Assembly (NCBI GenBank): GCA_947453445.1
Contig: CANGGP010000003.1
Coordinates: 1-64,000 of the forward strand
Origin: Sphingobacteriaceae bacterium
GTDB lineage: Bacteria; Bacteroidota; Bacteroidia; B-17B0; Aurantibacillaceae
Reading direction: 5' to 3'
Length of the DNA stretch: 64,000 nucleotides
This document shows positions 1 through 64,000 of the stretch, in pieces. The notes beneath the pieces were generated by a model. The model was not told the origin of the DNA and ran no database searches. It was given only the letters and a program-made list of their open reading frames with translations. Each line of letters starts with the position of its first letter. Position 1 is the first letter of the stretch. The position numbers and the translations under genes were made by a program.

Positions 1-261
1 AAAAAAATTCTGGATAGCTTAAATATTAAAGGCAGCTTTTTATTGGTCACCTCGGCATACCATATGCCAAGGGCCATGGCCGTATTTAAAAAAGCCGGCT
101 ACCAAAATGTTATTCCTTACATCACCAATCGCTCAAGTGGCTTACGCCGTTTTACTTTCGATCATCTTTTAATACCAAACCCAGGAGCCCTTTTTTCTTT
201 AGAACTATTAATCCACGAATGGGTGGGTTACCTGGTTTACAAGATCAAAGGTTATGTTTAA
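1..261 (+). CDS. DUF218 (YdcF/ElyC/SanA-like) protein, C-terminal part
   Basis: The reading frame is open from the first base, so only the last 86 residues are present. The segment LLVTSAYHMPRAMAVFKKAG is the hallmark of the DUF218 fold (YdcF, ElyC, SanA), where it forms the second half of the Rossmann-like domain. Family members are usually membrane-anchored and in proteobacteria affect envelope or peptidoglycan-precursor homeostasis; the substrate is unknown. The C-terminal LLIHEWVGYLVYKIKG is the usual ending of the Bacteroidota members. Its last 8 bases overlap the next gene, suggesting translational coupling. Family assignment is firm; function is not known. Confidence 0.85.
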   Translation, partial: KKILDSLNIKGSFLLVTSAYHMPRAMAVFKKAGYQNVIPYITNRSSGLRRFTFDHLLIPNPGALFSLELLIHEWVGYLVYKIKGYV

Positions 262-1546
262 TTTTAAGGAAGACTTTTTGCAATTTCTTTGGCAACACAA
301 GTTGTTTTTGCCTTTGCCTTTAATTACCGCTTCCGGCAAAGAAATTCGTGTTTTAAAACCGGGCGAATTAAACAGCAACGCAGGGCCTGATTTTTTTAAT
401 GCGCACATTAAAATCGATAATTTACTGTTGGTGGGAAACATCGAAATTCACATTAAAACCAGCGACTGGATAAAGCATGGCCACTTAAAGGATGAAAATT
501 ATAACCACTTAATTTTACATGCAGTATATGAACATGACATTGAATTAGAACAAAATGTGCGTCACGGGGTGGAAGTATTAGAATTAAAAAAACTGATCAA
601 TCCGCAGAGTCTTTCAAACTATTTGCAATTGTTTCAAACCAAACAAAAATTGGCCTGCGCAAACCAAATTAAACATTGCAACGATTTGCAGGTAATTGCT
701 TGGCTTGAGCGGATGGCCATTGCGCGTTTAGAAGAAAAAACAAAACGCATTCAACAATGGTTTGAGTTTTGTGAAATGGATTATACCCAAACTTTTTATG
801 TGAGCTTGCTCCGCAATTTTGGTTTTAAAGTAAATGCCGATGCTTTTGAATTATTGGCCAAACAACTGCCTTTAAATATTTTATTAAAACATAGCCAAAA
901 TTTATTGCAAGTTGAATGTCTTTTGCTTGGCACCGCCGGCTTATTGGATCAGCAATATAAAAACCTATACCTTCAAGATTTACAAAATGAATTTGAATTT
1001 TTGAAAAACAAATACCGAATCATCCCCCTTAAAAAAGAACTTTTTAAGTATTCGCGCTTAAGGCCGGCTAATTTCCCTGAACTTCGATTGGCCCAATTTT
1101 CGGCGCTCTTGCACTATGCGCCTAATGTTTTTACTTCACCGCAGCAATTGCTTGATGATAAAAGCATTTATAATAAATTTAATTTTTTATGTTCCGACTA
1201 TTGGCAAAACCACTATCACCTCGATGGACAAAGCCAATCAAAAGCCATTCAATTGGGTAGGCAATCAATTGAAAACACCATCATCAATACATTTGCTCCT
1301 TTTTTGTTTTTTTATGCCAAAAAAACAGGGCAAGTCCTTCTCGAACAAACGGCCTTGATGCTTTGGCAATCATGCCAATTTGAAGTAAACAACATCAGTA
1401 AATTGTTTGCCGATAAAAAATCTGTTTTAAAAACCGCTGCCGATAGTCAGGCATTGATTCATTTATTTCAGAGCTATTGCAAAAACAAACAATGTTTAAC
1501 ATGTGGCATTGGGGCAGGCATTTTAAAACCGCCAAGTATTTCATAG
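254..1546 (+). CDS. DUF2851 family protein
   Basis: A 430-residue cytoplasmic protein of the Bacteroidota-typical DUF2851 family. The N-terminal signature is well preserved: FLWQHKLF at residues 12-19, then a PGELNSNAGPDFFNAHIKI stretch and GNIEIHIKTSDW. No signal peptide or membrane segment is seen. The C-terminus ends in a CKNKQCLTCGIGAGIL motif with a CxxC pair, typical of the family and possibly metal-binding (inference). The start overlaps the upstream DUF218 gene by 8 bases, so the two are probably co-transcribed. The family has no established function; length and both termini look complete. Confidence 0.85.
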   Translation: MFNFKEDFLQFLWQHKLFLPLPLITASGKEIRVLKPGELNSNAGPDFFNAHIKIDNLLLVGNIEIHIKTSDWIKHGHLKDENYNHLILHAVYEHDIELEQNVRHGVEVLELKKLINPQSLSNYLQLFQTKQKLACANQIKHCNDLQVIAWLERMAIARLEEKTKRIQQWFEFCEMDYTQTFYVSLLRNFGFKVNADAFELLAKQLPLNILLKHSQNLLQVECLLLGTAGLLDQQYKNLYLQDLQNEFEFLKNKYRIIPLKKELFKYSRLRPANFPELRLAQFSALLHYAPNVFTSPQQLLDDKSIYNKFNFLCSDYWQNHYHLDGQSQSKAIQLGRQSIENTIINTFAPFLFFYAKKTGQVLLEQTALMLWQSCQFEVNNISKLFADKKSVLKTAADSQALIHLFQSYCKNKQCLTCGIGAGILKPPSIS

Positions 1547-1555
1547 ATTTGCAGT

Positions 1556-1792
1556 ATGGTAAATAGCGTTCGACATTGGTTTGAATCAAAAGCTTTTGGA
1601 GTTTGTCAATGGTGGGGCAACAAACTTGGTATTAACACCAATACTGTTCGCATGTACTTTATCTATCTTTCCTTTTTTACTTTCGGAAGCCCAATCATTT
1701 TATACTTTATCATGGCTTTTGTATTGGAAAATAAAAATTACTTCAAACCCTTTTACACACGAAAACGACCGAGTGTGTGGGACATTGATTAA
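1556..1792 (+). CDS. Small PspC-domain membrane protein
   Basis: A 78-residue protein that aligns with the short PspC-like proteins of Bacteroidota: FGVCQWWGNKLGIN, then a hydrophobic segment FIYLSFFTFGSPIILYFIMAFVLE (one or two membrane passes), then a conserved basic tail ending in VWDID. PspC domains in other bacteria sense envelope stress; in these short forms there is no separate DNA-binding domain, so the label transcriptional regulator often attached to the family is not supported by the sequence. It lies 9 bases after the DUF2851 gene on the same strand, so it is likely in the same transcript. The first ATG is used; another at 1581 is out of frame. Confidence 0.75.
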   Translation: MVNSVRHWFESKAFGVCQWWGNKLGINTNTVRMYFIYLSFFTFGSPIILYFIMAFVLENKNYFKPFYTRKRPSVWDID

Positions 1793-1800
1793 AATACAAA

Positions 1801-2142
1801 TTACTTATTGAGTTCTTCCCAAAATTCAGCACCACGGCGGGTATGCGGAATAACAATGGTGCCGCCAACAATATTGGCAATGGCAAACACTTCATAAATC
1901 TCTTCTGTGCTGCAACCTTGTTCTTTGCATTTTTCAAGGTGGTATTTAATGCAATCATCACAACGTAATACCATGCTGGCAACTAAACCAAGCATTTCTT
2001 TGGTTTTTACATTTAAGGCGCCTTCGGTGTAAGTTTGTGTATCGAGATTAAATAATCTTTTAATCACCAAATTATCTTTGGCCAAAATTACCTCGTTCAT
2101 TTTTGAACGGTAAGCATTAAAATCATCAACTGATTGCGACAT
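1801..2142 (-). CDS. Carboxymuconolactone decarboxylase / AhpD-like protein
   Basis: A 113-residue helical protein of the CMD/AhpD fold. The redox motif CxxCxxxH is intact (C61, C64, H68 in CDDCIKYH), so it is more likely an AhpD-like thiol oxidoreductase or peroxidase partner than a true carboxymuconolactone decarboxylase, which lacks these cysteines. The length is normal for single-domain members. It is the last gene of the minus-strand series pabA-aroB-aroA-tatC and starts 8 bases after tatC. Convergent with the PspC-like gene. The physiological reductant cannot be named from this window. Confidence 0.8.
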   Translation of the reverse strand: MSQSVDDFNAYRSKMNEVILAKDNLVIKRLFNLDTQTYTEGALNVKTKEMLGLVASMVLRCDDCIKYHLEKCKEQGCSTEEIYEVFAIANIVGGTIVIPHTRRGAEFWEELNK

Positions 2143-2150
2143 GCGAAATA

Positions 2151-2984
2151 TTATAATTTGTATTTTCTAATGGTCCAGGCCGAAACAAAAACGCTCAACT
2201 CATAAAGTAAGTACATGGGTACCGCAACAATCATTTGCGAGGTTACATCCGGACTAGGGGTAATCACTGCAGCTGCAATGAGTATTATCACCACTGCATG
2301 CTTTCTGTATTTACGCATGAATGCGGGGGTTAATAAGGTCATGCGCGTTAAAAAATAAACCAATATTGGCATTTCAAAAATAATGCCCGATACAAGCGTC
2401 ATGGTACTGATTAAGGATATATAATCATCAAAAGTATTTTGTGTTTGTACTATGCCACTTGATGACACCTGGTAATTCACCAAAAAATTATAACTCATTG
2501 GGAAAAGTAAAAAATAGCCAAAGAAAATGCCGATTAAAAATAGCACCGAAGCGATGAAGACAAATATTTTAACCGGGCCAACTTCCTTATCTCTTAAGGC
2601 AGGGCGAATAAATTTCCAAATTTCCCAAAGGATAAACGGAAAACCAATGATTAATCCACACAAAAAAGAAATCCACATGTGGTTAAAAAATTGCTCTGAC
2701 GCCGAAAGGGTTTGTAGGTGTTGGTTCTTCACCGTCATGCACATCACATCACCCGCGCCCATGGCATGACCCATTCTGCACATAATATCGTAGGTGGCAA
2801 AAGATTGGCGCAAAGGACCAAAAATAACGGTGTCAAATACAAAGTCATTAAAACAAAAAGCTGCAACGGCAATTACCACAACCACAATGGCACTGCGTAC
2901 CAAATGCCAACGCAGTTCTTCCAAATGTTGCAAGAAAGACATTTCGGTGCCTGTAGAATTTTTGTTATCAGAGAATAAAGCCAT
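2151..2984 (-). CDS. tatC: Sec-independent protein translocase TatC
   Basis: TatC is the polytopic receptor of the twin-arginine translocase that binds signal peptides of folded export substrates. The 277-residue protein starts with a family-typical MSFLQHLEELRWHL block at about residues 15-28, where the conserved glutamates and arginine lie, followed by six predicted membrane segments. The LWEIWKFIRPAL motif, counterpart of the classical W-[ED]-F-x-x-PGL, is near residues 118-130. A loop around residues 55-85 is rich in Met and Cys and is longer than in E. coli. Start and aroA stop share one base. No tatA/B gene is in this window. Confidence 0.93.
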   Translation of the reverse strand: MALFSDNKNSTGTEMSFLQHLEELRWHLVRSAIVVVVIAVAAFCFNDFVFDTVIFGPLRQSFATYDIMCRMGHAMGAGDVMCMTVKNQHLQTLSASEQFFNHMWISFLCGLIIGFPFILWEIWKFIRPALRDKEVGPVKIFVFIASVLFLIGIFFGYFLLFPMSYNFLVNYQVSSSGIVQTQNTFDDYISLISTMTLVSGIIFEMPILVYFLTRMTLLTPAFMRKYRKHAVVIILIAAAVITPSPDVTSQMIVAVPMYLLYELSVFVSAWTIRKYKL

Positions 2985-4234
2985 TAAGGCGTCAAATTTA
3001 CACTAAAACCAGCGCTTTTCAAATCCTCCCAAAAGTGGGCATACGATTTATTGATTACCTCAGAAGAATCGAAGGTGATAGATTTGCACAACAGTGCCAG
3101 AGGAGCAAAACTCAAGGCCATGCGGTGATCATTATATGTATTGATGTTGAAAGATAAATCGGCCCATGAAGCCGGGCTTTTTGGGTAAATGTGAAGGCTT
3201 TCTTCGTCGGCAATTACTTGTGCACCAAATTTTTCCAATTCAATTTTTAAGGCCAATAAACGATCCGTTTCTTTCAACTTTAAGGTTGATAGCCCGCTTA
3301 AATGCCCTTCTATACCCAATGCAACGCACATGGCGGCCATTGTTTGTGCAAGATCAGGACAGCTTAAAAAATTGTATTCAAATTTTTTGATGTGTGTTGG
3401 AATAGATTTCAGGCTTACTTTGTTTTGATGTGCATTGGTTTGAACACCAAATTCAAGCATGATGTCTTTCATCACCGAATCGGCTTGAAGGCTATTTGCA
3501 AAGAAAGTAGAAAGTTCTATTTCGGCATTTGAAGATAAGGCGCAAATACTGTACCAATAAGATGCAGAAGACCAATCGGACTCTACAAAATATTGCGAAG
3601 GCACATCATTTGTTGTTTGTTTGGTTTGGATGCAAATTTTATTCTCTTGGCTCATGACCTCAACACCAAAGTCGCGCAACAAAGCCAAGGTCATTTGTAT
3701 ATAAGGCTTCGACACTTGTTCACCAATTAATTCAAGTTCGAGTCCGTTTTTCAATAAAGGCGATATTAACAACAATGCTGAAATATATTGACTGCTAATG
3801 CTTGTATTGATGCTACATTTTGATTGCGTAAGTGATTTGCCTTTTATTTTTAATGGTGGAAAGCCTTCCTTGTTTTGGTAAGAAATATCCGCACCCAATT
3901 GTTTTAATGCATTTACCAATTCGGCAATTGGTCGTTCTAACATTCTATCAGAGCCAGTAATGGTCCACTCGCCGGGTATGGCCGAAAGGTAAGCAGTTAG
4001 AAAACGCATGGTGGTGCCGGCATGATGCACATTGATGTTGGCCGATCCAAAAGGAAGAATTTGATCTAATGCTTGTTTTAAATAAAGTGTGTCATCAGAT
4101 TCAGAGTTATTCATTAAAACGGTATCACTTTGTAATACCTGCTTTAGTAGCAATAAACGGTTGTTTAAGCTTTTTGAACCGGCAATATGAATGTGGCACT
4201 TAATTTCCACATTATGTTTACGAATTTGTATCAT
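2984..4234 (-). CDS. aroA: 3-phosphoshikimate 1-carboxyvinyltransferase (EPSP synthase)
   Basis: Catalyses transfer of enolpyruvate from PEP to shikimate-3-phosphate, the sixth step of chorismate synthesis. The 416-residue protein shows the N-terminal phosphate-binding GSKSLNNRLLLL near residue 19, a NNSESDDT block, HAGTTMRFLTAYLS around residue 90 and the C-terminal NDHRMALSFAPLA near residue 370, which carries the conserved acidic and arginine residues of the active site. Shorter than the 427-residue E. coli enzyme but complete. The start ATG overlaps the aroB stop (ATGA arrangement), so aroB and aroA are translationally coupled. Confidence 0.95.
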   Translation of the reverse strand: MIQIRKHNVEIKCHIHIAGSKSLNNRLLLLKQVLQSDTVLMNNSESDDTLYLKQALDQILPFGSANINVHHAGTTMRFLTAYLSAIPGEWTITGSDRMLERPIAELVNALKQLGADISYQNKEGFPPLKIKGKSLTQSKCSINTSISSQYISALLLISPLLKNGLELELIGEQVSKPYIQMTLALLRDFGVEVMSQENKICIQTKQTTNDVPSQYFVESDWSSASYWYSICALSSNAEIELSTFFANSLQADSVMKDIMLEFGVQTNAHQNKVSLKSIPTHIKKFEYNFLSCPDLAQTMAAMCVALGIEGHLSGLSTLKLKETDRLLALKIELEKFGAQVIADEESLHIYPKSPASWADLSFNINTYNDHRMALSFAPLALLCKSITFDSSEVINKSYAHFWEDLKSAGFSVNLTP

Positions 4235-5295
4235 TTAACTTCCTTTGTATAATAAAGCAAGGCTTTTTTTATTTGACTTGCATTTACCTCCACTTGAATT
4301 TTACATTGTCCGATTTTGTTGAGTAAAGAAAATTTTAATTTGTTGCCCTTATTTTTCTTGTCGTGTTGCAAATAAGCGATGCATTTTTCAATATCGCTAA
4401 GCGCGATTGGTTTCGGTTTAAAGTTTTGAATTAAGTAATTGTTCACTTCCAGCAAAGAGGTTTTATTGAGCAACTTCTTTTGATGGGCAATATGGTTTTC
4501 GATGATCATCCCCATCACCACTGCCTCACCATGCAAAATCGGAAATTTATTATCTGAATACAAAGCTTCGATGGCATGACCAATGCTGTGACCGTAATTT
4601 AATGCTTGGCGAATGCCTTTATCAAAAGGATCTTTTAAAACAATTTTACTTTTTATTTGAACGGCTTGTTGAATGATTTTTTCATCCAAACTTGTATTTG
4701 CATTGTTGAGTGTTTGCCACAAAGCCTTATTACCAATCAATGCCATTTTAACCATTTCGGCCAATCCATTTTTTATTTCCCTGTTGGGTAGTGTAAAAAG
4801 AAAAATAGGATCAATGAATACAGCCTTAGCATCATAAAATGTGCCGATGATGTTTTTTATGCCGTTTAAATCAAGGGCTGTTTTACTGCCAACACTGGCA
4901 TCTGCCATGGCAAGCAAAGAGGTCGGCACATTTACAAAATCAATACCACGCTTGTAAACAGAAGCACAAAAAGCGCCTAAATCACAAACCACGCCTCCGC
5001 CCAAATTAATGATGAGTGTGTCTTTACCGGCATTTTGATCAATTAAACATTGCCAAATTTGTGTGGCCACTTCCAAACTTTTTGAAGATTCACCGGATTC
5101 AATTTCAAAAATATCGGCCTTTTTTAAAGTGGGGCAATTTGCAAGTAAAAGCGGTAAACAATGTTTAAGTGTATTTTGATCACAAAGTATAAAGTATTGC
5201 TTATAGTTGGTTTTTTTAAGAAAGGTATTGAATGTAAACAATGCCTTTTGTCCGATGTGTATGTTTTTAAGAAGTGTTTGATGATTTTTTGCCAT
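4231..5295 (-). CDS. aroB: 3-dehydroquinate synthase
   Basis: Converts DAHP to 3-dehydroquinate, the second step of the shikimate pathway, using NAD and a divalent metal. Visible landmarks in the 354-residue protein are ESGESSKSLE (about residue 66), the NAD-binding GGGVVCDLGAFCASVYKRG at about 98, the substrate and metal block NYGHSIGHAIE near 235 and HGEAVVMGM near 253; the two histidines of the metal site are therefore present. Stop codon overlaps the aroA start by four bases. Lies between pabA/trpG and aroA, giving a compact chorismate-related operon. Confidence 0.95.
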   Translation of the reverse strand: MAKNHQTLLKNIHIGQKALFTFNTFLKKTNYKQYFILCDQNTLKHCLPLLLANCPTLKKADIFEIESGESSKSLEVATQIWQCLIDQNAGKDTLIINLGGGVVCDLGAFCASVYKRGIDFVNVPTSLLAMADASVGSKTALDLNGIKNIIGTFYDAKAVFIDPIFLFTLPNREIKNGLAEMVKMALIGNKALWQTLNNANTSLDEKIIQQAVQIKSKIVLKDPFDKGIRQALNYGHSIGHAIEALYSDNKFPILHGEAVVMGMIIENHIAHQKKLLNKTSLLEVNNYLIQNFKPKPIALSDIEKCIAYLQHDKKNKGNKLKFSLLNKIGQCKIQVEVNASQIKKALLYYTKEVK

Positions 5296-5316
5296 GACTG
5301 TTGAAAAGGTACAAAG

Positions 5317-5886
5317 TTAATTTGCTTTTAACCAATTGTGCATAATAGTTTCGCCAAATTCAGATAAAATTGATTCGGGATGAAATTGAACGCCGCAAAC
5401 ATTAAGCGATTGATGACGAATCGCCATGATATGACCTTGTGCATCCTTGGCCGTTACGCTTAATTCTGTTGATAGTTTTTTTTCATCTACAACCCAAGAG
5501 TGGTATCGGGCAACATTAAATTCGGTTGGACAATTTTTGAATAGCCCATCTTGTTCAATAACATATAAAGGACAGGCCAAACCGTGATAAACAAGATCTA
5601 AATTTTTTAAGGGGCTGCCAAAATTTTCTGCGATTGCCTGCATGCCCAAACAAACGCCGAAAATTGATTTGGTTGAAACATATGCTTTTAGCAAAGCCGG
5701 CATAATACCTGCTTGGCTTGGTAAGCCCGGTCCGGGCGAGAGTAAAATTTTATGATAAGCCTTGATTTGATTTAAATCAATTTCATCGTTTTTAAATACA
5801 TCAACTTTAAAATCACCAAGCTTTTCAACCAAGTGTAAGAGGTTGTATGTAAAACTATCGTAGTTATCAATTAATAAAACGCGCAT
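5317..5886 (-). CDS. Anthranilate/aminodeoxychorismate synthase glutaminase subunit
   Basis: A class I glutamine amidotransferase of 189 residues. The catalytic triad is visible: the cysteine in FGVCLGMQAIAE (about residue 79), and the histidine and glutamate of FHPESILSEFGE near the C-terminus; the oxyanion-strand LLSPGPGLPSQAG is also intact. Such subunits supply ammonia to TrpE (anthranilate) or PabB (aminodeoxychorismate); sequence alone does not separate TrpG from PabA, and no trpE/pabB or other trp gene is adjacent. Association with aroB-aroA rather than a trp operon makes PabA or a shared subunit somewhat more likely (inference). It is the first gene of the operon after the terminator at 5898-5927. 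Confidence 0.88.
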   Translation of the reverse strand: MRVLLIDNYDSFTYNLLHLVEKLGDFKVDVFKNDEIDLNQIKAYHKILLSPGPGLPSQAGIMPALLKAYVSTKSIFGVCLGMQAIAENFGSPLKNLDLVYHGLACPLYVIEQDGLFKNCPTEFNVARYHSWVVDEKKLSTELSVTAKDAQGHIMAIRHQSLNVCGVQFHPESILSEFGETIMHNWLKAN

Positions 5887-5897
5887 GGTAAGGGCAT

Positions 5898-5927
5898 AAA
5901 AAAGGCGGTGTTTAACCGCCTCTTTTT
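5898..5927 (-). terminator. Rho-independent terminator after the PUR-domain gene
   Basis: A 7 bp stem AGGCGGT/ACCGCCT (5903-5909 with 5915-5921) encloses a 5-base loop. On the minus strand it is followed by a run of six T, matching a terminator for the gene that ends at 5938; on the plus strand it also has a T run, so it could act both ways. It separates the PUR-domain gene from the pabA/trpG-aroB-aroA operon. Confidence 0.85.
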
Positions 5928-5937
5928 TTATTTTGAA

Positions 5938-6270
5938 TTAATTTCCCAAATCTTCAAAACTGATGTCTGAGTCTTTTTTCTCATGATTTTCAAAATCACT
6001 TGAAATTTCAGGGGCATTTTCTTTGATGTGGTTTACTGCTTCCATCAAGCCTTCGGTAAACTTTTCAAAATCCTCTTTATACAAAAAGATCTTGTGTTTC
6101 TCGTAAGTAAATTTACCATCGGTGCCGAAACGTTTTTTGCTTTCGGTGATGGTAAGGTAATAATCATTCCCTCTTGTGCTTTTCACATCAAAAAAGTAAG
6201 TACGCTTTCCTGCTCTAACTGATTTAGAGAACATATCGCCACGGTCGTTTTTTTCAAGTTCTTCAGACAT
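5938..6270 (-). CDS. DUF3276 / PUR-domain nucleic-acid-binding protein
   Basis: A 110-residue protein of the DUF3276 family, the Bacteroidota and spirochaete version of the PUR-alpha single-stranded DNA/RNA-binding fold. The core is KSVRAGKRTYFFDVKSTRG (about residues 16-34) followed by YYLTITESKKRF and KHKIFLYKEDFEKFTEGL, the beta-beta-beta-beta-alpha PUR repeat; the C-terminal 30 residues are acidic and disordered (DFENHEKKDSDISFEDLG). PUR proteins bind purine-rich single strands as dimers; the cellular role in Bacteroidota is not established. It is a single-gene unit closed by the terminator at 5898-5927. Confidence 0.85.
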   Translation of the reverse strand: MSEELEKNDRGDMFSKSVRAGKRTYFFDVKSTRGNDYYLTITESKKRFGTDGKFTYEKHKIFLYKEDFEKFTEGLMEAVNHIKENAPEISSDFENHEKKDSDISFEDLGN

Positions 6271-6378
6271 ATAATTTCTTTTGTATTGAGCAAATATTGA
6301 AAAAAAGTGTCAAGTTTAGGGAGAGTGTTAATAATTTAGATGTATTTGTTAATACTGCACCACCAAAGCCCGAACCCT

Positions 6379-6915
6379 TCAGTCTTTTGAAGGCGTTTTC
6401 TTCAATTCTATATTCTTACAACAATTGTACATTGTTTGAATTTGTTCTTCGCTGTAGGTTCTGTTTTCTTCACCGTTAATGTCTTCAAAACTATAATCTG
6501 CCTGTTCAATGGTTTGATTAAGCAAAAAGTGGAATTCGGGTTTGGTGATTTGGCTTTTCCAAACGATGGCATCATTTAGTTCAACGAGGTAAGCTTTAAA
6601 TTTATTGACCTCATCTTCTTTTATGTCTTGCTTTTTTAATTCGATGTCGGCTTTATATTCATTTATGCTTAAGGCAAATTTAGTTCCAACCTTTATATCA
6701 AGGGCCCCATTCGACCTTTCTTCAACAGTTAATTTGGAAGAAATGGTGTCGGGCACATAAATAGAAAATGGCTTGCCGTATTTACTTAAATCCAAACGAT
6801 GCAAACCTTCGGTTGAGAAATTGCTTTTGTTTTCTTTGTTTGAACATGAAAAAAATACGATGCATAAAATAATAACACCAAAAATGCGGGTGGTAGATCT
6901 GCTTAAATTAATCAT
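6379..6915 (-). CDS. Putative lipoprotein, unknown family
   Basis: A lipoprotein of 178 residues if started at the ATG at 6915; the open frame extends to 6948, but starting at 6915 gives a clean signal sequence: basic NLSRSTTR, hydrophobic IFGVIILCIVFF and lipobox FFSC followed by a charged SNKENKSN tether. The mature part is rich in Lys and Glu with no domain I recognise; it mentions alternating beta-like segments (LDLSKYGKPFSIYVPD, LDIKVGTKFALSINEYK), consistent with a small globular periplasmic domain. Transcribed alone. No function is proposed. Confidence 0.65.
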   Translation of the reverse strand: MINLSRSTTRIFGVIILCIVFFSCSNKENKSNFSTEGLHRLDLSKYGKPFSIYVPDTISSKLTVEERSNGALDIKVGTKFALSINEYKADIELKKQDIKEDEVNKFKAYLVELNDAIVWKSQITKPEFHFLLNQTIEQADYSFEDINGEENRTYSEEQIQTMYNCCKNIELKKTPSKD

Positions 6916-7020
6916 AGTGCTTTCTAAAAAAATTAAATGATAATGCATGCTTTATTTGATTTGTAAATATAATTGAAAATATAATGTTTTGAATTGATGA
7001 AAAGCTTTTATGATGGGCAT

Positions 7021-7045
7021 AAAAAAAGCCCTGCGACACAGGGCT
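7021..7045 (-). terminator. Second of two tandem terminators after the Lys/Ala mini-protein
   Basis: A 7 bp stem AGCCCTG/CAGGGCT (7027-7033 with 7039-7045) with a 5-base loop; on the minus strand it is followed directly by seven T. It lies 12 bases beyond another hairpin, so the mini-gene at 7086-7199 has a double terminator. Confidence 0.85.
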
Positions 7046-7056
7046 CATAAGCGAAT

Positions 7057-7080
7057 TAAAAAGCCCCGCTCTGCGGGGCT
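7057..7080 (-). terminator. First tandem terminator after the Lys/Ala mini-protein
   Basis: An 8 bp perfect stem AGCCCCGC/GCGGGGCT (7062-7069 with 7073-7080), 3-base loop, and a minus-strand T run (TTTTT) after it. It begins only 5 bases beyond the stop codon of the 37-residue gene, which strongly supports that this short gene is a real transcription unit. Confidence 0.88.
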
Positions 7081-7085
7081 CTTTA

Positions 7086-7199
7086 TTACTTTTTCTTAGC
7101 TGCTTTTTTAGCTGCTTTTTTAGGAGCTGCTTTTTTTGTAGCTTTTTTCTTAGTAGCTGCTTTTTTAGGAGCTGCTTTTTTTGCTGCTTTTTTTGCCAT
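7086..7199 (-). CDS. 37-residue Lys/Ala-rich histone-like mini-protein
   Basis: The short frame encodes a peptide made almost only of Lys and Ala with two Pro and two Thr (MAKKAAKKAAPKKAATKKKA and similar to the end), i.e. repeats of AAPKKAA/KKAA like the tails of histone H1-type and HU-tail proteins. Such tails bind DNA or RNA by charge. It has its own ATG and a double terminator directly after the stop, so it is likely a genuine gene rather than a low-complexity accident. Similar Lys/Ala tails are fused to bTHX (50729-50902) and HemD (51382-52467) in this window. Role unknown: nucleoid or ribosome association are the obvious guesses. Confidence 0.7.
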   Translation of the reverse strand: MAKKAAKKAAPKKAATKKKATKKAAPKKAAKKAAKKK

Positions 7200-7456
7200 G
7201 GTTTTTTGTTTTTGAGATTTGTTGATACGAAGTAAATAAATTATTGCGTGTTATCTAATTATTACCTTATTATTTTTTCAACATCAATTTGTTGAAATTG
7301 TTAATAGCGCTTTTTGAAATTACTTCCGTTTTGATTCAATTCTTGAATGAAAATTTACTGTCCTCTGAAAGCATTGATTTTACAGCTATTTCAGAGCATC
7401 GTAAAAAAACAGAAACGTTTTAATCATAAATTGTATTTTAATTTGGCAGACAAAAA

Positions 7457-9100
7457 TTATTTCTCGCCTAAACTAATTTGTTCCTCAGTTTCCCAATCTG
7501 CAACTATTTTAATTCGTTTCCTGCTAATTATCACAGGTTCGGGCAATCTCGAGATGATTGCATCACCTCTATCCCACTTCTTGTTTTCATTATTATCAAA
7601 AATGATTTTTACAGAATACACTGCCGGCAATAATTCTGAAAACGAAACCATCGCCAATCCCGCTTTGAATGCGGTATACGGAAGCGCCACCTCCTTTACA
7701 ACCTCTTCCCTTTCATTCATTAAATGCAAAACATAATTTTGTTGCCGTGTTACACTCAATTTCAAATTAAACTTTCCAAAATCGGTTTTAGCATAGGTTT
7801 TAAATTGAAAGATTAAACTATCGTTACTGATTCCTTCCAAATTTGTAAACGCGCCTTTATCAATCTTTAATTTATAAAGTTGCCCTTCTTTTAATGGCAT
7901 CAACAACTCCAATTGATATACATTGCGCCAGCGCGCCTTGATATCAGTGCTCTTTAAGCTTGAATCGGTTTTGCTGCTCACATTCAGTGCTTTTAAATTA
8001 TACACACTGGTGTCCATCCAATTTTGAAAACTCAAAACCAAATTTTGATGATATGGCAATTTTCCTTGGTCTTCATTAATATTTACATTTAAACGTGCTG
8101 TTTTAATATTTGGCTTTTTTGGAATCACCAATTTTAAAGTGTCGTTACTTGTGCCATGAATGTTTTGTACCAATAAGGCCAAGGTGTCGTTTATCCCTTT
8201 GTAAAAGAAGGTGGTTGTATCGCTTAATCGCTGTGTATTTAAACAATATAGGTTTTTTTGTTGTTGCGGATCGAGTGTAGTTATATTCAATTTAGCAGCC
8301 TTACTCAAAATAATTTGTCCATAGCCATAGGCGTTCATGCCGGTTTTTTTAATGTAATTTTTTGCCGACTCCTCCTTAAACATCTTTAAATCAGCAGTCG
8401 TGTCCATCTTTAAATCCATTGGCGGACCCAACAATGCAACTTGTTCAGGCTCGCCGTCATACAAACCATTTTTGTTTTTGTCATCAATGGCATAAATCAA
8501 ATACCTTGATGGTTGCAAATTATTAAAATGAAAATCGCCGGCTGAATTTGTTTTAACCACATAATTGGCCTTGGTTTTAAAAACCAAACTGTCGAACCAT
8601 TGGGTATTTTGAAATAACAAAACCGAAGCGCCGCCAACAGGCTTGTTATCGAATGCGTTCGATACACTGCCCCTAATCTGCATGGTGTCAATCATTGGGC
8701 CTGTAGAAAATACATAGGCGAAATTTTCAAGTACATTGCCTTCATGCATGTCGGCAATCGATTTTCCAAAATCAATGCGATAAGTAATACCCGGATCTAA
8801 TATCTGTTGCAATAACTTAATCTTGATTTCCTTTCCTTGCACCTCAAACTCAGGTCTCAATTTCAACTCGGGCATTATCGTAATTTGATTCGAAGCATCA
8901 TTCAATTTAATGTACTCATCAAACTTCAAAATGATTTCTTGTTCATGAAAGTTGGTGGTTTTGTTTGCCGGAATAGCCTCCTTTAATTTTGGCGGAAGAA
9001 GGTCTTTATCGCCACCGGTTAATGGGCCTATTTGCGCACATTGGCTGAATAGCCCAATGGCTAAACAACACAGTGCCTTTATCATCAATCTGTTTTGCAT
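7457..9100 (-). CDS. Ig-like (Big_5-type) domain lipoprotein
   Basis: A lipoprotein of about 547 residues. The start at 9100 precedes a signal sequence with lipobox LFSQC; 9085 is an alternative ATG. The first mature domain, with PLTGGDKDLLPPKL, NFHEQEIILKFDEYIKL and ITYRIDFGKSIADMHEGN, is the Big_5-type Ig-like domain found at the N-terminus of a widespread Bacteroidota surface-lipoprotein family. A carboxypeptidase-regulatory-like beta-sandwich follows (about residues 150-230, SAGDFHFNNLQPSRYLIYAIDDKNKNGLYD), then further beta-rich modules. The DKNKNGLYDG and DNNENKKWDRGD loops resemble calcium-binding loops. Probably outer-membrane or periplasm anchored; exact role unknown. Its 5' end overlaps the divergent radical SAM frame. 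Confidence 0.8.
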   Translation of the reverse strand: MQNRLMIKALCCLAIGLFSQCAQIGPLTGGDKDLLPPKLKEAIPANKTTNFHEQEIILKFDEYIKLNDASNQITIMPELKLRPEFEVQGKEIKIKLLQQILDPGITYRIDFGKSIADMHEGNVLENFAYVFSTGPMIDTMQIRGSVSNAFDNKPVGGASVLLFQNTQWFDSLVFKTKANYVVKTNSAGDFHFNNLQPSRYLIYAIDDKNKNGLYDGEPEQVALLGPPMDLKMDTTADLKMFKEESAKNYIKKTGMNAYGYGQIILSKAAKLNITTLDPQQQKNLYCLNTQRLSDTTTFFYKGINDTLALLVQNIHGTSNDTLKLVIPKKPNIKTARLNVNINEDQGKLPYHQNLVLSFQNWMDTSVYNLKALNVSSKTDSSLKSTDIKARWRNVYQLELLMPLKEGQLYKLKIDKGAFTNLEGISNDSLIFQFKTYAKTDFGKFNLKLSVTRQQNYVLHLMNEREEVVKEVALPYTAFKAGLAMVSFSELLPAVYSVKIIFDNNENKKWDRGDAIISRLPEPVIISRKRIKIVADWETEEQISLGEK

Positions 9101-10171
9101 ATTACAGGTAAAAATAGTCACAATCTTCTATTATATGTATCTTTAAATCTGATTTTGATAAATTACTATTTAGGCATACTCAAAAAACTAAGCCCATATA
9201 AAGTTCTTAATTTAATTAAACTCTATATCGGTTTCCATTTCTCTCGCCTCAATGGCAAAGTGTATCAATTTGGCTTGCCCTTTTTTATCAGCATCGAACC
9301 TACCACCTCATGTAACCTAAGATGCCCGCAATGCCCAAGTGGACTCCGATCATTTACCCGACCCATTGGCATGCTTGAGCCTGCTGCTTTCGAAAAAATG
9401 ATTTTACCGCTCAAAAAACAATTACATGCCCTCACATTTTATTTTCAAGGCGAACCATACCTTAATCCCGACTTCCTTAAAATGGTGCGCATGGCCAATG
9501 CATTAAATATATATACCAGCACAAGCACCAATGCTCATTACATGAGTAAAGAAAACGCCAAACAAACAGTGTTAAGTAAACTCGATAAATTAATTATCTC
9601 TGTTGATGGCAGCAGTCAGGAAACTTACGAGAAATACCGCGTTGGCGGACAATTGGCCAAGGTGATTGAGGGCACTAAAGAAATTATCAATCAAAAAAAA
9701 CTACTTAAAAGTAAAACGCCACATGTTATATGGCAATTTGTGGTATTTAAAAGCAACGAACACCAAATCAACGACATTAAACAATTGGGCAAAAGTATCG
9801 GTGTGGATGAAGTGAAAATCAAAACTGCACAGATTTACGATTTTGAAAACAATCACAACATTATTCCCGACAATCATAAATATGCGCGTTACACCAAAAA
9901 CAAAAATGGCGAATACACCATAAAAAACAAGTTGCTTAACCAATGCTGGCGCATGTGGCAAGGTTGTGTGATTACTTGGGACGGTAAAATTGTGCCTTGC
10001 TGCTTCGACAAAGATGCCAAGTATACCTTGGGTAATTTAAATGAACAAAATTTTAGAGACGTTTGGTTTTCGCCTGCCTATAAGCAGTTTCGATCATCCA
10101 TATTAAAAGGCAGAAGTGAGATTGATATTTGTACCAACTGCTCAGAGGGTACAGAAGTTTGGGCAGATTAA
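9095..10171 (+). CDS. Radical SAM protein with SPASM domain
   Basis: A radical SAM enzyme of up to 358 residues. The 4Fe-4S motif is CNLRCPQC (CxxxCxxC) at about residues 73-80 inside IEPTTSCNLRCPQCPSGLRS, the form seen in SPASM-family members. The C-terminal SPASM domain has cysteines in CWRMWQGC, WDGKIVPCCFD and ICTNC, which should ligate one or two auxiliary clusters. SPASM proteins modify peptides or carry out other radical chemistry; no precursor-peptide gene is seen next to it. The start is uncertain: the ATG at 9095 lies within the divergent lipoprotein gene, and a TTG at 9155 is a plausible shorter start giving a normal N-terminus (GILKKLSPYKVLNLIKLY). Confidence 0.82.
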   Translation: MHITGKNSHNLLLYVSLNLILINYYLGILKKLSPYKVLNLIKLYIGFHFSRLNGKVYQFGLPFFISIEPTTSCNLRCPQCPSGLRSFTRPIGMLEPAAFEKMILPLKKQLHALTFYFQGEPYLNPDFLKMVRMANALNIYTSTSTNAHYMSKENAKQTVLSKLDKLIISVDGSSQETYEKYRVGGQLAKVIEGTKEIINQKKLLKSKTPHVIWQFVVFKSNEHQINDIKQLGKSIGVDEVKIKTAQIYDFENNHNIIPDNHKYARYTKNKNGEYTIKNKLLNQCWRMWQGCVITWDGKIVPCCFDKDAKYTLGNLNEQNFRDVWFSPAYKQFRSSILKGRSEIDICTNCSEGTEVWAD

Positions 10172-10172
10172 T

Positions 10173-10937
10173 TTATTGGGCTTGGTGCAATCCCTTGTAC
10201 ACTTTTTTCATGAATTCGCTGGCAAATACAAAATCAAACAATTCTTGATTCGATTTATTCAATATTTGTGTTTTATCGCCCGTCCACCAATTTTGGCCCT
10301 TGTGCACAAACATAATGTTATCGCCAATACCAACCACACTATTCATGTCGTGGGTTACAATAATGGTGGTCATGTTGAATTCAATTGTAAGGTTTTGAAT
10401 TAATTCATCAATAATCAATGAAGTTTTAGGATCTAAACCCGAATTGGGTTCATCACAAAACAAGTATTTAGGACTATTGGCAATGGCCCTTGCCAAAGAA
10501 GCCCTCTTTTTCATTCCGCCGCTTAATTCGGCAGGATATAATTTATTCTTACCATCTAACTTTACTTTTTGCAAACAGAAATTCACCCGCTCTAGTTTTT
10601 CTTCCTTGCTAAAATCGGTAAACATATCAAGCGGAAAGCGAACATTCTCTTCTAAAGTTTGAGAATCGAACAAGGCCCCGCCTTGAAACAACATCCCAAT
10701 TTTTTTTCTGATTTCTTGTTGGCCCTTCTCATCCAGCTTCGGAAAATCTTGTCCTTCATAAAATACCGAGCCCGAATCCACAGGATGCAAACCAACCATT
10801 AGTTTTAAGATAGTGGTTTTGCCGCAGCCACTTTCGCCAATAATTAAATTGGTTTTGCCTTGGTGAAATTGAAAAGATACATTTTGCACCACATGCCGAT
10901 CACCAAATGTTTTATTAATATTTTTTATTTCAATCAA
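10173..10937 (-). CDS. mlaF: ABC transporter ATP-binding protein, MlaF type
   Basis: A 254-residue ABC ATPase: Walker A GESGCGKTT near residue 34, Q-loop FQGGALFDSQT, signature LSGGMKKRASLARA and Walker B YLFCDEPNSGLD. The variant LSGGM signature and the partner permease gene immediately upstream identify the MlaF/Ttg2A group, which energises phospholipid movement between inner and outer membranes. It overlaps the mlaE gene by 4 bases. No MCE-domain (MlaD) gene is adjacent, although MCE genes are often located elsewhere in this phylum. Stop codon is 2 bases from the end of the convergent radical SAM gene. Confidence 0.88.
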   Translation of the reverse strand: MIEIKNINKTFGDRHVVQNVSFQFHQGKTNLIIGESGCGKTTILKLMVGLHPVDSGSVFYEGQDFPKLDEKGQQEIRKKIGMLFQGGALFDSQTLEENVRFPLDMFTDFSKEEKLERVNFCLQKVKLDGKNKLYPAELSGGMKKRASLARAIANSPKYLFCDEPNSGLDPKTSLIIDELIQNLTIEFNMTTIIVTHDMNSVVGIGDNIMFVHKGQNWWTGDKTQILNKSNQELFDFVFASEFMKKVYKGLHQAQ

Positions 10938-11677
10938 TGGTTAAAAAATAAATTGGTGATAATTACTGCAAATAACAAAATCAAAATGCTGCTATATACA
11001 ACGGCGTTTGTACTACTGCGGCCTACTTCGAGCGCCCCGCCTTTGGTATAATAACCACAATAAGAAGATACCGAAGTAATAATGACTGCAAATACAATTG
11101 TTTTGGTAAAGGCGTAATACAATTTCCAGGGCTGAAAAGAGTATTGAATACCATAAATATATTGATACGGCGTGCAAGCTTCGGCCGACACGCCCATTAC
11201 ATAACCACCATAAATTCCCAAGAACATACTAATGGCCGTTAAAAAAGGAAAAATTAAAACAGCTGCCGCCACTTTCGGGAAAATTAAATAACTGGCTGAA
11301 TTGATCCCCATTATTTCAAGCGCATCAATTTGTTCAGTTATACGCATGGCGCCAATTTCAGAAGCAATGTTTGAACCAACTTTGCCTGCCAAAATTAAAC
11401 ACAAAATGGTTGAACTAAATTCTAAAACAACACTTTCACGGGCAGTAAAACCAACTGCATAAATGGGTACCCAAGGACTTTCAAATCCAAATGCTGCTTG
11501 AATGGTGATAATGCCGCCCATAAAAACAGAAATAATCGCCACAATGGGCAAAGAACTAATGCCGATGTTATCGATTTCAAAAATAATTTGCCTTAAATAC
11601 ACCCTATATTTTTGCGGCTTTTTAAAAACCAAACGCATTAACATGAAGTACTGACCGATATAATAGAGTGGTTTCAT
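10934..11677 (-). CDS. mlaE: MlaE-family lipid ABC transporter permease
   Basis: A 247-residue integral membrane protein of the MlaE/YrbE family: long N-terminal interfacial helix, then GIGSSLPIVAIISVFMGGIITIQA-type first segment (about residues 35-60) and EIGAMRITEQIDALEIMGIN near residue 125, the family signature that contacts the ATPase. Five to six membrane helices are predicted. Length is normal. With the overlapping mlaF it forms the inner-membrane core of a retrograde or anterograde lipid transporter. The symbol is by family; substrate is inferred. Confidence 0.88.
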   Translation of the reverse strand: MKPLYYIGQYFMLMRLVFKKPQKYRVYLRQIIFEIDNIGISSLPIVAIISVFMGGIITIQAAFGFESPWVPIYAVGFTARESVVLEFSSTILCLILAGKVGSNIASEIGAMRITEQIDALEIMGINSASYLIFPKVAAAVLIFPFLTAISMFLGIYGGYVMGVSAEACTPYQYIYGIQYSFQPWKLYYAFTKTIVFAVIITSVSSYCGYYTKGGALEVGRSSTNAVVYSSILILLFAVIITNLFFNH

Positions 11678-11707
11678 TCGAGAAGCCTAAATTAATAATT
11701 ATTCAAT

Positions 11708-11715
11708 TATATTTG
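11708..11715 (+). promoter_or_regulatory. Candidate -7 box for the 40-residue lipoprotein
   Basis: TATATTTG matches the Bacteroidota -7 consensus TAnnTTTG. It would place the transcription start about 7 bases further on, close to the ATG at 11725, giving a very short or nearly absent leader. No clear -33 TTTG was found upstream, so confidence is moderate. Confidence 0.45.
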
Positions 11716-11724
11716 TGATTAGAT

Positions 11725-11847
11725 ATGATTAAAAGATTTTTACCGCTCACCCTGTCATTCATTCTGTTTTCAGGCATTTTCAGCGCCTGTAACATGAAAA
11801 AAAACAAGTGCGATACCTGCCCGAGTTTTTCTAAGAAAAGACATTAA
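11725..11847 (+). CDS. 40-residue putative lipoprotein with CxxC motif
   Basis: A short plus-strand frame in the gap between two minus-strand genes. It encodes a classical lipoprotein signal: basic MIKRF, hydrophobic LPLTLSFILFSGIF and lipobox FSAC, leaving a mature peptide of only 19 residues (CNMKKNKCDTCPSFSKKRH). The mature peptide carries a CDTC pair and a basic tail. A TAnnTTTG promoter box lies 10 bases upstream. The stop codon is 3 bases from the stop of the convergent gene at 11851. Small lipoproteins ending in a CPxFSKK-like motif are something I associate with Bacteroidota, but I cannot name a family or function. Confidence 0.6.
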   Translation: MIKRFLPLTLSFILFSGIFSACNMKKNKCDTCPSFSKKRH

Positions 11848-11850
11848 GTT

Positions 11851-12660
11851 TTAATAAGCGATTTCAGCGTGCAGGCCAACACCTACCGATGGCAATTTCT
11901 CCCATTTATCCTGACTGGCATTTTTAAAATAAGTTTGACTGCCAATTAATTTTGATGAAAACATCACCTTGTGCCCATTGCCCAATGCCTTGATCCATTC
12001 AATTGAAATAAAAACATCCTCATCTGTAAATATTGAAAAAGGTGTTAAATCAAAATCTATAAAACAAGGCATCTGTTCAATATGAATAATCACGTTTTGT
12101 TTTAAAATGTTCTCGCCCGGCTCCCCGCCTTTTGCCACCTTATATACATTTAATCTAAAAGCCGGATTTTCTTTGTCGTTAGAATTAATGTTGACCATGA
12201 ATTTTCGCAACTGGGTGTTTTTGTGTTTAATATTTAATCTAACAGCCAACTCCGTTCCTAAATTATTGGTCGTGAATCCGGCCGATACATGTTCAGTTCG
12301 CGTTTCATTACCAACAATTTTAAATTTGGTTTTTTTTGAGCTTACACTCACTTCTTCCAAACCAATGGCAACCGGGCTTAAATAAATGGTATTGGTTTTT
12401 AAAATCTCTTTTACCTTAAAATTCTTGGGTTTATACCCAATCATCGAAACTCTGATTACCTGATTTAATAAACTATCAGGAATGGATAAAACAAATTCAC
12501 CATGTTCATTGCTCACCGTTCCAACGCCCTTATTTAATATGCCAATGTTAGCAAATTCAACAGCTTGTTTGCTTAAACTGTCAATTAAAACGGCTTTAAT
12601 ATTTTGTTGGGCCGAAGCAGCATAAGTCAATGCCATTAAAAAGAAAATGAGTTTTTTCAT
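11851..12660 (-). CDS. Carboxypeptidase-regulatory-like domain protein (CarboxypepD_reg-like)
   Basis: A secreted protein of 269 residues: signal peptide to about residue 17 (ALTYAASAQ), then a CarboxypepD_reg-like beta-sandwich (residues 20-110) with the family pattern AVEFANIGILNKGVGTVSNE, GEFVLSIP and VRVSMIGYKPK, the domain used at the N-terminus of TonB-dependent receptors and many surface proteins in this phylum. The remaining 150 residues are beta-rich without a recognised domain; no plug or barrel is present. It follows the truncated ALDH gene by 2 bases, so both are likely co-transcribed. Role unknown. Confidence 0.8.
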   Translation of the reverse strand: MKKLIFFLMALTYAASAQQNIKAVLIDSLSKQAVEFANIGILNKGVGTVSNEHGEFVLSIPDSLLNQVIRVSMIGYKPKNFKVKEILKTNTIYLSPVAIGLEEVSVSSKKTKFKIVGNETRTEHVSAGFTTNNLGTELAVRLNIKHKNTQLRKFMVNINSNDKENPAFRLNVYKVAKGGEPGENILKQNVIIHIEQMPCFIDFDLTPFSIFTDEDVFISIEWIKALGNGHKVMFSSKLIGSQTYFKNASQDKWEKLPSVGVGLHAEIAY

Positions 12661-12662
12661 AC

Positions 12663-13544
12663 TTAATATTTTGCACCACTAATGCCAATGTTTTCAATTG
12701 GATGCCAAGTGGTTTTAATTTCTTGTAAGGCTAAAATTTTGTAAGGATCCTCAGAAGTTTCATTTAAGATGTCAGTATTCCAATGACTGAAACGTTTTAC
12801 ATTGCTTGCGCAATTTTCTTGCATGCATTTTAACTGCGCTTTGTTGTTGCCGCAATAAACCACCGCATTTACATCCATGTGTGAAGCAAAATGACCGTGC
12901 AATTCTTCTGTTGAACCGGTTAATATATTTACAACGCCGGCAGGCAAATCAGATGTTGCCAACAATTCAGCAAAGGTGATTGCACATAAGGCTTTTAAAT
13001 TGGAAGCCAATATCACACAAGTATTCCCACCCGCAATAACAGGTGCAATGCTGCTAATCAATCCAAGCAAAGGATTTTCCTCAGGCGCAATAATCGCAAC
13101 CACACCCATTGGTTCAGGAACTGAAAAATTATAATGTGAGGATGCAACCGGATTAACTGAACTAAATACCTGTTGAAATTTATCACACCATCCGGCATAG
13201 TACACCAAACGATCAACCGACAACATCACTTCTTTTTCGGCCGAAAGTTTTGATGTGCCCATTAACCCCATCTCATTTACCAATTCAGCTTTTCTGCCTT
13301 CTAACATCTCGGCCATGCGGTATAAAATTTGTGATCGATTAAACGCTTTTCTTTCACTCCAACCATTAAAGGCAGCGCGTGCAGCCACCACAGCGTTTTT
13401 AAAATCTTTGCGCGAACTCAAACACACATTCGCAACAGCTTGTCCCTTCTTACCCAATACTTGATAATAACGACCGCTCTCACTGCGCGGAAACTGTCCG
13501 CCAATAAATAATTTATAGGTTTTTAATACCTCAATCCTTTCCAT
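12663..13544 (-). CDS. Half-length aldehyde dehydrogenase-like protein
   Basis: The first 240 of 293 residues follow the N-terminal NAD-binding half of the ALDH superfamily: KLFIGGQF, AVVAARAAFNGWSERKAFNR, GVVAIIAPEENPLLGLIS, APVIAGGNTCVILAS and LPAGVVNILTG. After NAVVYCGN the similarity ends: the ELGGKNP glutamate block and the catalytic-cysteine segment (GQxCxA), plus the whole C-terminal catalytic domain, are absent and replaced by about 60 unrelated residues. There is no room for a frameshifted remainder, because the next gene starts 2 bases later. Either a decayed paralogue or a non-catalytic ALDH partner; short ALDH homologues next to full ALDHs occur in Bacteroidota, but none is adjacent here. 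Confidence 0.78.
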   Translation of the reverse strand: MERIEVLKTYKLFIGGQFPRSESGRYYQVLGKKGQAVANVCLSSRKDFKNAVVAARAAFNGWSERKAFNRSQILYRMAEMLEGRKAELVNEMGLMGTSKLSAEKEVMLSVDRLVYYAGWCDKFQQVFSSVNPVASSHYNFSVPEPMGVVAIIAPEENPLLGLISSIAPVIAGGNTCVILASNLKALCAITFAELLATSDLPAGVVNILTGSTEELHGHFASHMDVNAVVYCGNNKAQLKCMQENCASNVKRFSHWNTDILNETSEDPYKILALQEIKTTWHPIENIGISGAKY

Positions 13545-13580
13545 AAATTTGTTAAAGCTAAGTTAGTGAATTGACACTAA

Positions 13581-15299
13581 CTAAAAAGGCACAAAACTCA
13601 AACCAAGCATAAAACTAAAACGCTGACTTGGATAGCGCTCCCAACGATAATACCTTTGACTGGCAATATTGTTAAATCGCGCAAAAAAACTAAGCATCTT
13701 TGTGTATCTGTATTCTGCTTCAAAATTAACATCGGCCCAACCATTGATGAGTTTTGGTTTGCGAACATAATTTAAACCATCGTTCACTTGTGTATAGGCC
13801 CATTGATTGCCCATAAAAAACAAATCAGCTTTTAATAAAAATTTATTTTGTAAATTATAACTACCCGATGCCGTTAAACTAAAATCAGGTTTATGGTAAG
13901 CCCTGGTTAAATTTTTTGGCTTGTAATAATAATAGTTGGCCGTTAATGATAAATTTAATTTCTCTTTGAATTGATGCTTCAAAGCCCCGCTAACATTCAA
14001 TAAACTTGTATTGTCATAAATCACTGAAAAGCGGTTGTAAACACTGTTCAATCCCGCATAATTCATCACAAAATAATGTAATGAATCGAATTGAGAATAA
14101 GTCACCTTGGCATCATAAGATGTGCTGCTGCTTAAATTTCCCTTTAAACCACCGAACAAATTAAATTTATTATTGGTATTGCTATAACGAATGGTGGTAT
14201 CAATAAATGGATTCTCCTTACTCAAGCTTCTCAAGCTGTTCTTAATCAAACCTCCGTTAACACCGGCATAAGGAATTAAAAAACCTTCATACACATCATA
14301 ATACGCATTTAACTGCGGATAAAAATAAAATTTTGTACTGCCGTTAAAATGATCAATTGTACCTGATAAACCTACATCTGCATGCCACTTTTTACCATTG
14401 GCTTCAAACGATGGATTGATGGTCATGATTAAATCATTGATGGTGTCGTGCCCCTGCTTGTGATTGTAATAATCAGTTAAGAAATTCACATTGAGTTTCT
14501 CTTTGTTCACATACATGGTACCCAAGGCCTTTAACTTCACATTGTTTTCGGTTTCACGGTACAAATTTTGAAGATTGTAAAACGATAATTGAACGTTGTG
14601 GTTAATGTGTGTGCTATCGGTATAATGGCTGATGACTTGAATTTTAGGCTCGATGAGTTGATAACGTTGTTTAGTGTAATCATTTTTTAAATGGTTCAAC
14701 GATGTGTCATAACCATAATAATGCACCACGTTGCGATCATAATTGATATCGCCACTTAAAGTGTGTTTTTTATAAAACTTTTTTCCAAACAACTGCACAC
14801 CATTATCGCTAAAGCCACTGTAGCCGGTACCATTGAGCTGCGATGAACTCGACAAATGACCCAAATGAAAACCATAACTTTGATCTTTCGATCGGTTTGA
14901 GCCATACCAAAAATCGCCCATCGGCATATTGTACAAAGGTGAGTAACCTATCTTTAATAATGAATGATACAATTTGCTCAATGGCTCGTTTTGTAATTTC
15001 GCTGCTTCAATGGTTTGCACTTGGTACTTGGGAAATAGCGGCTTGCTGGTAATGCCATATTTTAAATTGCCAATGCGTTTTACACTGTCTCTAATTTCAG
15101 GCATATCCGAAAATTTAACGGCATCCTTAATGCTTGGTTGAAATTCACTGGGCACATTGTAAATTTGATCAGTTGATGAGCTGCCGGTTTGCGCTTGCAA
15201 ACGGTCGGTAATTAAACCAAATGCCCCAAATAGTGCCATGCAAAAAAATACACGCATTGGCTTTAGCTTAAAAATCATTATTGCTTTTATTCGTTTCAT
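13581..15299 (-). CDS. TonB-dependent receptor-like outer-membrane beta-barrel protein
   Basis: A 572-residue exported protein. A signal sequence is visible after residue 14 (MRVFFCMALFGAFGLITDRLQAQ), so an internal ATG at 15257 is an alternative start. The mature protein has no plug domain; from about residue 130 to the end it is a regular series of amphipathic beta strands of 8-12 residues and it ends in a C-terminal phenylalanine-rich strand (SFMLGLSFVPF), as outer-membrane barrels do. It begins 2 bases after the TPR gene upstream, so the two form one unit and may interact. Ligand unknown. Confidence 0.72.
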   Translation of the reverse strand: MKRIKAIMIFKLKPMRVFFCMALFGAFGLITDRLQAQTGSSSTDQIYNVPSEFQPSIKDAVKFSDMPEIRDSVKRIGNLKYGITSKPLFPKYQVQTIEAAKLQNEPLSKLYHSLLKIGYSPLYNMPMGDFWYGSNRSKDQSYGFHLGHLSSSSQLNGTGYSGFSDNGVQLFGKKFYKKHTLSGDINYDRNVVHYYGYDTSLNHLKNDYTKQRYQLIEPKIQVISHYTDSTHINHNVQLSFYNLQNLYRETENNVKLKALGTMYVNKEKLNVNFLTDYYNHKQGHDTINDLIMTINPSFEANGKKWHADVGLSGTIDHFNGSTKFYFYPQLNAYYDVYEGFLIPYAGVNGGLIKNSLRSLSKENPFIDTTIRYSNTNNKFNLFGGLKGNLSSSTSYDAKVTYSQFDSLHYFVMNYAGLNSVYNRFSVIYDNTSLLNVSGALKHQFKEKLNLSLTANYYYYKPKNLTRAYHKPDFSLTASGSYNLQNKFLLKADLFFMGNQWAYTQVNDGLNYVRKPKLINGWADVNFEAEYRYTKMLSFFARFNNIASQRYYRWERYPSQRFSFMLGLSFVPF

Positions 15300-15301
15300 G
15301 T

Positions 15302-18300
15302 TTACTTCGGTTCTTCCGCAGCTTGTTTCGGTTCAACATCCAACTTCTTGATCTCTTCACTTGAATTATCATACAAGGCACTGTCGCTTTTTGTTTGATT
15401 AAATTGAATGCGCATATCGCCTTCGTTGCTGTTAACTGTGTTGGTTGGTGCAGCTTGCTCAGTTCGACGCTTCAACTTAATGGCTTCTAACTTTTTGTTG
15501 GCTTCATCCAAATATTCCTGACGCGGCTTACTGTTAATCAATGTGCCCAAAATCACTTCTGCATCCACATCTTCTCCTTTTGCAATGTATGCATCGGCCA
15601 ATAACAACATGCCTTTATTGTTCCAATCATCATTGCTGTATTCGTAGCCTACCAATTTGGTGACTGTTTTTTCTACTTCTTTATAATCTTGTTTTGCATA
15701 TTGAATCTTGGCAATAAAATAATAGGCTTCAGCGCCTGAGGCATTTTTAGAGTTTTTGGTCATGGCCTTAAATTCTATCAAGGCATCATCCAAACGATTG
15801 GTTTCATAAAGCGATTTAGCTTTGATGTACTTTGCTTCACTCAATTGTTGTGGACTCAACTTATCGATGGTCATCACCAAGTTTGCTTGTGTTAAAGCGG
15901 TTTCAAAATTGTTCACATAAAAAGCACAGCGCATGGCGCCAATTTTTGCACCTATTTTATTGTTAGGCTGCTCTGCAATATCTTGCAATTGCAAATAAAG
16001 TGGCAAGGCAGCTTCATACTTTTTATCCTTGTACAAAATATAGGTCGACTTTGTTAAAGCTGTTTCACTGTAAATGCCCCTTGCTTTTTGAATCACCAAT
16101 GAATACGACTTTAATGCCAAATCATAATTCGATTTGTTATAAGCACATTCACCAATATTAAACTCTGCCTCAGTTACGTATCGTCCGTTCGGAAATTTAC
16201 TCAAATACGATTCCCACTTAGCCTGAGCCAAATCACAGTTTTTTTGTGTATAATAGGCATCATATGCCGCTGCGTAACTGGCTTTCTCCAATTGATTTTC
16301 AGATAAGGGATTACCAATGGCAGCAAAATATTTTTCCATCCCTTCAATATCGCCTTTGGTTTCAAATATTTTTTTGATGGCTTCCAACACGTCTTTAGCG
16401 GCATCGCTTTTCGAATCAAGTTTCACAAACTTGTCGTAATATTCAAACGCCTTGTCATCTTGTTTACGCTCGTAATAAATGTTTCCCAATTGAGCATAAC
16501 AATCATTGGCGTATGATGAATTTGGAAAATTCTTTAACAACCTTTCAAAATACACTATGGCATTATCATAATCCTTCACGTTATTATAATACGTTTCGGC
16601 CAATTCGTTTAATGCTGCCGTAATGTAATTCGATCCAGGAAACTTGGTCTCAATGCGCTTCAGTTCTGCAATTTTATCGGCATAATTTTTACTCAATCCA
16701 TCGCACAATGCTTTTTGATACAAAGCATAATCTACATCCAATCGGTTGTATTCAATGCCCTTTTTATAAAACTCAGATGCTTGTGCAAAATCTCGATTCA
16801 TAAAATAACAATCTGCAGCCCTTAAAGTGGCATCGGTTACTTTATTTACGTCATAACGATTATTGCTCAATAAAAATTTTCTGAAAGCAATGTTGGCGCT
16901 TGAAAAATCACCTGATTCATTTCTCTGAAAATAGGCATAACCCAAAGCATAATTACTTAAATCATATTCCTTTAATTGCGTGGCACCTTGGGTTAATTGA
17001 AATTTCTTCCATAAATCAATAGCCGTTGTATAATCTTTGCGAATGTAAGAGATCTCAGCCAACCAATACTGTGAAAGAGAATTTAAAAGCGGATCGGCAT
17101 TTTGATACAAGGCTTTCTTGAACTGCTTTTCAGCTTCATCAAAAATGTTGTTGTTAAAATTTTCGACACCTTTAAAATAGATCAACTTTTGATATGTAAT
17201 TCTTAATACCGGATCGATGGTTTCAAAACTCTCAATACTTCTGATGGCCTGCTCATAATTTTTTGTGGTGGAATAAACATTCACCAATATTTTATAACAC
17301 TCATCCTTTCGGGGCGATTCAGGATACTCCTTTAAGTATTTATTAAAACATTTAACTGCTTCGTTATAGGGACTAAAATCCAATTCATAACTTAATTTGG
17401 CGAAGCTAAACAAAGCGTCTTCAGTGATTTTGCCATCCAAACCAATTTGATAAGCACTGTAAAATGCATTTTTTGCTTTTAACTTGTCGTTGAGTTTAAT
17501 AAAACAATCGGCCATGTGGTACCAAGCATTTTGTGCCACAGTATCATTGCCCTCGGTGGCCTTTGCGAAATTTGCAACGGCATTTTTACAATCATTGGTT
17601 TTATAATAACAATAACCCAACACGTAATTCCCTTGCACATTTAAGCCTGAACCCAATTCCGTTTTCTTTAAATAAGTTATTGAATTGGCATAATCTTTCA
17701 AATTAAAATAACTTTCACCAATCATGCGATTAATTTCGCCTTCCTTTTTTATGTTGGCGCTGTCCATTAATAGCTTCGGTGCTTCCTTGGTTACCTTGTC
17801 GAACTTGCCTTGTATAAAATATATTTGTGTGATATAATAAGGCACCGAACTGCCAAAGGTTTCGTCATTTACCAAACGATTAAAGCCTTGCAAAGCCACT
17901 TCATAATTTTTTTCCTGATACGAAAGGTGCGAATAATAAAAAATAGCCGGCGATTTATACTTGCTGTCGATTTCCTTCATGTCGAAAAAGTCTTGTTTGG
18001 CTTTTTCAAACTGATTCAACTGCAAATATGAATAACCGCGTTTAAAATGCAATTCAGCCAATTGGTCCTTGTCTAGCTGATAAACATCCACCTTATCGAA
18101 ATTATCCAATGTTTCTTTGTATTTCTTTTTTCGATAAGCCGATTTTGCCAAATAAAAATACGCTGCGTTTAATTTTGTGCTCGCAGGATTTAACTCCACA
18201 AATTTTTTCATCAACCATTCACCGTCCTTGTTAAATACCTCAATGGCACAAGCAGCATGGTAAAAGGTAGCATCACTTTTTAACAGCGACACCTTGCTGC

Positions 18301-18478
18301 TAAGCATATAATCCTGAAAACATTTTTGAGCGCTCACAAATTGATTTTTACTAAACAACTCTAAACCCAATTGGTATTGCGTTTCAGGATTTGTATAAGC
18401 AGCCACCTTTTGTGCAAACATGCCCCCGCTCAAAAAAAGACAATACACAACAAGTTGTACTTTAATCAGGTACTTCAT
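15302..18478 (-). CDS. Large secreted tetratricopeptide-repeat protein
   Basis: About 1058 residues when started at the ATG at 18478, which directly precedes a signal peptide (MKYLIKVQLVVYCLFLSGGMFAQ); the open frame runs up to 18523 but would add 15 residues before it. The rest is an array of TPR-like helical pairs (for example AAYFYLAKSAYRKKKYKETL, ADCYFMNRDFAQASEFYKKG and NCYAQLGNIYYERKQDDKAF-type repeats), at least 15 by eye. The last 80 residues are low-complexity and charged. TPR proteins scaffold protein complexes; in this phylum such a gene commonly precedes an outer-membrane barrel gene, as here. Divergent from ftsE. Confidence 0.85.
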   Translation of the reverse strand: MKYLIKVQLVVYCLFLSGGMFAQKVAAYTNPETQYQLGLELFSKNQFVSAQKCFQDYMLSSKVSLLKSDATFYHAACAIEVFNKDGEWLMKKFVELNPASTKLNAAYFYLAKSAYRKKKYKETLDNFDKVDVYQLDKDQLAELHFKRGYSYLQLNQFEKAKQDFFDMKEIDSKYKSPAIFYYSHLSYQEKNYEVALQGFNRLVNDETFGSSVPYYITQIYFIQGKFDKVTKEAPKLLMDSANIKKEGEINRMIGESYFNLKDYANSITYLKKTELGSGLNVQGNYVLGYCYYKTNDCKNAVANFAKATEGNDTVAQNAWYHMADCFIKLNDKLKAKNAFYSAYQIGLDGKITEDALFSFAKLSYELDFSPYNEAVKCFNKYLKEYPESPRKDECYKILVNVYSTTKNYEQAIRSIESFETIDPVLRITYQKLIYFKGVENFNNNIFDEAEKQFKKALYQNADPLLNSLSQYWLAEISYIRKDYTTAIDLWKKFQLTQGATQLKEYDLSNYALGYAYFQRNESGDFSSANIAFRKFLLSNNRYDVNKVTDATLRAADCYFMNRDFAQASEFYKKGIEYNRLDVDYALYQKALCDGLSKNYADKIAELKRIETKFPGSNYITAALNELAETYYNNVKDYDNAIVYFERLLKNFPNSSYANDCYAQLGNIYYERKQDDKAFEYYDKFVKLDSKSDAAKDVLEAIKKIFETKGDIEGMEKYFAAIGNPLSENQLEKASYAAAYDAYYTQKNCDLAQAKWESYLSKFPNGRYVTEAEFNIGECAYNKSNYDLALKSYSLVIQKARGIYSETALTKSTYILYKDKKYEAALPLYLQLQDIAEQPNNKIGAKIGAMRCAFYVNNFETALTQANLVMTIDKLSPQQLSEAKYIKAKSLYETNRLDDALIEFKAMTKNSKNASGAEAYYFIAKIQYAKQDYKEVEKTVTKLVGYEYSNDDWNNKGMLLLADAYIAKGEDVDAEVILGTLINSKPRQEYLDEANKKLEAIKLKRRTEQAAPTNTVNSNEGDMRIQFNQTKSDSALYDNSSEEIKKLDVEPKQAAEEPK

Positions 18479-18630
18479 CGAAAATTGAATAAAATTTACT
18501 TCACTAAATTTAGCTTTATGCAAGGTGCACCTGATTTAATTGCCTTTGCAGTTATTAACCCGATTGTGTTGATATTGGATTTGCTTGCACAGCCACAAAA
18601 CACTGTATTCAAATAACTTCGTAAAACATT

Positions 18631-19299
18631 ATGAATGAGTTGATAGAATTTAAAAATGTAACCGTTTATCAAGAAGAAAGACCAATTGTAAGCGGCCTTA
18701 ATATTACTGTAAGAAAAGGTGAATTCGTTTATCTTTTGGGCAAAACAGGCAGCGGAAAAAGTAGTTTCATGAAAGTGCTCTACGGCGATTTACCGCTTGT
18801 AGAAGGCGAAGCCATCATTTGCGGATATGATTTAAAATACCTAAAAAACCGCGACATCCCTTTACTGAGAAGAAAATTGGGTATCGTGTTTCAAGATTTT
18901 AAACTCTTGGGCGACCGAACTGTTTTCGATAATTTACTCTTTGTAATGAAGGCCACCGGCTGGAAAGATGATGTTAAGATAAAAGACCGCATCGAAGATG
19001 TAATTAAAAAAGTAGGGCTCGAAGGCAAAGAACACAAAATGCCACACGAACTTTCAGGTGGCGAACAACAAAGGGTGAGCATTGCCAGGGCCTTGGTGAA
19101 TGAAGCAGAATTAATTTTAGCCGACGAACCAACCGGTAACCTCGATCCCGAAACTTCAGAAGAAATTTTGAACCTTCTCAAACAAATTAGCGACAGCGGC
19201 CGCGCGGTACTTTTTGCAACACACGACATGTTGGTATACAACAAATTTAAATCGCGCACCTTGTTTTTCGAAAACGGAAAAGTGATCGAAAAAAATTAA
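18631..19299 (+). CDS. ftsE: Cell-division ATP-binding protein FtsE
   Basis: A 222-residue ABC ATPase: Walker A GKTGSGKSS near residue 38, Q-loop FQDFKLL, signature LSGGEQQRVSIARA and Walker B LILADEPTGNLD. The Q-loop DFKLLGDRTV and length are characteristic of FtsE, which with FtsX regulates cell-wall hydrolases at the division site. The partner ftsX is not adjacent, so FtsE versus a LolD-like paralogue rests on the sequence alone. The last 4 bases overlap the convergent oligopeptidase gene. Confidence 0.85.
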   Translation: MNELIEFKNVTVYQEERPIVSGLNITVRKGEFVYLLGKTGSGKSSFMKVLYGDLPLVEGEAIICGYDLKYLKNRDIPLLRRKLGIVFQDFKLLGDRTVFDNLLFVMKATGWKDDVKIKDRIEDVIKKVGLEGKEHKMPHELSGGEQQRVSIARALVNEAELILADEPTGNLDPETSEEILNLLKQISDSGRAVLFATHDMLVYNKFKSRTLFFENGKVIEKN

Positions 19300-20987
19300 A
19301 TTTTGTCATATTCCGATTTTACAAAGTCCATCAATTCTTTAATGTAATCAGGACTAAAATCGAATTTTATGCCCGCAGCTTCATAAATTTCAGGAATCGA
19401 TTTGGTATAACCCAATGCCAATGCAGTTTTATATTTCTCAATGGCCGTGCTTGGATTTTTCTTGTAATTGCGCCAAACAGCAATGGCGCCCAATTGGGCA
19501 AAACCATATTCAATATAATAAAACGGCACTTCAAACAAATGCAATTGCACTTGCCAACGCCTATTTAAATGCGCTTCAATACCTGCGTAATTTATCACAC
19601 TGCTCCCAAAATTAGCCATAATGTTTTGCCAGGCGGCATAACGGTTTTCGGTGTTGTGCCCAGGATTTAAATACAACCAATGTTGAAATTTATCAATCGC
19701 TGCAATCCATGGCAATGTATCCATCACTGATTCCAATTGTTGGCGTTTGGCCCGTTTCAAATCATCCGGATTTTCAAAAAACACATCCCAATGTTCCATG
19801 CTTAACAACTCCATGCTCATGCTGGCCAATTCAGCCACTTCGCTCGGCGGTGATTTAAAATCAAGCAATTCTAAATCAAAATCCAAAAACGAATGAATGG
19901 CATGCCCTCCCTCATGCACCATGGTCACCAAGTCGCGGTGCAAACCCACCGAATTCATAAAAATAAAAGGCACATCTGTTTCATACAAGGGATATTGATA
20001 ACCCCCGGGCGCCTTCCCCAATCTGCTTTCCAAATCCAATCGACCCATTTTTTGCATGGTCTTCACACAATCACCAAAAAACACATCCAAACGGTTAAAA
20101 CAAACAATGGTTTTTTCAATTAATTCGTTCGCGCCCGAAAATGGTTTCAATGGCGCTAAACCTTCCTCATCAACCGATGTATCCCATGGTCGGTAATCTT
20201 TTAATTTTAATTTCTCTTTTCTCGCGGCATCATGCGCCACAATCAAAGGCACTGCGTATAACTTCACCGCTTCATGAAAATTTAAACAGTCCTGAACCTT
20301 ATAATCAAAGCGTGCCAAAGACTGGTGCTTATAATCGCGGTAATTTTTAAAGCCGGCATTCAATGCAACCTGATGACGCAAGGCAATTAATTGGTCAAAT
20401 AAATTATTTAAAGCCAATTCATCTTGCGCGCGTCGTTCTTGTATTTTATAATAAACCTCTTCACGAATGGCACGGTTGGTGTTCTTTAAATAAACCGATG
20501 CTTTTTGCAGCGTTATTTTTTCACCATTGTATTCAATACTTTGCTCACCGTTAATAGCGCCAAATTGTTGCTCTAACTCTTGCAACTGTGTGTTCAATGG
20601 AATGTTTTCTTCTCTAAAAAGGGCAATGCTGTTTTTTAATGACCGCAAATAAATTGAATAGCCGTTTTTATTGATTTCGTTTACAAACTCGCAGTCGTTT
20701 ATTTTCTTATTCAAATCATTACTTAACGGCGCCATGTGTGGTTCAATGTTCTGAACAAAATCATTAAAACTATCGCGCAATGCCGTGTTGGCTGTGTCGC
20801 ATGTCATCTTAATATAACGCCAAGCCATGTTTTCGCTCACCACCGCGCTCAATTCATTGTAATCTTTAATATATTGCTCCAAATCCGAAACCGAATCAAT
20901 CTTTCGGCTTAACAGAGTATCGAAATAAGGTTTTAATAATTCCCAAGTGGTAATGGTGAAATCTGATTTTATATACCTTCTTTGCAT
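19296..20987 (-). CDS. M3-family oligoendopeptidase (PepF-like)
   Basis: A 563-residue zinc metallopeptidase of family M3. The zinc motif is HEGGHAIHS at about residue 357 (family pattern HExxH, here HEGGH), with the third ligand glutamate in PPSEVAELASMSMELL about 25 residues on. The C-terminal YIEYGFAQLGAIAVWRNY block is the family's substrate-positioning segment. No signal peptide, so cytoplasmic, consistent with degrading short peptides of 6-20 residues. The length suits the PepF/thimet-like clade. Convergent with ftsE by 4 bases. Confidence 0.9.
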   Translation of the reverse strand: MQRRYIKSDFTITTWELLKPYFDTLLSRKIDSVSDLEQYIKDYNELSAVVSENMAWRYIKMTCDTANTALRDSFNDFVQNIEPHMAPLSNDLNKKINDCEFVNEINKNGYSIYLRSLKNSIALFREENIPLNTQLQELEQQFGAINGEQSIEYNGEKITLQKASVYLKNTNRAIREEVYYKIQERRAQDELALNNLFDQLIALRHQVALNAGFKNYRDYKHQSLARFDYKVQDCLNFHEAVKLYAVPLIVAHDAARKEKLKLKDYRPWDTSVDEEGLAPLKPFSGANELIEKTIVCFNRLDVFFGDCVKTMQKMGRLDLESRLGKAPGGYQYPLYETDVPFIFMNSVGLHRDLVTMVHEGGHAIHSFLDFDLELLDFKSPPSEVAELASMSMELLSMEHWDVFFENPDDLKRAKRQQLESVMDTLPWIAAIDKFQHWLYLNPGHNTENRYAAWQNIMANFGSSVINYAGIEAHLNRRWQVQLHLFEVPFYYIEYGFAQLGAIAVWRNYKKNPSTAIEKYKTALALGYTKSIPEIYEAAGIKFDFSPDYIKELMDFVKSEYDKI

Positions 20988-21070
20988 AATGTTCTTTTGT
21001 TTTAAATTTAAGCATTAGTTAAAGCATTTCTGCACAATTTCCTGCCTCAAAACAAACAATTTTAAGCCAT

Positions 21071-21586
21071 TTAATAATAAACACACATTGCTTTTGTTTC
21101 AACATTTGTAATGCTCAACAAAAAATTTAAATCGTATGCGCAGCCATGCGATTGTTCATTTACAAATGCCTTTACAAAATGCTGCACAACCAAATAACTA
21201 ACATCGTTTTTTATAGGCCCATTCAGCGCCTGGTGCAACTTTGTGCTGTATTCAAAATTGTGAATTGAATTTGACAATGCCAACGACATTGTTTCGTAAC
21301 CCCCAAAACGGTTTGCAGCGTGTTGATTTTGAATCAAGTCAATCAAATCAAACTGCTTTGTTATCGCTCCTTCTTTGTACTTCACATACAAGTGGTAATT
21401 GCTGTGAGGCACCGGTGCAAATAAATTCCACCCTTGATCAAAAAAAGGATAGAGATAAAACATGGCATAATAATGCATGCGTCCCTCCGCTCTTTTTACA
21501 GGATTAATAAACGACACAATCAAAAAAAAATGAAGTACAATAAACAAGAGTATAAAAACCCCAAAAATTGTTTTTGCTTTTTGCAT
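21071..21586 (-). CDS. Membrane-anchored protein, DUF5819-like
   Basis: The ATG at 21586 is taken; three more codons extend to 21595. The protein of about 171 residues has an N-terminal membrane segment (TIFGVFILLFIVLHFFLIVSFI) and then a soluble part starting with YPFFDQGWNLFAPVPHSN. That WNLFAPxP motif resembles DUF5819 proteins, whose function is unknown. The rest, with DLIDLIQNQHAANRFGGYE and a QHFVKAFVNEQ segment, looks helical. The assignment is by motif only. It is an isolated gene; downstream of it lies a 306-base gap with a dispersed repeat. Confidence 0.55.
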   Translation of the reverse strand: MQKAKTIFGVFILLFIVLHFFLIVSFINPVKRAEGRMHYYAMFYLYPFFDQGWNLFAPVPHSNYHLYVKYKEGAITKQFDLIDLIQNQHAANRFGGYETMSLALSNSIHNFEYSTKLHQALNGPIKNDVSYLVVQHFVKAFVNEQSHGCAYDLNFLLSITNVETKAMCVYY

Positions 21587-21641
21587 CAACAACAAAATTA
21601 AGCTTTATTTCATATGGCTTCAATGGACTTTAAATGATTGC

Positions 21642-21797
21642 TTTTTTTGGGCGCCCGAGCGCGCTTTCATTGCAAGCCCCCTTTGCCTTTGCAGTGTTTG
21701 TAAAGCTGCGGGGTCTCGCAAAGCCTCGACGAGCCTCCTTGCTCAACAAACACAAGGCAAAGGCCAAGGGGGGCTTTTCATTCAATCGCTGGCGCAA
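21642..21797. repeat. GC-rich dispersed palindromic element, copy 1
   Basis: This fills most of the 306-base gene-free stretch 21596-21901; the rest of that stretch shows no gene or clear signal. The element starts with TTGGGCGCCCGAGCGCG and ends with TTCAATCGCTGGCGCAA. Between them lie two long arms that are reverse-complementary apart from small gaps: AAGCCCCC.TTTGCCTTTGC near 21674 and the GCAAAGGCCAAGGGGGGCTT stretch near 21757; GTGTTTGT and ACAAACAC extend the arms inward. The composition (GC-rich, Gly/Ala codon-like) contrasts with the AT-rich surroundings. A second copy with the same termini lies at 59301-59406. No gene is encoded. Confidence 0.7.
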
Positions 21798-21901
21798 TAC
21801 CAAAATTGTAAAATCAAAAACACAAGTTTATTTTATTGTTTCGTGTGAATGCAAAAAAAAGGAGAGACAAAGCCCTCCTCATTTGATATCAATGTTTAGC
21901 A

Positions 21902-23305
21902 TTACAAAATGGCTCTGAAAAACAAAAACAATCCACCTGATAAAAGTATCGTCACAGGTAAAGTTAAAAACCAGGTTAAGGCGATGGTTTTAATGGTGCC
22001 TTTTTGTAAATTCTTCAAACCTTTTTTAGCAACCATTGAGCCTGCCACACCCGATGAGAGCATGTGTGTAGTGCTCACCGGAACACCTTTCCAGCTCGCT
22101 AAACCAATGCCTAACGAGGCCACAATTTCAGCACTTGCACCTTGTGCATAACTCATGTGTTGCTTGCCTATTTTTTCACCAATTGTTTTTACAATTCTTT
22201 GCCAACCAAACATGGTGCCAAATGCCAAACAAATTGAAATAAGTATAATCACCCATGACGGCGCATAATCAACTAACTTTTTCATTTCCTTAATTTGTCT
22301 TTTAACCAACTTCACTTCCTTATTGCTCAAATTTATATTTCCACCTGATATAAGCTTCTCTGCATCCTTTGTCACCTTTATTACGTCTCTTCTCAAATCA
22401 AATCTTTTACTCGGCGCCAATTCACTTGCCTTAAAAGCATTTCCTATTTGATTTTCAAAGTTTTTTGTTTGCAGAATTAAATCGAAATACGCATGCTTTT
22501 CTTTGGCGGAAAGCGTGTTGGAATCAACCTTTTGGATTAAGTGGCTAACTTCTTTTAAATTACCGTTTATGCTCTGTAGGTTAACAGTATTATCCAATGC
22601 AAAGTAGCCGGGTAAAACTGCAATTAAAATTAACATTATCAAGCCTACGCCTTTTTGACCATCATTTTGTCCGTGGAAAAAACTCACCATCCCGCAGGTA
22701 ATCCATAATAACATGCGAATCCAAATGGGCGGTTTTTTACCCGGAATTGGTTCCTTATATATGGTTTCATTTTTAATAATTCTTTTAAATATAAACATGA
22801 CTATCACCGAGGCCGAAAAACCCAATAAAGGCGAAATTAGTAAGGCCAGTCCGGTTTCTTTAGCCTTATCCCAGTTTACAGCATTGATTCCAAAATCACC
22901 GGGTAAAAAGTAAAACGAAAGACCAATACCCAATATTGAGCCTATTAATGTGTGAGAACTGGATGAAGGAATACCAAAAAACCAAGTGCCAAAATTCCAA
23001 ATGATAGCGCTAGTTAACAATGCCAATATAATAGCCACACCGTGGTAAGGATTGGGATCTACCAAAACTTCAGCAGGTAAAAGATTCACAATGCCCATCG
23101 CAACTGTGATTCCGCCCAACATCACGCCGGTAAAATTAAGTAAGCCGGAATAAACTACTGCAACCGTTGGTTTTAATGAATTTGTATAGATCACTGTCGC
23201 TACAGCGTTGGCTGTATCATGAAAACCATTAATAAATTCAAAACCGCAAGCTAATAGGAGACAAACAAATAAGAGTATAGTGAGCGTAGTATCTAATCCA
23301 AACAT
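21902..23305 (-). CDS. PiT-family inorganic phosphate transporter (second of tandem pair)
   Basis: A 467-residue PiT (sodium- or proton-coupled phosphate) transporter. The two signature repeats are visible: GFHDTANAVATVIYTNS near residue 27 and GLASWKGVPVSTTHMLSSGV near residue 400, with a large cytoplasmic loop around residues 210-320 and about 10 membrane segments. It is nearly identical to the upstream paralogue at 23462-24865 in the first 200 and last 110 residues, but the central loop has diverged (LKEVSHLIQKVDSNTLSAKE versus MSKIEMLIVKADTSVLALKE). Probably the last gene of a phosphate operon or a separate unit with its paralogue. Confidence 0.9.
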   Translation of the reverse strand: MFGLDTTLTILLFVCLLLACGFEFINGFHDTANAVATVIYTNSLKPTVAVVYSGLLNFTGVMLGGITVAMGIVNLLPAEVLVDPNPYHGVAIILALLTSAIIWNFGTWFFGIPSSSSHTLIGSILGIGLSFYFLPGDFGINAVNWDKAKETGLALLISPLLGFSASVIVMFIFKRIIKNETIYKEPIPGKKPPIWIRMLLWITCGMVSFFHGQNDGQKGVGLIMLILIAVLPGYFALDNTVNLQSINGNLKEVSHLIQKVDSNTLSAKEKHAYFDLILQTKNFENQIGNAFKASELAPSKRFDLRRDVIKVTKDAEKLISGGNINLSNKEVKLVKRQIKEMKKLVDYAPSWVIILISICLAFGTMFGWQRIVKTIGEKIGKQHMSYAQGASAEIVASLGIGLASWKGVPVSTTHMLSSGVAGSMVAKKGLKNLQKGTIKTIALTWFLTLPVTILLSGGLFLFFRAIL

Positions 23306-23377
23306 TCCATTGTGTTTTAAACGAGATGTAAAACTATCTCTATTAGTACAACGAAATGTTACGCAATCATTAATTTG

Positions 23378-23397
23378 AAGGCATCTTTAAATGCCTT
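23378..23397. other. Short inverted repeat between the two PiT genes
   Basis: AAGGCAT and ATGCCTT (23378-23384 and 23391-23397) form a perfect 7 bp stem with a 6-base loop in the 156-base gap between the two transporter genes. It has no T run on either strand, so it is not a clear terminator; it may be a weak processing or attenuation site. Nothing else is recognisable in this gap. Confidence 0.35.
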
Positions 23398-23461
23398 TAA
23401 TTAACCTTACTCGTAATTGCAATTCAAAAAAATAATAGAAGAATTCAATAAATAAACAGAA

Positions 23462-24865
23462 TTATAGTATCGCCCTGAATAACAAAAATAATCCGCCTGA
23501 TAAAAGTATCGTAACAGGCAAAGTTAAAAGCCAAGTGAGGGCTATGGTTTTAATGGTGCCCTTTTGTAAATTCTTCAAGCCTTTTTTGGCCACCATCGAA
23601 CCCGCCACACCCGATGAAAGCATGTGTGTAGTACTCACCGGAACGCCTTTCCAGCTCGCTAAACCAATGCCTAACGAAGCCACAATTTCAGCACTGGCAC
23701 CTTGGGCATAACTCATATGCTGCTTGCCAATTTTTTCACCCACTGTTTTTACAATGCGCTTCCAACCAACCATGGTGCCCAATCCCAAACAAACTGAAAT
23801 TAAAATGATCACCCATGATGGTGCAAATTCAATTAATTTTTTAGTCGACTTAATTTCTTTGGTTAATTCTTTTATTTCATTGGCGCTTAAGGTTAAGTTT
23901 CCGCCATGAATTAATTTTTCAGTGTTCTTGGTTACTTTAATCACATCTTTACGTAAACCGAAACGATCGGTCATTTGAATATCATCGGCATTAAATGCAG
24001 TGCCGGATGCCATTTTAAAATGTGCAGCATGCTTTACTATGTCAGCATACATTTTCTTTTCTTTCAAAGCCAAAACACTTGTATCAGCCTTAACAATTAA
24101 CATTTCAATTTTGCTCATGTTACCGTTAATGCTTTGTAAATTGATGCTTGTATCAACCGAAAATTGACCGGGTAATACCGAAATCAAAATCATCATCATT
24201 AAACCAACACCTTTTTGACCATCATTTTGTCCGTGGAAAAAACTCACCAAACCACAAGTAATCCACAACATCATGCGTATCCAAATGGGCGGTTGTTTGC
24301 CTGGAATCGGTTCTTTATAAACAGTTTCGTTTTTTACCAAGCGTTTAAAAATAAACATCACAATAATCGCCGCCGCAAAGCCTAATAAAGGTGATAACAA
24401 TAATGCCAATCCTGTGTCTTTCGCTTTATCCCAATTCACTGCTGTTAATCCTAAATCTCCCGGTAAAAAATAAAAAGCCATGCCGATTCCTAAAATAGAT
24501 CCAATAATGGTGTGTGAACTTGAAGAAGGAATGCCAAAATACCAGGTGCCAAAATTCCAAATAATGGCACTGAGCAATAAAGCCAAAATCATGGCAATGC
24601 CATGGTATGGATTTGTATCAACCAACACATCCATTGGCAATAAATTAACGATGCCCATAGCTACTGTTATACCGCCTAACATAACTCCTGTAAAGTTTAA
24701 TAATCCACTGTATACTACAGCCACTGTTGGTTTCATTGAATTGGTGTAAATCACAGTTGCCACTGCATTCGCTGTATCGTGAAAACCATTAATAAATTCG
24801 AAAAAGCAAGCCAATAGCAAGCAAAGAATGAGCAGTATTGTCAAAGTTGTGTCTAATCCAAACAT
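23462..24865 (-). CDS. PiT-family inorganic phosphate transporter (first of tandem pair)
   Basis: A 467-residue paralogue of the adjacent PiT gene. The start at 24865 (MFGLDTTLTI) is chosen because the neighbour begins identically; the frame is open for 13 more codons upstream. It carries the same GFHDTANAVATVIYTNS motif near residue 27 and SWKGVPVSTTHMLSSGV motif near residue 400. Both genes follow the pst-phoU series on the same strand, so they belong functionally with phosphate uptake: PstSCAB for high affinity, PiT for low affinity, high capacity. A 17-base palindrome sits 42 bases upstream of the start. Confidence 0.9.
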   Translation of the reverse strand: MFGLDTTLTILLILCLLLACFFEFINGFHDTANAVATVIYTNSMKPTVAVVYSGLLNFTGVMLGGITVAMGIVNLLPMDVLVDTNPYHGIAMILALLLSAIIWNFGTWYFGIPSSSSHTIIGSILGIGMAFYFLPGDLGLTAVNWDKAKDTGLALLLSPLLGFAAAIIVMFIFKRLVKNETVYKEPIPGKQPPIWIRMMLWITCGLVSFFHGQNDGQKGVGLMMMILISVLPGQFSVDTSINLQSINGNMSKIEMLIVKADTSVLALKEKKMYADIVKHAAHFKMASGTAFNADDIQMTDRFGLRKDVIKVTKNTEKLIHGGNLTLSANEIKELTKEIKSTKKLIEFAPSWVIILISVCLGLGTMVGWKRIVKTVGEKIGKQHMSYAQGASAEIVASLGIGLASWKGVPVSTTHMLSSGVAGSMVAKKGLKNLQKGTIKTIALTWLLTLPVTILLSGGLFLLFRAIL

Positions 24866-24906
24866 GATATAAATTTTTTGTAATGTTAATATATTATCAA
24901 GCACAC

Positions 24907-24923
24907 AATGTTAAGTTAACATT
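24907..24923. promoter_or_regulatory. 17-base palindrome (AATGTTAAGTTAACATT) upstream of the PiT pair
   Basis: A perfect odd-centred palindrome, AATGTTAA-G-TTAACATT, in the 171-base gap before the first PiT gene. Additional TGTTAA is at 24884-24889. The half-site TTAACA is the same hexamer that is repeated upstream of the phosphate porin (30853-30877), which suggests a shared regulator, possibly the PhoB-like response regulator. This is inference from motif sharing. Confidence 0.45.
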
Positions 24924-25036
24924 ATGTCCATTAAGAAATTAACCGAAAAATCTTCGATCATTTATTCCTAAACTGGGCCAAAAATAGTAGAAATTTTCAG
25001 GAATGCTTTAAAAATACGTCGAATTCAACAAATCAA

Positions 25037-25717
25037 TCAATTCAACTTGTTGCCTTCCGCTTTTGGGGCATGTTTTAGAACTTTCGCTTCAATAAAAAAG
25101 ATTAGTTCCTCGGCTATACTTTTACTTTGGTCACCCGAACGTTCAAGTTTACGAATAATGGCCAAAAAGGATAAAAAGGATTCAACATTTTCAGGGTCCT
25201 TTTTAATGTGCGCAATGACAATGGCCCTAGCATTTTTATTCAACTCGTTTAAAGTCCGATCCCTTTTAAATATACTCTCCGCCAATTGTGTGTTTTCAGT
25301 TTCAAAAGATGCCTTCACATCATCCACCAAATCGCAGGCCTCTTCAAACATTTCAAGTGCATGGGTTTCTTCAACCAAACCTTTGTATTCAAAGCCATCC
25401 GATTTATTAATAAATTTTGCAACACTGGCGGCAATATCTCCAATGCGCTCAAGGTTTGAATTAATTCTTAAAAGTGCCAAAACAAGTCTTAAATCATTGG
25501 CAACCGGATTGTGCAAAGCGAAAATATTCTCACAATCTCTGTCAATTTTTAATTCTAAACTATTTACTTTCTTTTCGTTGTTTAAAATTTCTTTTGCAAG
25601 TCCTTTATCCATTTTGGCCAAGGCCACCATGGCAGTCTTCATTTGTGCAGAAACCAAGTTCCACATTTCAACAATCTCAGCTTTTAATTGCTGCATTTCA
25701 ACCTCAATATGACTCAT
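25037..25717 (-). CDS. phoU: PhoU family phosphate-signalling protein
   Basis: A 226-residue all-helical protein with two PhoU three-helix bundles; landmarks are NNEKKVNSLELKIDRDCENI near residue 45, the metal-binding pattern LRLVLALLRINSNLERIGDIA near residue 75, and in the second bundle FLAIIRKLERSGDQSKSIAEEL near residue 185. PhoU links the Pst transporter to the PhoR/PhoB system and restrains phosphate uptake. It follows pstB by 28 bases, the usual order. A 221-residue frame on the opposite strand is a shadow. Confidence 0.9.
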   Translation of the reverse strand: MSHIEVEMQQLKAEIVEMWNLVSAQMKTAMVALAKMDKGLAKEILNNEKKVNSLELKIDRDCENIFALHNPVANDLRLVLALLRINSNLERIGDIAASVAKFINKSDGFEYKGLVEETHALEMFEEACDLVDDVKASFETENTQLAESIFKRDRTLNELNKNARAIVIAHIKKDPENVESFLSFLAIIRKLERSGDQSKSIAEELIFFIEAKVLKHAPKAEGNKLN

Positions 25718-25745
25718 AACTTAAATATACAATTTTTAAATAAAA

Positions 25746-26498
25746 TCATCCGAAACGACCGGTAATATAATTTTGTGTTCTTTCAATTTTAGGATTTGTA
25801 AACAATTCCTTCGTGGCGCTATATTCAATTAATTCGCCCAGGTAAAAAAATGCAGTGCTATCGCTCACCCTGCCCGCTTGTTGCATATTATGCGTAACAA
25901 TTACAATGGTGTACTTGCTTTTTAATTCGTAAATCAATTCTTCAATTTTGGCTGTTGAAATAGGGTCTAATGCCGAAGTGGGCTCATCCATTAAAATCAC
26001 TGAAGGTTGAATGGCCAATGCACGAGCAATGCACAAACGTTGTTGTTGCCCGCCCGATAATTCAAACGCCGACTTTTTTAATTTGTCTTTCACCTCATCC
26101 CACAACACCACTTGTTTAATCGATGTTTCAACGCGTTCTTCAATAAATTTTTTATCAGTAATGCCATTCACCCTTAAGCCATAAGCCACATTTTCAAAAA
26201 TGGTTTTCGGAAATGGATTTGGCTTTTGAAAAACCATCCCTGTTTTTTTTCTTAAACTGTCAACGTTTACACCCTTGGCATAAATATCATCACCATCTAT
26301 TAAAACTTGCCCGTTAATTTTTGTGTTTCCAATCAAATCGTTCATGCGATTAAACAATCGCAAATATGTTGATTTTCCGCAGCCCGAAGGACCAATTAAA
26401 GCAGTAACAGTGTTTGGATGTATGGCAATATTAATATTTTTCAGGGCCTGTGACGTGCCATAAAAAAAATCAACATTTTTCGACTCAAGCTTATACAT
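25746..26498 (-). CDS. pstB: Phosphate ABC transporter ATP-binding protein PstB
   Basis: A 250-residue ABC ATPase with Walker [10 protein letters not shown] near residue 36, Q-loop [18 protein letters not shown] (the PstB-specific form), signature [14 protein letters not shown] and Walker [13 protein letters not shown]. The long ELSGG-preceding insertion and the ending QNYITGRFG are typical of PstB. It energises PstCA. It overlaps neither neighbour; the start is 1 base from the pstA stop, so the pst genes form one transcript. Confidence 0.94.
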
Positions 26499-26499
26499 A

Positions 26500-27384
26500 T
26501 TAATTCATTTTTACTTTCTTACTAAAATACTTCCTTAAACCATTTGCAATTAAATTACAAATCAAAACAATCAATATTAATACCAGTGCTGTTCCATAGG
26601 CAATTGGACGTGATTCCTCAATATTGGTGCCACTGGTTGAAATCACATAAAGATGATAAGGCAAAGCCATGGCTTGATCAAAAATACTACTTGGCAACTT
26701 CGGTAAAAAATACGCAGCCACTGTAAATAATATTGGTGCCGTTTCACCCGACACCCTGCCAATTGACAATATTAAACCCGTAATAATATTAGGAAATGCA
26801 ATAGGCAACACAACGCGCCTTGTGGTTTGCCATTTAGTGGCGCCTAATCCCAAACTGGCTTGTCTAAATGTGTCATCAACCGCCTTTAAGGCCTCTTCTG
26901 TGGTTCTTATCACAATTGGCAAAACCAATAAACCTAGGGTTAAAGAGCCGGCTAAAATTGAATCGCCGAAACCAAGTTTATTTACAAAAAGAGACATACC
27001 AAACAACCCAAATACTATAGATGGAACACCTGCCAAATTGTTGGTCATCATGCGTACAATTCTTTTTATAATCCCATCTTTAAAATACTCATTCATATAA
27101 ATAGCCGCCAAAACGCCTATTGGGAAAGCAAACAGCATGCTTCCCGACACCAAGTATAGTGTGCCAATAATGGCCGGATAAATACCACCCTTGGTCATCC
27201 CTTCTTCAGGCATTTGAGAAATAAAATTCCAGTTAATTACACCAATTCCTTTGTAAACAATAAATGAAAGGATGGCAACCAAAATGGTCACAATAAAATA
27301 TCCAACCGAAGCAAACAAGAAGAACGCAATCTTCTGATTCCTGTTTTTGGATTTTGTTAGTTTATTTTCATCAATCAGTGGCAT
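26500..27384 (-). CDS. pstA: Phosphate ABC transporter permease PstA
   Basis: A 294-residue permease with six membrane segments; the BPD-type loop is at about residue 185 ([24 protein letters not shown]) and the preceding [27 protein letters not shown]-type periplasmic segment is PstA-like. The first 20 residues are polar and cytoplasmic. The start overlaps the pstC stop by one base. Completes the PstCA heterodimer. Confidence 0.94.
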
Positions 27385-28592
27385 TAATGTTTTGTGTTTT
27401 TTCTATTGGTTGAAACAAATTCAACAATTAAGTTAATCAACAAGGTGATAATAAATAAAATACATCCCAATGCAAACAAAGCCTTGTAGTGCAATCCGCC
27501 ATCAGGCGCCTCACCTAACTCCGCGGCAATGGTTGCCGGAATTGTACGCATGGGTTGTAAAATACCGGTTGGAATAACAGCCGCATTACCTGTAACCATT
27601 AATACCGCCATCGTTTCGCCAATGGCACGACCAATCCCTAAAATGGCCGCTGCAGTTATACCTGAAATTGAATTGGGTATTACAATTTTGTATATGGTTT
27701 GCCATTTGCTTGCGCCCAATGCTAAACTGGCTTCTTTCATCGCTCTAGGGGTATTGCGCATCGCATCCTCCGAAATGGTGATAATGGTTGGCAAAGCCAT
27801 TATGCCTAAAACAATGCTACCGGCCAATCCGGTTTCACCAACTGGTAAATTAAATGCTTGCTGAATAAAAGGTACAATAATTACCAAACCGAAAAAACCA
27901 TACACAACCGATGGAATACCGGCCAACAATTCAATGAGCGGCTTCATGATTCTTCTCACACGGCCTTTTGCTATTTCACTTAAATATATTGCGGCTGCTA
28001 ATCCTAATGGAAGCGCAATTAAAATAGCGCCAAAACTAACCCACAAAGTGCCATAAATCAAGGGTTTTACACCCAATTGCGAAACAGGTTGTGAGGTTGG
28101 AAACCATTCTTCTCCACCAAAAAATTCCTTTAAAGATACTTTGTCTACCTCTAATTGTTTTCCTTTAAAACTTTTGTTGATGTACTTTTCAGGAAAAAAT
28201 GCAATCACACCTTTAATACTGTCAACAATGCTGTTCAAACAATCAGGTAAATGCTCAAAGTTTTCACCTATTTGCTCGTCGGTATAATAGTTAGAAATGT
28301 CTTCCATTCTAAACAAATAAATGGAATCATTTGCGCCTCCTAATTCAGACCAATTGTTGATTTTTTGGTCGTATATGTTTTTAATTTGTTCGGCATTTAA
28401 CTTGCCAACAGAATTTAATCGATTAATCACTACCGCATAACCTTCCTCAAGCGGCTTTTTATTGAACACACCCAAACCTTCCTTGAATAAAAAAAAGATA
28501 ATCAGCACCACCGTTAAACTGGTAATGGTGCTGCTGATCATGAGCAATCCTTCAATGAATCTCTCCGAAAATTTTTTATAAAAATTTTTCAA
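27384..28592 (-). CDS. pstC: Phosphate ABC transporter permease PstC with PstS-lobe-like insert
   Basis: A 402-residue PstC, about 100 longer than typical. TM1 lies at about residues 20-38; then roughly residues 46-150 form an extra periplasmic segment before SLKEFFGGEEWFP, where a normal PstC resumes. The permease core follows with AMKEASLALGASKWQT as the ATPase-contact loop. Inside the insert, YAVVINRLNSVGKLNAEQIK and NWSELGG match the phosphate-binding protein PstS of the next gene (AIVVNPANKVSQLTREQLEG and NWKEVGG), and IKGVIAFFPEKYIN matches KGAIGYVGLAYVE. So the insert looks like a reduced PstS lobe fused between TM1 and TM2. Key phosphate-contact residues of PstS (SRESSSGTY) are replaced here, suggesting a docking rather than a binding role (inference). 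Confidence 0.9.
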   Translation of the reverse strand: MKNFYKKFSERFIEGLLMISSTITSLTVVLIIFFLFKEGLGVFNKKPLEEGYAVVINRLNSVGKLNAEQIKNIYDQKINNWSELGGANDSIYLFRMEDISNYYTDEQIGENFEHLPDCLNSIVDSIKGVIAFFPEKYINKSFKGKQLEVDKVSLKEFFGGEEWFPTSQPVSQLGVKPLIYGTLWVSFGAILIALPLGLAAAIYLSEIAKGRVRRIMKPLIELLAGIPSVVYGFFGLVIIVPFIQQAFNLPVGETGLAGSIVLGIMALPTIITISEDAMRNTPRAMKEASLALGASKWQTIYKIVIPNSISGITAAAILGIGRAIGETMAVLMVTGNAAVIPTGILQPMRTIPATIAAELGEAPDGGLHYKALFALGCILFIITLLINLIVEFVSTNRKNTKH

Positions 28593-28631
28593 TGCTCCTT
28601 ATTAATGGTGTACAATAGAATTAAACAGATT

Positions 28632-29447
28632 TTAATTCTTCAATGGCACGTAGCCAATTTCTTCAACAATTTTTTGACCCTCTGCCGATAAACAAAAATC
28701 AACAAATGGCTTAATGGCTTTTTCTACTGTAGTTAAATAATAATAGAACAATGGTCTAACAATTGGGTATGACCTGTCTTTTGCAGTTGCCATGTTTGGT
28801 GCAATAAAGTTTTTTCCCTTGTCAAACGACACTTTTAATGCTTTCACATCTTTTTCTACATAAGCTAATCCTACATAACCAATAGCACCTTTGGTTTGAC
28901 TAATGGATTGAATAATTGATCCTGTTGCAGGCATACTCAAAACAGATGATGCATAATTCTTATTATTCAAAACATGTTCTTTGAAAAAATCATAAGTGCC
29001 TGAACTCGACTCTCTCGAATAAACCACAATTTGCAAATCTTCACCGCCTACTTCTTTCCAGTTTTTAATTTTACCGGTAAAAATACCTTCAAGTTGTTCA
29101 CGTGTTAATTGCGACACTTTATTTGCAGGATTAACAACTATTGCAAGTGCATCATATGCAATTGTTGTTTCTTTAAACGATTTACCGGCATCTGCCAATT
29201 TCATCTTCTCAGTTAATTTAATTTTTCTCGACGACATGGCAATGTCTGTTGTTCCATCAACCAAAGCCGAAATACCAACACCACTTCCGCCTCCGGTTAC
29301 ATTTAATTTGGCCGACTTATTCGACTTCATGTAACTTTCTGCTTCTTTTTGTGCCAAGGGTAAAACTGTATCACTGCCCTTTAATTTTTGTGAAATTGCT
29401 GAATTGGCAAGAAGTATAAACGATAATAAAATTGCTGATGTTTTCAT
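28632..29447 (-). CDS. pstS: Phosphate-binding protein PstS
   Basis: A periplasmic phosphate receptor of 271 residues. A signal peptide ends near residue 20 (ILLANSAISQ). Hallmarks of the fold: GSDTVLPLAQKEAESYM after the signal, GGGSGVGISALVDG at about residue 51, SSRKI, NWKEVGGEDLQIVVYSRESSSGTYDFFKEHV at about residue 131 (with the phosphate-binding R and SGT), and KGAIGYVGLAYVE. It delivers phosphate to PstCA. The gap to pstC (40 bases) is small, so it is in the operon. Confidence 0.93.
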   Translation of the reverse strand: MKTSAILLSFILLANSAISQKLKGSDTVLPLAQKEAESYMKSNKSAKLNVTGGGSGVGISALVDGTTDIAMSSRKIKLTEKMKLADAGKSFKETTIAYDALAIVVNPANKVSQLTREQLEGIFTGKIKNWKEVGGEDLQIVVYSRESSSGTYDFFKEHVLNNKNYASSVLSMPATGSIIQSISQTKGAIGYVGLAYVEKDVKALKVSFDKGKNFIAPNMATAKDRSYPIVRPLFYYYLTTVEKAIKPFVDFCLSAEGQKIVEEIGYVPLKN

Positions 29448-29491
29448 ATGATAAATTATGCTCTAAAATTAAGTATTAAATATTTGATAGT

Positions 29492-30790
29492 TTAAAATTT
29501 GAACTGTAAACGACAAGTAAATACATTGTCTTTGGCATCACCTGTATAACCTTTAAGCGATGATTTTTCGTTTTTTACAACATCGTAAAACAACATCAAT
29601 TTTACATTGGTGTTTACACGATAAGTTGTTCCAAAAACAAAGGTGTCAAATCTTAAGTCGGCAGCGGTGGTGTTTGTGCCCGATTTACCTACCTGTGTGC
29701 CTTTAATTAAGGTGTTTGCATCATACCAATCATATTTTAAAGTCACTTGAAATCTTGAGTTTCCGATATTTTGGATGTAATAAACGTACCCTGCATTAAA
29801 ATTTCGGTGATAAATTGGCACAGTAGGCAAATTCGCCAAGCTTCTACTGGTTGAAACATTGCTTGTTCCGGGCTGTTCACCTTGAATGTATTCAGCCCTG
29901 ATGGTGGTGATACCAATTGGCCAATCAATGGTAAATTGGGCATCGGCCCCGTAATAAATTCTTTTGGCAATTCTATTGTAATGCGATGAATCAATCGAGG
30001 TCTTGTAAACATAATCACCATTTGCCGCCTTGTTGATTCTAAAATCTTTCACTGTTCCTATTCTGTATCCGCCATAGTAGCCCGAACCGGCAATGGCAAA
30101 TTGAATTTTCTCATCTTTAGATGTTTTCGAATATTGTATCCTTCCTGTAAAATCTTTATTCGAATCAAATTCAGGAGCTACACCTGCAGCGCCATTCATC
30201 ATGGCAACATCAACCTTTAAACCATAAAATTTAGATGATTTTGGAAGTACCATCGATCCAAATACCCCCAAATCACGTTCTGTTGGAAACAAGATTTGAT
30301 TAAATCTTGCCCTCTCAGGCGTTTCGCGTACACTTGAAGATTGTGTTAACTCAAAACCAAATTGATCTTGCAATAAACCCATTGTGATGCTAAAGATGCC
30401 TGATTGTGTCCATTTATCCGTAACCCGTACAAAAGTTTCACGCATATTTAATCCCTTCTCTGTAGCATCGATGTTACACAAATACTCCACGTTTTCGTGC
30501 ACATAATTAAACTTAAAACGACCACGACGCATCATAAAACGACTGTAGTAAGGGCTAGATCCGTTGGTAAAATCACCACCTGCATAAGATGGCGCACCGG
30601 CCGAATCGCAATATTGATACTGTGGTTGTAAATAGCCTGTAATTTTTAAACGTTTCGATTTGATGTTGTCGTCAATCAAATTCGACACGGCTCTAGTTAA
30701 AGTGTCAAGGGGGGTTTCTGCTATTTCTTGGGCTTTAATTGAATTTGTGGTTAACACAACCAAGCATAGTAAAGTTAAAATTGCCTTCAT
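29492..30790 (-). CDS. Phosphate-selective porin (OprO/OprP type)
   Basis: An outer-membrane porin of 432 residues, first gene of the pst series. The signal peptide ends near residue 20 (CLVVLTTNSIKAQ). The mature part shows amphipathic strands typical of an OprP-like 16-stranded barrel, beginning with KITGYLQPQYQYC, with RGRFKFNYVHENVEYLCNID near residue 95, and ending in VFTCRLQFKF, where the terminal Phe is the usual barrel sorting signal. Its position before pstS strongly suggests phosphate or phosphate-polymer uptake. The upstream region contains TTAACA repeats. Confidence 0.85.
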   Translation of the reverse strand: MKAILTLLCLVVLTTNSIKAQEIAETPLDTLTRAVSNLIDDNIKSKRLKITGYLQPQYQYCDSAGAPSYAGGDFTNGSSPYYSRFMMRRGRFKFNYVHENVEYLCNIDATEKGLNMRETFVRVTDKWTQSGIFSITMGLLQDQFGFELTQSSSVRETPERARFNQILFPTERDLGVFGSMVLPKSSKFYGLKVDVAMMNGAAGVAPEFDSNKDFTGRIQYSKTSKDEKIQFAIAGSGYYGGYRIGTVKDFRINKAANGDYVYKTSIDSSHYNRIAKRIYYGADAQFTIDWPIGITTIRAEYIQGEQPGTSNVSTSRSLANLPTVPIYHRNFNAGYVYYIQNIGNSRFQVTLKYDWYDANTLIKGTQVGKSGTNTTAADLRFDTFVFGTTYRVNTNVKLMLFYDVVKNEKSSLKGYTGDAKDNVFTCRLQFKF

Positions 30791-30813
30791 GTAAATTAAA
30801 TATTAATTGACGG

Positions 30814-30877
30814 CAAAATAAATGGCACAATATTATTTCAAAGACATTCCAATGTTAAGGAATTGTTAATTTGTTAA
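30814..30877 (-). promoter_or_regulatory. Promoter region of the porin-pst-phoU operon with three TTAACA repeats
   Basis: On the minus strand TTAACA occurs at 30877-30872, 30869-30864 and 30858-30853, so the last two are spaced by exactly 11 bases, as in Pho boxes. A -7-like box TATTTTG is at 30814-30820 (one T short of TAnnTTTG). The repeats would lie about 40-64 bases upstream of the transcription start, where an activator such as PhoB would bind. PhoB itself is not encoded in the window; the assignment is inferred. Confidence 0.5.
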
Positions 30878-30880
30878 ATA

Positions 30881-30905
30881 AAAAATCCCGCTTTTGACGG
30901 GATTT
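30881..30905 (-). terminator. Terminator after the OmpA-family gene
   Basis: An 8 bp stem AAATCCCG/CGGGATTT (30883-30890 with 30898-30905), loop 7 bases, followed on the minus strand by a run of T. It ends the OmpA-family transcript and isolates the phosphate operon downstream. Confidence 0.8.
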
Positions 30906-30925
30906 CAATTTTTTGGAGGCTTTTT

Positions 30926-31930
30926 TTAGTTGCTGCCCAATACCTTTAACAATTCGTCGAGTTTTGGGGTTAAAATCAACTCGGTTCTTCTGTTTTTCTT
31001 TCTGGCTTCTGGCGTTTTGCTCTTATCCAATGGCACATATTCGCCCCTGCCTGCCGAAATAATTCTGGATGCATCAATATTGGCACTTCCCAACATAATT
31101 TTTGTGACCGAAGTTGCGCGCATAACACTTAAATCCCAATTGTCTTTTATTTCCCCTGCTCCCTTCATAGGTACATCATCAGTATGCCCTTCAACCATCA
31201 CGTTAATATCCGGATTTTGCTCCAACACTTTGGCCACATTTTTTAAGGCATCAACACCCTTCGGCTCTACATTTGTTTTGCCACTGGCAAAAAGCAAACT
31301 CTCATCCATGCTGATATAAACCTTCCCGTTTTTTTGCGTAATGGTTAATCCTTTGTTCTCAAATCCAATCAAGGCATCACTCAATTTTTTTCTCAAATCA
31401 GCAACCGCCTGGTCCTTTTTGCGAAGAATGTCCTCTAACTCATTAACACGGGCCTCACGTTTACGCAATTCCACCGTTAAATTGTCTAAATCTGCTTTTT
31501 GTTTGTTGAGTTTTAATTCCAAACTCTTTAACTCATCCTGTTTTTGCAATAACTCTTCTTGCGTTAACTGCAAATTCACGCTTAGTTTGGTATTATCCCT
31601 TTCACTGCCGTTCAATAATTTATTATACTTATCAATCAACTGCTCGTTCAACATGTTCAACTTGTCGTATTTAGAGGTCATGTTACGCAAACTACTGCCA
31701 ATAATCGTTGTGTCGTGTTTTAATCCTTCAATGCTTTTTTTATCACGACCCGATTGTTCTTTTAACTCGGCCAATTTGGCGTCGTTTTCTTGTGAGGTTT
31801 TTTTCAATGCCGCCAATTCGCTTTCACAAGCTCCCAACTTGGCTTTCGTTTCTTCCATTAAACGCGCCGGAACGCAAGAGGCCATCAAAACAATGACCAA
31901 ATAATAAAAAATATTCTTTTGTTTCACCAT
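30926..31930 (-). CDS. OmpA-family peptidoglycan-binding lipoprotein
   Basis: A lipoprotein of 334 residues: signal with lipobox LMASC at about residue 17, then a long coiled-coil region (roughly residues 28-195, e.g. KLNKQKADLDNLTVELRKRE) and a C-terminal OmpA/MotB domain from about 205. The domain shows FASGKTNVEPKGVDALKNVA, VEGHTDDVPMK and NWDLSVMRATSVTKIM, with the conserved Asp and Arg for diaminopimelate binding. It probably spans from the outer membrane to peptidoglycan. Related Bacteroidota genes are annotated as flagellar-motor-like MotB, but no flagellar or motor gene is nearby. Confidence 0.85.
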   Translation of the reverse strand: MVKQKNIFYYLVIVLMASCVPARLMEETKAKLGACESELAALKKTSQENDAKLAELKEQSGRDKKSIEGLKHDTTIIGSSLRNMTSKYDKLNMLNEQLIDKYNKLLNGSERDNTKLSVNLQLTQEELLQKQDELKSLELKLNKQKADLDNLTVELRKREARVNELEDILRKKDQAVADLRKKLSDALIGFENKGLTITQKNGKVYISMDESLLFASGKTNVEPKGVDALKNVAKVLEQNPDINVMVEGHTDDVPMKGAGEIKDNWDLSVMRATSVTKIMLGSANIDASRIISAGRGEYVPLDKSKTPEARKKNRRTELILTPKLDELLKVLGSN

Positions 31931-32008
31931 GCCTAAAATTAACGAATAGGCGCCCTTGCCGATAAACAGCCTGAATTGTTTATCAACAATGAAATTAACT
32001 GATAAAAT

Positions 32009-32884
32009 CTACTTGAAAATAGAACTGCGATTGCGCAAATGAAATTGTTTGAAAAAATTCTTTTTCATGTGAAATTGTTTGCCCGATCCGTGGCAAACCG
32101 ATCCTCTTTTACTCGGTAATTTATAATTCAAAGTAATGCCGTAAAAAAAATACCAATCCTTGGTGGTTGGATTCCCTCGCATACTGCCCGGCGTAGCCGA
32201 GGCGTTGGTGGTTCGGTTGGTGTAATTGTTTTTATTATCAGTTGCCACTACCGAATTTGGATAAGTGCCGCTCACATCATCTAAATAATCCGTGTAGGTT
32301 TTACGTGGTCCCCACTCAAATCCAATCCCTAATTTTTCACCGGCATTAAATTTTATACCAATGCCATAGGGTACCGACATTTGAAAACGACGATAACTCT
32401 TCGATTGTCCTTCGGTATTAAATTGCCTCAAGGATTCATAACCGTTACCCAAGTCTGCCTTCGGATTAAAATAATACCCGGCCAATCCTGCAAAAATGAA
32501 GAATGTAAAATTCTCATGCTCATTTCCAATCCGATAATCCACAAAATTAAATTCAGCCAAACTCGAAAATTCAAACAAATTGCTTTTAAAACTTAAATTT
32601 CTTTCAATCTGATTCGCATCCTTACTCATGGCATCATCACCCACCAACTCGCCATAATTTAAGCCAAAACGAAAAGCATAACGGTAATGATTTGTATGAC
32701 GCCAATAAATGCCTGCAGCAGGTCTTGAATATAAGAAATGACTCCTTGGATTGATGTCGCCAATATAATACGCGCCGCCGCCAATAAAACCCAGTTCGTT
32801 TTGCACAAAACTGCGTTTACGGGCCTGCCCAAAGGCAATTACTTGGCCAAATACAAAAAGATATAAAAAGACCCTTTTTAACAA
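32009..32884 (-). CDS. DUF6089 family outer-membrane protein
   Basis: The open frame reaches 32935 with TTG codons, but a start at the TTG at 32884 is preferred: it gives a normal signal sequence (MLKRVFLYLFVFGQVIAFGQ) and places a -7 box (32900-32907) ahead of it. The mature protein of about 290 residues follows the DUF6089 pattern, NELGFIGGGAYYIGDINP, then FRFGLNYGELVGDD and FEFSSLAEFNFVDY, with amphipathic strands of a small 8-10 stranded barrel. The C-terminal 40 residues (PSKRGSVCHGSGKQFHMKK) are more basic than expected and diverge from the family. Function unknown. Shares its regulatory region with a divergent porin-like gene. Confidence 0.8.
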   Translation of the reverse strand: MLKRVFLYLFVFGQVIAFGQARKRSFVQNELGFIGGGAYYIGDINPRSHFLYSRPAAGIYWRHTNHYRYAFRFGLNYGELVGDDAMSKDANQIERNLSFKSNLFEFSSLAEFNFVDYRIGNEHENFTFFIFAGLAGYYFNPKADLGNGYESLRQFNTEGQSKSYRRFQMSVPYGIGIKFNAGEKLGIGFEWGPRKTYTDYLDDVSGTYPNSVVATDNKNNYTNRTTNASATPGSMRGNPTTKDWYFFYGITLNYKLPSKRGSVCHGSGKQFHMKKNFFKQFHLRNRSSIFK

Positions 32885-32899
32885 ATCAATAGTAAAACG

Positions 32900-32907
32900 C
32901 AAAATTA
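32900..32907 (-). promoter_or_regulatory. -7 box of the DUF6089 gene
   Basis: On the minus strand the sequence TAATTTTG matches the TAnnTTTG consensus, about 15 bases before the TTG start at 32884. It therefore supports this internal start rather than the one at 32935. A TTG lies about 22 bases further upstream and may be the -33 element. Confidence 0.45.
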
Positions 32908-32935
32908 GGGCAATTATTGTGTTTAATTTCAACAA

Positions 32936-34102
32936 ATGCTTCGAATTATCAGATATTTAGCCCTGCTTATTTCATGTTGGGGCAGCACTTTGTCGCTAAT
33001 GGCGCAAGACAAGGACAGCCTTAAAAAAAACAACACAAAAATTATCTTTAATTCCGATGACATCTTAGAGTTAAAGGGCACGCAAATTGCCAAAGCAATC
33101 GATAGTTTGCTAAGGCCCGAATTCAGAATCGGTGGATACGTATCAACATATTATGCTTATTACGACGATGAATCTGAACCCAATGGATTTATTCAATTTC
33201 CAACATTGGCACCCCGCAAGGACCAGTTTTCATTAAACATGGCTTTAATTAGCATGCAATATAAAAGTTCGAATTTACGTTCAAATATCACCTTGCATTA
33301 TGGCGATGTGCCCGCCAGTTCTTGGCCCGCAACTTTTAACCTCATTCAAGAAGCAAATGCCGGTTTTAAAATTTGCAAAAAGCTTTGGTTCGACGCAGGA
33401 TTTTTTAAAACACACATTGGTCTCGAAAGTTTCCAACCACGCGAAAACATAGCATCCAGTATGTCGATTCCCAATTTTTATGACCCTTATTACCTTAGTG
33501 GCGCCAAACTTACATACATTGTAAACAGCAAATTAAATTTACAAGCCTGCATTTTTAACGGCTATAACGAATACATCGACGATAACAAAAACAAAGCGCT
33601 CGACTTTTCAGCCAATTATAACCTCAACGACCATGTTTCATTCACCTACAATTTTTTAACCTGCGACGAAACACCCGACAACATCAAAACCAAACACCAA
33701 CGTTATTATCAAAATTTTTACGCCACTTTTATTTACGACAAATTTACCATTGGTCTCGATGCCAACTTTGGCATACAACAAAATTCTTACAAAAAAGACA
33801 CCGTAAAAGCCGGTAAAATGTATGCCGGCATTCTTGTGGCAAAATACAACATACTCCCAAAATTTCATGTGTACAACCGCTTGGAATATTTTTCTGATCC
33901 AAACCAAATTTTAACCCTTAGCTTAAACACAGGCCGCTACATCAAAGGCAACACCATTGGATTTGAAATTAAACCACAAAAAACAGTGGGTATCAGCGCC
34001 GAGTGGCGCATTTTAGAGTGCGACCAATTGATCTTCAAACAAAAAAATATGCTACTCAATCAAAGGAATGAAGTAATTGTTTGCTTAGATTTGTGGTTTT
34101 AA
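32936..34102 (+). CDS. Outer-membrane beta-barrel porin-like protein (BBP2/OmpL-type)
   Basis: A 388-residue secreted protein: signal peptide to about residue 23 (LLISCWGSTLSLMAQ), a short linker, then GGYVSTYYAYYDDESEPNG and NMALISMQYKS, which match the putative beta-barrel porin-2 family. Strands of alternating hydrophobicity continue to the end with terminal NEVIVCLDLWF. Substrate unknown. The stop codon overlaps the murI start (TAATG), so the two are translationally coupled although unrelated in role. Its start lies immediately beside the divergent DUF6089 gene. Confidence 0.78.
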   Translation: MLRIIRYLALLISCWGSTLSLMAQDKDSLKKNNTKIIFNSDDILELKGTQIAKAIDSLLRPEFRIGGYVSTYYAYYDDESEPNGFIQFPTLAPRKDQFSLNMALISMQYKSSNLRSNITLHYGDVPASSWPATFNLIQEANAGFKICKKLWFDAGFFKTHIGLESFQPRENIASSMSIPNFYDPYYLSGAKLTYIVNSKLNLQACIFNGYNEYIDDNKNKALDFSANYNLNDHVSFTYNFLTCDETPDNIKTKHQRYYQNFYATFIYDKFTIGLDANFGIQQNSYKKDTVKAGKMYAGILVAKYNILPKFHVYNRLEYFSDPNQILTLSLNTGRYIKGNTIGFEIKPQKTVGISAEWRILECDQLIFKQKNMLLNQRNEVIVCLDLWF

Positions 34103-34938
34103 TGCCAACATCAAAAAATACATATCATCCAATTGGCGTATTCGACAGTGGTTTCGGCGGCTTAACGGTTTTAAAAGAAATTGTAAAAACCCTCCCCCAA
34201 TACGATTATATTTATCTTGGCGATAATGCCCGTGCGCCATACGGTTCGCGCAGTTACGAAAGTGTTTACCAATACACGCTTGAATGCGTTAAGAAATTAT
34301 TTGATCAAGGTTGCGAATTGGTCATATTGGCTTGCAATACCGCATCAGCAAAAGCCCTTCGAACCATTCAACAAATTGATTTGCCAAAAATAGATGCGCA
34401 CAAAAGGGTGTTAGGCGTTATTCGACCAACTACCGAATTAATAGGCCAAATGACCCATAGCAAACAAGTTGGCATTTTAGGCACAGCCGGAACCGTTAGT
34501 TCAGGTTCTTACATTGTAGAGATTGAAAAATTCTTCCCTGAACTCAAAGTATTTCAACAAGCATGTCCGCAATTGGTGCCGCTCATCGAAAACGATGAAG
34601 CCGATACACAAGGGGCTGAATACTTTATCGAAAAATATGTGTCGTCTTTATTAAATCAAGCGCCCAATATCGACGCCGTGGTATTAGGCTGCACACACTA
34701 TCCGCTTATTCAAAAACAAATTCAAAAATATTTGCCGGCAAATGTAAAATTGTTGTCGCAAGGACCAATCATTGCTGAAAGTTTAAAAAAATATTTGGCC
34801 ATGCACCCCGAAATGGAAAATCGTTGCAGCAAAAATGGTCAACTTGAATTTTTTACCACCGATACGACCGATGCTTTTGATCGTGCAGGCACAAAATTTT
34901 TTGGCAGCCCCATTCACTCAAATCACATGAGTATTTAG
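34102..34938 (+). CDS. murI: Glutamate racemase
   Basis: Supplies D-glutamate for peptidoglycan. The 278-residue protein starts at 34102, where ATG overlaps the previous stop; the open frame goes 7 codons further. It shows GVFDSGFGGLTVLKEI, the first catalytic cysteine in ILACNTASAKALR at about residue 76 and the second in LGCTHYPLIQ near residue 196; the DNARAPYGSRS substrate loop is intact. Length normal. The last 4 bases overlap the convergent small lipoprotein gene. Confidence 0.94.
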   Translation: MPTSKNTYHPIGVFDSGFGGLTVLKEIVKTLPQYDYIYLGDNARAPYGSRSYESVYQYTLECVKKLFDQGCELVILACNTASAKALRTIQQIDLPKIDAHKRVLGVIRPTTELIGQMTHSKQVGILGTAGTVSSGSYIVEIEKFFPELKVFQQACPQLVPLIENDEADTQGAEYFIEKYVSSLLNQAPNIDAVVLGCTHYPLIQKQIQKYLPANVKLLSQGPIIAESLKKYLAMHPEMENRCSKNGQLEFFTTDTTDAFDRAGTKFFGSPIHSNHMSI

Positions 34939-35243
34939 TGTTTTTTGTGTATAGAAGTTAATTTCACAATCGTGCCTGCCATACATATGCTCATGCTTGG
35001 TGATTCAACATATGAGCAAACAATTTCTTGCCCATCTTCCAACTGAATTTTAAATTTATCAAGATTAACCGGCTCCAACATCATTGCCCCATGCAAATCT
35101 TTTTCATTCAACTCAATCAACCAACCACAACCATCAAGCCCTGTGCAATTTCTCAATTTACCGTAAACGCGGCGCTCAACGTTTTTAGAACACGATGCAA
35201 ATAATGTAAAGCTTAAAATTGTTGCAATAATTCTAAAATTCAC
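34935..35243 (-). CDS. Small putative lipoprotein
   Basis: A 102-residue protein: signal with lipobox LFASC (about residue 17), then a mature domain with CTGLDGCGWLIELNEKDLHG, which has two cysteines and may bind a ligand or form a disulphide, and a short beta-rich end with a further CSYVESPSMSIC pair. I do not recognise the family. It directly follows the AsmA gene on the minus strand (22 bases), so it may be co-transcribed with it. Confidence 0.65.
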   Translation of the reverse strand: MNFRIIATILSFTLFASCSKNVERRVYGKLRNCTGLDGCGWLIELNEKDLHGAMMLEPVNLDKFKIQLEDGQEIVCSYVESPSMSICMAGTIVKLTSIHKKH

Positions 35244-35264
35244 CGTTGTTTTATTTACTAGATA

Positions 35265-38093
35265 TTACTTTTTTGATTCCGCTGCCTTGGCATCTGCTTT
35301 CACCTTGGCATCTTCCAAGCTTTTCTTACAACGCTCTTCAGCATCATTTAGTATTTTTTGCACCTTTTCATCTACTTTTTTCTTTGCCTGTTCAGCCACC
35401 TTTTTAGCGGCAATCTTCGCAATTGGATTGCCGGCTTGTTCAACCAATTGGTCTGCAGCGGCATACCCATCTTGTTTGGCCTTCTCAGCCGATGCTTGTG
35501 CCTCTACTTTGTTTTTTTCACATTGTGCCTTTGCGTCTTCCAATATTTTTTGAGCCTCGGCATTCGCTTTGTCAATACCTGCATTCAAAGCTTGAGTGGT
35601 AACTGTACTCACAGCTGCCTTGCCATCATCTTTCATACTGGTTTTAATACTCGGTTTCATTACTGTGCCGCCAAATAAAGCCACCACATTTATTTTTTCG
35701 GCCATATTAATATTGGTACCTGCAGCTGCATTTGCCTGACTCAGTAATCCGTTAAGTGCCGAATTAGCCGCCGAACCAAACATGCTGCGCGGAATTTCCA
35801 TCTTCCATTTATAATCTATCGTTTGATCCAAGCCTGTGCTGCCCGAAATGTTTGTTTTTACTGCATTTATTTTTGTGTCAAATGGCTCTAAATTAATTCT
35901 GCCGTTTTTAATAAAGTATTTTAAATTTAAATCGGTCACGTCCATGCTTTTTAATTGATCGATTTTTAAAGTCTCACTTAATTTCATAAACGGCGGGAAA
36001 CCGCCTACATTCACCTTTTTGGTTTTAAATACGCCGCTGGCATCAACGGTACTTAAATCCGGCTCCATCTTACTGTTCAAAGCCACGTTAAAGTTTTCCA
36101 AAGTAGCCGTGAAAAAACCCTTGGCGTATTTGCCAACCGGTGCTAATTTCTGTACCGAATTAAATGTGTTAAATGTGTTTTGAATATCGAAATTCTCCAC
36201 TTTTAAATTCAAGGCTGTTGTTGGTTTTTTAATGTTGGTGCTCTCATAATAGCCATCAACCGTTAATGCCCCGCCCATTGTATTCATTTTTAAATTGGTC
36301 ATGTGTAGTTTTTCATTTCTAATCACAATGTTCCCAACCATGTTTTCAATCACCATGTTTGTATAAAGCACCTTGTTGATTTTTGCATCCAAATTAAAAT
36401 CAATGTTGGCCGGTACGGCAAATGCGGCTGTGGTAGCATTGGCTGCAGCGGCACTGTCTGCGGCTGTGCTTGGTGTTGCAGCAGCACTGCTTGTTGAGCT
36501 GCCCATCATTTCATTCAAGTCCATCAAATTACTGCTAATGCTAAACGAACCTTTAATTAAATCGTTCTTAAAAACATACTGCATAAAATTCTCAATTCTA
36601 CCCGATGCCTTTAAATCGCTTTTTCCAAGCATGGCATCAAAGCTTGTGAGTGCTACATATTGCGTACTAAAATCCAAAATCATTTTATTTAAAAATACTT
36701 CATAAGGCAAGGTCGCCGTCTTGTAATTCATCTTGTCGATTTCCAAAGTGCCTTCAGCTTTAAATTTGTCATATTCCTTTTTATCAATACTGCTCAAATG
36801 GCCATCCATGCTGATGTTCGATTTGATGGTGCCACTTAAATTATCGCCCTTATCAAGCGGAATAAACTCTTTTACCGAAGCCAAATTAATCAATCCCTTC
36901 ACTGTTGCTTTGATTCCGGGATCTGAAATTGGTGTTTTAATGTGTGCACTTAAATCAATAGGATTGCCGGCCATTTCAACATGAAAAGTATTTACATCTA
37001 CCGTGGTGGCATCTAACACCCCATTCGGATTCAACACTTTTATTTCAACATTAATGTTATCGACCGACTTTGGCAAACTCGGATATTTAAACATGGCGTT
37101 TTTAATCGATAAATTAGTGCCAAAAGCAGGCATCTCAACAGCGTTGTATCGTCCCTTTGCATATCCGTCTAAAGCCAATTTACCCGCCGTTTTAATAGAT
37201 GCAAAATCTTTTGAATAAACACTCGGTATCAATGATAATATGGATTTAAACTCCGTTTGTTTTGCATTGAACTTTATATCCATGTCAATATTGGTATCAG
37301 GCATCAAAATCACGCCATCCAATCCCAAGCTTAAATCGTTTAGTTTAAATTCATTTTCTTTAAACGTAAATTTAAATTGCGGCATGTTCATGTTGATATC
37401 GGCATTGGCCGATGCGTGCACATCCGTTAAATAAGCAACACCATCCATTTTAAAACTGGTTTTCGCAATGTCCAAAACATTGTTCATCAAAAAATCGTCT
37501 TGCGTAAAATCTCCTTTTAAAGTGTAATTCACATTTTCAAGTTTCGAATACATATTGCTTTCGGCATCATCATAAACCACATAACAATCGGTCATTTTAA
37601 ATTCTTTTAACTTCATCGAAAATTTGGTCGCAGCTGTATCTTCTGCTGCCGTGGCTGATGCCGAGCTGTCGGACTTACTGATGTCCCAGTTGGCCTTGCC
37701 GTTTTTTAATACCTTTCCCAATAATCTTGCTTTATTTATCAAAACCGAATTAATTTGATAAGGTCCGCCATTAATCACACTTTTTAAATTGATGTCGGTG
37801 CTCAACAAATCAATATAAGCCAAAGTATCATCCTTAAATTCATTCACGCCAACCACACTCAGCTTGTTGATTTTAAATCTAAAATCAGGAAACGATGAAA
37901 TTAAACTTAAATCAAATTCACCAAAGTCAACCTTGGCATTTAAGTTCGCATTGGCTTGCTCTTTTACTATTGAAACAATTTTATCTTTAAAAATAAAAGG
38001 GGCCGCAGCCAACAAAACGATTAGCAAAAGCAGCGTAATGCCTGTCCATTTTAGAATACGTGTGAAAATATTTTTTTTAGCCGGACTGTTCAT
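35265..38093 (-). CDS. AsmA-family protein with long coiled-coil tail
   Basis: A 942-residue protein with one N-terminal membrane anchor (residues 13-33, ILKWTGITLLLLIVLLAAAPF) and an AsmA/TamB-like periplasmic region (IVSIVKEQANANLNAKVDFG at 35-54; AsmA2-type domain around residues 700-830). AsmA-like proteins are lipid-transfer bridges of the outer membrane. Around residue 545 is a low-complexity Ser/Ala/Thr linker. The last 110 residues are unusual: a Lys/Ala/Glu-rich coiled coil (AKQDGYAAADQLVEQAGNP, VAEQAKKKVDEKVQKILNDA) that resembles the stalk of ATP-synthase b subunits or apolipoproteins. Family assignment is firm, substrate unknown. Confidence 0.87.
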   Translation of the reverse strand: MNSPAKKNIFTRILKWTGITLLLLIVLLAAAPFIFKDKIVSIVKEQANANLNAKVDFGEFDLSLISSFPDFRFKINKLSVVGVNEFKDDTLAYIDLLSTDINLKSVINGGPYQINSVLINKARLLGKVLKNGKANWDISKSDSSASATAAEDTAATKFSMKLKEFKMTDCYVVYDDAESNMYSKLENVNYTLKGDFTQDDFLMNNVLDIAKTSFKMDGVAYLTDVHASANADINMNMPQFKFTFKENEFKLNDLSLGLDGVILMPDTNIDMDIKFNAKQTEFKSILSLIPSVYSKDFASIKTAGKLALDGYAKGRYNAVEMPAFGTNLSIKNAMFKYPSLPKSVDNINVEIKVLNPNGVLDATTVDVNTFHVEMAGNPIDLSAHIKTPISDPGIKATVKGLINLASVKEFIPLDKGDNLSGTIKSNISMDGHLSSIDKKEYDKFKAEGTLEIDKMNYKTATLPYEVFLNKMILDFSTQYVALTSFDAMLGKSDLKASGRIENFMQYVFKNDLIKGSFSISSNLMDLNEMMGSSTSSAAATPSTAADSAAAANATTAAFAVPANIDFNLDAKINKVLYTNMVIENMVGNIVIRNEKLHMTNLKMNTMGGALTVDGYYESTNIKKPTTALNLKVENFDIQNTFNTFNSVQKLAPVGKYAKGFFTATLENFNVALNSKMEPDLSTVDASGVFKTKKVNVGGFPPFMKLSETLKIDQLKSMDVTDLNLKYFIKNGRINLEPFDTKINAVKTNISGSTGLDQTIDYKWKMEIPRSMFGSAANSALNGLLSQANAAAGTNINMAEKINVVALFGGTVMKPSIKTSMKDDGKAAVSTVTTQALNAGIDKANAEAQKILEDAKAQCEKNKVEAQASAEKAKQDGYAAADQLVEQAGNPIAKIAAKKVAEQAKKKVDEKVQKILNDAEERCKKSLEDAKVKADAKAAESKK

Positions 38094-38243
38094 GTGTGTG
38101 TTTTTAGAACAATAAAAATAAGAAGAAATACAATATCTTCCCTTTTGTTTTGTAGTCTAATTTGATTAGCTGTGGATTGGCGTTAAATGATTTACAGAAT
38201 TTGAATCCCCAAAAAATTTTACGCTTGCAAATTGCATAAAACA

Positions 38244-38270
38244 AAAAAACCTCCAAAAAGGAGGTTTTTT
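38244..38270 (-). terminator. Terminator of the rimP-nusA-infB operon
   Basis: A perfect 11 bp stem AAAAAACCTCC/GGAGGTTTTTT (38244-38254 with 38260-38270) with a 5-base loop; runs of T on both strands make it bidirectional. It lies 20 bases beyond the infB stop codon and is the natural 3' end of that operon. Confidence 0.9.
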
Positions 38271-38289
38271 AAATAATCGAAAATTGTTC

Positions 38290-41097
38290 TTATAGTTTTG
38301 CTTTGATTTCTATCATCTCGTATCCTTCAATGATATCACCAATTACAATGTCGTTAAAACCTTCAATATCTAAACCGCACTCGTAACCTGAAGCCACTTC
38401 TTTCACATCGTCTTTAAATCGTTTTAATGATCCTAAGGCGCCCGAATGAATTACGATGCCGTCGCGTATCACACGAACTTTTGTATTGCGCGTTACTTTT
38501 CCGTCTAACACATAACAACCTGCAATGGTTCCAACTTTGGTAATTTTAAATACTTCACGTACTTCAATATTACACACAATTTTCTCCTCAAACTCAGGTG
38601 CCAACATGCCTTCCATAGCAGCCTTTATTTCATTGATGGCATCGTAAATAATTGAATACAAACGAATGTCGATTTCTTCTACCTCTGCCAATTTACGGGC
38701 ACTGGTACTTGGTCGTACTTGGAAGCCTAAGATGATTGCGTTTGATGCAGAAGCCAACAACACATCACTTTCACTAATGGCACCAACCGATTTATGAATA
38801 ATGTTCACCGCAATTTTTTCAGTTGAAAGTTTTAACAACGAATCCGCTAAAGCTTCAATCGAACCATCTACGTCACCTTTAATAATGATGTTTAATTCCT
38901 TAAAGTCTCCAATCGCCAAACGACGACCAATTTCATCCAAGGTAATGTGTTTGTGTGTGCGTATGCCTTGTTCGCGTTGCAATTGTAATCGTTTATTCGC
39001 AATTTCTCTTGCCTCACGCTCATCGTTCATCACGTTAAATTTATCTCCCGCTTGTGGCGCACCGCTTAATCCCAATACTTTCACCGGATGTGATGGGCCT
39101 GCTTGGTCCACCTTTTGACCGCGCTCATTAAACATCGCACGTACACGTCCGCTGTAACTACCGGCCAACATAATGTCGCCAATTTTTAAAGTTCCCGTTT
39201 GCACCAAAATCGTTGATACATAACCACGGCCTTCTTCCATACTGGCTTCAATTACACTACCTGCGGCATTGCGCTTAGGGTTCGCTTTTAAATCCATCAT
39301 GTCGGCTTCCAACAACACTTTCTCTAACAATAAATCAATGTTTTTTCCTTGTTTTGCCGATACTTCCTGACATTGGTATTTACCACCCCACTCTTCAACC
39401 AAAATATTCATTTGCGATAAGCCTTCACGAATTTTATCAGGATTTGCACCTGGCTTATCAATTTTATTGATCGCAAAAATCATGCGAACCCCCGCTGCTT
39501 GCGCATGGTTAATGGCTTCTTTGGTTTGCGGCATGATGCTGTCGTCGGCCGCTACCACAATAATGGCGATATCGGTAATTTTAGCACCACGTGCACGCAT
39601 GGCCGTAAAGGCTTCGTGACCAGGTGTATCTAAAAATGTCACACTGCGGTTGTCGGCCAATTTAACATTGTATGCACCAATATGTTGTGTAATGCCTCCG
39701 GCTTCGCCGGCTACAACATTTGCACTGCGTATAAAATCCAATAACGATGTTTTACCGTGGTCAACGTGACCCATCACCGTAACAATTGGTGGACGAGGAA
39801 TTAAATCTTCAGCAGAATCTTTATCTTCTTCAATTGATTCAATATCCTCAGCACTGCCAAATTCAATTTTGTAACCAAATTCTTCGGCAACAATTGAAAT
39901 CGTTTCAGCATCTAAACGTTGGTTAATCGAAACAAATAAGCCCAACGACATACAGGTAGAAATAATTTGCGTTACCTGCACATTCATCATTTGCGCCAAC
40001 TGATTTGCACTCACAAACTCAGCCACACGCAACAACTTCTTGTCTGCTTCAGCAATCTCAGCTTTTTCAGCCATACGGTCACGAATCTCATCACGTTTTT
40101 CACGACGGTATTTCGATGTTTTCGACTTATTTCCTTTTTCACTCAAACGCGCTAAAGTTTCCTTTATCTGTGCTTGAATTTCTTCTTCAGTAAGCTCATG
40201 ACGTGGTTTGCCCGGCGTTGCAGGCCCCGGCTTTTTCGCGCGCGGATCACCATATTTTTCTTTGGCTCTCTCACGGGCAATTGCCGATTGCTCTTTCCCT
40301 ACTTTCTTAATTTCTTCTTCCGATAAGCCTCCCTTGCGTATGCGCTTGCGTTTTTTCTTGTCGGCGGCACTTGCGTTAGGATTGGTAACCGGTGGTTTCT
40401 TTAAGGTTTCCTTGGCAACCGGTAACTCAACACGACCTAAAATTTTAGGTCCTTCAAGTTTTTCGTATTTGGTTTCAATAAACTCTTCTTTCGGCTCTTG
40501 TTTTACTTCAGGCTCTGGCACAATCACCACTACCTTTGGTTCTTCAACTTTTGGCTCCTCTTCCTCCTTAACAACTTTTGCCGATTTTTTAGCAGGTTTC
40601 GCTTCTGTCTTCGCTTTTTTATCCGGTTTGGTTTTTAAATTCAAAGAATCTAAATCCAATTTACCCAATACCTTGGGGCCTTCGAAACTCGTTTCTGCCT
40701 CAACTTTAACAGGGGCTGATTCTTCCTTCACCACGTCAACAACTTCAGGCGCAGATACAGGCTCCTCCTGTTCCTTATTAACGGTTAAGTCTTTAATCAC
40801 AACAACCTTAGGGTCTTGTTCTTTCTCTTTCTTAACCTTGACTTCCTCCAATACAATGGATTCACGTTTTACTTTTAAAGTAGAAACCTGACTCACATTT
40901 TCGGCTTCTTCACGCGCAGATTTATCGCTCGAGAATTCCTTCAACAGCAATTTATATTCTGTATCTCCAAGTTTTGAATTTGGATTATTGTCAATTTTAT
41001 GTCCTTTAGTCGCTAGGAACTCAATAATCTTTGGTACAGATATATTAAACTCGAGTGCGGCTTTACTAAGCCTAAGTATTTTTGTTCCTTCGGTCAT
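38290..41097 (-). CDS. infB: Translation initiation factor IF-2
   Basis: IF-2 recruits initiator tRNA to the 30S subunit and is a GTPase. The 935-residue protein has an IF2N domain at residues 1-55 ([19 protein letters not shown]), a long Lys/Glu/Pro-rich linker to about residue 350 and a second IF2N-like segment ([20 protein letters not shown]). The G domain starts at about 444 with GHVDHGKTS, then [11 protein letters not shown] and NKIDKPGA; domains II-IV and the C-terminal fMet-tRNA domain complete it. The charged linker with repeated VKKEKEQ and KPAKKS is lineage-specific. It follows nusA by 54 bases. Confidence 0.96.
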
Positions 41098-41151
41098 ATA
41101 TTTTTATTCTTCTTTTCTTTTTTATATCAAATGCTTTTGGATTTTAAAGAA

Positions 41152-42411
41152 TTATTCTTCAAACTCAGCACTCAATACTTCGCGAACACTCGCAATGGTT
41201 TCAACATCTAATCCGGTACGACGCTCTAATTCAGCATCACTTAATTCCAACACCGATTTAGCAGTATCGCAACCAATGGCTTTTAATTGTTCGATGATAT
41301 CACTTTCAATTTCGTCTGAAAATTCTTCCAAATCCACATCTTCAGTTTCAACATCAATGTCAGTATCACGGAATACATCAATTTCGTAGCCGGTTAATTT
41401 TCCTGCTAATTTAATGTTAAATCCGCCTTTTCCAATGGCTAAGCTAATTTGATCAGGTTTTAAAAACACCTCAGCACGCTTGGTTTCATCATCAATTTTA
41501 ATGGTGGTGATTTTTGCAGGGCTCAAAGCACGCTGAATCAACAAGTTTGAATTATTGGTAAAATTAATCACATCAATGTTCTCGTTCTTTAATTCTCTCA
41601 CGATACCATGAATACGCGAACCCTTCATCCCAACACAAGCACCAACCGGATCAATTCTGTCATCATAACTTTCAACGGCAACTTTTGCTCTTTCGCCCGG
41701 CTCACGTACAATTTTTTTAATGGTAATTAATCCGTCAAAAATTTCAGGTACTTCAGTTTCAAATAAACGCTCTAAGAAAACAGGTGAAGTTCTTGAAACA
41801 ACAATTGATGGTGTTCCATTTTTCATTTCTACTTTAGAAACAACGGCTTTAACTGTATCTCCTTTTTTGAAAAAGTCAGAAGGAATTTGCTCCGTTTTAG
41901 GCAATAACAATTCATTGCCCTCATCATCTACCAACATGATTTCTTTTTTCCATACTTGGTATACTTCGGCGGTGATTACATCACCAACTTTTTCTTTGTA
42001 CTTATTATAAATTTCACTCTTCTCGAGTTCAAGAATTTTTTGAACCAAATTCTGACGCACCGAAAGCACGGCACGACGACCAAAGTCTTCCAATTTCACG
42101 CTTTCCGACACATCTTCCCCAATTTCAAAATCAGGCTCAATTTTTTTAGCATCCGCTAAACTAATGTGCTTGTTTTCATCGTAATCAAATGAATCTTCCG
42201 CAAATTCATCATCTACAATTCTACGGTTCTTATAAATTTCAACATCGCCTTTATCAGGATTCACAATAATATCGAAGTTTTTATCTGAGCCATAACGCTT
42301 AATTAGCATGCTTCTAAAAACATCTTCAATGATGCTCATGAGTGTAGCACGATCGATATTCTTGATTTCTTTAAATTCTGAAAACGATTCGATTAGGTTA
42401 ACGCCTTCCAT
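41152..42411 (-). CDS. nusA: Transcription termination/antitermination protein NusA
   Basis: NusA binds RNA polymerase and RNA to modulate pausing and termination. The 419-residue protein has an N-terminal domain, an S1 domain (EVYQVWKKEIMLVDDEGNE region), KH1 (GACVGMKGSRIHGIVREL at about 245) and KH2 (ISLAIGKGGFNIKLAGKLTG). The acidic C-terminal repeat (DTDIDVETEDVDLEEFSDE) and a helical HhH-like end (DAELERRTGLDVETIASV) follow, in contrast to the longer E. coli C-terminus. Spacing to rimP is 11 bases. Confidence 0.95.
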   Translation of the reverse strand: MEGVNLIESFSEFKEIKNIDRATLMSIIEDVFRSMLIKRYGSDKNFDIIVNPDKGDVEIYKNRRIVDDEFAEDSFDYDENKHISLADAKKIEPDFEIGEDVSESVKLEDFGRRAVLSVRQNLVQKILELEKSEIYNKYKEKVGDVITAEVYQVWKKEIMLVDDEGNELLLPKTEQIPSDFFKKGDTVKAVVSKVEMKNGTPSIVVSRTSPVFLERLFETEVPEIFDGLITIKKIVREPGERAKVAVESYDDRIDPVGACVGMKGSRIHGIVRELKNENIDVINFTNNSNLLIQRALSPAKITTIKIDDETKRAEVFLKPDQISLAIGKGGFNIKLAGKLTGYEIDVFRDTDIDVETEDVDLEEFSDEIESDIIEQLKAIGCDTAKSVLELSDAELERRTGLDVETIASVREVLSAEFEE

Positions 42412-42422
42412 AGTATTAATTT

Positions 42423-42887
42423 TTAGTATTTAAGTTTAACTTTTGATTCTTTTATTTTATCTAAACTGATGATTTCTTGTTTCGTAACATTTATTTTGCC
42501 CTTGCCAATAGGCTTATTCTCTCTTACAACATACTCAAGGGTTAATACATCACCGTTAAATGCAATTAACTTTCCGCCTGTTTTGTTGCCGTCCAACAAC
42601 TTAATTTCAAAATCACGGCCAATGTGTTTTATGTATTGACGTGGCATCACCAAAGGGCTGGTTGCCCCATGCGAACTAACGTCCAATGCAAAATCTTCCG
42701 ATTCACGGTCCAATTGCCCCTCAATGGCTCTGCTTAAGCCTACGCAGTCCTTAATGGTTACCCCATCATCGCCGTCAATCAACACCGAAATGTGATTGTC
42801 GGAAGCGACCTTAATACCGGTAACATAAATGTTGGTGCCGGTTAAATGCGCATTCGCTAATTCAAGTATGTATTCTTTTGTTATCAA
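42423..42887 (-). CDS. rimP: Ribosome assembly cofactor RimP
   Basis: RimP is needed for late 30S maturation. The start is taken at the TTG at 42887, giving 154 residues beginning ITKEYILEL, which fits family length and N-terminus; the frame reaches ATG 42926, but that would translate through the leader hairpin. The alpha-beta domain shows CVGLSRAIEGQLDRESEDFALDV and the GRDFEIKLLDG segment, and the SH3-like C-terminal domain ends in KESKVKLKY. First gene of rimP-nusA-infB. Start confidence is moderate. Confidence 0.88.
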   Translation of the reverse strand: MITKEYILELANAHLTGTNIYVTGIKVASDNHISVLIDGDDGVTIKDCVGLSRAIEGQLDRESEDFALDVSSHGATSPLVMPRQYIKHIGRDFEIKLLDGNKTGGKLIAFNGDVLTLEYVVRENKPIGKGKINVTKQEIISLDKIKESKVKLKY

Positions 42888-42898
42888 TTTTTTGAGAA

Positions 42899-42924
42899 TA
42901 AAAGAGGGGACTTTAGGTCCCCTC
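42899..42924 (-). promoter_or_regulatory. Terminator-like hairpin in the rimP leader
   Basis: On the minus strand GAGGGGAC-CTAAA-GTCCCCTC (8 bp perfect GC-rich stem, 42904-42911 with 42917-42924) is followed by TTTTATT. It sits between the candidate promoter (42946-42973) and the TTG start of rimP, i.e. in the leader. The form is that of an intrinsic terminator, so it may be a transcription attenuator for rimP-nusA-infB. This is a sequence observation; attenuation itself is inferred. Confidence 0.6.
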
Positions 42925-42945
42925 ACTCATTTTTTATTTCGGGCA

Positions 42946-42973
42946 CAAATATATACAATTATTTATTAACAAA
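42946..42973 (-). promoter_or_regulatory. Candidate promoter of the rimP-nusA-infB operon
   Basis: On the minus strand TTTG (42973-42970) precedes TATATTTG (42953-42946) with 16 bases between, resembling the -33/-7 promoter of Bacteroidota although the spacing is on the short side. It predicts a transcription start near 42938, upstream of the leader hairpin. Confidence 0.5.
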
Positions 42974-43045
42974 AAAATAAAAATTTACCGCCAATACCAA
43001 CCTTTTGGCCTTGAGTTTCGTGTACATAAGAAAGGCCCATAAAAC

Positions 43046-43360
43046 ATGACTAAAAAAAGCATTAAAATCATCGTCCTTCTTGTGACCATGTTATTTGCTA
43101 ACATCGAGGCTGCCCACGCCGGCTTGGTTCATAAACTTAAACTTTACATCCACCATGAGTTTGCCACTTGGCAATTTGTGCTAATCCTTTGTGCTCTGAT
43201 GCTCTTAAGTTTTATTTCCTATATCGTTCTTACCCCCGTATCAATCGGTAAACAAAAATTAATACTGTTAACCTCATTTAGCTTCACCAAAGATAGTTTC
43301 GACGCTAAACGGAAATTTGTCACAAAAACAGGGAATATCCTAAGCAACACCAAAGCCTAA
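43046..43360 (+). CDS. Small membrane protein with signal sequence, unknown
   Basis: A 104-residue protein with an N-terminal signal (MTKKSIKIIVLLVTMLFANIEAAHAG), a Leu/His-rich segment, one internal membrane helix (WQFVLILCALMLLSFISYIVL, about residues 42-62) and a basic C-terminal tail (KDSFDAKRKFVTKTGN). I do not recognise the family. It is divergent from the rimP operon and precedes acpP by 139 bases, with a promoter for acpP in between, so it is likely its own unit. Confidence 0.6.
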   Translation: MTKKSIKIIVLLVTMLFANIEAAHAGLVHKLKLYIHHEFATWQFVLILCALMLLSFISYIVLTPVSIGKQKLILLTSFSFTKDSFDAKRKFVTKTGNILSNTKA

Positions 43361-43444
43361 ACTTACTAGGCCTGTGTGTTAGCTACTTATAATGCTATAT
43401 TTCAGGTATTTATCAAAAAACAAGTTCTATTTTAATTTTAAAAT

Positions 43445-43474
43445 TTTGAATTCGCTTCTATATTTTTATTTTTG
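43445..43474 (+). promoter_or_regulatory. Promoter of acpP
   Basis: TTTG at 43445-43448 and TATTTTTG at 43467-43474 with 18 bases between them match the Bacteroidota -33/-7 promoter (TTTG...TAnnTTTG). The predicted start lies near 43481, about 18 bases before the acpP ATG at 43499, which also supports that start over the longer open frame from 43472. Confidence 0.7.
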
Positions 43475-43498
43475 TGTCGAATTTTAAACAAAACAATA

Positions 43499-43738
43499 AT
43501 GTCTGACATTGCAAACAAAGTAAAATCTATCATCGTTGACAAATTAGGTGTTGATGAAAAAGAAGTAACCCCAACCGCTAGTTTTACCAATGATCTTGGT
43601 GCTGATTCGCTAGATACTGTGGAGCTTATCATGGAGTTTGAAAAAGAATTTAACATCGCTATTCCTGACGAACAAGCTGAAAAAATTGGTACAGTAGGCG
43701 ACGCGATTTCTTACATCGAAGCAAACGCAAAAAACTAA
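43499..43738 (+). CDS. acpP: Acyl carrier protein
   Basis: A 79-residue acyl carrier protein for type II fatty acid synthesis. The phosphopantetheine site is the serine in [16 protein letters not shown], at about residue 39. The protein is strongly acidic ([16 protein letters not shown]) as expected. The start MSDIANK at 43499 is used; codons upstream to 43472 lie in the promoter. fabF follows 12 bases downstream, the usual acpP-fabF pair. Confidence 0.96.
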
Positions 43739-43750
43739 TTCTTTTATTAT

Positions 43751-45004
43751 ATGCAATTAAAACGTGTAGTAGTTACCGGTCTCGGTGCTGTAACGCCGTT
43801 GGGCAATAGTGTTAATGACTATTGGAATAACCTCAAAAATGGCGTTAGCGGAGCCGCTAATATTACACGTTTTGATGCCTCTAAATTTAAAACCCGCTTC
43901 GCTTGCGAGGTAAAAGGTTTTAACCCGGAAGATTATTTTGACAAGAAAGAAGCCCGTAAATTGGACGCTTTTTCTTGGTATGGCATTGCAGCCAGCGTGC
44001 AAGCAGTGGCCGACGCAGGACTCGAAAATCCGGGCATCGACAAAAATGAAGTTGGTGTGATTTGGGGAAGCGGCATTGGTGGTTTGGATACTTTTCAAAC
44101 CGAAACCTTCGCCTTCGCAAAAGGTGACGGAACACCAAGATTTAATCCTTTTTTTATTCCTAAAATGATCGCCGACATCTGCAGCGGTCATATTTCTATG
44201 CGTTTTGGTTTCAGAGGACCAAACTTTACAACCGTTTCGGCTTGCGCTTCTTCTACAAATGCATTAATTGATGCTTTCAATTATATTCGTTTAGGTAAAG
44301 CCAATGCCATTGTAACCGGTGGTTCTGAAGCAGCTATTAACGAAAGTGGCATGGGTGGCTTTAACGCTTGCCAAGCCATGAGCACCCGCAACGAAGAGCC
44401 TTCAAAAGCCTCTCGCCCTTACGACAAAGAACGTGATGGCTTTGTGCTTGGCGAAGGCAGTGGCGCTATCGTTTTAGAAGAATTAGAACATGCCCTGGCC
44501 CGCGGAGCTAAAATTTACGCAGAAATTATTGGCGGAGGCATGAGTGCCGATGCACACCATATTACCGCCCCACACCCCGAAGGTTTAGGCGCAACACTGG
44601 TAATGAACCGCGCATTGAAAGATGCAGGCATTTTAACTACCGATGTTGATTATATCAATACACACGGTACCAGCACCCCATTGGGCGATGTGGCCGAACT
44701 AAAAGCTATCATCAATGTATTTGGTGACCATGCTTTTAAACTCAATATCAGCTCAACAAAAAGTATGACCGGCCATTTACTTGGTGCAGCGGGCGCCATC
44801 GAAGGCATCGCCACAATCATGTCGGTTGTCGATGATATCGTTCCTCCAACCATTAACCATGTAAACGTTGATCCCGAAATCGACCCGCGTTTAAATCTCA
44901 CCTTTAACGCCTCTCAAAAACGCACTGTCAATATTGCCATCAGCAATACTTTTGGCTTTGGCGGACACAATGCTGCTGTTGTGGTAAAGAAATTTAAAGC
45001 TTAA
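43751..45004 (+). CDS. fabF: Beta-ketoacyl-ACP synthase II
   Basis: Condenses malonyl-ACP with acyl-ACP in fatty acid elongation. The 417-residue enzyme has the Cys-His-His triad: cysteine in TVSACASSTNA near residue 164, histidine in NTHGTSTPLGD near 303 and histidine in STKSMTGHLLGAAG near 340. N-terminal RVVVTGLGAVTPLGN and length of just over 410 residues are family-typical. Part of acpP-fabF-rnc. Confidence 0.96.
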   Translation: MQLKRVVVTGLGAVTPLGNSVNDYWNNLKNGVSGAANITRFDASKFKTRFACEVKGFNPEDYFDKKEARKLDAFSWYGIAASVQAVADAGLENPGIDKNEVGVIWGSGIGGLDTFQTETFAFAKGDGTPRFNPFFIPKMIADICSGHISMRFGFRGPNFTTVSACASSTNALIDAFNYIRLGKANAIVTGGSEAAINESGMGGFNACQAMSTRNEEPSKASRPYDKERDGFVLGEGSGAIVLEELEHALARGAKIYAEIIGGGMSADAHHITAPHPEGLGATLVMNRALKDAGILTTDVDYINTHGTSTPLGDVAELKAIINVFGDHAFKLNISSTKSMTGHLLGAAGAIEGIATIMSVVDDIVPPTINHVNVDPEIDPRLNLTFNASQKRTVNIAISNTFGFGGHNAAVVVKKFKA

Positions 45005-45008
45005 TCTC

Positions 45009-45749
45009 TTGGCATTAAAACAGTTTTTTTCGTTTTTAGGAAATCATTCTGAAAAAGGCGATAAAAAATTTAAACAATGGGTTAAAAGCATCACCGGCTA
45101 CAGTCCCGTCAATTTATCTTTATACGTTCAAGCTTTTAATCACAGCTCGGCACTTCGAAAAAATGATTCGGTAAAAATTAGCAACGAAAGGCTCGAGTTT
45201 TTAGGCGATGCCATATTAGGTGCCATTGTTGCCGATTACCTCTTTAATATTTTTCCTTTAAAAGACGAAGGCTTTTTAACCCAACTGCGTAGCAAAATTG
45301 TAAATGGCTACTCACTTAAACATTTATCACTCAAATTTGGATTCGATATTTACCTCAAAGGCTCACTTACAAAAGAAGAAAAATTAAAATCAAGTGCTTA
45401 TGGCGATGCCTTTGAAGCCTTTGTTGGCGCTGTTTACCTCGATTTAGGATACAACAAAACCAAACAATTTGTAATCGCCAAAGTCATCAACACCCATCTC
45501 GACATCAATAGTTTGGTTAAAACCAACGAAGATTTTAAAAGCCAACTTCAAATTTATTGTCAAAAAAATAAATTTAACCTCGAATACCGATTGGTGTCGG
45601 AAGAAAAGGTTGGCAATCAAAAATTATTCGCCATTCAAGTGTTTATCGACGAAAAACCATACATTCGATTCGAGAGCTACAGCAAAAAATTGGCCGAACA
45701 AAAGGCTGCACAATTAACACTTCAAGAAATAAATCAAAGCATTGGCTAA
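45009..45749 (+). CDS. rnc: Ribonuclease III
   Basis: Cleaves double-stranded RNA, including the rRNA precursor. The 246-residue protein has the signature ERLEFLGDAILG at about residue 60 (catalytic Glu/Asp), the second acidic cluster in AYGDAFEAFVGAVYLDLGY near residue 133, and a C-terminal dsRNA-binding domain starting about residue 175 (FKSQLQIYCQKN, KKLAEQKAAQLTLQEI). The start is TTG 4 bases after the fabF stop; no ATG fits. The next gene starts within its last codons. Confidence 0.93.
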   Translation: MALKQFFSFLGNHSEKGDKKFKQWVKSITGYSPVNLSLYVQAFNHSSALRKNDSVKISNERLEFLGDAILGAIVADYLFNIFPLKDEGFLTQLRSKIVNGYSLKHLSLKFGFDIYLKGSLTKEEKLKSSAYGDAFEAFVGAVYLDLGYNKTKQFVIAKVINTHLDINSLVKTNEDFKSQLQIYCQKNKFNLEYRLVSEEKVGNQKLFAIQVFIDEKPYIRFESYSKKLAEQKAAQLTLQEINQSIG

Positions 45750-46227
45750 ACATGTTTTAAATACCGGTGATGATGAACTAAATTTTACACTCATCGGTAT
45801 TGCCTGCGCCGAAGACCAATACCGCATGATCAGCTTATTGAACGATGCTCTAAACATTCAACTTTATTTGAGCGATTATTTAGCGCTGCTTGCCAAGGAT
45901 GATAAAGTATTTAAATTTTCGCTTTTTCGCTTTGTGGATGAAGATTTAAGATTAGAAATTAACTGCATCCCAAACAACAGTAATTTTGAAGAACCACACA
46001 TTGAACAAGCCCAAAGTTTAGATTTGTTCAACGGCCTTAAGCTCGATGAAAGTAGTAAGTTGATTCGCGAATTGCCCAAAACCGACTATTTTCTAATGCT
46101 CAAAGGCGACGAATCACATACACATCAATTTGTGGTCATCGATAAACTCAAAAAAATTTCAGAAATTCTTCAAATTCAAAGCATCGAACCGCATGAGTTA
46201 TCGAGCAGAAAAAATCTTATTTTCTAA
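45742..46227 (+). CDS. IPExxxVDY family protein
   Basis: A 161-residue cytoplasmic protein of the Bacteroidota-specific family named for an IPExxxVDY motif, here in a variant ELPKTDYFLML near residues 112-122. The order fabF-rnc-IPExxxVDY is conserved in the phylum. It starts with TTG inside the last codons of rnc (8 bases overlap), and the first residues MAKHVLN fit family members. No function is established. Confidence 0.82.
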   Translation: MAKHVLNTGDDELNFTLIGIACAEDQYRMISLLNDALNIQLYLSDYLALLAKDDKVFKFSLFRFVDEDLRLEINCIPNNSNFEEPHIEQAQSLDLFNGLKLDESSKLIRELPKTDYFLMLKGDESHTHQFVVIDKLKKISEILQIQSIEPHELSSRKNLIF

Positions 46228-46251
46228 TTCTTTTCTTAATATCTTTAGGTG

Positions 46252-46902
46252 ATGGACGAATTTCAAAAGCACATTTCCCAATTAAGAGATGATTTTACAT
46301 TTAGCACATTAAGTGAAAAAGATGTCGAAGCAAACCCATTCTTTCAATTCGAAAAATGGTTGCTTGAAGCAGTGGCCTACAAAGTGCCCGAAGTACAAGC
46401 CATGCAGCTTTGCACCGTATCTGAGCGCAATAGTCCTTCATCACGCATTGTATATTTGCGTGAATTTAAAAATCACCAATTTACATTTTACGGAAATTAT
46501 TTATCCAAAAAAGGCATTCATTTAGAACACAACCCAAACGCGGCATTAAGCTTTTTTTGGCCGCAACTCGAACGACAAATAAGAATTGAAGGTGTTGTTA
46601 AAAAAATTTCAGCCGAATTAAGCGACCAATACTTTAATTCACGCCCCCGCGAATCGCAAATAGGCGCATGGGCATCCAATCAAAGTGAAACCATTCTAAC
46701 GCGCAACGAACTTGAAGAGAAAAATATTCATTTCGAAAAACAGTTTAAAAATATACCCGTTACACGGCCACCTCATTGGGGCGGTTGGAGCCTGGAAGCA
46801 AATTATTACGAGTTTTGGCAAGGCCGTAAAAGTCGATTACATGATAGAATTAGCTATTCCTTAACAGAAAATTCATGGCAACTTAACCGATTAGCACCAT
46901 AA
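46252..46902 (+). CDS. pdxH: Pyridoxamine 5'-phosphate oxidase
   Basis: Oxidises pyridoxamine/pyridoxine 5'-phosphate to PLP with FMN. The 216-residue protein starts at ATG 46252 (a GTG lies one codon earlier). Landmarks: a FMN-binding RIVYLREFKNHQFTFYGNY (around residues 65-83), FFWPQLERQIRIEGVVKKI and the C-terminal PPHWGGWSLEANYYEFWQGR with RLHDRISY, the catalytic/substrate arginine-histidine block. Complete and normal in length. Confidence 0.93.
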   Translation: MDEFQKHISQLRDDFTFSTLSEKDVEANPFFQFEKWLLEAVAYKVPEVQAMQLCTVSERNSPSSRIVYLREFKNHQFTFYGNYLSKKGIHLEHNPNAALSFFWPQLERQIRIEGVVKKISAELSDQYFNSRPRESQIGAWASNQSETILTRNELEEKNIHFEKQFKNIPVTRPPHWGGWSLEANYYEFWQGRKSRLHDRISYSLTENSWQLNRLAP

Positions 46903-46939
46903 ACTTAACGAGCCAAATCTACCTTCACACTCTATTGTG

Positions 46940-47338
46940 ATGAAGTCGATTGTATTTTTTGCCCTTACTTTAATTCTTTTTTCTTGTGCAAAGCAACAAG
47001 GCCTTTTGCAAGCTCCATCCTTGGTCTGCGATACATTAAAACCTATTCCGATTAATCTCTGCTTATTAAACGATTCCTCCTCCGTATCATACACCCGTGT
47101 TGTTAAAAAAATATTCGACAATAATTGTATGCCTTGTCATGCAAAACCGGGTTCAGGAGGCATTAATTTAGACACTTACGATCAATGCAAAGCAACCGCA
47201 CAAAGTGGACAACTTATTCCTATTGTTGTGTATAGCCCCGGCAACACCTTTATGCCCCCACCCCCTCAAAAACCTTTGGATTCGTGTGAAATAAAAGCCT
47301 TAAATTTATGGATTAAGCAAGGTTGTTTGCTTAATTGA
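46940..47338 (+). CDS. Mono-haem cytochrome c-like lipoprotein
   Basis: A 132-residue lipoprotein: signal with lipobox LFSC near residue 15, then a linker and a C-terminal domain with one CxxCH haem motif (CMPCH at about residue 63, IFDNNCMPCHAKPGS) and a candidate axial Met in NTFMPPPPQ. The layout, and the ending CEIKALNLWIKQGCLL, fit the planctomycete-like cytochrome c domain of Bacteroidota. It probably is periplasmic or outer-membrane anchored; electron partner unknown. One base separates its stop from the agmatinase gene start. Confidence 0.8.
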   Translation: MKSIVFFALTLILFSCAKQQGLLQAPSLVCDTLKPIPINLCLLNDSSSVSYTRVVKKIFDNNCMPCHAKPGSGGINLDTYDQCKATAQSGQLIPIVVYSPGNTFMPPPPQKPLDSCEIKALNLWIKQGCLLN

Positions 47339-47339
47339 T

Positions 47340-48395
47340 ATGACAAAAGAAGAAAAGATTTCACAATTCGACCCCAATGGCATTGGCCAGTTAAACGATG
47401 GCTTATTCGGTTTGCCATTTACTTTAGATGAATGCGAAACAGTTTTAATTCCTGTACCTTGGGAAGTAACTGTGAGTTACGGTGGCGGCACTGCCAATGG
47501 TCCTGAAGCCATACGCATGGCAAGCTACCAAGTTGATTTGTTCGACCCGCTGGTAAAAGATGCTTGGAAAAAAGGCATCGCCATGGAAGACATCGACACC
47601 AACATCCAAGAAAAAAGTAATCAATTGCGGCAATCTGCCGAACGTTACATCGAAGCCTTGGCCAATGGTGCCGATGAAAACGAACCTTCACTCAAAAAAA
47701 TAGCCCACAACATTCAATCCGAATGTGTGTGGCTTAACAATTGGGTGAAAGAAAAGGTTTTGCACCGTTTAAATCAAAACAAAATCGTTGGCTTAATTGG
47801 TGGCGACCACTCTGCACCATTGGGTATGATGCAAGCCTTGGCCGAAAAATTCAAAAGTTTTGCCGTACTGCAACTTGATGCACACGCCGATTTAAGAGAT
47901 GCCTACGAAGGTTTTGAGTTTTCACACGCCTCCATCATGTTTAACGCACTTAAAATTCCTCAAATTGAAAAGTTAGTGCAAGTTGGCATCCGCGACTATT
48001 GTGAGGCCGAGTTCAATTTAATTCAAAACAGCAATGGCCGTGTGGTTACATTTTTCGATCGTAATATCAAACAAACACAATACCATGGTGATAGTTGGGA
48101 CAGGATATGTAACCGCATCATTCGCGAACTGCCCCAACACATTTATTTAAGTTTCGACATTGATGCATTAGATCCTAAATTATGCCCGCACACCGGAACC
48201 CCCGTTGCCGGTGGATTTGAGACTGAACAAATTTTGTTTTTACTTGAAAAAATTGTGCAAAGCGGAAAAACCATCATTGCCTTCGACATCAATGAAGTAG
48301 CACCGGGAAGCGAAGAAGATGAATGGGACGCAAACGTAGCGGCCCGATTGTTATACAGAATTGCAAACCTTACAGCAATGAGTCAAAATCGCTAA
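47340..48395 (+). CDS. Agmatinase/arginase (ureohydrolase) family protein
   Basis: A 351-residue ureohydrolase. All manganese ligands are present: the histidine in IGGDHSAPLG near residue 155, the DAHAD motif (LQLDAHADLRDAY near 180) and the aspartates in SFDIDALDP near 273. The N-terminal GGGTANGPEAIRMAS also matches. Substrate may be agmatine, guanidinobutyrate or formiminoglutamate; family assignment alone does not decide. It is followed by a thioredoxin-like gene whose start overlaps its stop (TAATG). Confidence 0.88.
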   Translation: MTKEEKISQFDPNGIGQLNDGLFGLPFTLDECETVLIPVPWEVTVSYGGGTANGPEAIRMASYQVDLFDPLVKDAWKKGIAMEDIDTNIQEKSNQLRQSAERYIEALANGADENEPSLKKIAHNIQSECVWLNNWVKEKVLHRLNQNKIVGLIGGDHSAPLGMMQALAEKFKSFAVLQLDAHADLRDAYEGFEFSHASIMFNALKIPQIEKLVQVGIRDYCEAEFNLIQNSNGRVVTFFDRNIKQTQYHGDSWDRICNRIIRELPQHIYLSFDIDALDPKLCPHTGTPVAGGFETEQILFLLEKIVQSGKTIIAFDINEVAPGSEEDEWDANVAARLLYRIANLTAMSQNR

Positions 48396-49621
48396 TGCGC
48401 AAAATTTTATTCGCCATATTTCTTTTTTGCTCGGCTGCCATGTATTCAAAAAAATTAAAAGAAGGAATGTACAGGGCAGTGCTCGTGTTGGATGAAAAAA
48501 ACAACATCGAACTGCCTTTTAATTTTGATGTGCTTTACAAAAATAAAAAACCCCTTATTGTTATTCACAATGCCGACGAAAGAATTGAAGTGGATGAAAT
48601 ATTTTTAAAAGATGATTCTGTCATTTTTAAAATGCCTGTTTTCGACACTGAATTTAGGGCAAAAATGAACAAACAAGGCCTCGATGGGGTATGGATTAAC
48701 CACTACCGCAAAGAAAAAAACACCATCAAATTTAAAGCCAGCCACAACGATAACCGTCGCTTTATTGCCGAAAAATCAAACGGCCCGGCCTTGTTTGAAG
48801 GCAAATGGGAAGTAAGCTTTTCACCCAACAAACCCGATGCCTACAAAGCAATTGGACTTTTTCATCACATTGAACAAAGTCAATTGGTGTATGGTACATT
48901 TTTAACCGAAACGGGCGACTACCGTTATTTAGAAGGCACGCAAATCAATAATCAATTGTTTTTATCATGCTTCGATGGCAGCCATGCATTTTTATTCATC
49001 GCAAAATTAGATTCAAGCGGTCAATTATTTGGTGAGTTTTATAGCGGCAGCCATTGGAAAGAAAACTGGACAGGTTTAAAAAATGAAAAATTTGAACTTA
49101 AAAACGCCGAGCAAATCACACGGGTATTATCTGCCAATGCCAAACCAAATTTTAGCTTTTCGAATCTCAAAGCACAAATGGTTTCTTTAGAGGATGCAAA
49201 GTTTAAAAACAAACCTGTTCTTATACAAATAATGGGCAGCTGGTGCCCCAATTGTATGGATGAAAGCGCCTACCTATCGCCCATATACAGCCAATACAAA
49301 GACCAAGGATTTGAAATCATTGCCTTGGCTTTCGAAAAAACCGACAACATCGACTTGGCAAAAAAACAACTCAGTCGCCTGCAATTGCGATTTGGCATTC
49401 AATACGAAATTTTAACAACAGGTTTTAGCGGAAAAACAAAGGCCTCTGAATTGTTCCCAATGCTTTCAGAAATAAGCGCTTTTCCAACTTTAATTTTTTT
49501 AAATAAACAACATCAAATCGTAAAAGTACATACGGGTTTCAGCGGACCGGCCACCGGCAAGGCTTTTGAGGAGTTTAAATCGGCCACTGAATCATTTATC
49601 CACCAATTAATTAATCAATAA
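48395..49621 (+). CDS. TlpA-like thioredoxin-domain protein
   Basis: A secreted protein of 408 residues starting at the ATG at 48395 that overlaps the previous stop; the open frame extends 24 codons further upstream, but these lie in the agmatinase gene. A signal peptide (MRKILFAIFLFCSAAMYSK) is followed by an N-terminal beta-rich domain of about 240 residues of unknown type and a C-terminal TlpA/AhpC-TSA domain with active site WCPNC at about residue 283 (QIMGSWCPNCMDES). Likely reduces or isomerises periplasmic disulphides. Start overlaps the previous gene and the stop overlaps ribE. Confidence 0.82.
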   Translation: MRKILFAIFLFCSAAMYSKKLKEGMYRAVLVLDEKNNIELPFNFDVLYKNKKPLIVIHNADERIEVDEIFLKDDSVIFKMPVFDTEFRAKMNKQGLDGVWINHYRKEKNTIKFKASHNDNRRFIAEKSNGPALFEGKWEVSFSPNKPDAYKAIGLFHHIEQSQLVYGTFLTETGDYRYLEGTQINNQLFLSCFDGSHAFLFIAKLDSSGQLFGEFYSGSHWKENWTGLKNEKFELKNAEQITRVLSANAKPNFSFSNLKAQMVSLEDAKFKNKPVLIQIMGSWCPNCMDESAYLSPIYSQYKDQGFEIIALAFEKTDNIDLAKKQLSRLQLRFGIQYEILTTGFSGKTKASELFPMLSEISAFPTLIFLNKQHQIVKVHTGFSGPATGKAFEEFKSATESFIHQLINQ

Positions 49622-50208
49622 TGTTTACAGGAATCATCGAGAGCCTTGGCTGTCTTGAAAAAATAGAAAAAGAAAAAAGCAATGTCCATTTCAGTTTTTC
49701 TTCATCCATCAGTAAAGATTTAAAAATTGATCAAAGCGTAGCACACAATGGGGTTTGCTTAACAGTGGTGAACATTGTCGGCAATACGCATACCGTTACT
49801 GCCATTGAGGAAACACTTTTAAAAACCAATTTGGGTTTATTGCAAATAGGCGACCAAGTTAACCTCGAACGCTGTATGCCTGCAAACGGAAGATTTGACG
49901 GACATATTGTACAAGGCCATGTAGATACCACCGCTACTTGTTTGGCAATTAAAGATTTAAATGGCAGTTGGGAATATGTATTCGAACATGCCGACAGTCC
50001 TCAAAACATTACTGTTCAAAAAGGAAGCATTACCGTTAATGGCGTAAGCTTAACCGTTGTACAATCGAGCCCAAACAGCTTTTCGGTGTGCATTATCCCT
50101 TACACATACGAAAACACTTCCTTTAAAAGCATTAAAGTTGGAGACAAGATTAATTTAGAATTTGATGTGATCGGCAAATACGTTGCCCGTTTATTAAATC
50201 TTAAATAA
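49621..50208 (+). CDS. ribE: Riboflavin synthase, alpha subunit
   Basis: Dismutates two lumazine molecules into riboflavin. The 195-residue protein shows the internal duplication of lumazine-binding domains: MFTGIIESLG and HNGVCLTVVNIV in the first half, and GSITVNGVSLTVVQSS in the second, plus GRFDGHIVQGHVD between them. The start overlaps the previous stop (TAATG). The last 8 bases overlap the convergent YkgJ-type gene. No other rib gene is present here. Confidence 0.93.
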   Translation: MFTGIIESLGCLEKIEKEKSNVHFSFSSSISKDLKIDQSVAHNGVCLTVVNIVGNTHTVTAIEETLLKTNLGLLQIGDQVNLERCMPANGRFDGHIVQGHVDTTATCLAIKDLNGSWEYVFEHADSPQNITVQKGSITVNGVSLTVVQSSPNSFSVCIIPYTYENTSFKSIKVGDKINLEFDVIGKYVARLLNLK

Positions 50209-50692
50209 GGTTTATCTTTTTTTGCACCTTCTCAACAATGTCGAGCACAGCAGGACAAACCAAGGTGTTGCGAAAAGTGATATCAAGTATTTGATGCATT
50301 TTTTTTCTGTCGGTATGCGGATACTCCCTGCATGCGGTTGGTCTGTCGTTATAAATTTGACAGAGATTGTCGCTTTGCAAAAAAGCACATGGAGCTTGCT
50401 TTAAAACAAAATCGCCTTCTTCATCCATGAACAAATATTGTTGAATAAAGGCTCCAGGCTTCATTTTTAAGGCCTTGGCTGCCCTTTCAATGTCGTGCTG
50501 ATAAAATATAGGCGAAGTTGTTTTACAACAATTGGCGCAAGTTAAACAATTGGTTGTTGCAAAAACCTCATCGTGCGCTTGGTGAAAAACCAAGTCCAAG
50601 TTTTTTGGTACTTTTAATTTTAACTTTTTGAAAAAAGCTTGATTGTGGGTTTTAAGCTTTTGTGCTTTTTGATGAAATTCTTGCTCTTGCAT
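50201..50692 (-). CDS. YkgJ-type cysteine-cluster protein
   Basis: A 163-residue cytoplasmic protein of the YkgJ/CxxCxxCC family. The metal-binding cysteines are in NCLTCANCCKTTSPIF near residue 52, then CAFLQSDNLCQIYNDRPTACREYP near 105, and a final NTLVCPAV. The spacing C-x2-C-x2-CC is the family hallmark and likely binds zinc or an iron-sulphur cluster. Function unknown. It starts directly after the terminator of the bTHX gene. Confidence 0.85.
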   Translation of the reverse strand: MQEQEFHQKAQKLKTHNQAFFKKLKLKVPKNLDLVFHQAHDEVFATTNCLTCANCCKTTSPIFYQHDIERAAKALKMKPGAFIQQYLFMDEEGDFVLKQAPCAFLQSDNLCQIYNDRPTACREYPHTDRKKMHQILDITFRNTLVCPAVLDIVEKVQKKINLI

Positions 50693-50720
50693 AAAAAAAC
50701 TGCCACTTTTTGGGTGGCAG
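50693..50720 (-). terminator. Terminator after the bTHX gene
   Basis: A 7 bp stem CTGCCAC/GTGGCAG (50700-50706 with 50714-50720) with a 7-base loop; on the minus strand it is followed by seven T (50699-50693), which end right at the YkgJ-type start codon. It closes the bTHX gene at 50729. Confidence 0.8.
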
Positions 50721-50728
50721 TAAATTGG

Positions 50729-50902
50729 TTATTCCGCTTTTTTTGCTGCTTTTTTAGCGGCAGCTTTTTTAGGCGCTGCGGCCTTTGTTGTTGCAGCTTT
50801 AGCCGCACCTTTTTTAACAGCTTTCTTCTTTTTTGGTCTGGTTACACCGGTTGAACCAATATGAATTTTACCGCGTTTACTTCTTTTGTCGCCTTTTCCC
50901 AT
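50729..50902 (-). CDS. 30S ribosomal protein bTHX with Lys/Ala tail
   Basis: A 57-residue basic protein. The first 26 residues, MGKGDKRSKRGKIHIGSTGV and TRPKKK, are the bTHX (Thx) signature, a peptide that occupies a pocket at the top of the 30S head in Thermus. The remaining 30 residues are Lys/Ala repeats (KGAAKAATTKAAAPKKAAAK) like those of the mini-protein at 7086-7199. The start at 50902 is chosen on this motif; the open frame reaches 50950. Followed by a terminator. Confidence 0.85.
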   Translation of the reverse strand: MGKGDKRSKRGKIHIGSTGVTRPKKKKAVKKGAAKAATTKAAAPKKAAAKKAAKKAE

Positions 50903-50995
50903 AATGTTATTAATTTGGTATAAAAGTAAAAAATTATCTTTACCAAACAAACTCGAATACCAAACAGGTTTTCGAATACACTAAACAAAACGCTT

Positions 50996-51385
50996 ATCAA
51001 ATCAAAATTTCATAAAGAAGAACGCCTTTGCAGTAAAAAACAAATCGACTTTTTGTTTCGTGTTGGCAAAAGTGAGATGGTACATCCCATCAAGCTCATG
51101 ATCACCGAAACCGACATTGCACAAAAATTTCCGGCTAAAGCCATGTTTGTTGTGCCTAAGAAGAACTTTCGTAAAGCCCACGACCGTAATAAACTAAAAC
51201 GCCGAATGCGTGAAGCATACCGTTTAAACAAAGAAGAAGTATATACAAGCGCCAATGAGCAAAACAGAAAACTTCTTTTGTCGTTTATTTACATCGGCAA
51301 AAAAGCATGCGATTTTCAGGCTATCGAAACTTGCATCAAGCAATTAAATAAGAAAATTGAAAAAATAGTGTTGACTAAAAATTAG
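50996..51385 (+). CDS. rnpA: Ribonuclease P protein component, start codon unresolved
   Basis: RnpA assists the RNase P ribozyme in tRNA 5' maturation. The frame carries the expected N-terminal block FHKEERLCSKKQIDFLF (from 51008), the MITETDIAQKF region and the basic signature FRKAHDRNKLKRRMREAYR at about residues 55-75. However, from the in-frame stop at 50927-50929 to the TTG at 51053 there is no ATG, GTG or TTG in frame, and TTG 51053 would delete the conserved FHKEERLC block. ATC at 50996 is entered provisionally; an ATT at 50933 or a sequencing error are alternatives. End overlaps hemD by 4 bases. Confidence 0.85.
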   Translation: MKSKFHKEERLCSKKQIDFLFRVGKSEMVHPIKLMITETDIAQKFPAKAMFVVPKKNFRKAHDRNKLKRRMREAYRLNKEEVYTSANEQNRKLLLSFIYIGKKACDFQAIETCIKQLNKKIEKIVLTKN

Positions 51386-52467
51386 CGCTTGTTGGCTTCT
51401 TTAATATAAGCGTCCAAAGCACCTGTCATACTTGGGTTTTGAGGGTTTGGCGCAAAAATATCCAAGCGATAACCCAAGGCTTGAACGGTTTGGGCTGTTG
51501 AATAACCAAAAGCCGCAATGCGTGTATTGCCTTGTTTAAAATTCGGAAAATTGTGTTTCAGTGATTTAATACCTACCGGTGTAAAAAACACCAAAATATC
51601 TATATCAGCCAATGTTTTAATGTCACTTAAATCAGCAGCTACTGTTTTGTAAAAGGTGGCTTTTGTAAACGAAATCTTTACCTCATCCAAAAAATCAACA
51701 ATTTGCTCCTTTTGAACATCGCTGGCAGGCAGTAAAAATTTTTCGTTCTTATTCTTTCTGATTACGTCCACCAAGTCAATGATGGTGCCATGACCAAAAA
51801 ATATTTTACGCTTACGGTATTGAATGTATTTTTGTAAATAATAGGCTGTTTGTTCGTTGATGCAGAAATATTTCATGCTCTCAGGAACCGTAACGCGCAT
51901 TTCATTGCAAATTCTGAAATAATGGTCTACTGCTAATTTGCTGGTTAAAATTACAGCGCCATGTTCTAAAATATCAACACGCTGCAATCTAAATTCTTGC
52001 GCAGTTAATCCTTGAACCCTAATAAATTGACGAAAATTTACATTGATCGGATGTCGCTTCGCAAGCTCTAAATAAGGGTTTTTTTCATTTTCAGCAGGTT
52101 TTGGTTGCGACACCAAAATGTTCTTCACTTTATTTTTAGGGTAATTGCTTACCTCCACTTTTGGCGGAGGCGGCAAAGTTACAATCGGTTTCTTTTGGGT
52201 TTTTCGGGTGCGCTTTAATGATTGGGCTTTTTCAATGCTCTCTTTTGCAAGCTTGTCAACAATAACAATCTTCTCCTTCTTAGAAACAATCTTTATGGCT
52301 TTTTTTGGGGCTAATGCTTTTTTAATGGCCTTTTTCACCGCTTTTTTAACGATGGCCTTCTTTTTTGGTGTGGCTTTTTTTATAGTTAAGGCCTTCGAAG
52401 GTTTAAGCTTTTTTTTCGACTGATTTTTTGCTGCTTTCTTTTTTGCAGCGTTTGTTTTTAATGGCAT
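51382..52467 (-). CDS. hemD: Uroporphyrinogen-III synthase with long basic N-terminal extension
   Basis: The last 245 residues of this 361-residue protein match the Bacteroidota form of HemD: KNILVSQPKPAENEKNPYLE (from about 115), QFIRVQGLTAQEFRLQRVDI, VTVPESMKYFCINEQTAYYL and YRKRKIFFGHGTIID, all family-typical. The enzyme closes and inverts the tetrapyrrole ring. The first 110 residues are an added Lys/Ala/Ile tract (KKATPKKKAIVKKAVKKAIK and similar), similar to histone-like tails, with no counterpart in ordinary HemD. It starts 15 bases after the DUF4271 gene's stop and converges with rnpA. Confidence 0.86.
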   Translation of the reverse strand: MPLKTNAAKKKAAKNQSKKKLKPSKALTIKKATPKKKAIVKKAVKKAIKKALAPKKAIKIVSKKEKIVIVDKLAKESIEKAQSLKRTRKTQKKPIVTLPPPPKVEVSNYPKNKVKNILVSQPKPAENEKNPYLELAKRHPINVNFRQFIRVQGLTAQEFRLQRVDILEHGAVILTSKLAVDHYFRICNEMRVTVPESMKYFCINEQTAYYLQKYIQYRKRKIFFGHGTIIDLVDVIRKNKNEKFLLPASDVQKEQIVDFLDEVKISFTKATFYKTVAADLSDIKTLADIDILVFFTPVGIKSLKHNFPNFKQGNTRIAAFGYSTAQTVQALGYRLDIFAPNPQNPSMTGALDAYIKEANKR

Positions 52468-52482
52468 CTATTTGTCGATAGT

Positions 52483-53208
52483 TTAAAAAGTTTCAATCAA
52501 ATATTTTACCAATACCAAAACCGGTAAAATTTCCAAAACGCAAAAGTACGCCAAAATTTGCAATATTCCTATTCTTTGCTTTAATAAGCCTGCCAATAAG
52601 CCCCTATACCATTTTACAAATACACCCAACACAAATACCACAACGGCTCCTGAAATAAATACAATGGGGTTAAATCGGCTTAATTCAGATAAAATTAGCC
52701 AAGGCAAGATAAATATACCGGTGGCATAATTGATAATAAAACAATTGGTCTCGAACTCATAAATGGATTTGGTTTCATTGGTAACAATCGAAACAAACTT
52801 ATTCATGATAAATTTTACACCATAAGCCATAATAATAATGCCCATGAAATACAAAAACTGAACAAAGGACCCGGCATCGGTATATACCAATTGGTAATAA
52901 CGGTTGATTTTATAGATCAAAAAACTAAAACACAACAAATAAAGTACATTAAGTAAAATTGAAAACGAACGAAAAGGATTAAATTCCTCTCTTTCCAATT
53001 GTGCATTTACTTGCACATTATAAGTCGACTGAATAATCTTAATTAATTTAGGTGCTGCATTTATTTTTAAAACCACCAAAATCGAAAATGCAAAAATCAA
53101 CACAAGCGCCGCCCAAGTTTGCTGGCTCGACACCTTGGCCAATGGCCCTAAATGTTGCAATGGTAATAAGTGCTGATTAAAAATATTTCCATACGCACTT
53201 GAATTCAC
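52483..53208 (-). CDS. DUF4271 integral membrane protein
   Basis: A 241-residue protein with about six membrane helices (for example VLIFAFSILVVLKI near residue 38, ILLNVLYLLCFSFLIYKI near 86, FVQFLYFMGIIIMAYGVKFI). It matches the Bacteroidota-typical DUF4271 family, which commonly precedes hemD, as here. No function is established. The frame starts with a polar N-terminal segment and is complete. Confidence 0.82.
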   Translation of the reverse strand: MNSSAYGNIFNQHLLPLQHLGPLAKVSSQQTWAALVLIFAFSILVVLKINAAPKLIKIIQSTYNVQVNAQLEREEFNPFRSFSILLNVLYLLCFSFLIYKINRYYQLVYTDAGSFVQFLYFMGIIIMAYGVKFIMNKFVSIVTNETKSIYEFETNCFIINYATGIFILPWLILSELSRFNPIVFISGAVVVFVLGVFVKWYRGLLAGLLKQRIGILQILAYFCVLEILPVLVLVKYLIETF

Positions 53209-53211
53209 ACC

Positions 53212-54156
53212 CTATAATGCAAATGTTCTAGAAATGCAAAAGCCAAACTTCACTTGTCCTTTGGTCCATGTGTCGCTGGTATATGGAATAAAATTGTTTT
53301 CAATTAATCCCGGCGCATTGGTGAACAATAAAGTAAACACGTGTCCGCCGGTTTCAACCTCATACCCCAATGATAAAGGCATAAATACCGATGAATTGTT
53401 TTGGTAATATTTGGCGAAATTGTAATAATAATCACCAACTATACTTGCTCTTTTCGATATTTTAATTCTTCCGCCAATACCCAATGTAAAAAATCCATTT
53501 TGATCCGCAGCATTGTTTTTGCTGTTGATGCTTTCGATAATGTAATTTCTATACATGTAACTTGGTAACAACTCCATTGAAATCATATCGTTTATTTTGC
53601 AAGCAATAATCAATTGATTAAAGAAATTAAATCGGTGCAATTCGTTCGACTTAAAATCTTTTACAATGTTGCCGTAAATTGATTTCATTGGATCATGACT
53701 GTAACCGGTACTCGAAAATAAAGCCAATGATATAGGCATTCTAAAATCACTTGTTTGTTGCAAAATTTTCCATTTAATATTGCCATCAATAATGTGTTTC
53801 ATTCTGCTGCGGCCAATACCCAATGTAATGTTTTCGGTTAAACCGTAATCAAAACTAAAACGTATGTCGCTGGCATTGTCGAAGCCAAAAAAGTTTTGAC
53901 CCGAATAATTGATGGGGTTTTTTTGATTGGCATCGGTAATGTTTCCAAAACGGTGACTAATCTTAAAATCTAAATGTTTGTTCTTTACAGTTTCAATTGA
54001 TTGCGCATTTCCAATTTTGGTAGTTTTAAAAGTGGCGTATACCTTTCTAGGACCGTCATCTTTTTGATCAACCAAACTTAAAAGGTCTTCTTGTGCAAAA
54101 AGATTTGCTGAAAAAAGAACTGACAGAACAAAGATTTTACTTTTTATTTTTTGCAT
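53212..54156 (-). CDS. DUF5777 family outer-membrane beta-barrel protein
   Basis: A 314-residue secreted barrel protein: signal peptide to about residue 21 (VLSVLFSANLFAQ), then the family pattern VYATFKTTKIGNAQSIETVK and LDFKISHRFGNITD, followed by regular amphipathic strands and a terminal aromatic-containing strand KFGFCISRTFAL. DUF5777 proteins lie next to YceI genes and haem-related genes in Bacteroidota. Here it follows the YceI gene on the same strand by 5 bases, so the two are co-transcribed. Ligand unknown. Confidence 0.82.
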   Translation of the reverse strand: MQKIKSKIFVLSVLFSANLFAQEDLLSLVDQKDDGPRKVYATFKTTKIGNAQSIETVKNKHLDFKISHRFGNITDANQKNPINYSGQNFFGFDNASDIRFSFDYGLTENITLGIGRSRMKHIIDGNIKWKILQQTSDFRMPISLALFSSTGYSHDPMKSIYGNIVKDFKSNELHRFNFFNQLIIACKINDMISMELLPSYMYRNYIIESINSKNNAADQNGFFTLGIGGRIKISKRASIVGDYYYNFAKYYQNNSSVFMPLSLGYEVETGGHVFTLLFTNAPGLIENNFIPYTSDTWTKGQVKFGFCISRTFAL

Positions 54157-54161
54157 AAATA

Positions 54162-54749
54162 TTATTTCTTTTGGTAAGGTTCTAGAACAGAATTAAATGT
54201 GATTTCAATTTCTTCGGCTATGTTTTTAACATACATCGAAGGCACTTGAATATTATAATCCTTCACTTTTACTTTAAAAACACACATCAATTTAATATCA
54301 TTACCCATTTTTATCACAGTTCCGTTAATGGTTACATCATTGGTAACATTGTGCATGGTTAATTTACCGGTAACGGTTACTTTGGTTTCACCGTCAGTTG
54401 TATAATCGATTTTTTCATTGATTTTACCTTTAAATTCAGAATAACGGTTAGGATAAGTAGCTACGCCATTAACCTCAACCTTTTTTTCTGTCTCCATATA
54501 ATTTTCATTAAAATGTTCTTCCATTAATGAATTTTTAAATTTAAAATTCTGAATGGTAATTCTAATTTGAACATCATTGGTAGAAGACTTTAAAACCACG
54601 GTTGCACCTTTGTTCAATGCTTCAATATCTTCAAGTGGTGATTTAGAGAAAAAAGCAATGGATGTTGATCCACTTTTTGCTGTGTAAATTTGAGAGAAGT
54701 TTTTATTGGCTAAAAACATTAATCCCAAAGCAAGAATGATGTGTTTCAT
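54162..54749 (-). CDS. YceI-family periplasmic lipid-binding-like protein
   Basis: A 195-residue exported protein with signal peptide ending near residue 19 (LANKNFSQ) and a YceI-type beta-barrel: GSTSIAFFSKSPLEDIEALN, then IQNFKFKNSLMEEHFNENYM (the conserved NxxMEEHFN-like helix) and GKLTMHNVTNDVTI. YceI proteins bind isoprenoid chains in a lipocalin-like pocket. It starts right after mutY on the minus strand and precedes the DUF5777 barrel. Confidence 0.85.
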   Translation of the reverse strand: MKHIILALGLMFLANKNFSQIYTAKSGSTSIAFFSKSPLEDIEALNKGATVVLKSSTNDVQIRITIQNFKFKNSLMEEHFNENYMETEKKVEVNGVATYPNRYSEFKGKINEKIDYTTDGETKVTVTGKLTMHNVTNDVTINGTVIKMGNDIKLMCVFKVKVKDYNIQVPSMYVKNIAEEIEITFNSVLEPYQKK

Positions 54750-54767
54750 ATTTAAAATTTATCAAAT

Positions 54768-55829
54768 TTAATTTATTTCTTCCAAAGAATGCTCATTTAA
54801 AAAAATTTCTATCAGCCTCGGAAAGGCAACAGTTGTTAATTTTTCAAGCTTTATTATTTCGGTGTTTTTAGGGTGTTGGCCTTTTAATTTGAAAATAAAA
54901 AATTGCGCATAAATTGTTTGGTGCGTAAGTAAGTGTTTATATGTTTTTGAAACAGAAATTAAAGCATCACCTGAATGAAGTAAATCGTTCGATACCAAAG
55001 AAGCCAACACTTGTTTTTGACTTAATAGTTTTTTGCTTTCAAGCAATGGAAATTGATATAAACCATGCCATATGTCTTTTGCTTTTCTTTTTTCAATCAA
55101 CAGGTTTTTACGCTTGTCTAAAAGCACCATAAAATTGAAGTAGCGCTCTTTAACTTTAGTCTTCTTCTCTTTGATGGGAAGTTGTTCAACCAAATTTTCT
55201 TTAAAGGCAACGCACTTATCGTTAAAAATGCAGGCTTCACAATTGGGTTGAACCGGTTTACAATATTGCGATCCAAACTCCATAATGGCTTGGTTGTATA
55301 TGGCTGCTCTTTTTTTATCAAGTAAAAGCTCGGCCAATTCGGTAAACTCCTTTTTTGCCGCCCCACTGTCGATAGGTGTTTTGATGCCAAATAACCTGCT
55401 CAACAATCGGTAAACATTTCCATCAACAACCGCTTTGGGTGTATTATAAGCAAAACTGGCAATAGCGGCGGCTGTATAATCACCAACACCTTTTAACTGT
55501 TTAATTTTTGCATAGTCGGTTGGAAACTGCCCTTTGTATTCATTGCTAATGATTTTGGCGCTGGCATGTAAATTTCTGGCCCTTGAGTAATAACCTAATC
55601 CCTGCCACATTTTCATCACCTCATCTTCTTCGGCTTTGGCCAAATTTTGAACACGCGGGTACTTTTTTATAAAGCGCAAATAATATGCCAAGCCTTGTGC
55701 TACTTGGGTTTGCTGCAGAATTATTTCAGAAATCCATATTTTGTAGGGGTCCTTTTCTTTGCGCCAAGGTAAATCGCGCTTGTTCTTTTGATACCAATTT
55801 TGAAGTCCTTCACTAAACCAAAGTTCCAT
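54768..55829 (-). CDS. mutY: A/G-specific adenine DNA glycosylase
   Basis: Removes adenine mispaired with 8-oxoguanine. The 353-residue protein has the catalytic glutamate in SEIILQQTQV near residue 36, the HhH segment LKGVGDYTAAAIASFAYN followed by the aspartate in KAVVDGNVYRLLS near 137, and the 4Fe-4S cluster C-x6-C-x2-C-x5-C (CKPVQPNCEACIFNDKC at about 187-203). The C-terminal NUDIX-like domain recognising 8-oxoG follows. Complete. Divergent from the HU gene. Confidence 0.95.
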   Translation of the reverse strand: MELWFSEGLQNWYQKNKRDLPWRKEKDPYKIWISEIILQQTQVAQGLAYYLRFIKKYPRVQNLAKAEEDEVMKMWQGLGYYSRARNLHASAKIISNEYKGQFPTDYAKIKQLKGVGDYTAAAIASFAYNTPKAVVDGNVYRLLSRLFGIKTPIDSGAAKKEFTELAELLLDKKRAAIYNQAIMEFGSQYCKPVQPNCEACIFNDKCVAFKENLVEQLPIKEKKTKVKERYFNFMVLLDKRKNLLIEKRKAKDIWHGLYQFPLLESKKLLSQKQVLASLVSNDLLHSGDALISVSKTYKHLLTHQTIYAQFFIFKLKGQHPKNTEIIKLEKLTTVAFPRLIEIFLNEHSLEEIN

Positions 55830-55915
55830 AACAAGCTAAAAGTAAGGCTTTTAAGCCGCATTTAGGATTTATTCATGCAGATTTAAAAAAAATTTTCTAT
55901 TCATAATATTAATAG

Positions 55916-55923
55916 TATCTTTG
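55916..55923 (+). promoter_or_regulatory. -7 box of the HU operon
   Basis: TATCTTTG matches TAnnTTTG and lies 46 bases before the HU start, giving a leader of about 40 bases. A clear -33 TTTG is not visible at the usual distance, so support is from the -7 box only. Confidence 0.5.
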
Positions 55924-55969
55924 CTGCCCGTTTTAAAATACAAATAATTGATTTTAAATAGTTTGTAAG

Positions 55970-56284
55970 ATGACCAAAGCAGATATTGTTAATGAAATTT
56001 CAGAAAAAACAGGCATTGAAAAAATGGCTGTTCAGGCTACCGTTGAGGCTTTTATGAAAACCATCCGTAATTCGATGGTTGAAGGCAAAAACGTGTATTT
56101 AAGAGGGTTTGGAACCTTTGTGGTAAAAAAACGCGCCGAAAAAATTGGCCGTAATATTTCTAAAAACACAACTGTTGTAATTCCAGCACATTACATTCCT
56201 GCCTTTAAAGCAGCTAAAACTTTTGCCGATAGAGTTAAGCGTAATGTGAAATCGGCTGAACCAATTGCTAAAAACTTAGATTAA
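55970..56284 (+). CDS. HU/IHF-family DNA-binding protein
   Basis: A 104-residue histone-like protein. Key features: MTKADIVNEISEKTGIEKM at the start, the beta-arm stem VYLRGFGTFVVKKRAEKIGR and the IGRNISKNTTVVIPAHYIPAF segment whose proline at the arm tip intercalates into DNA, then AFKAAKTFADRVK. The RN-N/G-P pattern is altered to IPAHYIP, as in many Bacteroidota HUs. The C-terminal 13 residues are an extra basic-polar tail. Next gene starts 4 bases later. Confidence 0.93.
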   Translation: MTKADIVNEISEKTGIEKMAVQATVEAFMKTIRNSMVEGKNVYLRGFGTFVVKKRAEKIGRNISKNTTVVIPAHYIPAFKAAKTFADRVKRNVKSAEPIAKNLD

Positions 56285-56288
56285 TTAA

Positions 56289-57113
56289 ATGACTGTCAGC
56301 AATAAAAGAATTATTCTCATTGCCGGCGCCTGTACTTTATTCGTTCTTTTATATTTTGCCCCTAAAGTCCTTGAAAAAAAGGCTGACAACACCACTGCTG
56401 AGAGCGGCAACACTGCCAATGCACTCAACAGTAACTTAGATGTTTATCTGAATGTATCGTTGAAAGCCTTAAATGAAAAGCAAGCCGAACTTTATAAACG
56501 TTTTTTTACGTCTAAAAATGCCGATAGTTTGCAGCGTTTTTGGGACCAATTAAAACGTCCTGATTTATCAGCTTATTTCGCAGAAATTAAGGCCAAAGAA
56601 AAGTCAAATGCCGAAAATTGGCTCTTTGCAGGTAAAAAATACTTCAATGCCACGCAATTTTGCCAAGACAAAAGTGAAATTCCTGTTTTATTTCAATGCG
56701 CCTTGCGCTGTTTTGATAAAACCTTAAACTTTAGTCCTAACAACAACGAAGCAAAAATTTTTAAAGCTTCTTGTTTGGTTGAAGGTGCCGGAAATCCAAT
56801 GGATGGTATTGCCATTTTAAAGGACGTTGAAAAATCCGACAGCAACAATGTTCAATTGCAATTAACCTTTGCTTTCTTTTCGGTAAAAAGCGGACAGTTA
56901 GACAAAGCGGTTGATCGTTTTTATAAAGTACTGAGGGCAGATTCAAATTACATTGAAGCTTATTTACATCTTGCTGATGTATATGAGCAACAACATGAAA
57001 CTGAAAAAACAATTAAAATGCTTCAAAGGTATTCGGCCAAAACCACCGACCCTACCAGTAAAGCAGAAATAGAAAAATACATACAACAATTAAAAACAAG
57101 TATTAACAAATAA
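56289..57113 (+). CDS. Membrane-anchored TPR protein
   Basis: A 274-residue protein with one N-terminal membrane helix (IILIAGACTLFVLLYFAPKVL, residues 9-29), a helical region, and a C-terminal TPR pair (for example NVQLQLTFAFFSVKSGQLDK and YIEAYLHLADVYEQQHETEK). It lies 4 bases after the HU gene and precedes the COX24-like peptide and RNase E/G, an order I associate with this phylum. Role unknown. Confidence 0.75.
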   Translation: MTVSNKRIILIAGACTLFVLLYFAPKVLEKKADNTTAESGNTANALNSNLDVYLNVSLKALNEKQAELYKRFFTSKNADSLQRFWDQLKRPDLSAYFAEIKAKEKSNAENWLFAGKKYFNATQFCQDKSEIPVLFQCALRCFDKTLNFSPNNNEAKIFKASCLVEGAGNPMDGIAILKDVEKSDSNNVQLQLTFAFFSVKSGQLDKAVDRFYKVLRADSNYIEAYLHLADVYEQQHETEKTIKMLQRYSAKTTDPTSKAEIEKYIQQLKTSINK

Positions 57114-57123
57114 ATCACTCATT

Positions 57124-57213
57124 ATGCCAAGCGGAAAAAAGAGAAAAAGACATAAAATGGCAACTCATAAGCGTAAAAAACGCCTAAGAAAGAATCGCCA
57201 TAAGAAAAAATAA
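57124..57213 (+). CDS. 29-residue AURKAIP1/COX24-domain (mS38/bS22-like) basic peptide
   Basis: The peptide begins MPSGKKRKRHKMATHKRKKR and ends in a further Lys/Arg/His-rich stretch. It matches the AURKAIP1/COX24 domain pattern of K-R-H-K-M-x-x-H-K-x-x-K-x-x-R, a small-subunit ribosomal component in mitochondria (mS38) and mycobacteria (bS22). It lies 10 bases after the TPR gene and is followed by a strong terminator, so it ends the HU-TPR-peptide transcript. It is too short for most gene callers and easy to miss. Confidence 0.78.
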   Translation: MPSGKKRKRHKMATHKRKKRLRKNRHKKK

Positions 57214-57248
57214 TAAACAGCGGTTTATTGTTTAGTATGAAAATCAAC

Positions 57249-57288
57249 CTTCACAAAGAAATCAAGCATTTCTTTGTGAAGCGTTTTT
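57249..57288 (+). terminator. Perfect 14 bp terminator hairpin before RNase E/G
   Basis: CTTCACAAAGAAAT (57249-57262) and ATTTCTTTGTGAAG (57268-57281) pair perfectly over 14 bp with a 5-base loop, followed by CGTTTTTTGG. It closes the HU-TPR-peptide unit. Its unusually long AT-rich stem could also be a double-stranded target for RNase III or for RNase E/G encoded downstream. Confidence 0.85.
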
Positions 57289-57357
57289 TGGTTAATGACA
57301 TTTCGTGCACAATGAAATGCATAACCGCTTATATACATAATATAAAAAATTCAGCGC

Positions 57358-58914
57358 GTGAATCAAGAATTAATAATTAATTCCACGCCTAGCGAAGTTG
57401 TAATTGCACTGCTGCACGATAAGCGTTTAGTAGAGCTACACCGTGAGAAAAACAATTCCAAGTTCTCGGTAGGCGATATATACTTAGGAAAGGCAAAGAA
57501 AGTAATGACCGGTTTAAATGCCGCGTTCATTGATGTTGGCTATGAAAAAGATGCTTTTTTGCATTACTTGGACCTTGGTCCACAAGCCCAATCATTAATT
57601 AAATACGTCGATCAAACCCAAAACGGGAAACAAAATGTCAGCAACCTCATGTACTTTAAAAATGAGCCCGACATTAAAAAAGACGGAAAAATAAACGAAA
57701 TCGTTAAATCGGGCCAAAATTTATTGGTGCAAGTGGCCAAAGAACCCATCAGCGCCAAAGGCCCTCGCATTACCACCGAAATTAGCCTTGCCGGCAGATA
57801 TTTGGTTTTAATCCCTTTTTCAGATAAAATCTCTGTTTCATCTAAAATTAGAAACATTGAAGAAAAACACCGTTTAAAAGATTTAATGCAAAAAATTAAA
57901 CCAAAAAACTTTGGTGTAATTGTGCGCACAGTGGCCGAAAGTAAATCGGTAACCGATCTTGAAAGCGATTTAAACGAATTGGTTCGCCGTTGGGATGAAT
58001 GTTACAATACTTTAAAAAATTCTCAACCCCCAATGCGTGTATTGGGTGAAGCCGATCGTACCAATGTTATTTTAAGAGATTTTTTAAACGCTTCTTTTAA
58101 CGCCATTCATGTAAATGATACGGCTGTGTATGAAGATTTAAAATCATACATCAAAACCATTTCCCCAGATAAGCTCGACATTCTAAAAAATTACACCGGT
58201 AAACTTCCCATTTTTGATGCTTATGGCGTAGAAAAACAAATTAAAAGTTTATTCGGTAAAACCGTTCACATGAAAAGCGGTGCTTATTTGGTCATTGAAC
58301 ATACCGAAGCATTGCACGTATTTGATGTAAACAGCGGTAACCGCGCCAAAAGCGACAATACACAAGAAGAAAATGCCCTGGAAGTGAATTTGGAAGCAGC
58401 CGTAGAAGTGGCTCGCCAATTAAAACTTCGCGATATGGGCGGTATTATTGTGGTTGATTTTATCGACATGCACCATGCCGACAACCGTAAGTTGTTGTAC
58501 GATAAGTTGAAGGAAGAAATGAAAAGCGACCGTGCAAAACACAATATTTTGCCGCCAAGTAAATTCGGTTTAATTCAAATTACTCGCCAACGCCTTCGTC
58601 CGGAAGTAAATGTGGAGGTGCTCGAAACCTGCCCTAGCTGTGGCGGTACAGGCAAAGTACAACCAAGTATTATTTTTGTGGATCAATTGGAAAATACCCT
58701 GCGATTCATCATCAATGAACAAAACAATAAAAACATCACGCTCAATATTCACCCATACATTGAAGCCTATATTAAAAAAGGCGGACTTTTCAGAAGTTTA
58801 CAATGGAAGTGGTACTTCGAATTCAAACAATGGGTGAAAGTACAAAGCGTTTCGAGCGCCGGTTTAATGGACTATAAGTTTTTTAACAAAGACATGGATG
58901 AAATTATCATCTAA
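57358..58914 (+). CDS. Ribonuclease E/G family protein
   Basis: Cleaves single-stranded RNA (RNase G-like; rRNA and mRNA processing). The 518-residue protein starts with GTG at 57358. Features: an N-terminal S1-like domain within residues 35-130, the catalytic acidic motif IIVVDFIDMHHADNRK near residue 364 and the zinc-link CPSCGGTGKV near 424. The length (518) is like RNase G (489) and lacks the RNase E C-terminal degradosome scaffold. A strong terminator upstream means it probably has its own promoter. Confidence 0.92.
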   Translation: MNQELIINSTPSEVVIALLHDKRLVELHREKNNSKFSVGDIYLGKAKKVMTGLNAAFIDVGYEKDAFLHYLDLGPQAQSLIKYVDQTQNGKQNVSNLMYFKNEPDIKKDGKINEIVKSGQNLLVQVAKEPISAKGPRITTEISLAGRYLVLIPFSDKISVSSKIRNIEEKHRLKDLMQKIKPKNFGVIVRTVAESKSVTDLESDLNELVRRWDECYNTLKNSQPPMRVLGEADRTNVILRDFLNASFNAIHVNDTAVYEDLKSYIKTISPDKLDILKNYTGKLPIFDAYGVEKQIKSLFGKTVHMKSGAYLVIEHTEALHVFDVNSGNRAKSDNTQEENALEVNLEAAVEVARQLKLRDMGGIIVVDFIDMHHADNRKLLYDKLKEEMKSDRAKHNILPPSKFGLIQITRQRLRPEVNVEVLETCPSCGGTGKVQPSIIFVDQLENTLRFIINEQNNKNITLNIHPYIEAYIKKGGLFRSLQWKWYFEFKQWVKVQSVSSAGLMDYKFFNKDMDEIII

Positions 58915-58929
58915 GCCCTAAGTAAAAAA

Positions 58930-59163
58930 TTAAGCCGCAATCGGAAAATCGAAAGACAATTGTTTTTTTACCAATATTAATTGCACTGCCTCAGGTGCCT
59001 GTGCCTTTAATAAATCACGCTCCAAATTACTGATAATTTGATCCGAAGATTTTGCCTTCACCAAAAAAGGCCTCGAAGAATCTTTATGGCTATTCAATTC
59101 TTTCATAAAATTGGCCCACTCTTGAAAGCTTGATGTTTCTTTTAAGTTTGATATTGCATTCAT
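58930..59163 (-). CDS. Hypothetical 77-residue protein
   Basis: A small acidic/amphipathic protein (MNAISNLKETSSFQEWANFM and KSSDQIISNLERDLLKAQAP) with no signal peptide or membrane helix and no recognisable family. It is convergent with RNase E/G (15-base gap). Codon use looks coding and there is no larger gene on the opposite strand, so it is kept, but with modest confidence. Confidence 0.45.
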   Translation of the reverse strand: MNAISNLKETSSFQEWANFMKELNSHKDSSRPFLVKAKSSDQIISNLERDLLKAQAPEAVQLILVKKQLSFDFPIAA

Positions 59164-59300
59164 GGCTTTTTGTTTTATTCAAAATTACTACACTTAATAG
59201 TGTTTGATTGCTACGTTTTGTAGCATTATTTTAATTGCAATCTATTCATTAACAGGCGCTTGGTGATATTTTGCTTTTTTGTCTTTTCTAAAAATACGTT

Positions 59301-59406
59301 TTGGGCGCTCGGGCGGGCCACTCCGGGCTGCGGTTTTTTGAGGCGAACATCGCAAATTGCCCCACTCGCCTCAAAAGAACTATTCCCTCCGTGTCCCTAG
59401 CGCAAG
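59301..59406. repeat. GC-rich dispersed palindromic element, copy 2
   Basis: This is the main content of the 368-base gene-free stretch 59164-59531; apart from it and a promoter box at 59512, only a short hairpin TGCTAC/GTAGCA near 59209-59225 is visible. The element begins TTGGGCGCTCGGGCGGGCC and ends TCCCTAGCGCAA, matching the ends of copy 1 (TTGGGCGCCCGAGCGCG, TCGCTGGCGCAA). Inside, TTTTGAGGCGA and TCGCCTCAAAA are an exact 11 bp inverted repeat. The loop sequences differ from copy 1, so the shared parts are the ends and the hairpin design. Confidence 0.65.
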
Positions 59407-59511
59407 TGCCGGTATTTTAAATATTTGGACTAATCCTGAACTTTAAGTTTTAATTGAACGTCTTTAAACCATGTACCCAAAATAGTCTTATGATTATCCT
59501 TCTAATTCCTT

Positions 59512-59519
59512 TATTTTTG
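59512..59519 (+). promoter_or_regulatory. -7 box of the gamma-carbonic-anhydrase-like gene
   Basis: TATTTTTG matches TAnnTTTG and lies 12 bases before the ATG at 59532, implying a short leader. This supports that start over the longer open frame from 59454. No clear -33 element. Confidence 0.45.
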
Positions 59520-59531
59520 AATAAACTAATT

Positions 59532-60137
59532 ATGGCAAACATCTTCGAATTTAAAGGCTACAAACCTGTCATTGATAAATCTGCATTTATTCATCCTAAC
59601 GCCACCGTTACCGGCAACGTCGTGATTGGTAAAAATGTATATGTGGGTCCGGGTGCCGCCATTCGCGGCGATTGGGGACAAATTATTATTGAAGACGGAT
59701 GCAATGTGCAAGAAAACTGCACCATCCACATGTTTCCCGGAACAACCGTTTTGTTGAAACAAGGTGCGCATGTAGGCCATGGCGCCATTATTCACGGTGC
59801 CACTTTGGGCAAAAACTGTCTCATCGGTATGAATAGCGTTATTATGGATAACGCTGTCATTGGCGATGAATGCATTGTTGGCGCCTTAAGTTTTGTAGCC
59901 GCCGATACCATTTTTGAAAAAAGAAAAATCATTGTTGGCAATCCGGCCAAAGCTGTGAAAGAAGTGAGCGACGATATGATTGCCTGGAAAACAAAAGGCA
60001 CCGCCCTTTACCAACAATTGCCCAAAGATTGTCATGATACCTTAAAAGCCTGCGAACCCTTGAGAAGACCTGCACCATTTACTTCGAAGCAGGATGATGA
60101 ATATAAAACCTGGACGAAGGAGAAGAAGAAAAAGTAA
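59532..60137 (+). CDS. Gamma-carbonic-anhydrase/PaaY-like hexapeptide-repeat protein
   Basis: A 201-residue left-handed beta-helix protein. Hexapeptide repeats are visible through the chain (TVTGNVVIGKNVYVGPGAAI, VGHGAIIHGATLGKNCLIGM) and histidines of the metal site are in TIHMFPG, HVGHGAIIHG. The family includes gamma carbonic anhydrases and PaaY-type thioesterases; the two are not separable by eye. The C-terminal region ends in a Lys-rich tail. Start is at MANIFEF. Confidence 0.85.
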   Translation: MANIFEFKGYKPVIDKSAFIHPNATVTGNVVIGKNVYVGPGAAIRGDWGQIIIEDGCNVQENCTIHMFPGTTVLLKQGAHVGHGAIIHGATLGKNCLIGMNSVIMDNAVIGDECIVGALSFVAADTIFEKRKIIVGNPAKAVKEVSDDMIAWKTKGTALYQQLPKDCHDTLKACEPLRRPAPFTSKQDDEYKTWTKEKKKK

Positions 60138-60240
60138 GACAAAATTAGTTTTATAATAATTGCTGATTGTATGAACCATTAAAATTGTCAGCATTCCCCT
60201 CTTTCAATTTCCATATTTTTTCCGTTAATTTAGTAACTCA

Positions 60241-61350
60241 ATGACTAGTACCATGGCTAAAAGCAAGCTTAAATCAATCTTGAATCCCGATTCAATAAAA
60301 TTCCTTTATCAATACCTCAACAATGCCTCGCCGACGGGTTTTGAAAGTGAAGGGCAAAAAATTTGGCTCAACTACTTAAAACCATATATCGATACGCATT
60401 TTGTGGATGTTTACGGCACTGCCGTGGGTGTAATTAATCCTGATGCCCCATTTAAAGTGGTGATAGAGGCCCATGCCGATGAAATCAGCTGGTTTGTGCA
60501 TTACATCACCAAGGATGGTTATATTTATTTAAAACGCAATGGCGGCAGCGATCATCAAATTGCCCCTTCCAAAAGGGTGAACATTCACACCGATAAAGGA
60601 ATTGTGCCTGCAGTATTTGGATGGCCGGCCATTCATGTGCGTGATGCAGCAAAAGAAGAAACACCTACATTAAAAAATATTTTCCTCGACCTTGGTTGCA
60701 AATCAGATAAAGAAGTGGAAGAACTGGGCGTACACGTTGGCTGTGTAGTTACTTATCCCGACGAGCTCACCGAATTAAACAACCGTTTTTATGTTGGCCG
60801 CGCCTTAGACAACCGCATTGGCGGCTTTATGATAGCGCAAGTGGCCCGCATGTTAAAGGAAAACAAAGACAAATTGCCTTTTGGCTTATACATTGTAAAC
60901 TCGGTTCAAGAAGAAGTTGGTTTAAATGGCGCCACCATGATTGCCAGAAAAATAAACCCAAACGTGGCCATCGTAACCGATGTTTGTCATGATACCCAAA
61001 GCCCGATGATGAGCAAGGTAAACAGCGGCGACATTGCCTGCGGTAAAGGTCCGGTTTTAAGCTACGCCCCTGCCGTTCACAACAATTTATTAAAACTCAT
61101 TATTGATGTGGCCAAGAAAAACAAAATCGATTTTCAGCGTTTGGCTGCTTCTCGCGCAACAGGAACAGATACCGATGCCTTTGCCTATTCAACCGACGGC
61201 ATTGCCTCAGCACTCATTTCCTTGCCATTAAAATACATGCACACCACGGTTGAGAGTGTACACAAACAAGATGTTGAAGAGGTGATAAAATTAATTTACC
61301 ACAGCGTTAAAGCCATAAAAAACAAACACGATTTTAAATACATTAAATAG
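60241..61350 (+). CDS. M42-family metallo-aminopeptidase
   Basis: A 369-residue dinuclear metallopeptidase of family M42 (annotated as glutamyl aminopeptidase or endoglucanase M). Landmarks: metal-binding AHADEISWFVHYI at about residue 77, the FYVGRALDNRIGGF block at about 180, the catalytic EE in SVQEEVGLNGATMIA near 223, and ATGTDTDAFAYS near 304. ATG at 60241 is used; an ATG four codons on is equally possible. Acts on peptides as a large tetrahedral assembly in other species. Confidence 0.9.
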   Translation: MTSTMAKSKLKSILNPDSIKFLYQYLNNASPTGFESEGQKIWLNYLKPYIDTHFVDVYGTAVGVINPDAPFKVVIEAHADEISWFVHYITKDGYIYLKRNGGSDHQIAPSKRVNIHTDKGIVPAVFGWPAIHVRDAAKEETPTLKNIFLDLGCKSDKEVEELGVHVGCVVTYPDELTELNNRFYVGRALDNRIGGFMIAQVARMLKENKDKLPFGLYIVNSVQEEVGLNGATMIARKINPNVAIVTDVCHDTQSPMMSKVNSGDIACGKGPVLSYAPAVHNNLLKLIIDVAKKNKIDFQRLAASRATGTDTDAFAYSTDGIASALISLPLKYMHTTVESVHKQDVEEVIKLIYHSVKAIKNKHDFKYIK

Positions 61351-61412
61351 ATAGAAGATTTAAAGTTGTTTGTTCGAAAAGAGAACAAGGCTTTAAACTT
61401 AAAAATACAAAC

Positions 61413-62942
61413 ATGCCCATCTTAGGTTCCATAATAAAAGGCGCAATTGGCATTCGCTCAAGAATACCTACCCGCCGCAGTGTTTATAAACAGCAAATTC
61501 GACAGCTTCATAAATTAATTGTGAAAGCGCAGTTTACCGATTTTGGTAAACAGTTCCGTTTTAGCGAAATGTTGTTGGAGTCGGATCCAATTAAACACTT
61601 TCAAAAAAATGTACCCATTTACGATTACCAGAGTATTTTTGATGCTTGGTGGCACTTGGCATTGCAAGGAAAAAAAGATGTGTGTTGGCCGGGTAAAACA
61701 AAATACTTTGCATTGAGTTCAGGCACTTCCGAATCGTCGAGCAAACACATTCCTGTTACAAAGGACATGATTAAAACGATTCAAAAAGGTACTTTAAAAC
61801 AAATATTATCGACCCGTCATTTTAATTTTAGCAAAGAGCAATACGAAACCGATATTTTGTTTGTTGGTGGCAGCACCAATTTAAATTATAACGGCACTTA
61901 CTTTAGTGGCGATTTAAGCGGTATTACCACCGGCACACAACCGCGTTGGTTTCAAAATTTTACACTTCCGGGTCCTGATATACGTTCAATCAGCAATTGG
62001 GAAAATAAATTGCAGGAAATTGTAGACAAAGCGAAACAATGGAATGTGGGCTTTATTTGCGGAGTACCGGCATGGATTCAAATTTTGTTTGAGCGAATTA
62101 TTAAACATTACAATGTAAAAACCATCCACGATATTTGGCCCAACCTCGCCATTTTTGTGCATGGTGGCGTATCCATACAACCCTATAAAAAAAGCATTGA
62201 TGCCCTTTGTGCAAAACCGATGATTTATTTGGATACCTATATGGCCTCCGAAGGCTTTATGGCTTTTCAAGAAAGACCCAATGAACCGCAAGGCATGAAG
62301 TTGCTTAGCGATAACAAAATATTTTTTGAATTTATTCCCTTCAACAATGACAATTTTGATGCCGACGGAAATTTTTTACCCAACGCCAAAACACTCACCA
62401 TTGCTGAAGTTGAAGCCGGTACAGATTATGCCTTGGTAATAAGTAATTGCGCCGGGGCATGGCGATACATCATTGGCGACACCATTAAATTTACAGATGT
62501 AAAACGCTGTGAAGTTATCATCACCGGACGCACCAAACACTTTTTGAGTTTATGCGGCGAACATTTGAGTGTAGACAATATGAACAAAGCCGTACAATTG
62601 GCCACTACAGAATTAGGCATTACCAGCAATGAATACTGTGTTACCGGCATTCCTTTCGAAGGTTTGTTTGCGCACCAATGGTATATTGGCGTTGATAAAC
62701 AAGTTGATGGCCAAGCTTTAAAAACAGCGCTCGACAAACATTTATGTGCATTAAACGACGATTATGCGGTTGAAAGAAAACATGCCTTAAAAGAAATTAT
62801 TATCACCCAATTATCGAACCAAGTTTTTATTGATTTTTTAGCCAGTAAAAATAAATTGGGCGGTCAAAGTAAATTTCCGCGCGTGTTAAAAGGAAAACAC
62901 TTAAACGATTGGTTAGCATTTTTAGAAACCACTTCAAAATAA
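61413..62942 (+). CDS. GH3-family (auxin-responsive promoter-type) acyl-adenylating protein
   Basis: A 509-residue member of the GH3 family, which in plants conjugates amino acids to hormones by acyl adenylation; bacterial roles are unclear. Conserved features: ATP loop ALSSGTSESSSKHIPVT at about residue 105, YMASEGFMAFQ at about 288 and an ACLEAEAGTDYALVISNCAG-like block near 335, followed by WRYIIGDTIKFTD and GRTKHFLSLCGEHLS. Bacteroidota often carry one copy. No adjacent biosynthetic genes suggest a substrate. Confidence 0.88.
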   Translation: MPILGSIIKGAIGIRSRIPTRRSVYKQQIRQLHKLIVKAQFTDFGKQFRFSEMLLESDPIKHFQKNVPIYDYQSIFDAWWHLALQGKKDVCWPGKTKYFALSSGTSESSSKHIPVTKDMIKTIQKGTLKQILSTRHFNFSKEQYETDILFVGGSTNLNYNGTYFSGDLSGITTGTQPRWFQNFTLPGPDIRSISNWENKLQEIVDKAKQWNVGFICGVPAWIQILFERIIKHYNVKTIHDIWPNLAIFVHGGVSIQPYKKSIDALCAKPMIYLDTYMASEGFMAFQERPNEPQGMKLLSDNKIFFEFIPFNNDNFDADGNFLPNAKTLTIAEVEAGTDYALVISNCAGAWRYIIGDTIKFTDVKRCEVIITGRTKHFLSLCGEHLSVDNMNKAVQLATTELGITSNEYCVTGIPFEGLFAHQWYIGVDKQVDGQALKTALDKHLCALNDDYAVERKHALKEIIITQLSNQVFIDFLASKNKLGGQSKFPRVLKGKHLNDWLAFLETTSK

Positions 62943-62948
62943 TCGCCG

Positions 62949-63572
62949 GTGCTAACACTCATTTCTCAAACCATCATCATTGTACTTTTGCTCACTTTTT
63001 CGTTTGGGCCTGCTTTTTTTGCCTTGGTGAACACAGGCATTAAGCATGGCTATAAAACCGGCGCTGTATTGGCTACCGGCATTGTACTGAGCGATTTTGC
63101 AGTGTGCTTACTAAATATTTTATTGGTAGATGGCGCCACCAGTTTTATACACAACGAAAAAATCCAGAGTTTTATGGGCATTATTGCCGGGGTGATTCTG
63201 ATTATTTTTGGGGCTTTTTATTTTAAAAAACCAATTGCGCAAGACGATGCAGGCATTGAACTCAAACAACCTTCGGTATCACTTACATTGTTGAAAGGAT
63301 TTTTCTTAAACAGTCTCAATCCTTCGGTATGGCTTTTGTGGTTGGGCAATGTTACCGCCATTAGCAAAAAGTTAGAATACTCTGTAGTTAAAATGATTAT
63401 TTATTTTAGCATTACCTTGGGCATTGTGCTTTTAATTGAATACAGTAAAGCCTATGCTGCCACCAAGTTAAAAATGGTTCTCACTGCAAAGTTGATGCAG
63501 CGAATAAATTTACTTACAGGTGTTCTGCTGATTATTTTTGGATTTGTATTAATTTATAATCATTACTTTTAA
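62949..63572 (+). CDS. LysE-family amino-acid exporter
   Basis: A 207-residue protein with six membrane segments and the family N-terminal signature SFGPAFFALVNTGIKHGYKTG, a GVILIIFGAFYFKKP hinge and a FFLNSLNPSVWLLWLG segment. LysE members export basic or neutral amino acids or homoserine lactones. The start is GTG at 62949, 7 bases after the GH3 gene. The C-terminal LLTGVLLIIFGFVLIYNHYF closes the last helix. Confidence 0.88.
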   Translation: MLTLISQTIIIVLLLTFSFGPAFFALVNTGIKHGYKTGAVLATGIVLSDFAVCLLNILLVDGATSFIHNEKIQSFMGIIAGVILIIFGAFYFKKPIAQDDAGIELKQPSVSLTLLKGFFLNSLNPSVWLLWLGNVTAISKKLEYSVVKMIIYFSITLGIVLLIEYSKAYAATKLKMVLTAKLMQRINLLTGVLLIIFGFVLIYNHYF

Positions 63573-63575
63573 TTC

Positions 63576-63848
63576 TTGAGCGAAGAAGATTTAAATAAAT
63601 TCAAAGAAAAGTTGGTTGAAAGCACTTCCTTTCCCAGCATTTACATGTTTAAATTCATAATCGAAACCGGCAATAGAAACATTGCTTTGGTAGAGAGTTT
63701 ATTTGAGGCCGAAGCCGAACTGCACCGCAAGGAAAGCAGCAATGGCAAGTACACCAGCATTACAGCGCGACAAGTGGTGATGCATGCTGATGAGGTAATT
63801 GATATATACAAACGCGCTTCATTGATCAAAGGCATCATGTTTTTATAA
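63576..63848 (+). CDS. DUF493 (YbeD-like) protein
   Basis: A 90-residue protein of the DUF493/YbeD family: VESTSFPSIYMFKFIIETGN, SSNGKYTSITARQVVMHADE and IYKRASLIKGIMFL match the alpha-beta ACT-like fold. YbeD is linked to lipoate metabolism only by gene neighbourhood in E. coli. The start is TTG at 63576, 3 bases after the LysE stop. The stop overlaps the next gene start. Confidence 0.85.
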   Translation: MSEEDLNKFKEKLVESTSFPSIYMFKFIIETGNRNIALVESLFEAEAELHRKESSNGKYTSITARQVVMHADEVIDIYKRASLIKGIMFL

Positions 63849-64000
63849 TGGTTCATCAATTACATTCTGAACACTTAAGCATTCGCATAAAGGCCTTGGG
63901 CGCCGAGCTTTGCAGCGTTAAAAACAAAGCGGGTATCGAATTTATCTGGCAAGCCAATCCAAGCATTTGGGCCCGCCATGCACCGGTGCTTTTTCCGGTT
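63848..64000 (+). CDS. Aldose 1-epimerase-like protein, N-terminal part
   Basis: Cut by the window end after 51 residues. ALGAELCSVKNKAGIEFIW and NPSIWARHAPVLFPV match the N-terminal beta-sandwich of the aldose-1-epimerase family (LacX/YihR group) in Bacteroidota. It starts at ATG 63848, overlapping the DUF493 stop by one base, so LysE, DUF493 and this gene likely form one transcript. Confidence 0.8.
   Translation, partial: MVHQLHSEHLSIRIKALGAELCSVKNKAGIEFIWQANPSIWARHAPVLFPV

Follow-up and report, generated by a model that had tools for sequence, protein, structure and literature searches.

A terminator-like hairpin in the rimP-nusA-infB leader of a Sphingobacteriaceae bacterium and its spread through sampled Bacteroidota

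The rimP-nusA-infB locus and its leader

The window analyzed here, a stretch of 64,000 nucleotides from a Sphingobacteriaceae bacterium, carries the genes rimP, nusA and infB in this order on its minus strand (Table 1). The RimP match spans residues 1-154 on profile positions 1-154 of NF002531. A leader element is located at the head of these three genes, between a promoter motif and the TTG start of rimP. The next open reading frames (ORFs) beyond the rimP promoter motif point away from it: first 43046-43360 on the plus strand, then acpP and fabF. The first of these, which encodes 104 aa and lies between rimP and acpP, gave no match in Pfam or NCBIfam, and its N-terminus, judged by eye, resembles a signal or membrane segment.

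Table 1. Genes and predicted leader features of the locus (window coordinates).
Feature	Position	Strand	Description and basis
infB (IF-2)	38290..41097	minus	TIGR00487 IF-2, E 1.9e-240
nusA	41152..42411	minus	TIGR01953 NusA, E 5.3e-116
rimP	42423..42887	minus	TTG start, most likely, at 42887; NCBIfam NF002531 RimP, E 4.2e-47
Interrupted T-tract, TTTTATTC	42896..42903	minus	Directly after the hairpin; tail of an intrinsic terminator; reads TTTTATT
Hairpin, GAGGGGAC-CTAAA-GTCCCCTC	42904..42924	minus	About +16 to +36 of the predicted leader RNA
Inferred transcription start (about +1)	42939..42940	minus	From the position of the -7 element
Candidate -7 element, TATATTTG	42946..42953	minus	Fits the TAnnTTTG consensus
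Possible -33 element, TTTG	42970..42973	minus	16 nt before the -7 element; from the window sequence and the promoter consensus

A sequence-only reading of this DNA had described a GC-rich 8 bp hairpin, followed by a T-rich run, between the promoter and the TTG of rimP, and these coordinates hold. The stem (42924-42904) consists of eight perfect pairs, six of them GC, and with the directly adjoining U-tract on the coding strand it gives the predicted anatomy of an intrinsic (Rho-independent) terminator. The rimP leader RNA folded with a predicted energy of -18.3 to -18.7 kcal/mol (z of -4.21 and -4.56 in two runs), and none of 200 shuffles folded as well in either run. Both the minimum-energy and the centroid folds contained the 42924-42904 hairpin, to which a longer stretch added one stem of 3-4 pairs; a competing fold of the hairpin arms, of the antiterminator type, was absent from the predicted folds of the window leader. 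A candidate leader peptide overlapping the hairpin (ATGAGTGAGGGGACCTAA) was dropped, as, judged by eye, it did not seem to be kept in relatives.

Terminator-like matches are common in this DNA. Eleven were found in 41500-48500, versus 7.0 (sd 2.4) in shuffles, and a similar rule applied to the whole window marked 14 places on one strand and 22 on the other, some of them overlapping. One such match is unremarkable by itself; it is conservation at one place that gives it significance. The pattern GGGGACN{2,7}GTCCCC occurs once in the 3.7-Mb genome to which the window belongs, at the rimP-leader hairpin, and at least once in 20 of the 21 genomes searched; in class-level genomes the matches were not always at rimP. 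Elsewhere in the window, tandem GC-rich hairpins with T-tracts were observed on the minus strand at 7026-7081 (7081-7061 and 7046-7026, 14 nt apart); the coding end before them appears lysine/alanine-rich by eye.

TAnnTTTG is the -7 promoter consensus of the Bacteroidota type. If the candidate -7 element works as in other Bacteroidota, the T-tract would end at about +44 and translation would begin at about +53. A second match to the leader was detected in the same genome (L002, G000:C48:2434-2482; 82%), which covered only positions 11-54 of the query. These correspond to window positions 42990-42947, that is, to the AT-rich promoter side without the hairpin part.

Conservation of the leader and of the rimP start

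A RimP search gave 81 matches in 80 of the 87 genomes of the family; the second fragment in G018 was dropped, and 80 leaders were used. A strict hairpin rule, which called for 5 or more pairs (with G-T accepted), 4 or more GC pairs, a loop of 3-10 nt and 5 or more T in 8, was applied blind to the last 90 nt before the rimP start. It identified a hairpin in 79 of the 80 leaders, versus a mean of 0.8 out of 80 over five rounds of dinucleotide shuffling; conservation of the hairpin in relatives, which the sequence-only reading had named as a check, is thereby borne out. In the one family miss (G007), the hairpin is present by eye and the T-rich tail is absent. The same rule found nothing upstream of recA (0 out of 30; control regions from the best-scoring 30 of 58 matched genomes). 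It fired three times upstream of 53 window ORFs (taken from 61 listed, with nested or overlapping ORFs left out), one of these matches being rimP itself. The opposite strand also passed the strict rule in 47 of the 80 family leaders, and the sequence before the hairpin is A-rich. As a separate observation, the plus strand of 42904-42924 could halt antisense transcription headed for the promoter. The genome of the window (G000), rated 100% complete, gave no RecA (PF00154) match, which is perhaps due to an assembly gap; such a match was found in 58 of 61 family genomes.

The tail was characterized on stems chosen without any tail rule, for which 70 of the 80 family leaders were usable. Counted from the last GC pair, T made up 79-96% at each of +3 to +6, +8 and +9, and the run was interrupted at +7, where A was found in 66%. 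The 5' arm was G-rich in 76 of the 79 family hairpins and ended in GGGGAC in 45, while the loop ranged from 3 to 9 nt among family relatives. The distance from the stem end to the rimP start, 16 nt in the window, was 10-44 nt in the 79 family leaders and 10-19 nt in 73 of them. When 38 of the 78 distinct family leaders were aligned with MAFFT, the varying loop length led to a misplaced 5' arm, and this alignment was not used for pair counts. The pair tallies come from hairpins that were required beforehand to pair, and they show the variety of pairs rather than independent covariation.

In 71 of the 79 family leaders, versus 2.1 in mononucleotide shuffles, the first letter of a strict TAnnTTTG motif was located 25-40 nt upstream of the hairpin, from which we conclude that the hairpin belongs to the rimP transcript. 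Outside the family, the motif occurred at this spacing in 56 of 72 class-set leaders and in only 7 of 46 phylum-set leaders; the promoter part is therefore less widely shared than the hairpin.

From 206 matched genomes outside the family, 136 leaders were used (77 of 105 from the class search and 59 of 101 added by the phylum search), comprising the 56 best-scoring loci and 80 others picked mostly to cover different families. The phylum-search set still includes genomes of the window's class, e.g., G231, G255, G279, G290, G294 and G301. Here, 170 nt before the RimP domain were scanned without anchoring on a start codon. The strict rule identified a hairpin in 114 of the 136 leaders, versus 3.2 in shuffles (70 of 77 in the class-search set and 44 of 59 in the phylum-search set), and the opposite strand passed in 47 of 136. 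The distance from the hairpin to the RimP domain varied, with hits more than 140 nt upstream in G193, G228, G225, G211 and G273. Among the 22 leaders that failed the strict rule, 19 gave some hairpin under a looser one; as this looser rule also scored 11 of 136 shuffled copies, and picked a hairpin other than that visible by eye in G202 and G097, these 19 leaders were left out of the tally. In the other three (G111, G176 and G162, out of 136), no hairpin was found even under the looser rule.

Pairing was kept across lineages in stems of differing sequence: GGGGAC/GTCCCC, GGGAAC/GTTCCC, TACCCCG/CGGGGTA, TCGCCC/GGGCGA, GTGGGG/CCCCAC and AGCCCG/CGGGCT. GGGGAC ended the 5' arm in 43 of 118 hairpins from other families, among which GTGGGG, TCGCCC and AGCCCG also recurred; the 5' arm was G-rich in 102 of these hairpins and C-rich in 14, with 2 ties. 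Since the stem letters vary while the fold and the T-tract stay, the rimP leader appears to be under selection for an intrinsic terminator.

In the 80 genomes of the family, the counterpart of the codon at 42887 was ATG (46), TTG (31), GTG (2) or GTA (1), the last in G059, where the alignment is distant and uncertain. A GTG at 42926, in frame through the hairpin, was considered as a start and rejected, based on the position of the homologous starts and on in-frame stops. Such a stop, located between the homologous start and the hairpin 5' arm (up to 3 nt before the arm), was found in 42 of 79 family leaders. In the window's genus, it was present in 13 of 38 leaders and the frame was open in 25; the frame argument against 42926 is weaker inside the genus, where an occasional longer form may be possible. 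The sequence-only reading had held that translation from 42926 would speak against an attenuator, and the comparison instead favors 42887, where rimP translation most likely starts. In the window's genus, this start was TTG in 30 of 39 genomes; elsewhere in the family it was ATG in 39 of 41. Across 30 loci (L003-L032), nusA started with ATG in all 30 and rimP with TTG in 27. That the genus conserves a weak start codon, TTG, for rimP is unexpected.

Possible function of the leader hairpin

In our view, the leader element is probably an attenuator of transcription that belongs to the rimP-leader kind and relies on intrinsic termination, whatever its effector. The terminator-like attenuator suggested by the sequence-only reading thus receives strong support from the position, the T-tract and the conservation of the hairpin. 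This grading covers the attenuator only, and it overlaps with the alternative that differs solely in the effector. With such a hairpin, the cell would very probably be able to throttle rimP-nusA-infB. RNA polymerase would start at about 42939 and, after some 40-45 nt, the nascent RNA would fold the GGGGAC/GUCCCC hairpin and reach the U-tract. There, termination in vivo would be expected: a fraction of the polymerases would release a short leader RNA, and the remainder would read into rimP. A protein would set the stopping fraction, with NusA as the first candidate in its capacity as a stimulator of termination, so that more NusA would mean less transcription of the operon.

A protein most likely sets the read-through, because the U-tract has an interruption and no competing antiterminator is seen in the predicted leader fold. 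In B. subtilis, distal U-tract interruptions are frequent in NusG-dependent terminators, which in this respect are akin to NusA-dependent ones (PMC8060035). By analogy, the interrupted U-tract favors a factor-stimulated terminator, which is no proof of one. The sequence itself names no effector and nothing in it points to NusA. The analogous cases of B. subtilis and S. agalactiae make NusA the likeliest protein to set termination efficiency.

That the hairpin terminates under an effector other than NusA is a real, if somewhat doubtful, possibility. The effector could be RimP, IF-2, NusG, a ribosomal protein or growth-dependent elongation, or the hairpin could be a constant tuner without feedback. 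RimP was named as a possibility by Naville and Gautheret (PMC2965389), and the recurrence of GGGGAC at the end of the 5' arm despite varying loops (45 of 79 hairpins in the family and 43 of 118 elsewhere) looks as if these letters had a specific reader. Against this stand the published cases: in B. subtilis, NusA is reported to exert feedback by stimulating termination in the leader (PMC12288461), and a NusA loop was suggested for S. agalactiae with reference to a parallel in E. coli (PMC4448216). In a more speculative form, which we regard as rather unlikely, the rimP leader of Bacteroidota would be a sequence-specific terminator whose GGGGAC/GUCCCC letters are read by NusA or RimP, combined in the genus with a UUG brake on initiation. 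Termination and initiation would then form two layers of control over the operon, with the UUG brake acting on rimP but not on nusA.

The hairpin could instead act mainly on translation or mRNA stability, by blocking or positioning the ribosome or by protecting the 5' end. Its place 16 nt before a weak TTG would suit such a role, as would the narrow spacing seen in the family (10-19 nt from the start in 73 of 79 leaders) and the preference of the genus for TTG on rimP (30 of 39) versus ATG on nusA (30 of 30 loci). However, the family and other lineages alike retain the strong T-tract directly behind the stem, while a hairpin with this function needs none; moreover, outside the family the hairpin lies at varying distances from the RimP domain. 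Taken together, these observations make a primary role in translation or stability unlikely.

We regard it as highly improbable that the hairpin is close to rimP only by chance and serves as the usual 3' terminator of a gene further upstream, or as a bidirectional terminator. The opposite strand does pass the rule in 47 of the 80 family leaders, and other window hairpins of the same anatomy resemble 3' terminators: by eye, the two matches found upstream of ORFs other than rimP follow the stop of a preceding same-strand frame. However, the next ORFs beyond the promoter (43046-43360 on the plus strand, acpP and fabF) point away, and the spacing between the promoter motif and the hairpin downstream of it is nearly constant. 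There is similarly little chance that the inverted repeat, palindromic and just downstream of the promoter motif as it is, serves as a DNA operator for a repressor. Constant spacing would be expected of an operator, but the loop ranges from 3 to 9 nt among relatives; the stems of different lineages are also built from several types of pairs, and an operator has no need of the strand-specific T-tract behind them.

With the leader hairpin taken as an attenuator, the rimP leader offers a small, naturally occurring site at which Nus-stimulated termination can be examined in Bacteroidota. A terminator-like rimP leader, with differing stem letters, is widespread in this phylum and extends to sampled lineages beyond the class of the window, and for this reason NusA feedback control may be very old.

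Comparison with known rimP leaders

No Rfam family matched anywhere in the 64,000-nt window at the gathering score. Among the 24 matches obtained for 42840-43000 up to an E-value of 10, there was no rimP family; the top of this list was L20_leader on the opposite strand (E 0.024; 21.5 bits, with a cut-off of 58.7). The Rfam rimP model RF01770 (102 positions; gathering score 47 bits) was over its cut-off in 0 of 21 genomes, the matches listed all being below it. The model is narrow, since it was over the cut-off in only one of 14 named control genomes. In the literature searched, we found no test of NusA feedback at the rimP leader in Bacteroidota, and among open-license papers none that treats Bacteroides, nusA and rimP together. 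The main text of a B. thetaiotaomicron transcriptome study (PMC7366714) does not mention rimP or nusA, and that of PMC2864571 does not mention rimP, nusA, yhbC or ylxS.

The rimP-leader was described by Naville and Gautheret (2010; PMC2965389) as a hairpin with a G-rich 5' arm, a C-rich 3' arm, a T-stretch and a conserved GGGc(...)gCCC motif, located within the rimP-nusA-infB 5' UTR at 4-130 nt from the gene start. These authors reported no visible antiterminator and proposed NusA as the best candidate; the letters "bacteroid" do not occur in the main text of their article. The window leader is alike in its place in the 5' UTR, its G-rich and C-rich arms, its T-stretch, its distance of 16 nt from the start and its lack of an antiterminator. 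The resemblance to the GGGc/gCCC motif is only partial: the GGGGAC/GUCCCC stem has the GGG/CCC core and a C-G pair next to the loop, but the two are separated by an A-T pair. Some of the relatives studied here differ from that description in carrying the C-rich arm first.

In B. subtilis, NusA-stimulated termination in the 5' leader is reported to autoregulate nusA (Mondal et al. 2016, as cited in the review PMC12288461). Both leaders place a terminator where it controls, or would control, transcription into the NusA gene; however, the B. subtilis leader is 180 nt long (PMC2965389), versus an inferred length of about 53 nt here, and NusA dependence is reported for B. subtilis and a proposal here. 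In S. agalactiae, termination was mapped 31 nt after the start site of gbs0413-gbs0418 (rimP-nusA-infB), a short RNA and a long transcript share this one start, and NusA feedback was suggested (PMC4448216). The window leader likewise has a predicted intrinsic terminator a few tens of nucleotides after its predicted start site, with a termination point expected at about 40-45 nt. The sequence-only reading had contrasted E. coli as autoregulating nusA through another layout, which is not quite right, as in E. coli, too, rimP is preceded by terminators, t1 and t2 (PMC6511841), and rimP-leaders have been described in Gammaproteobacteria (PMC2965389).

A parallel from the same phylum is found in Flavobacterium psychrophilum, in which a transcribed, structured 5' element without an Rfam hit lies upstream of rimP. 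This element is present in other genera of Flavobacteriaceae and was reported as a probably original cis-regulatory element, for which section 19 of the article proposes no mechanism (PMC9723704). It occupies the same place upstream of rimP as the element studied here, a likeness by description and not by sequence, and the two are very probably the same, which would tie this unexplained flavobacterial element to the rimP-leader class. Overall, the leader element is best explained as a switch of a known kind, already found in other bacteria, and fits the rimP-leader attenuator class; what is new is its wide spread through the sampled Bacteroidota with changing stem letters, together with the conserved TTG beside the hairpin.
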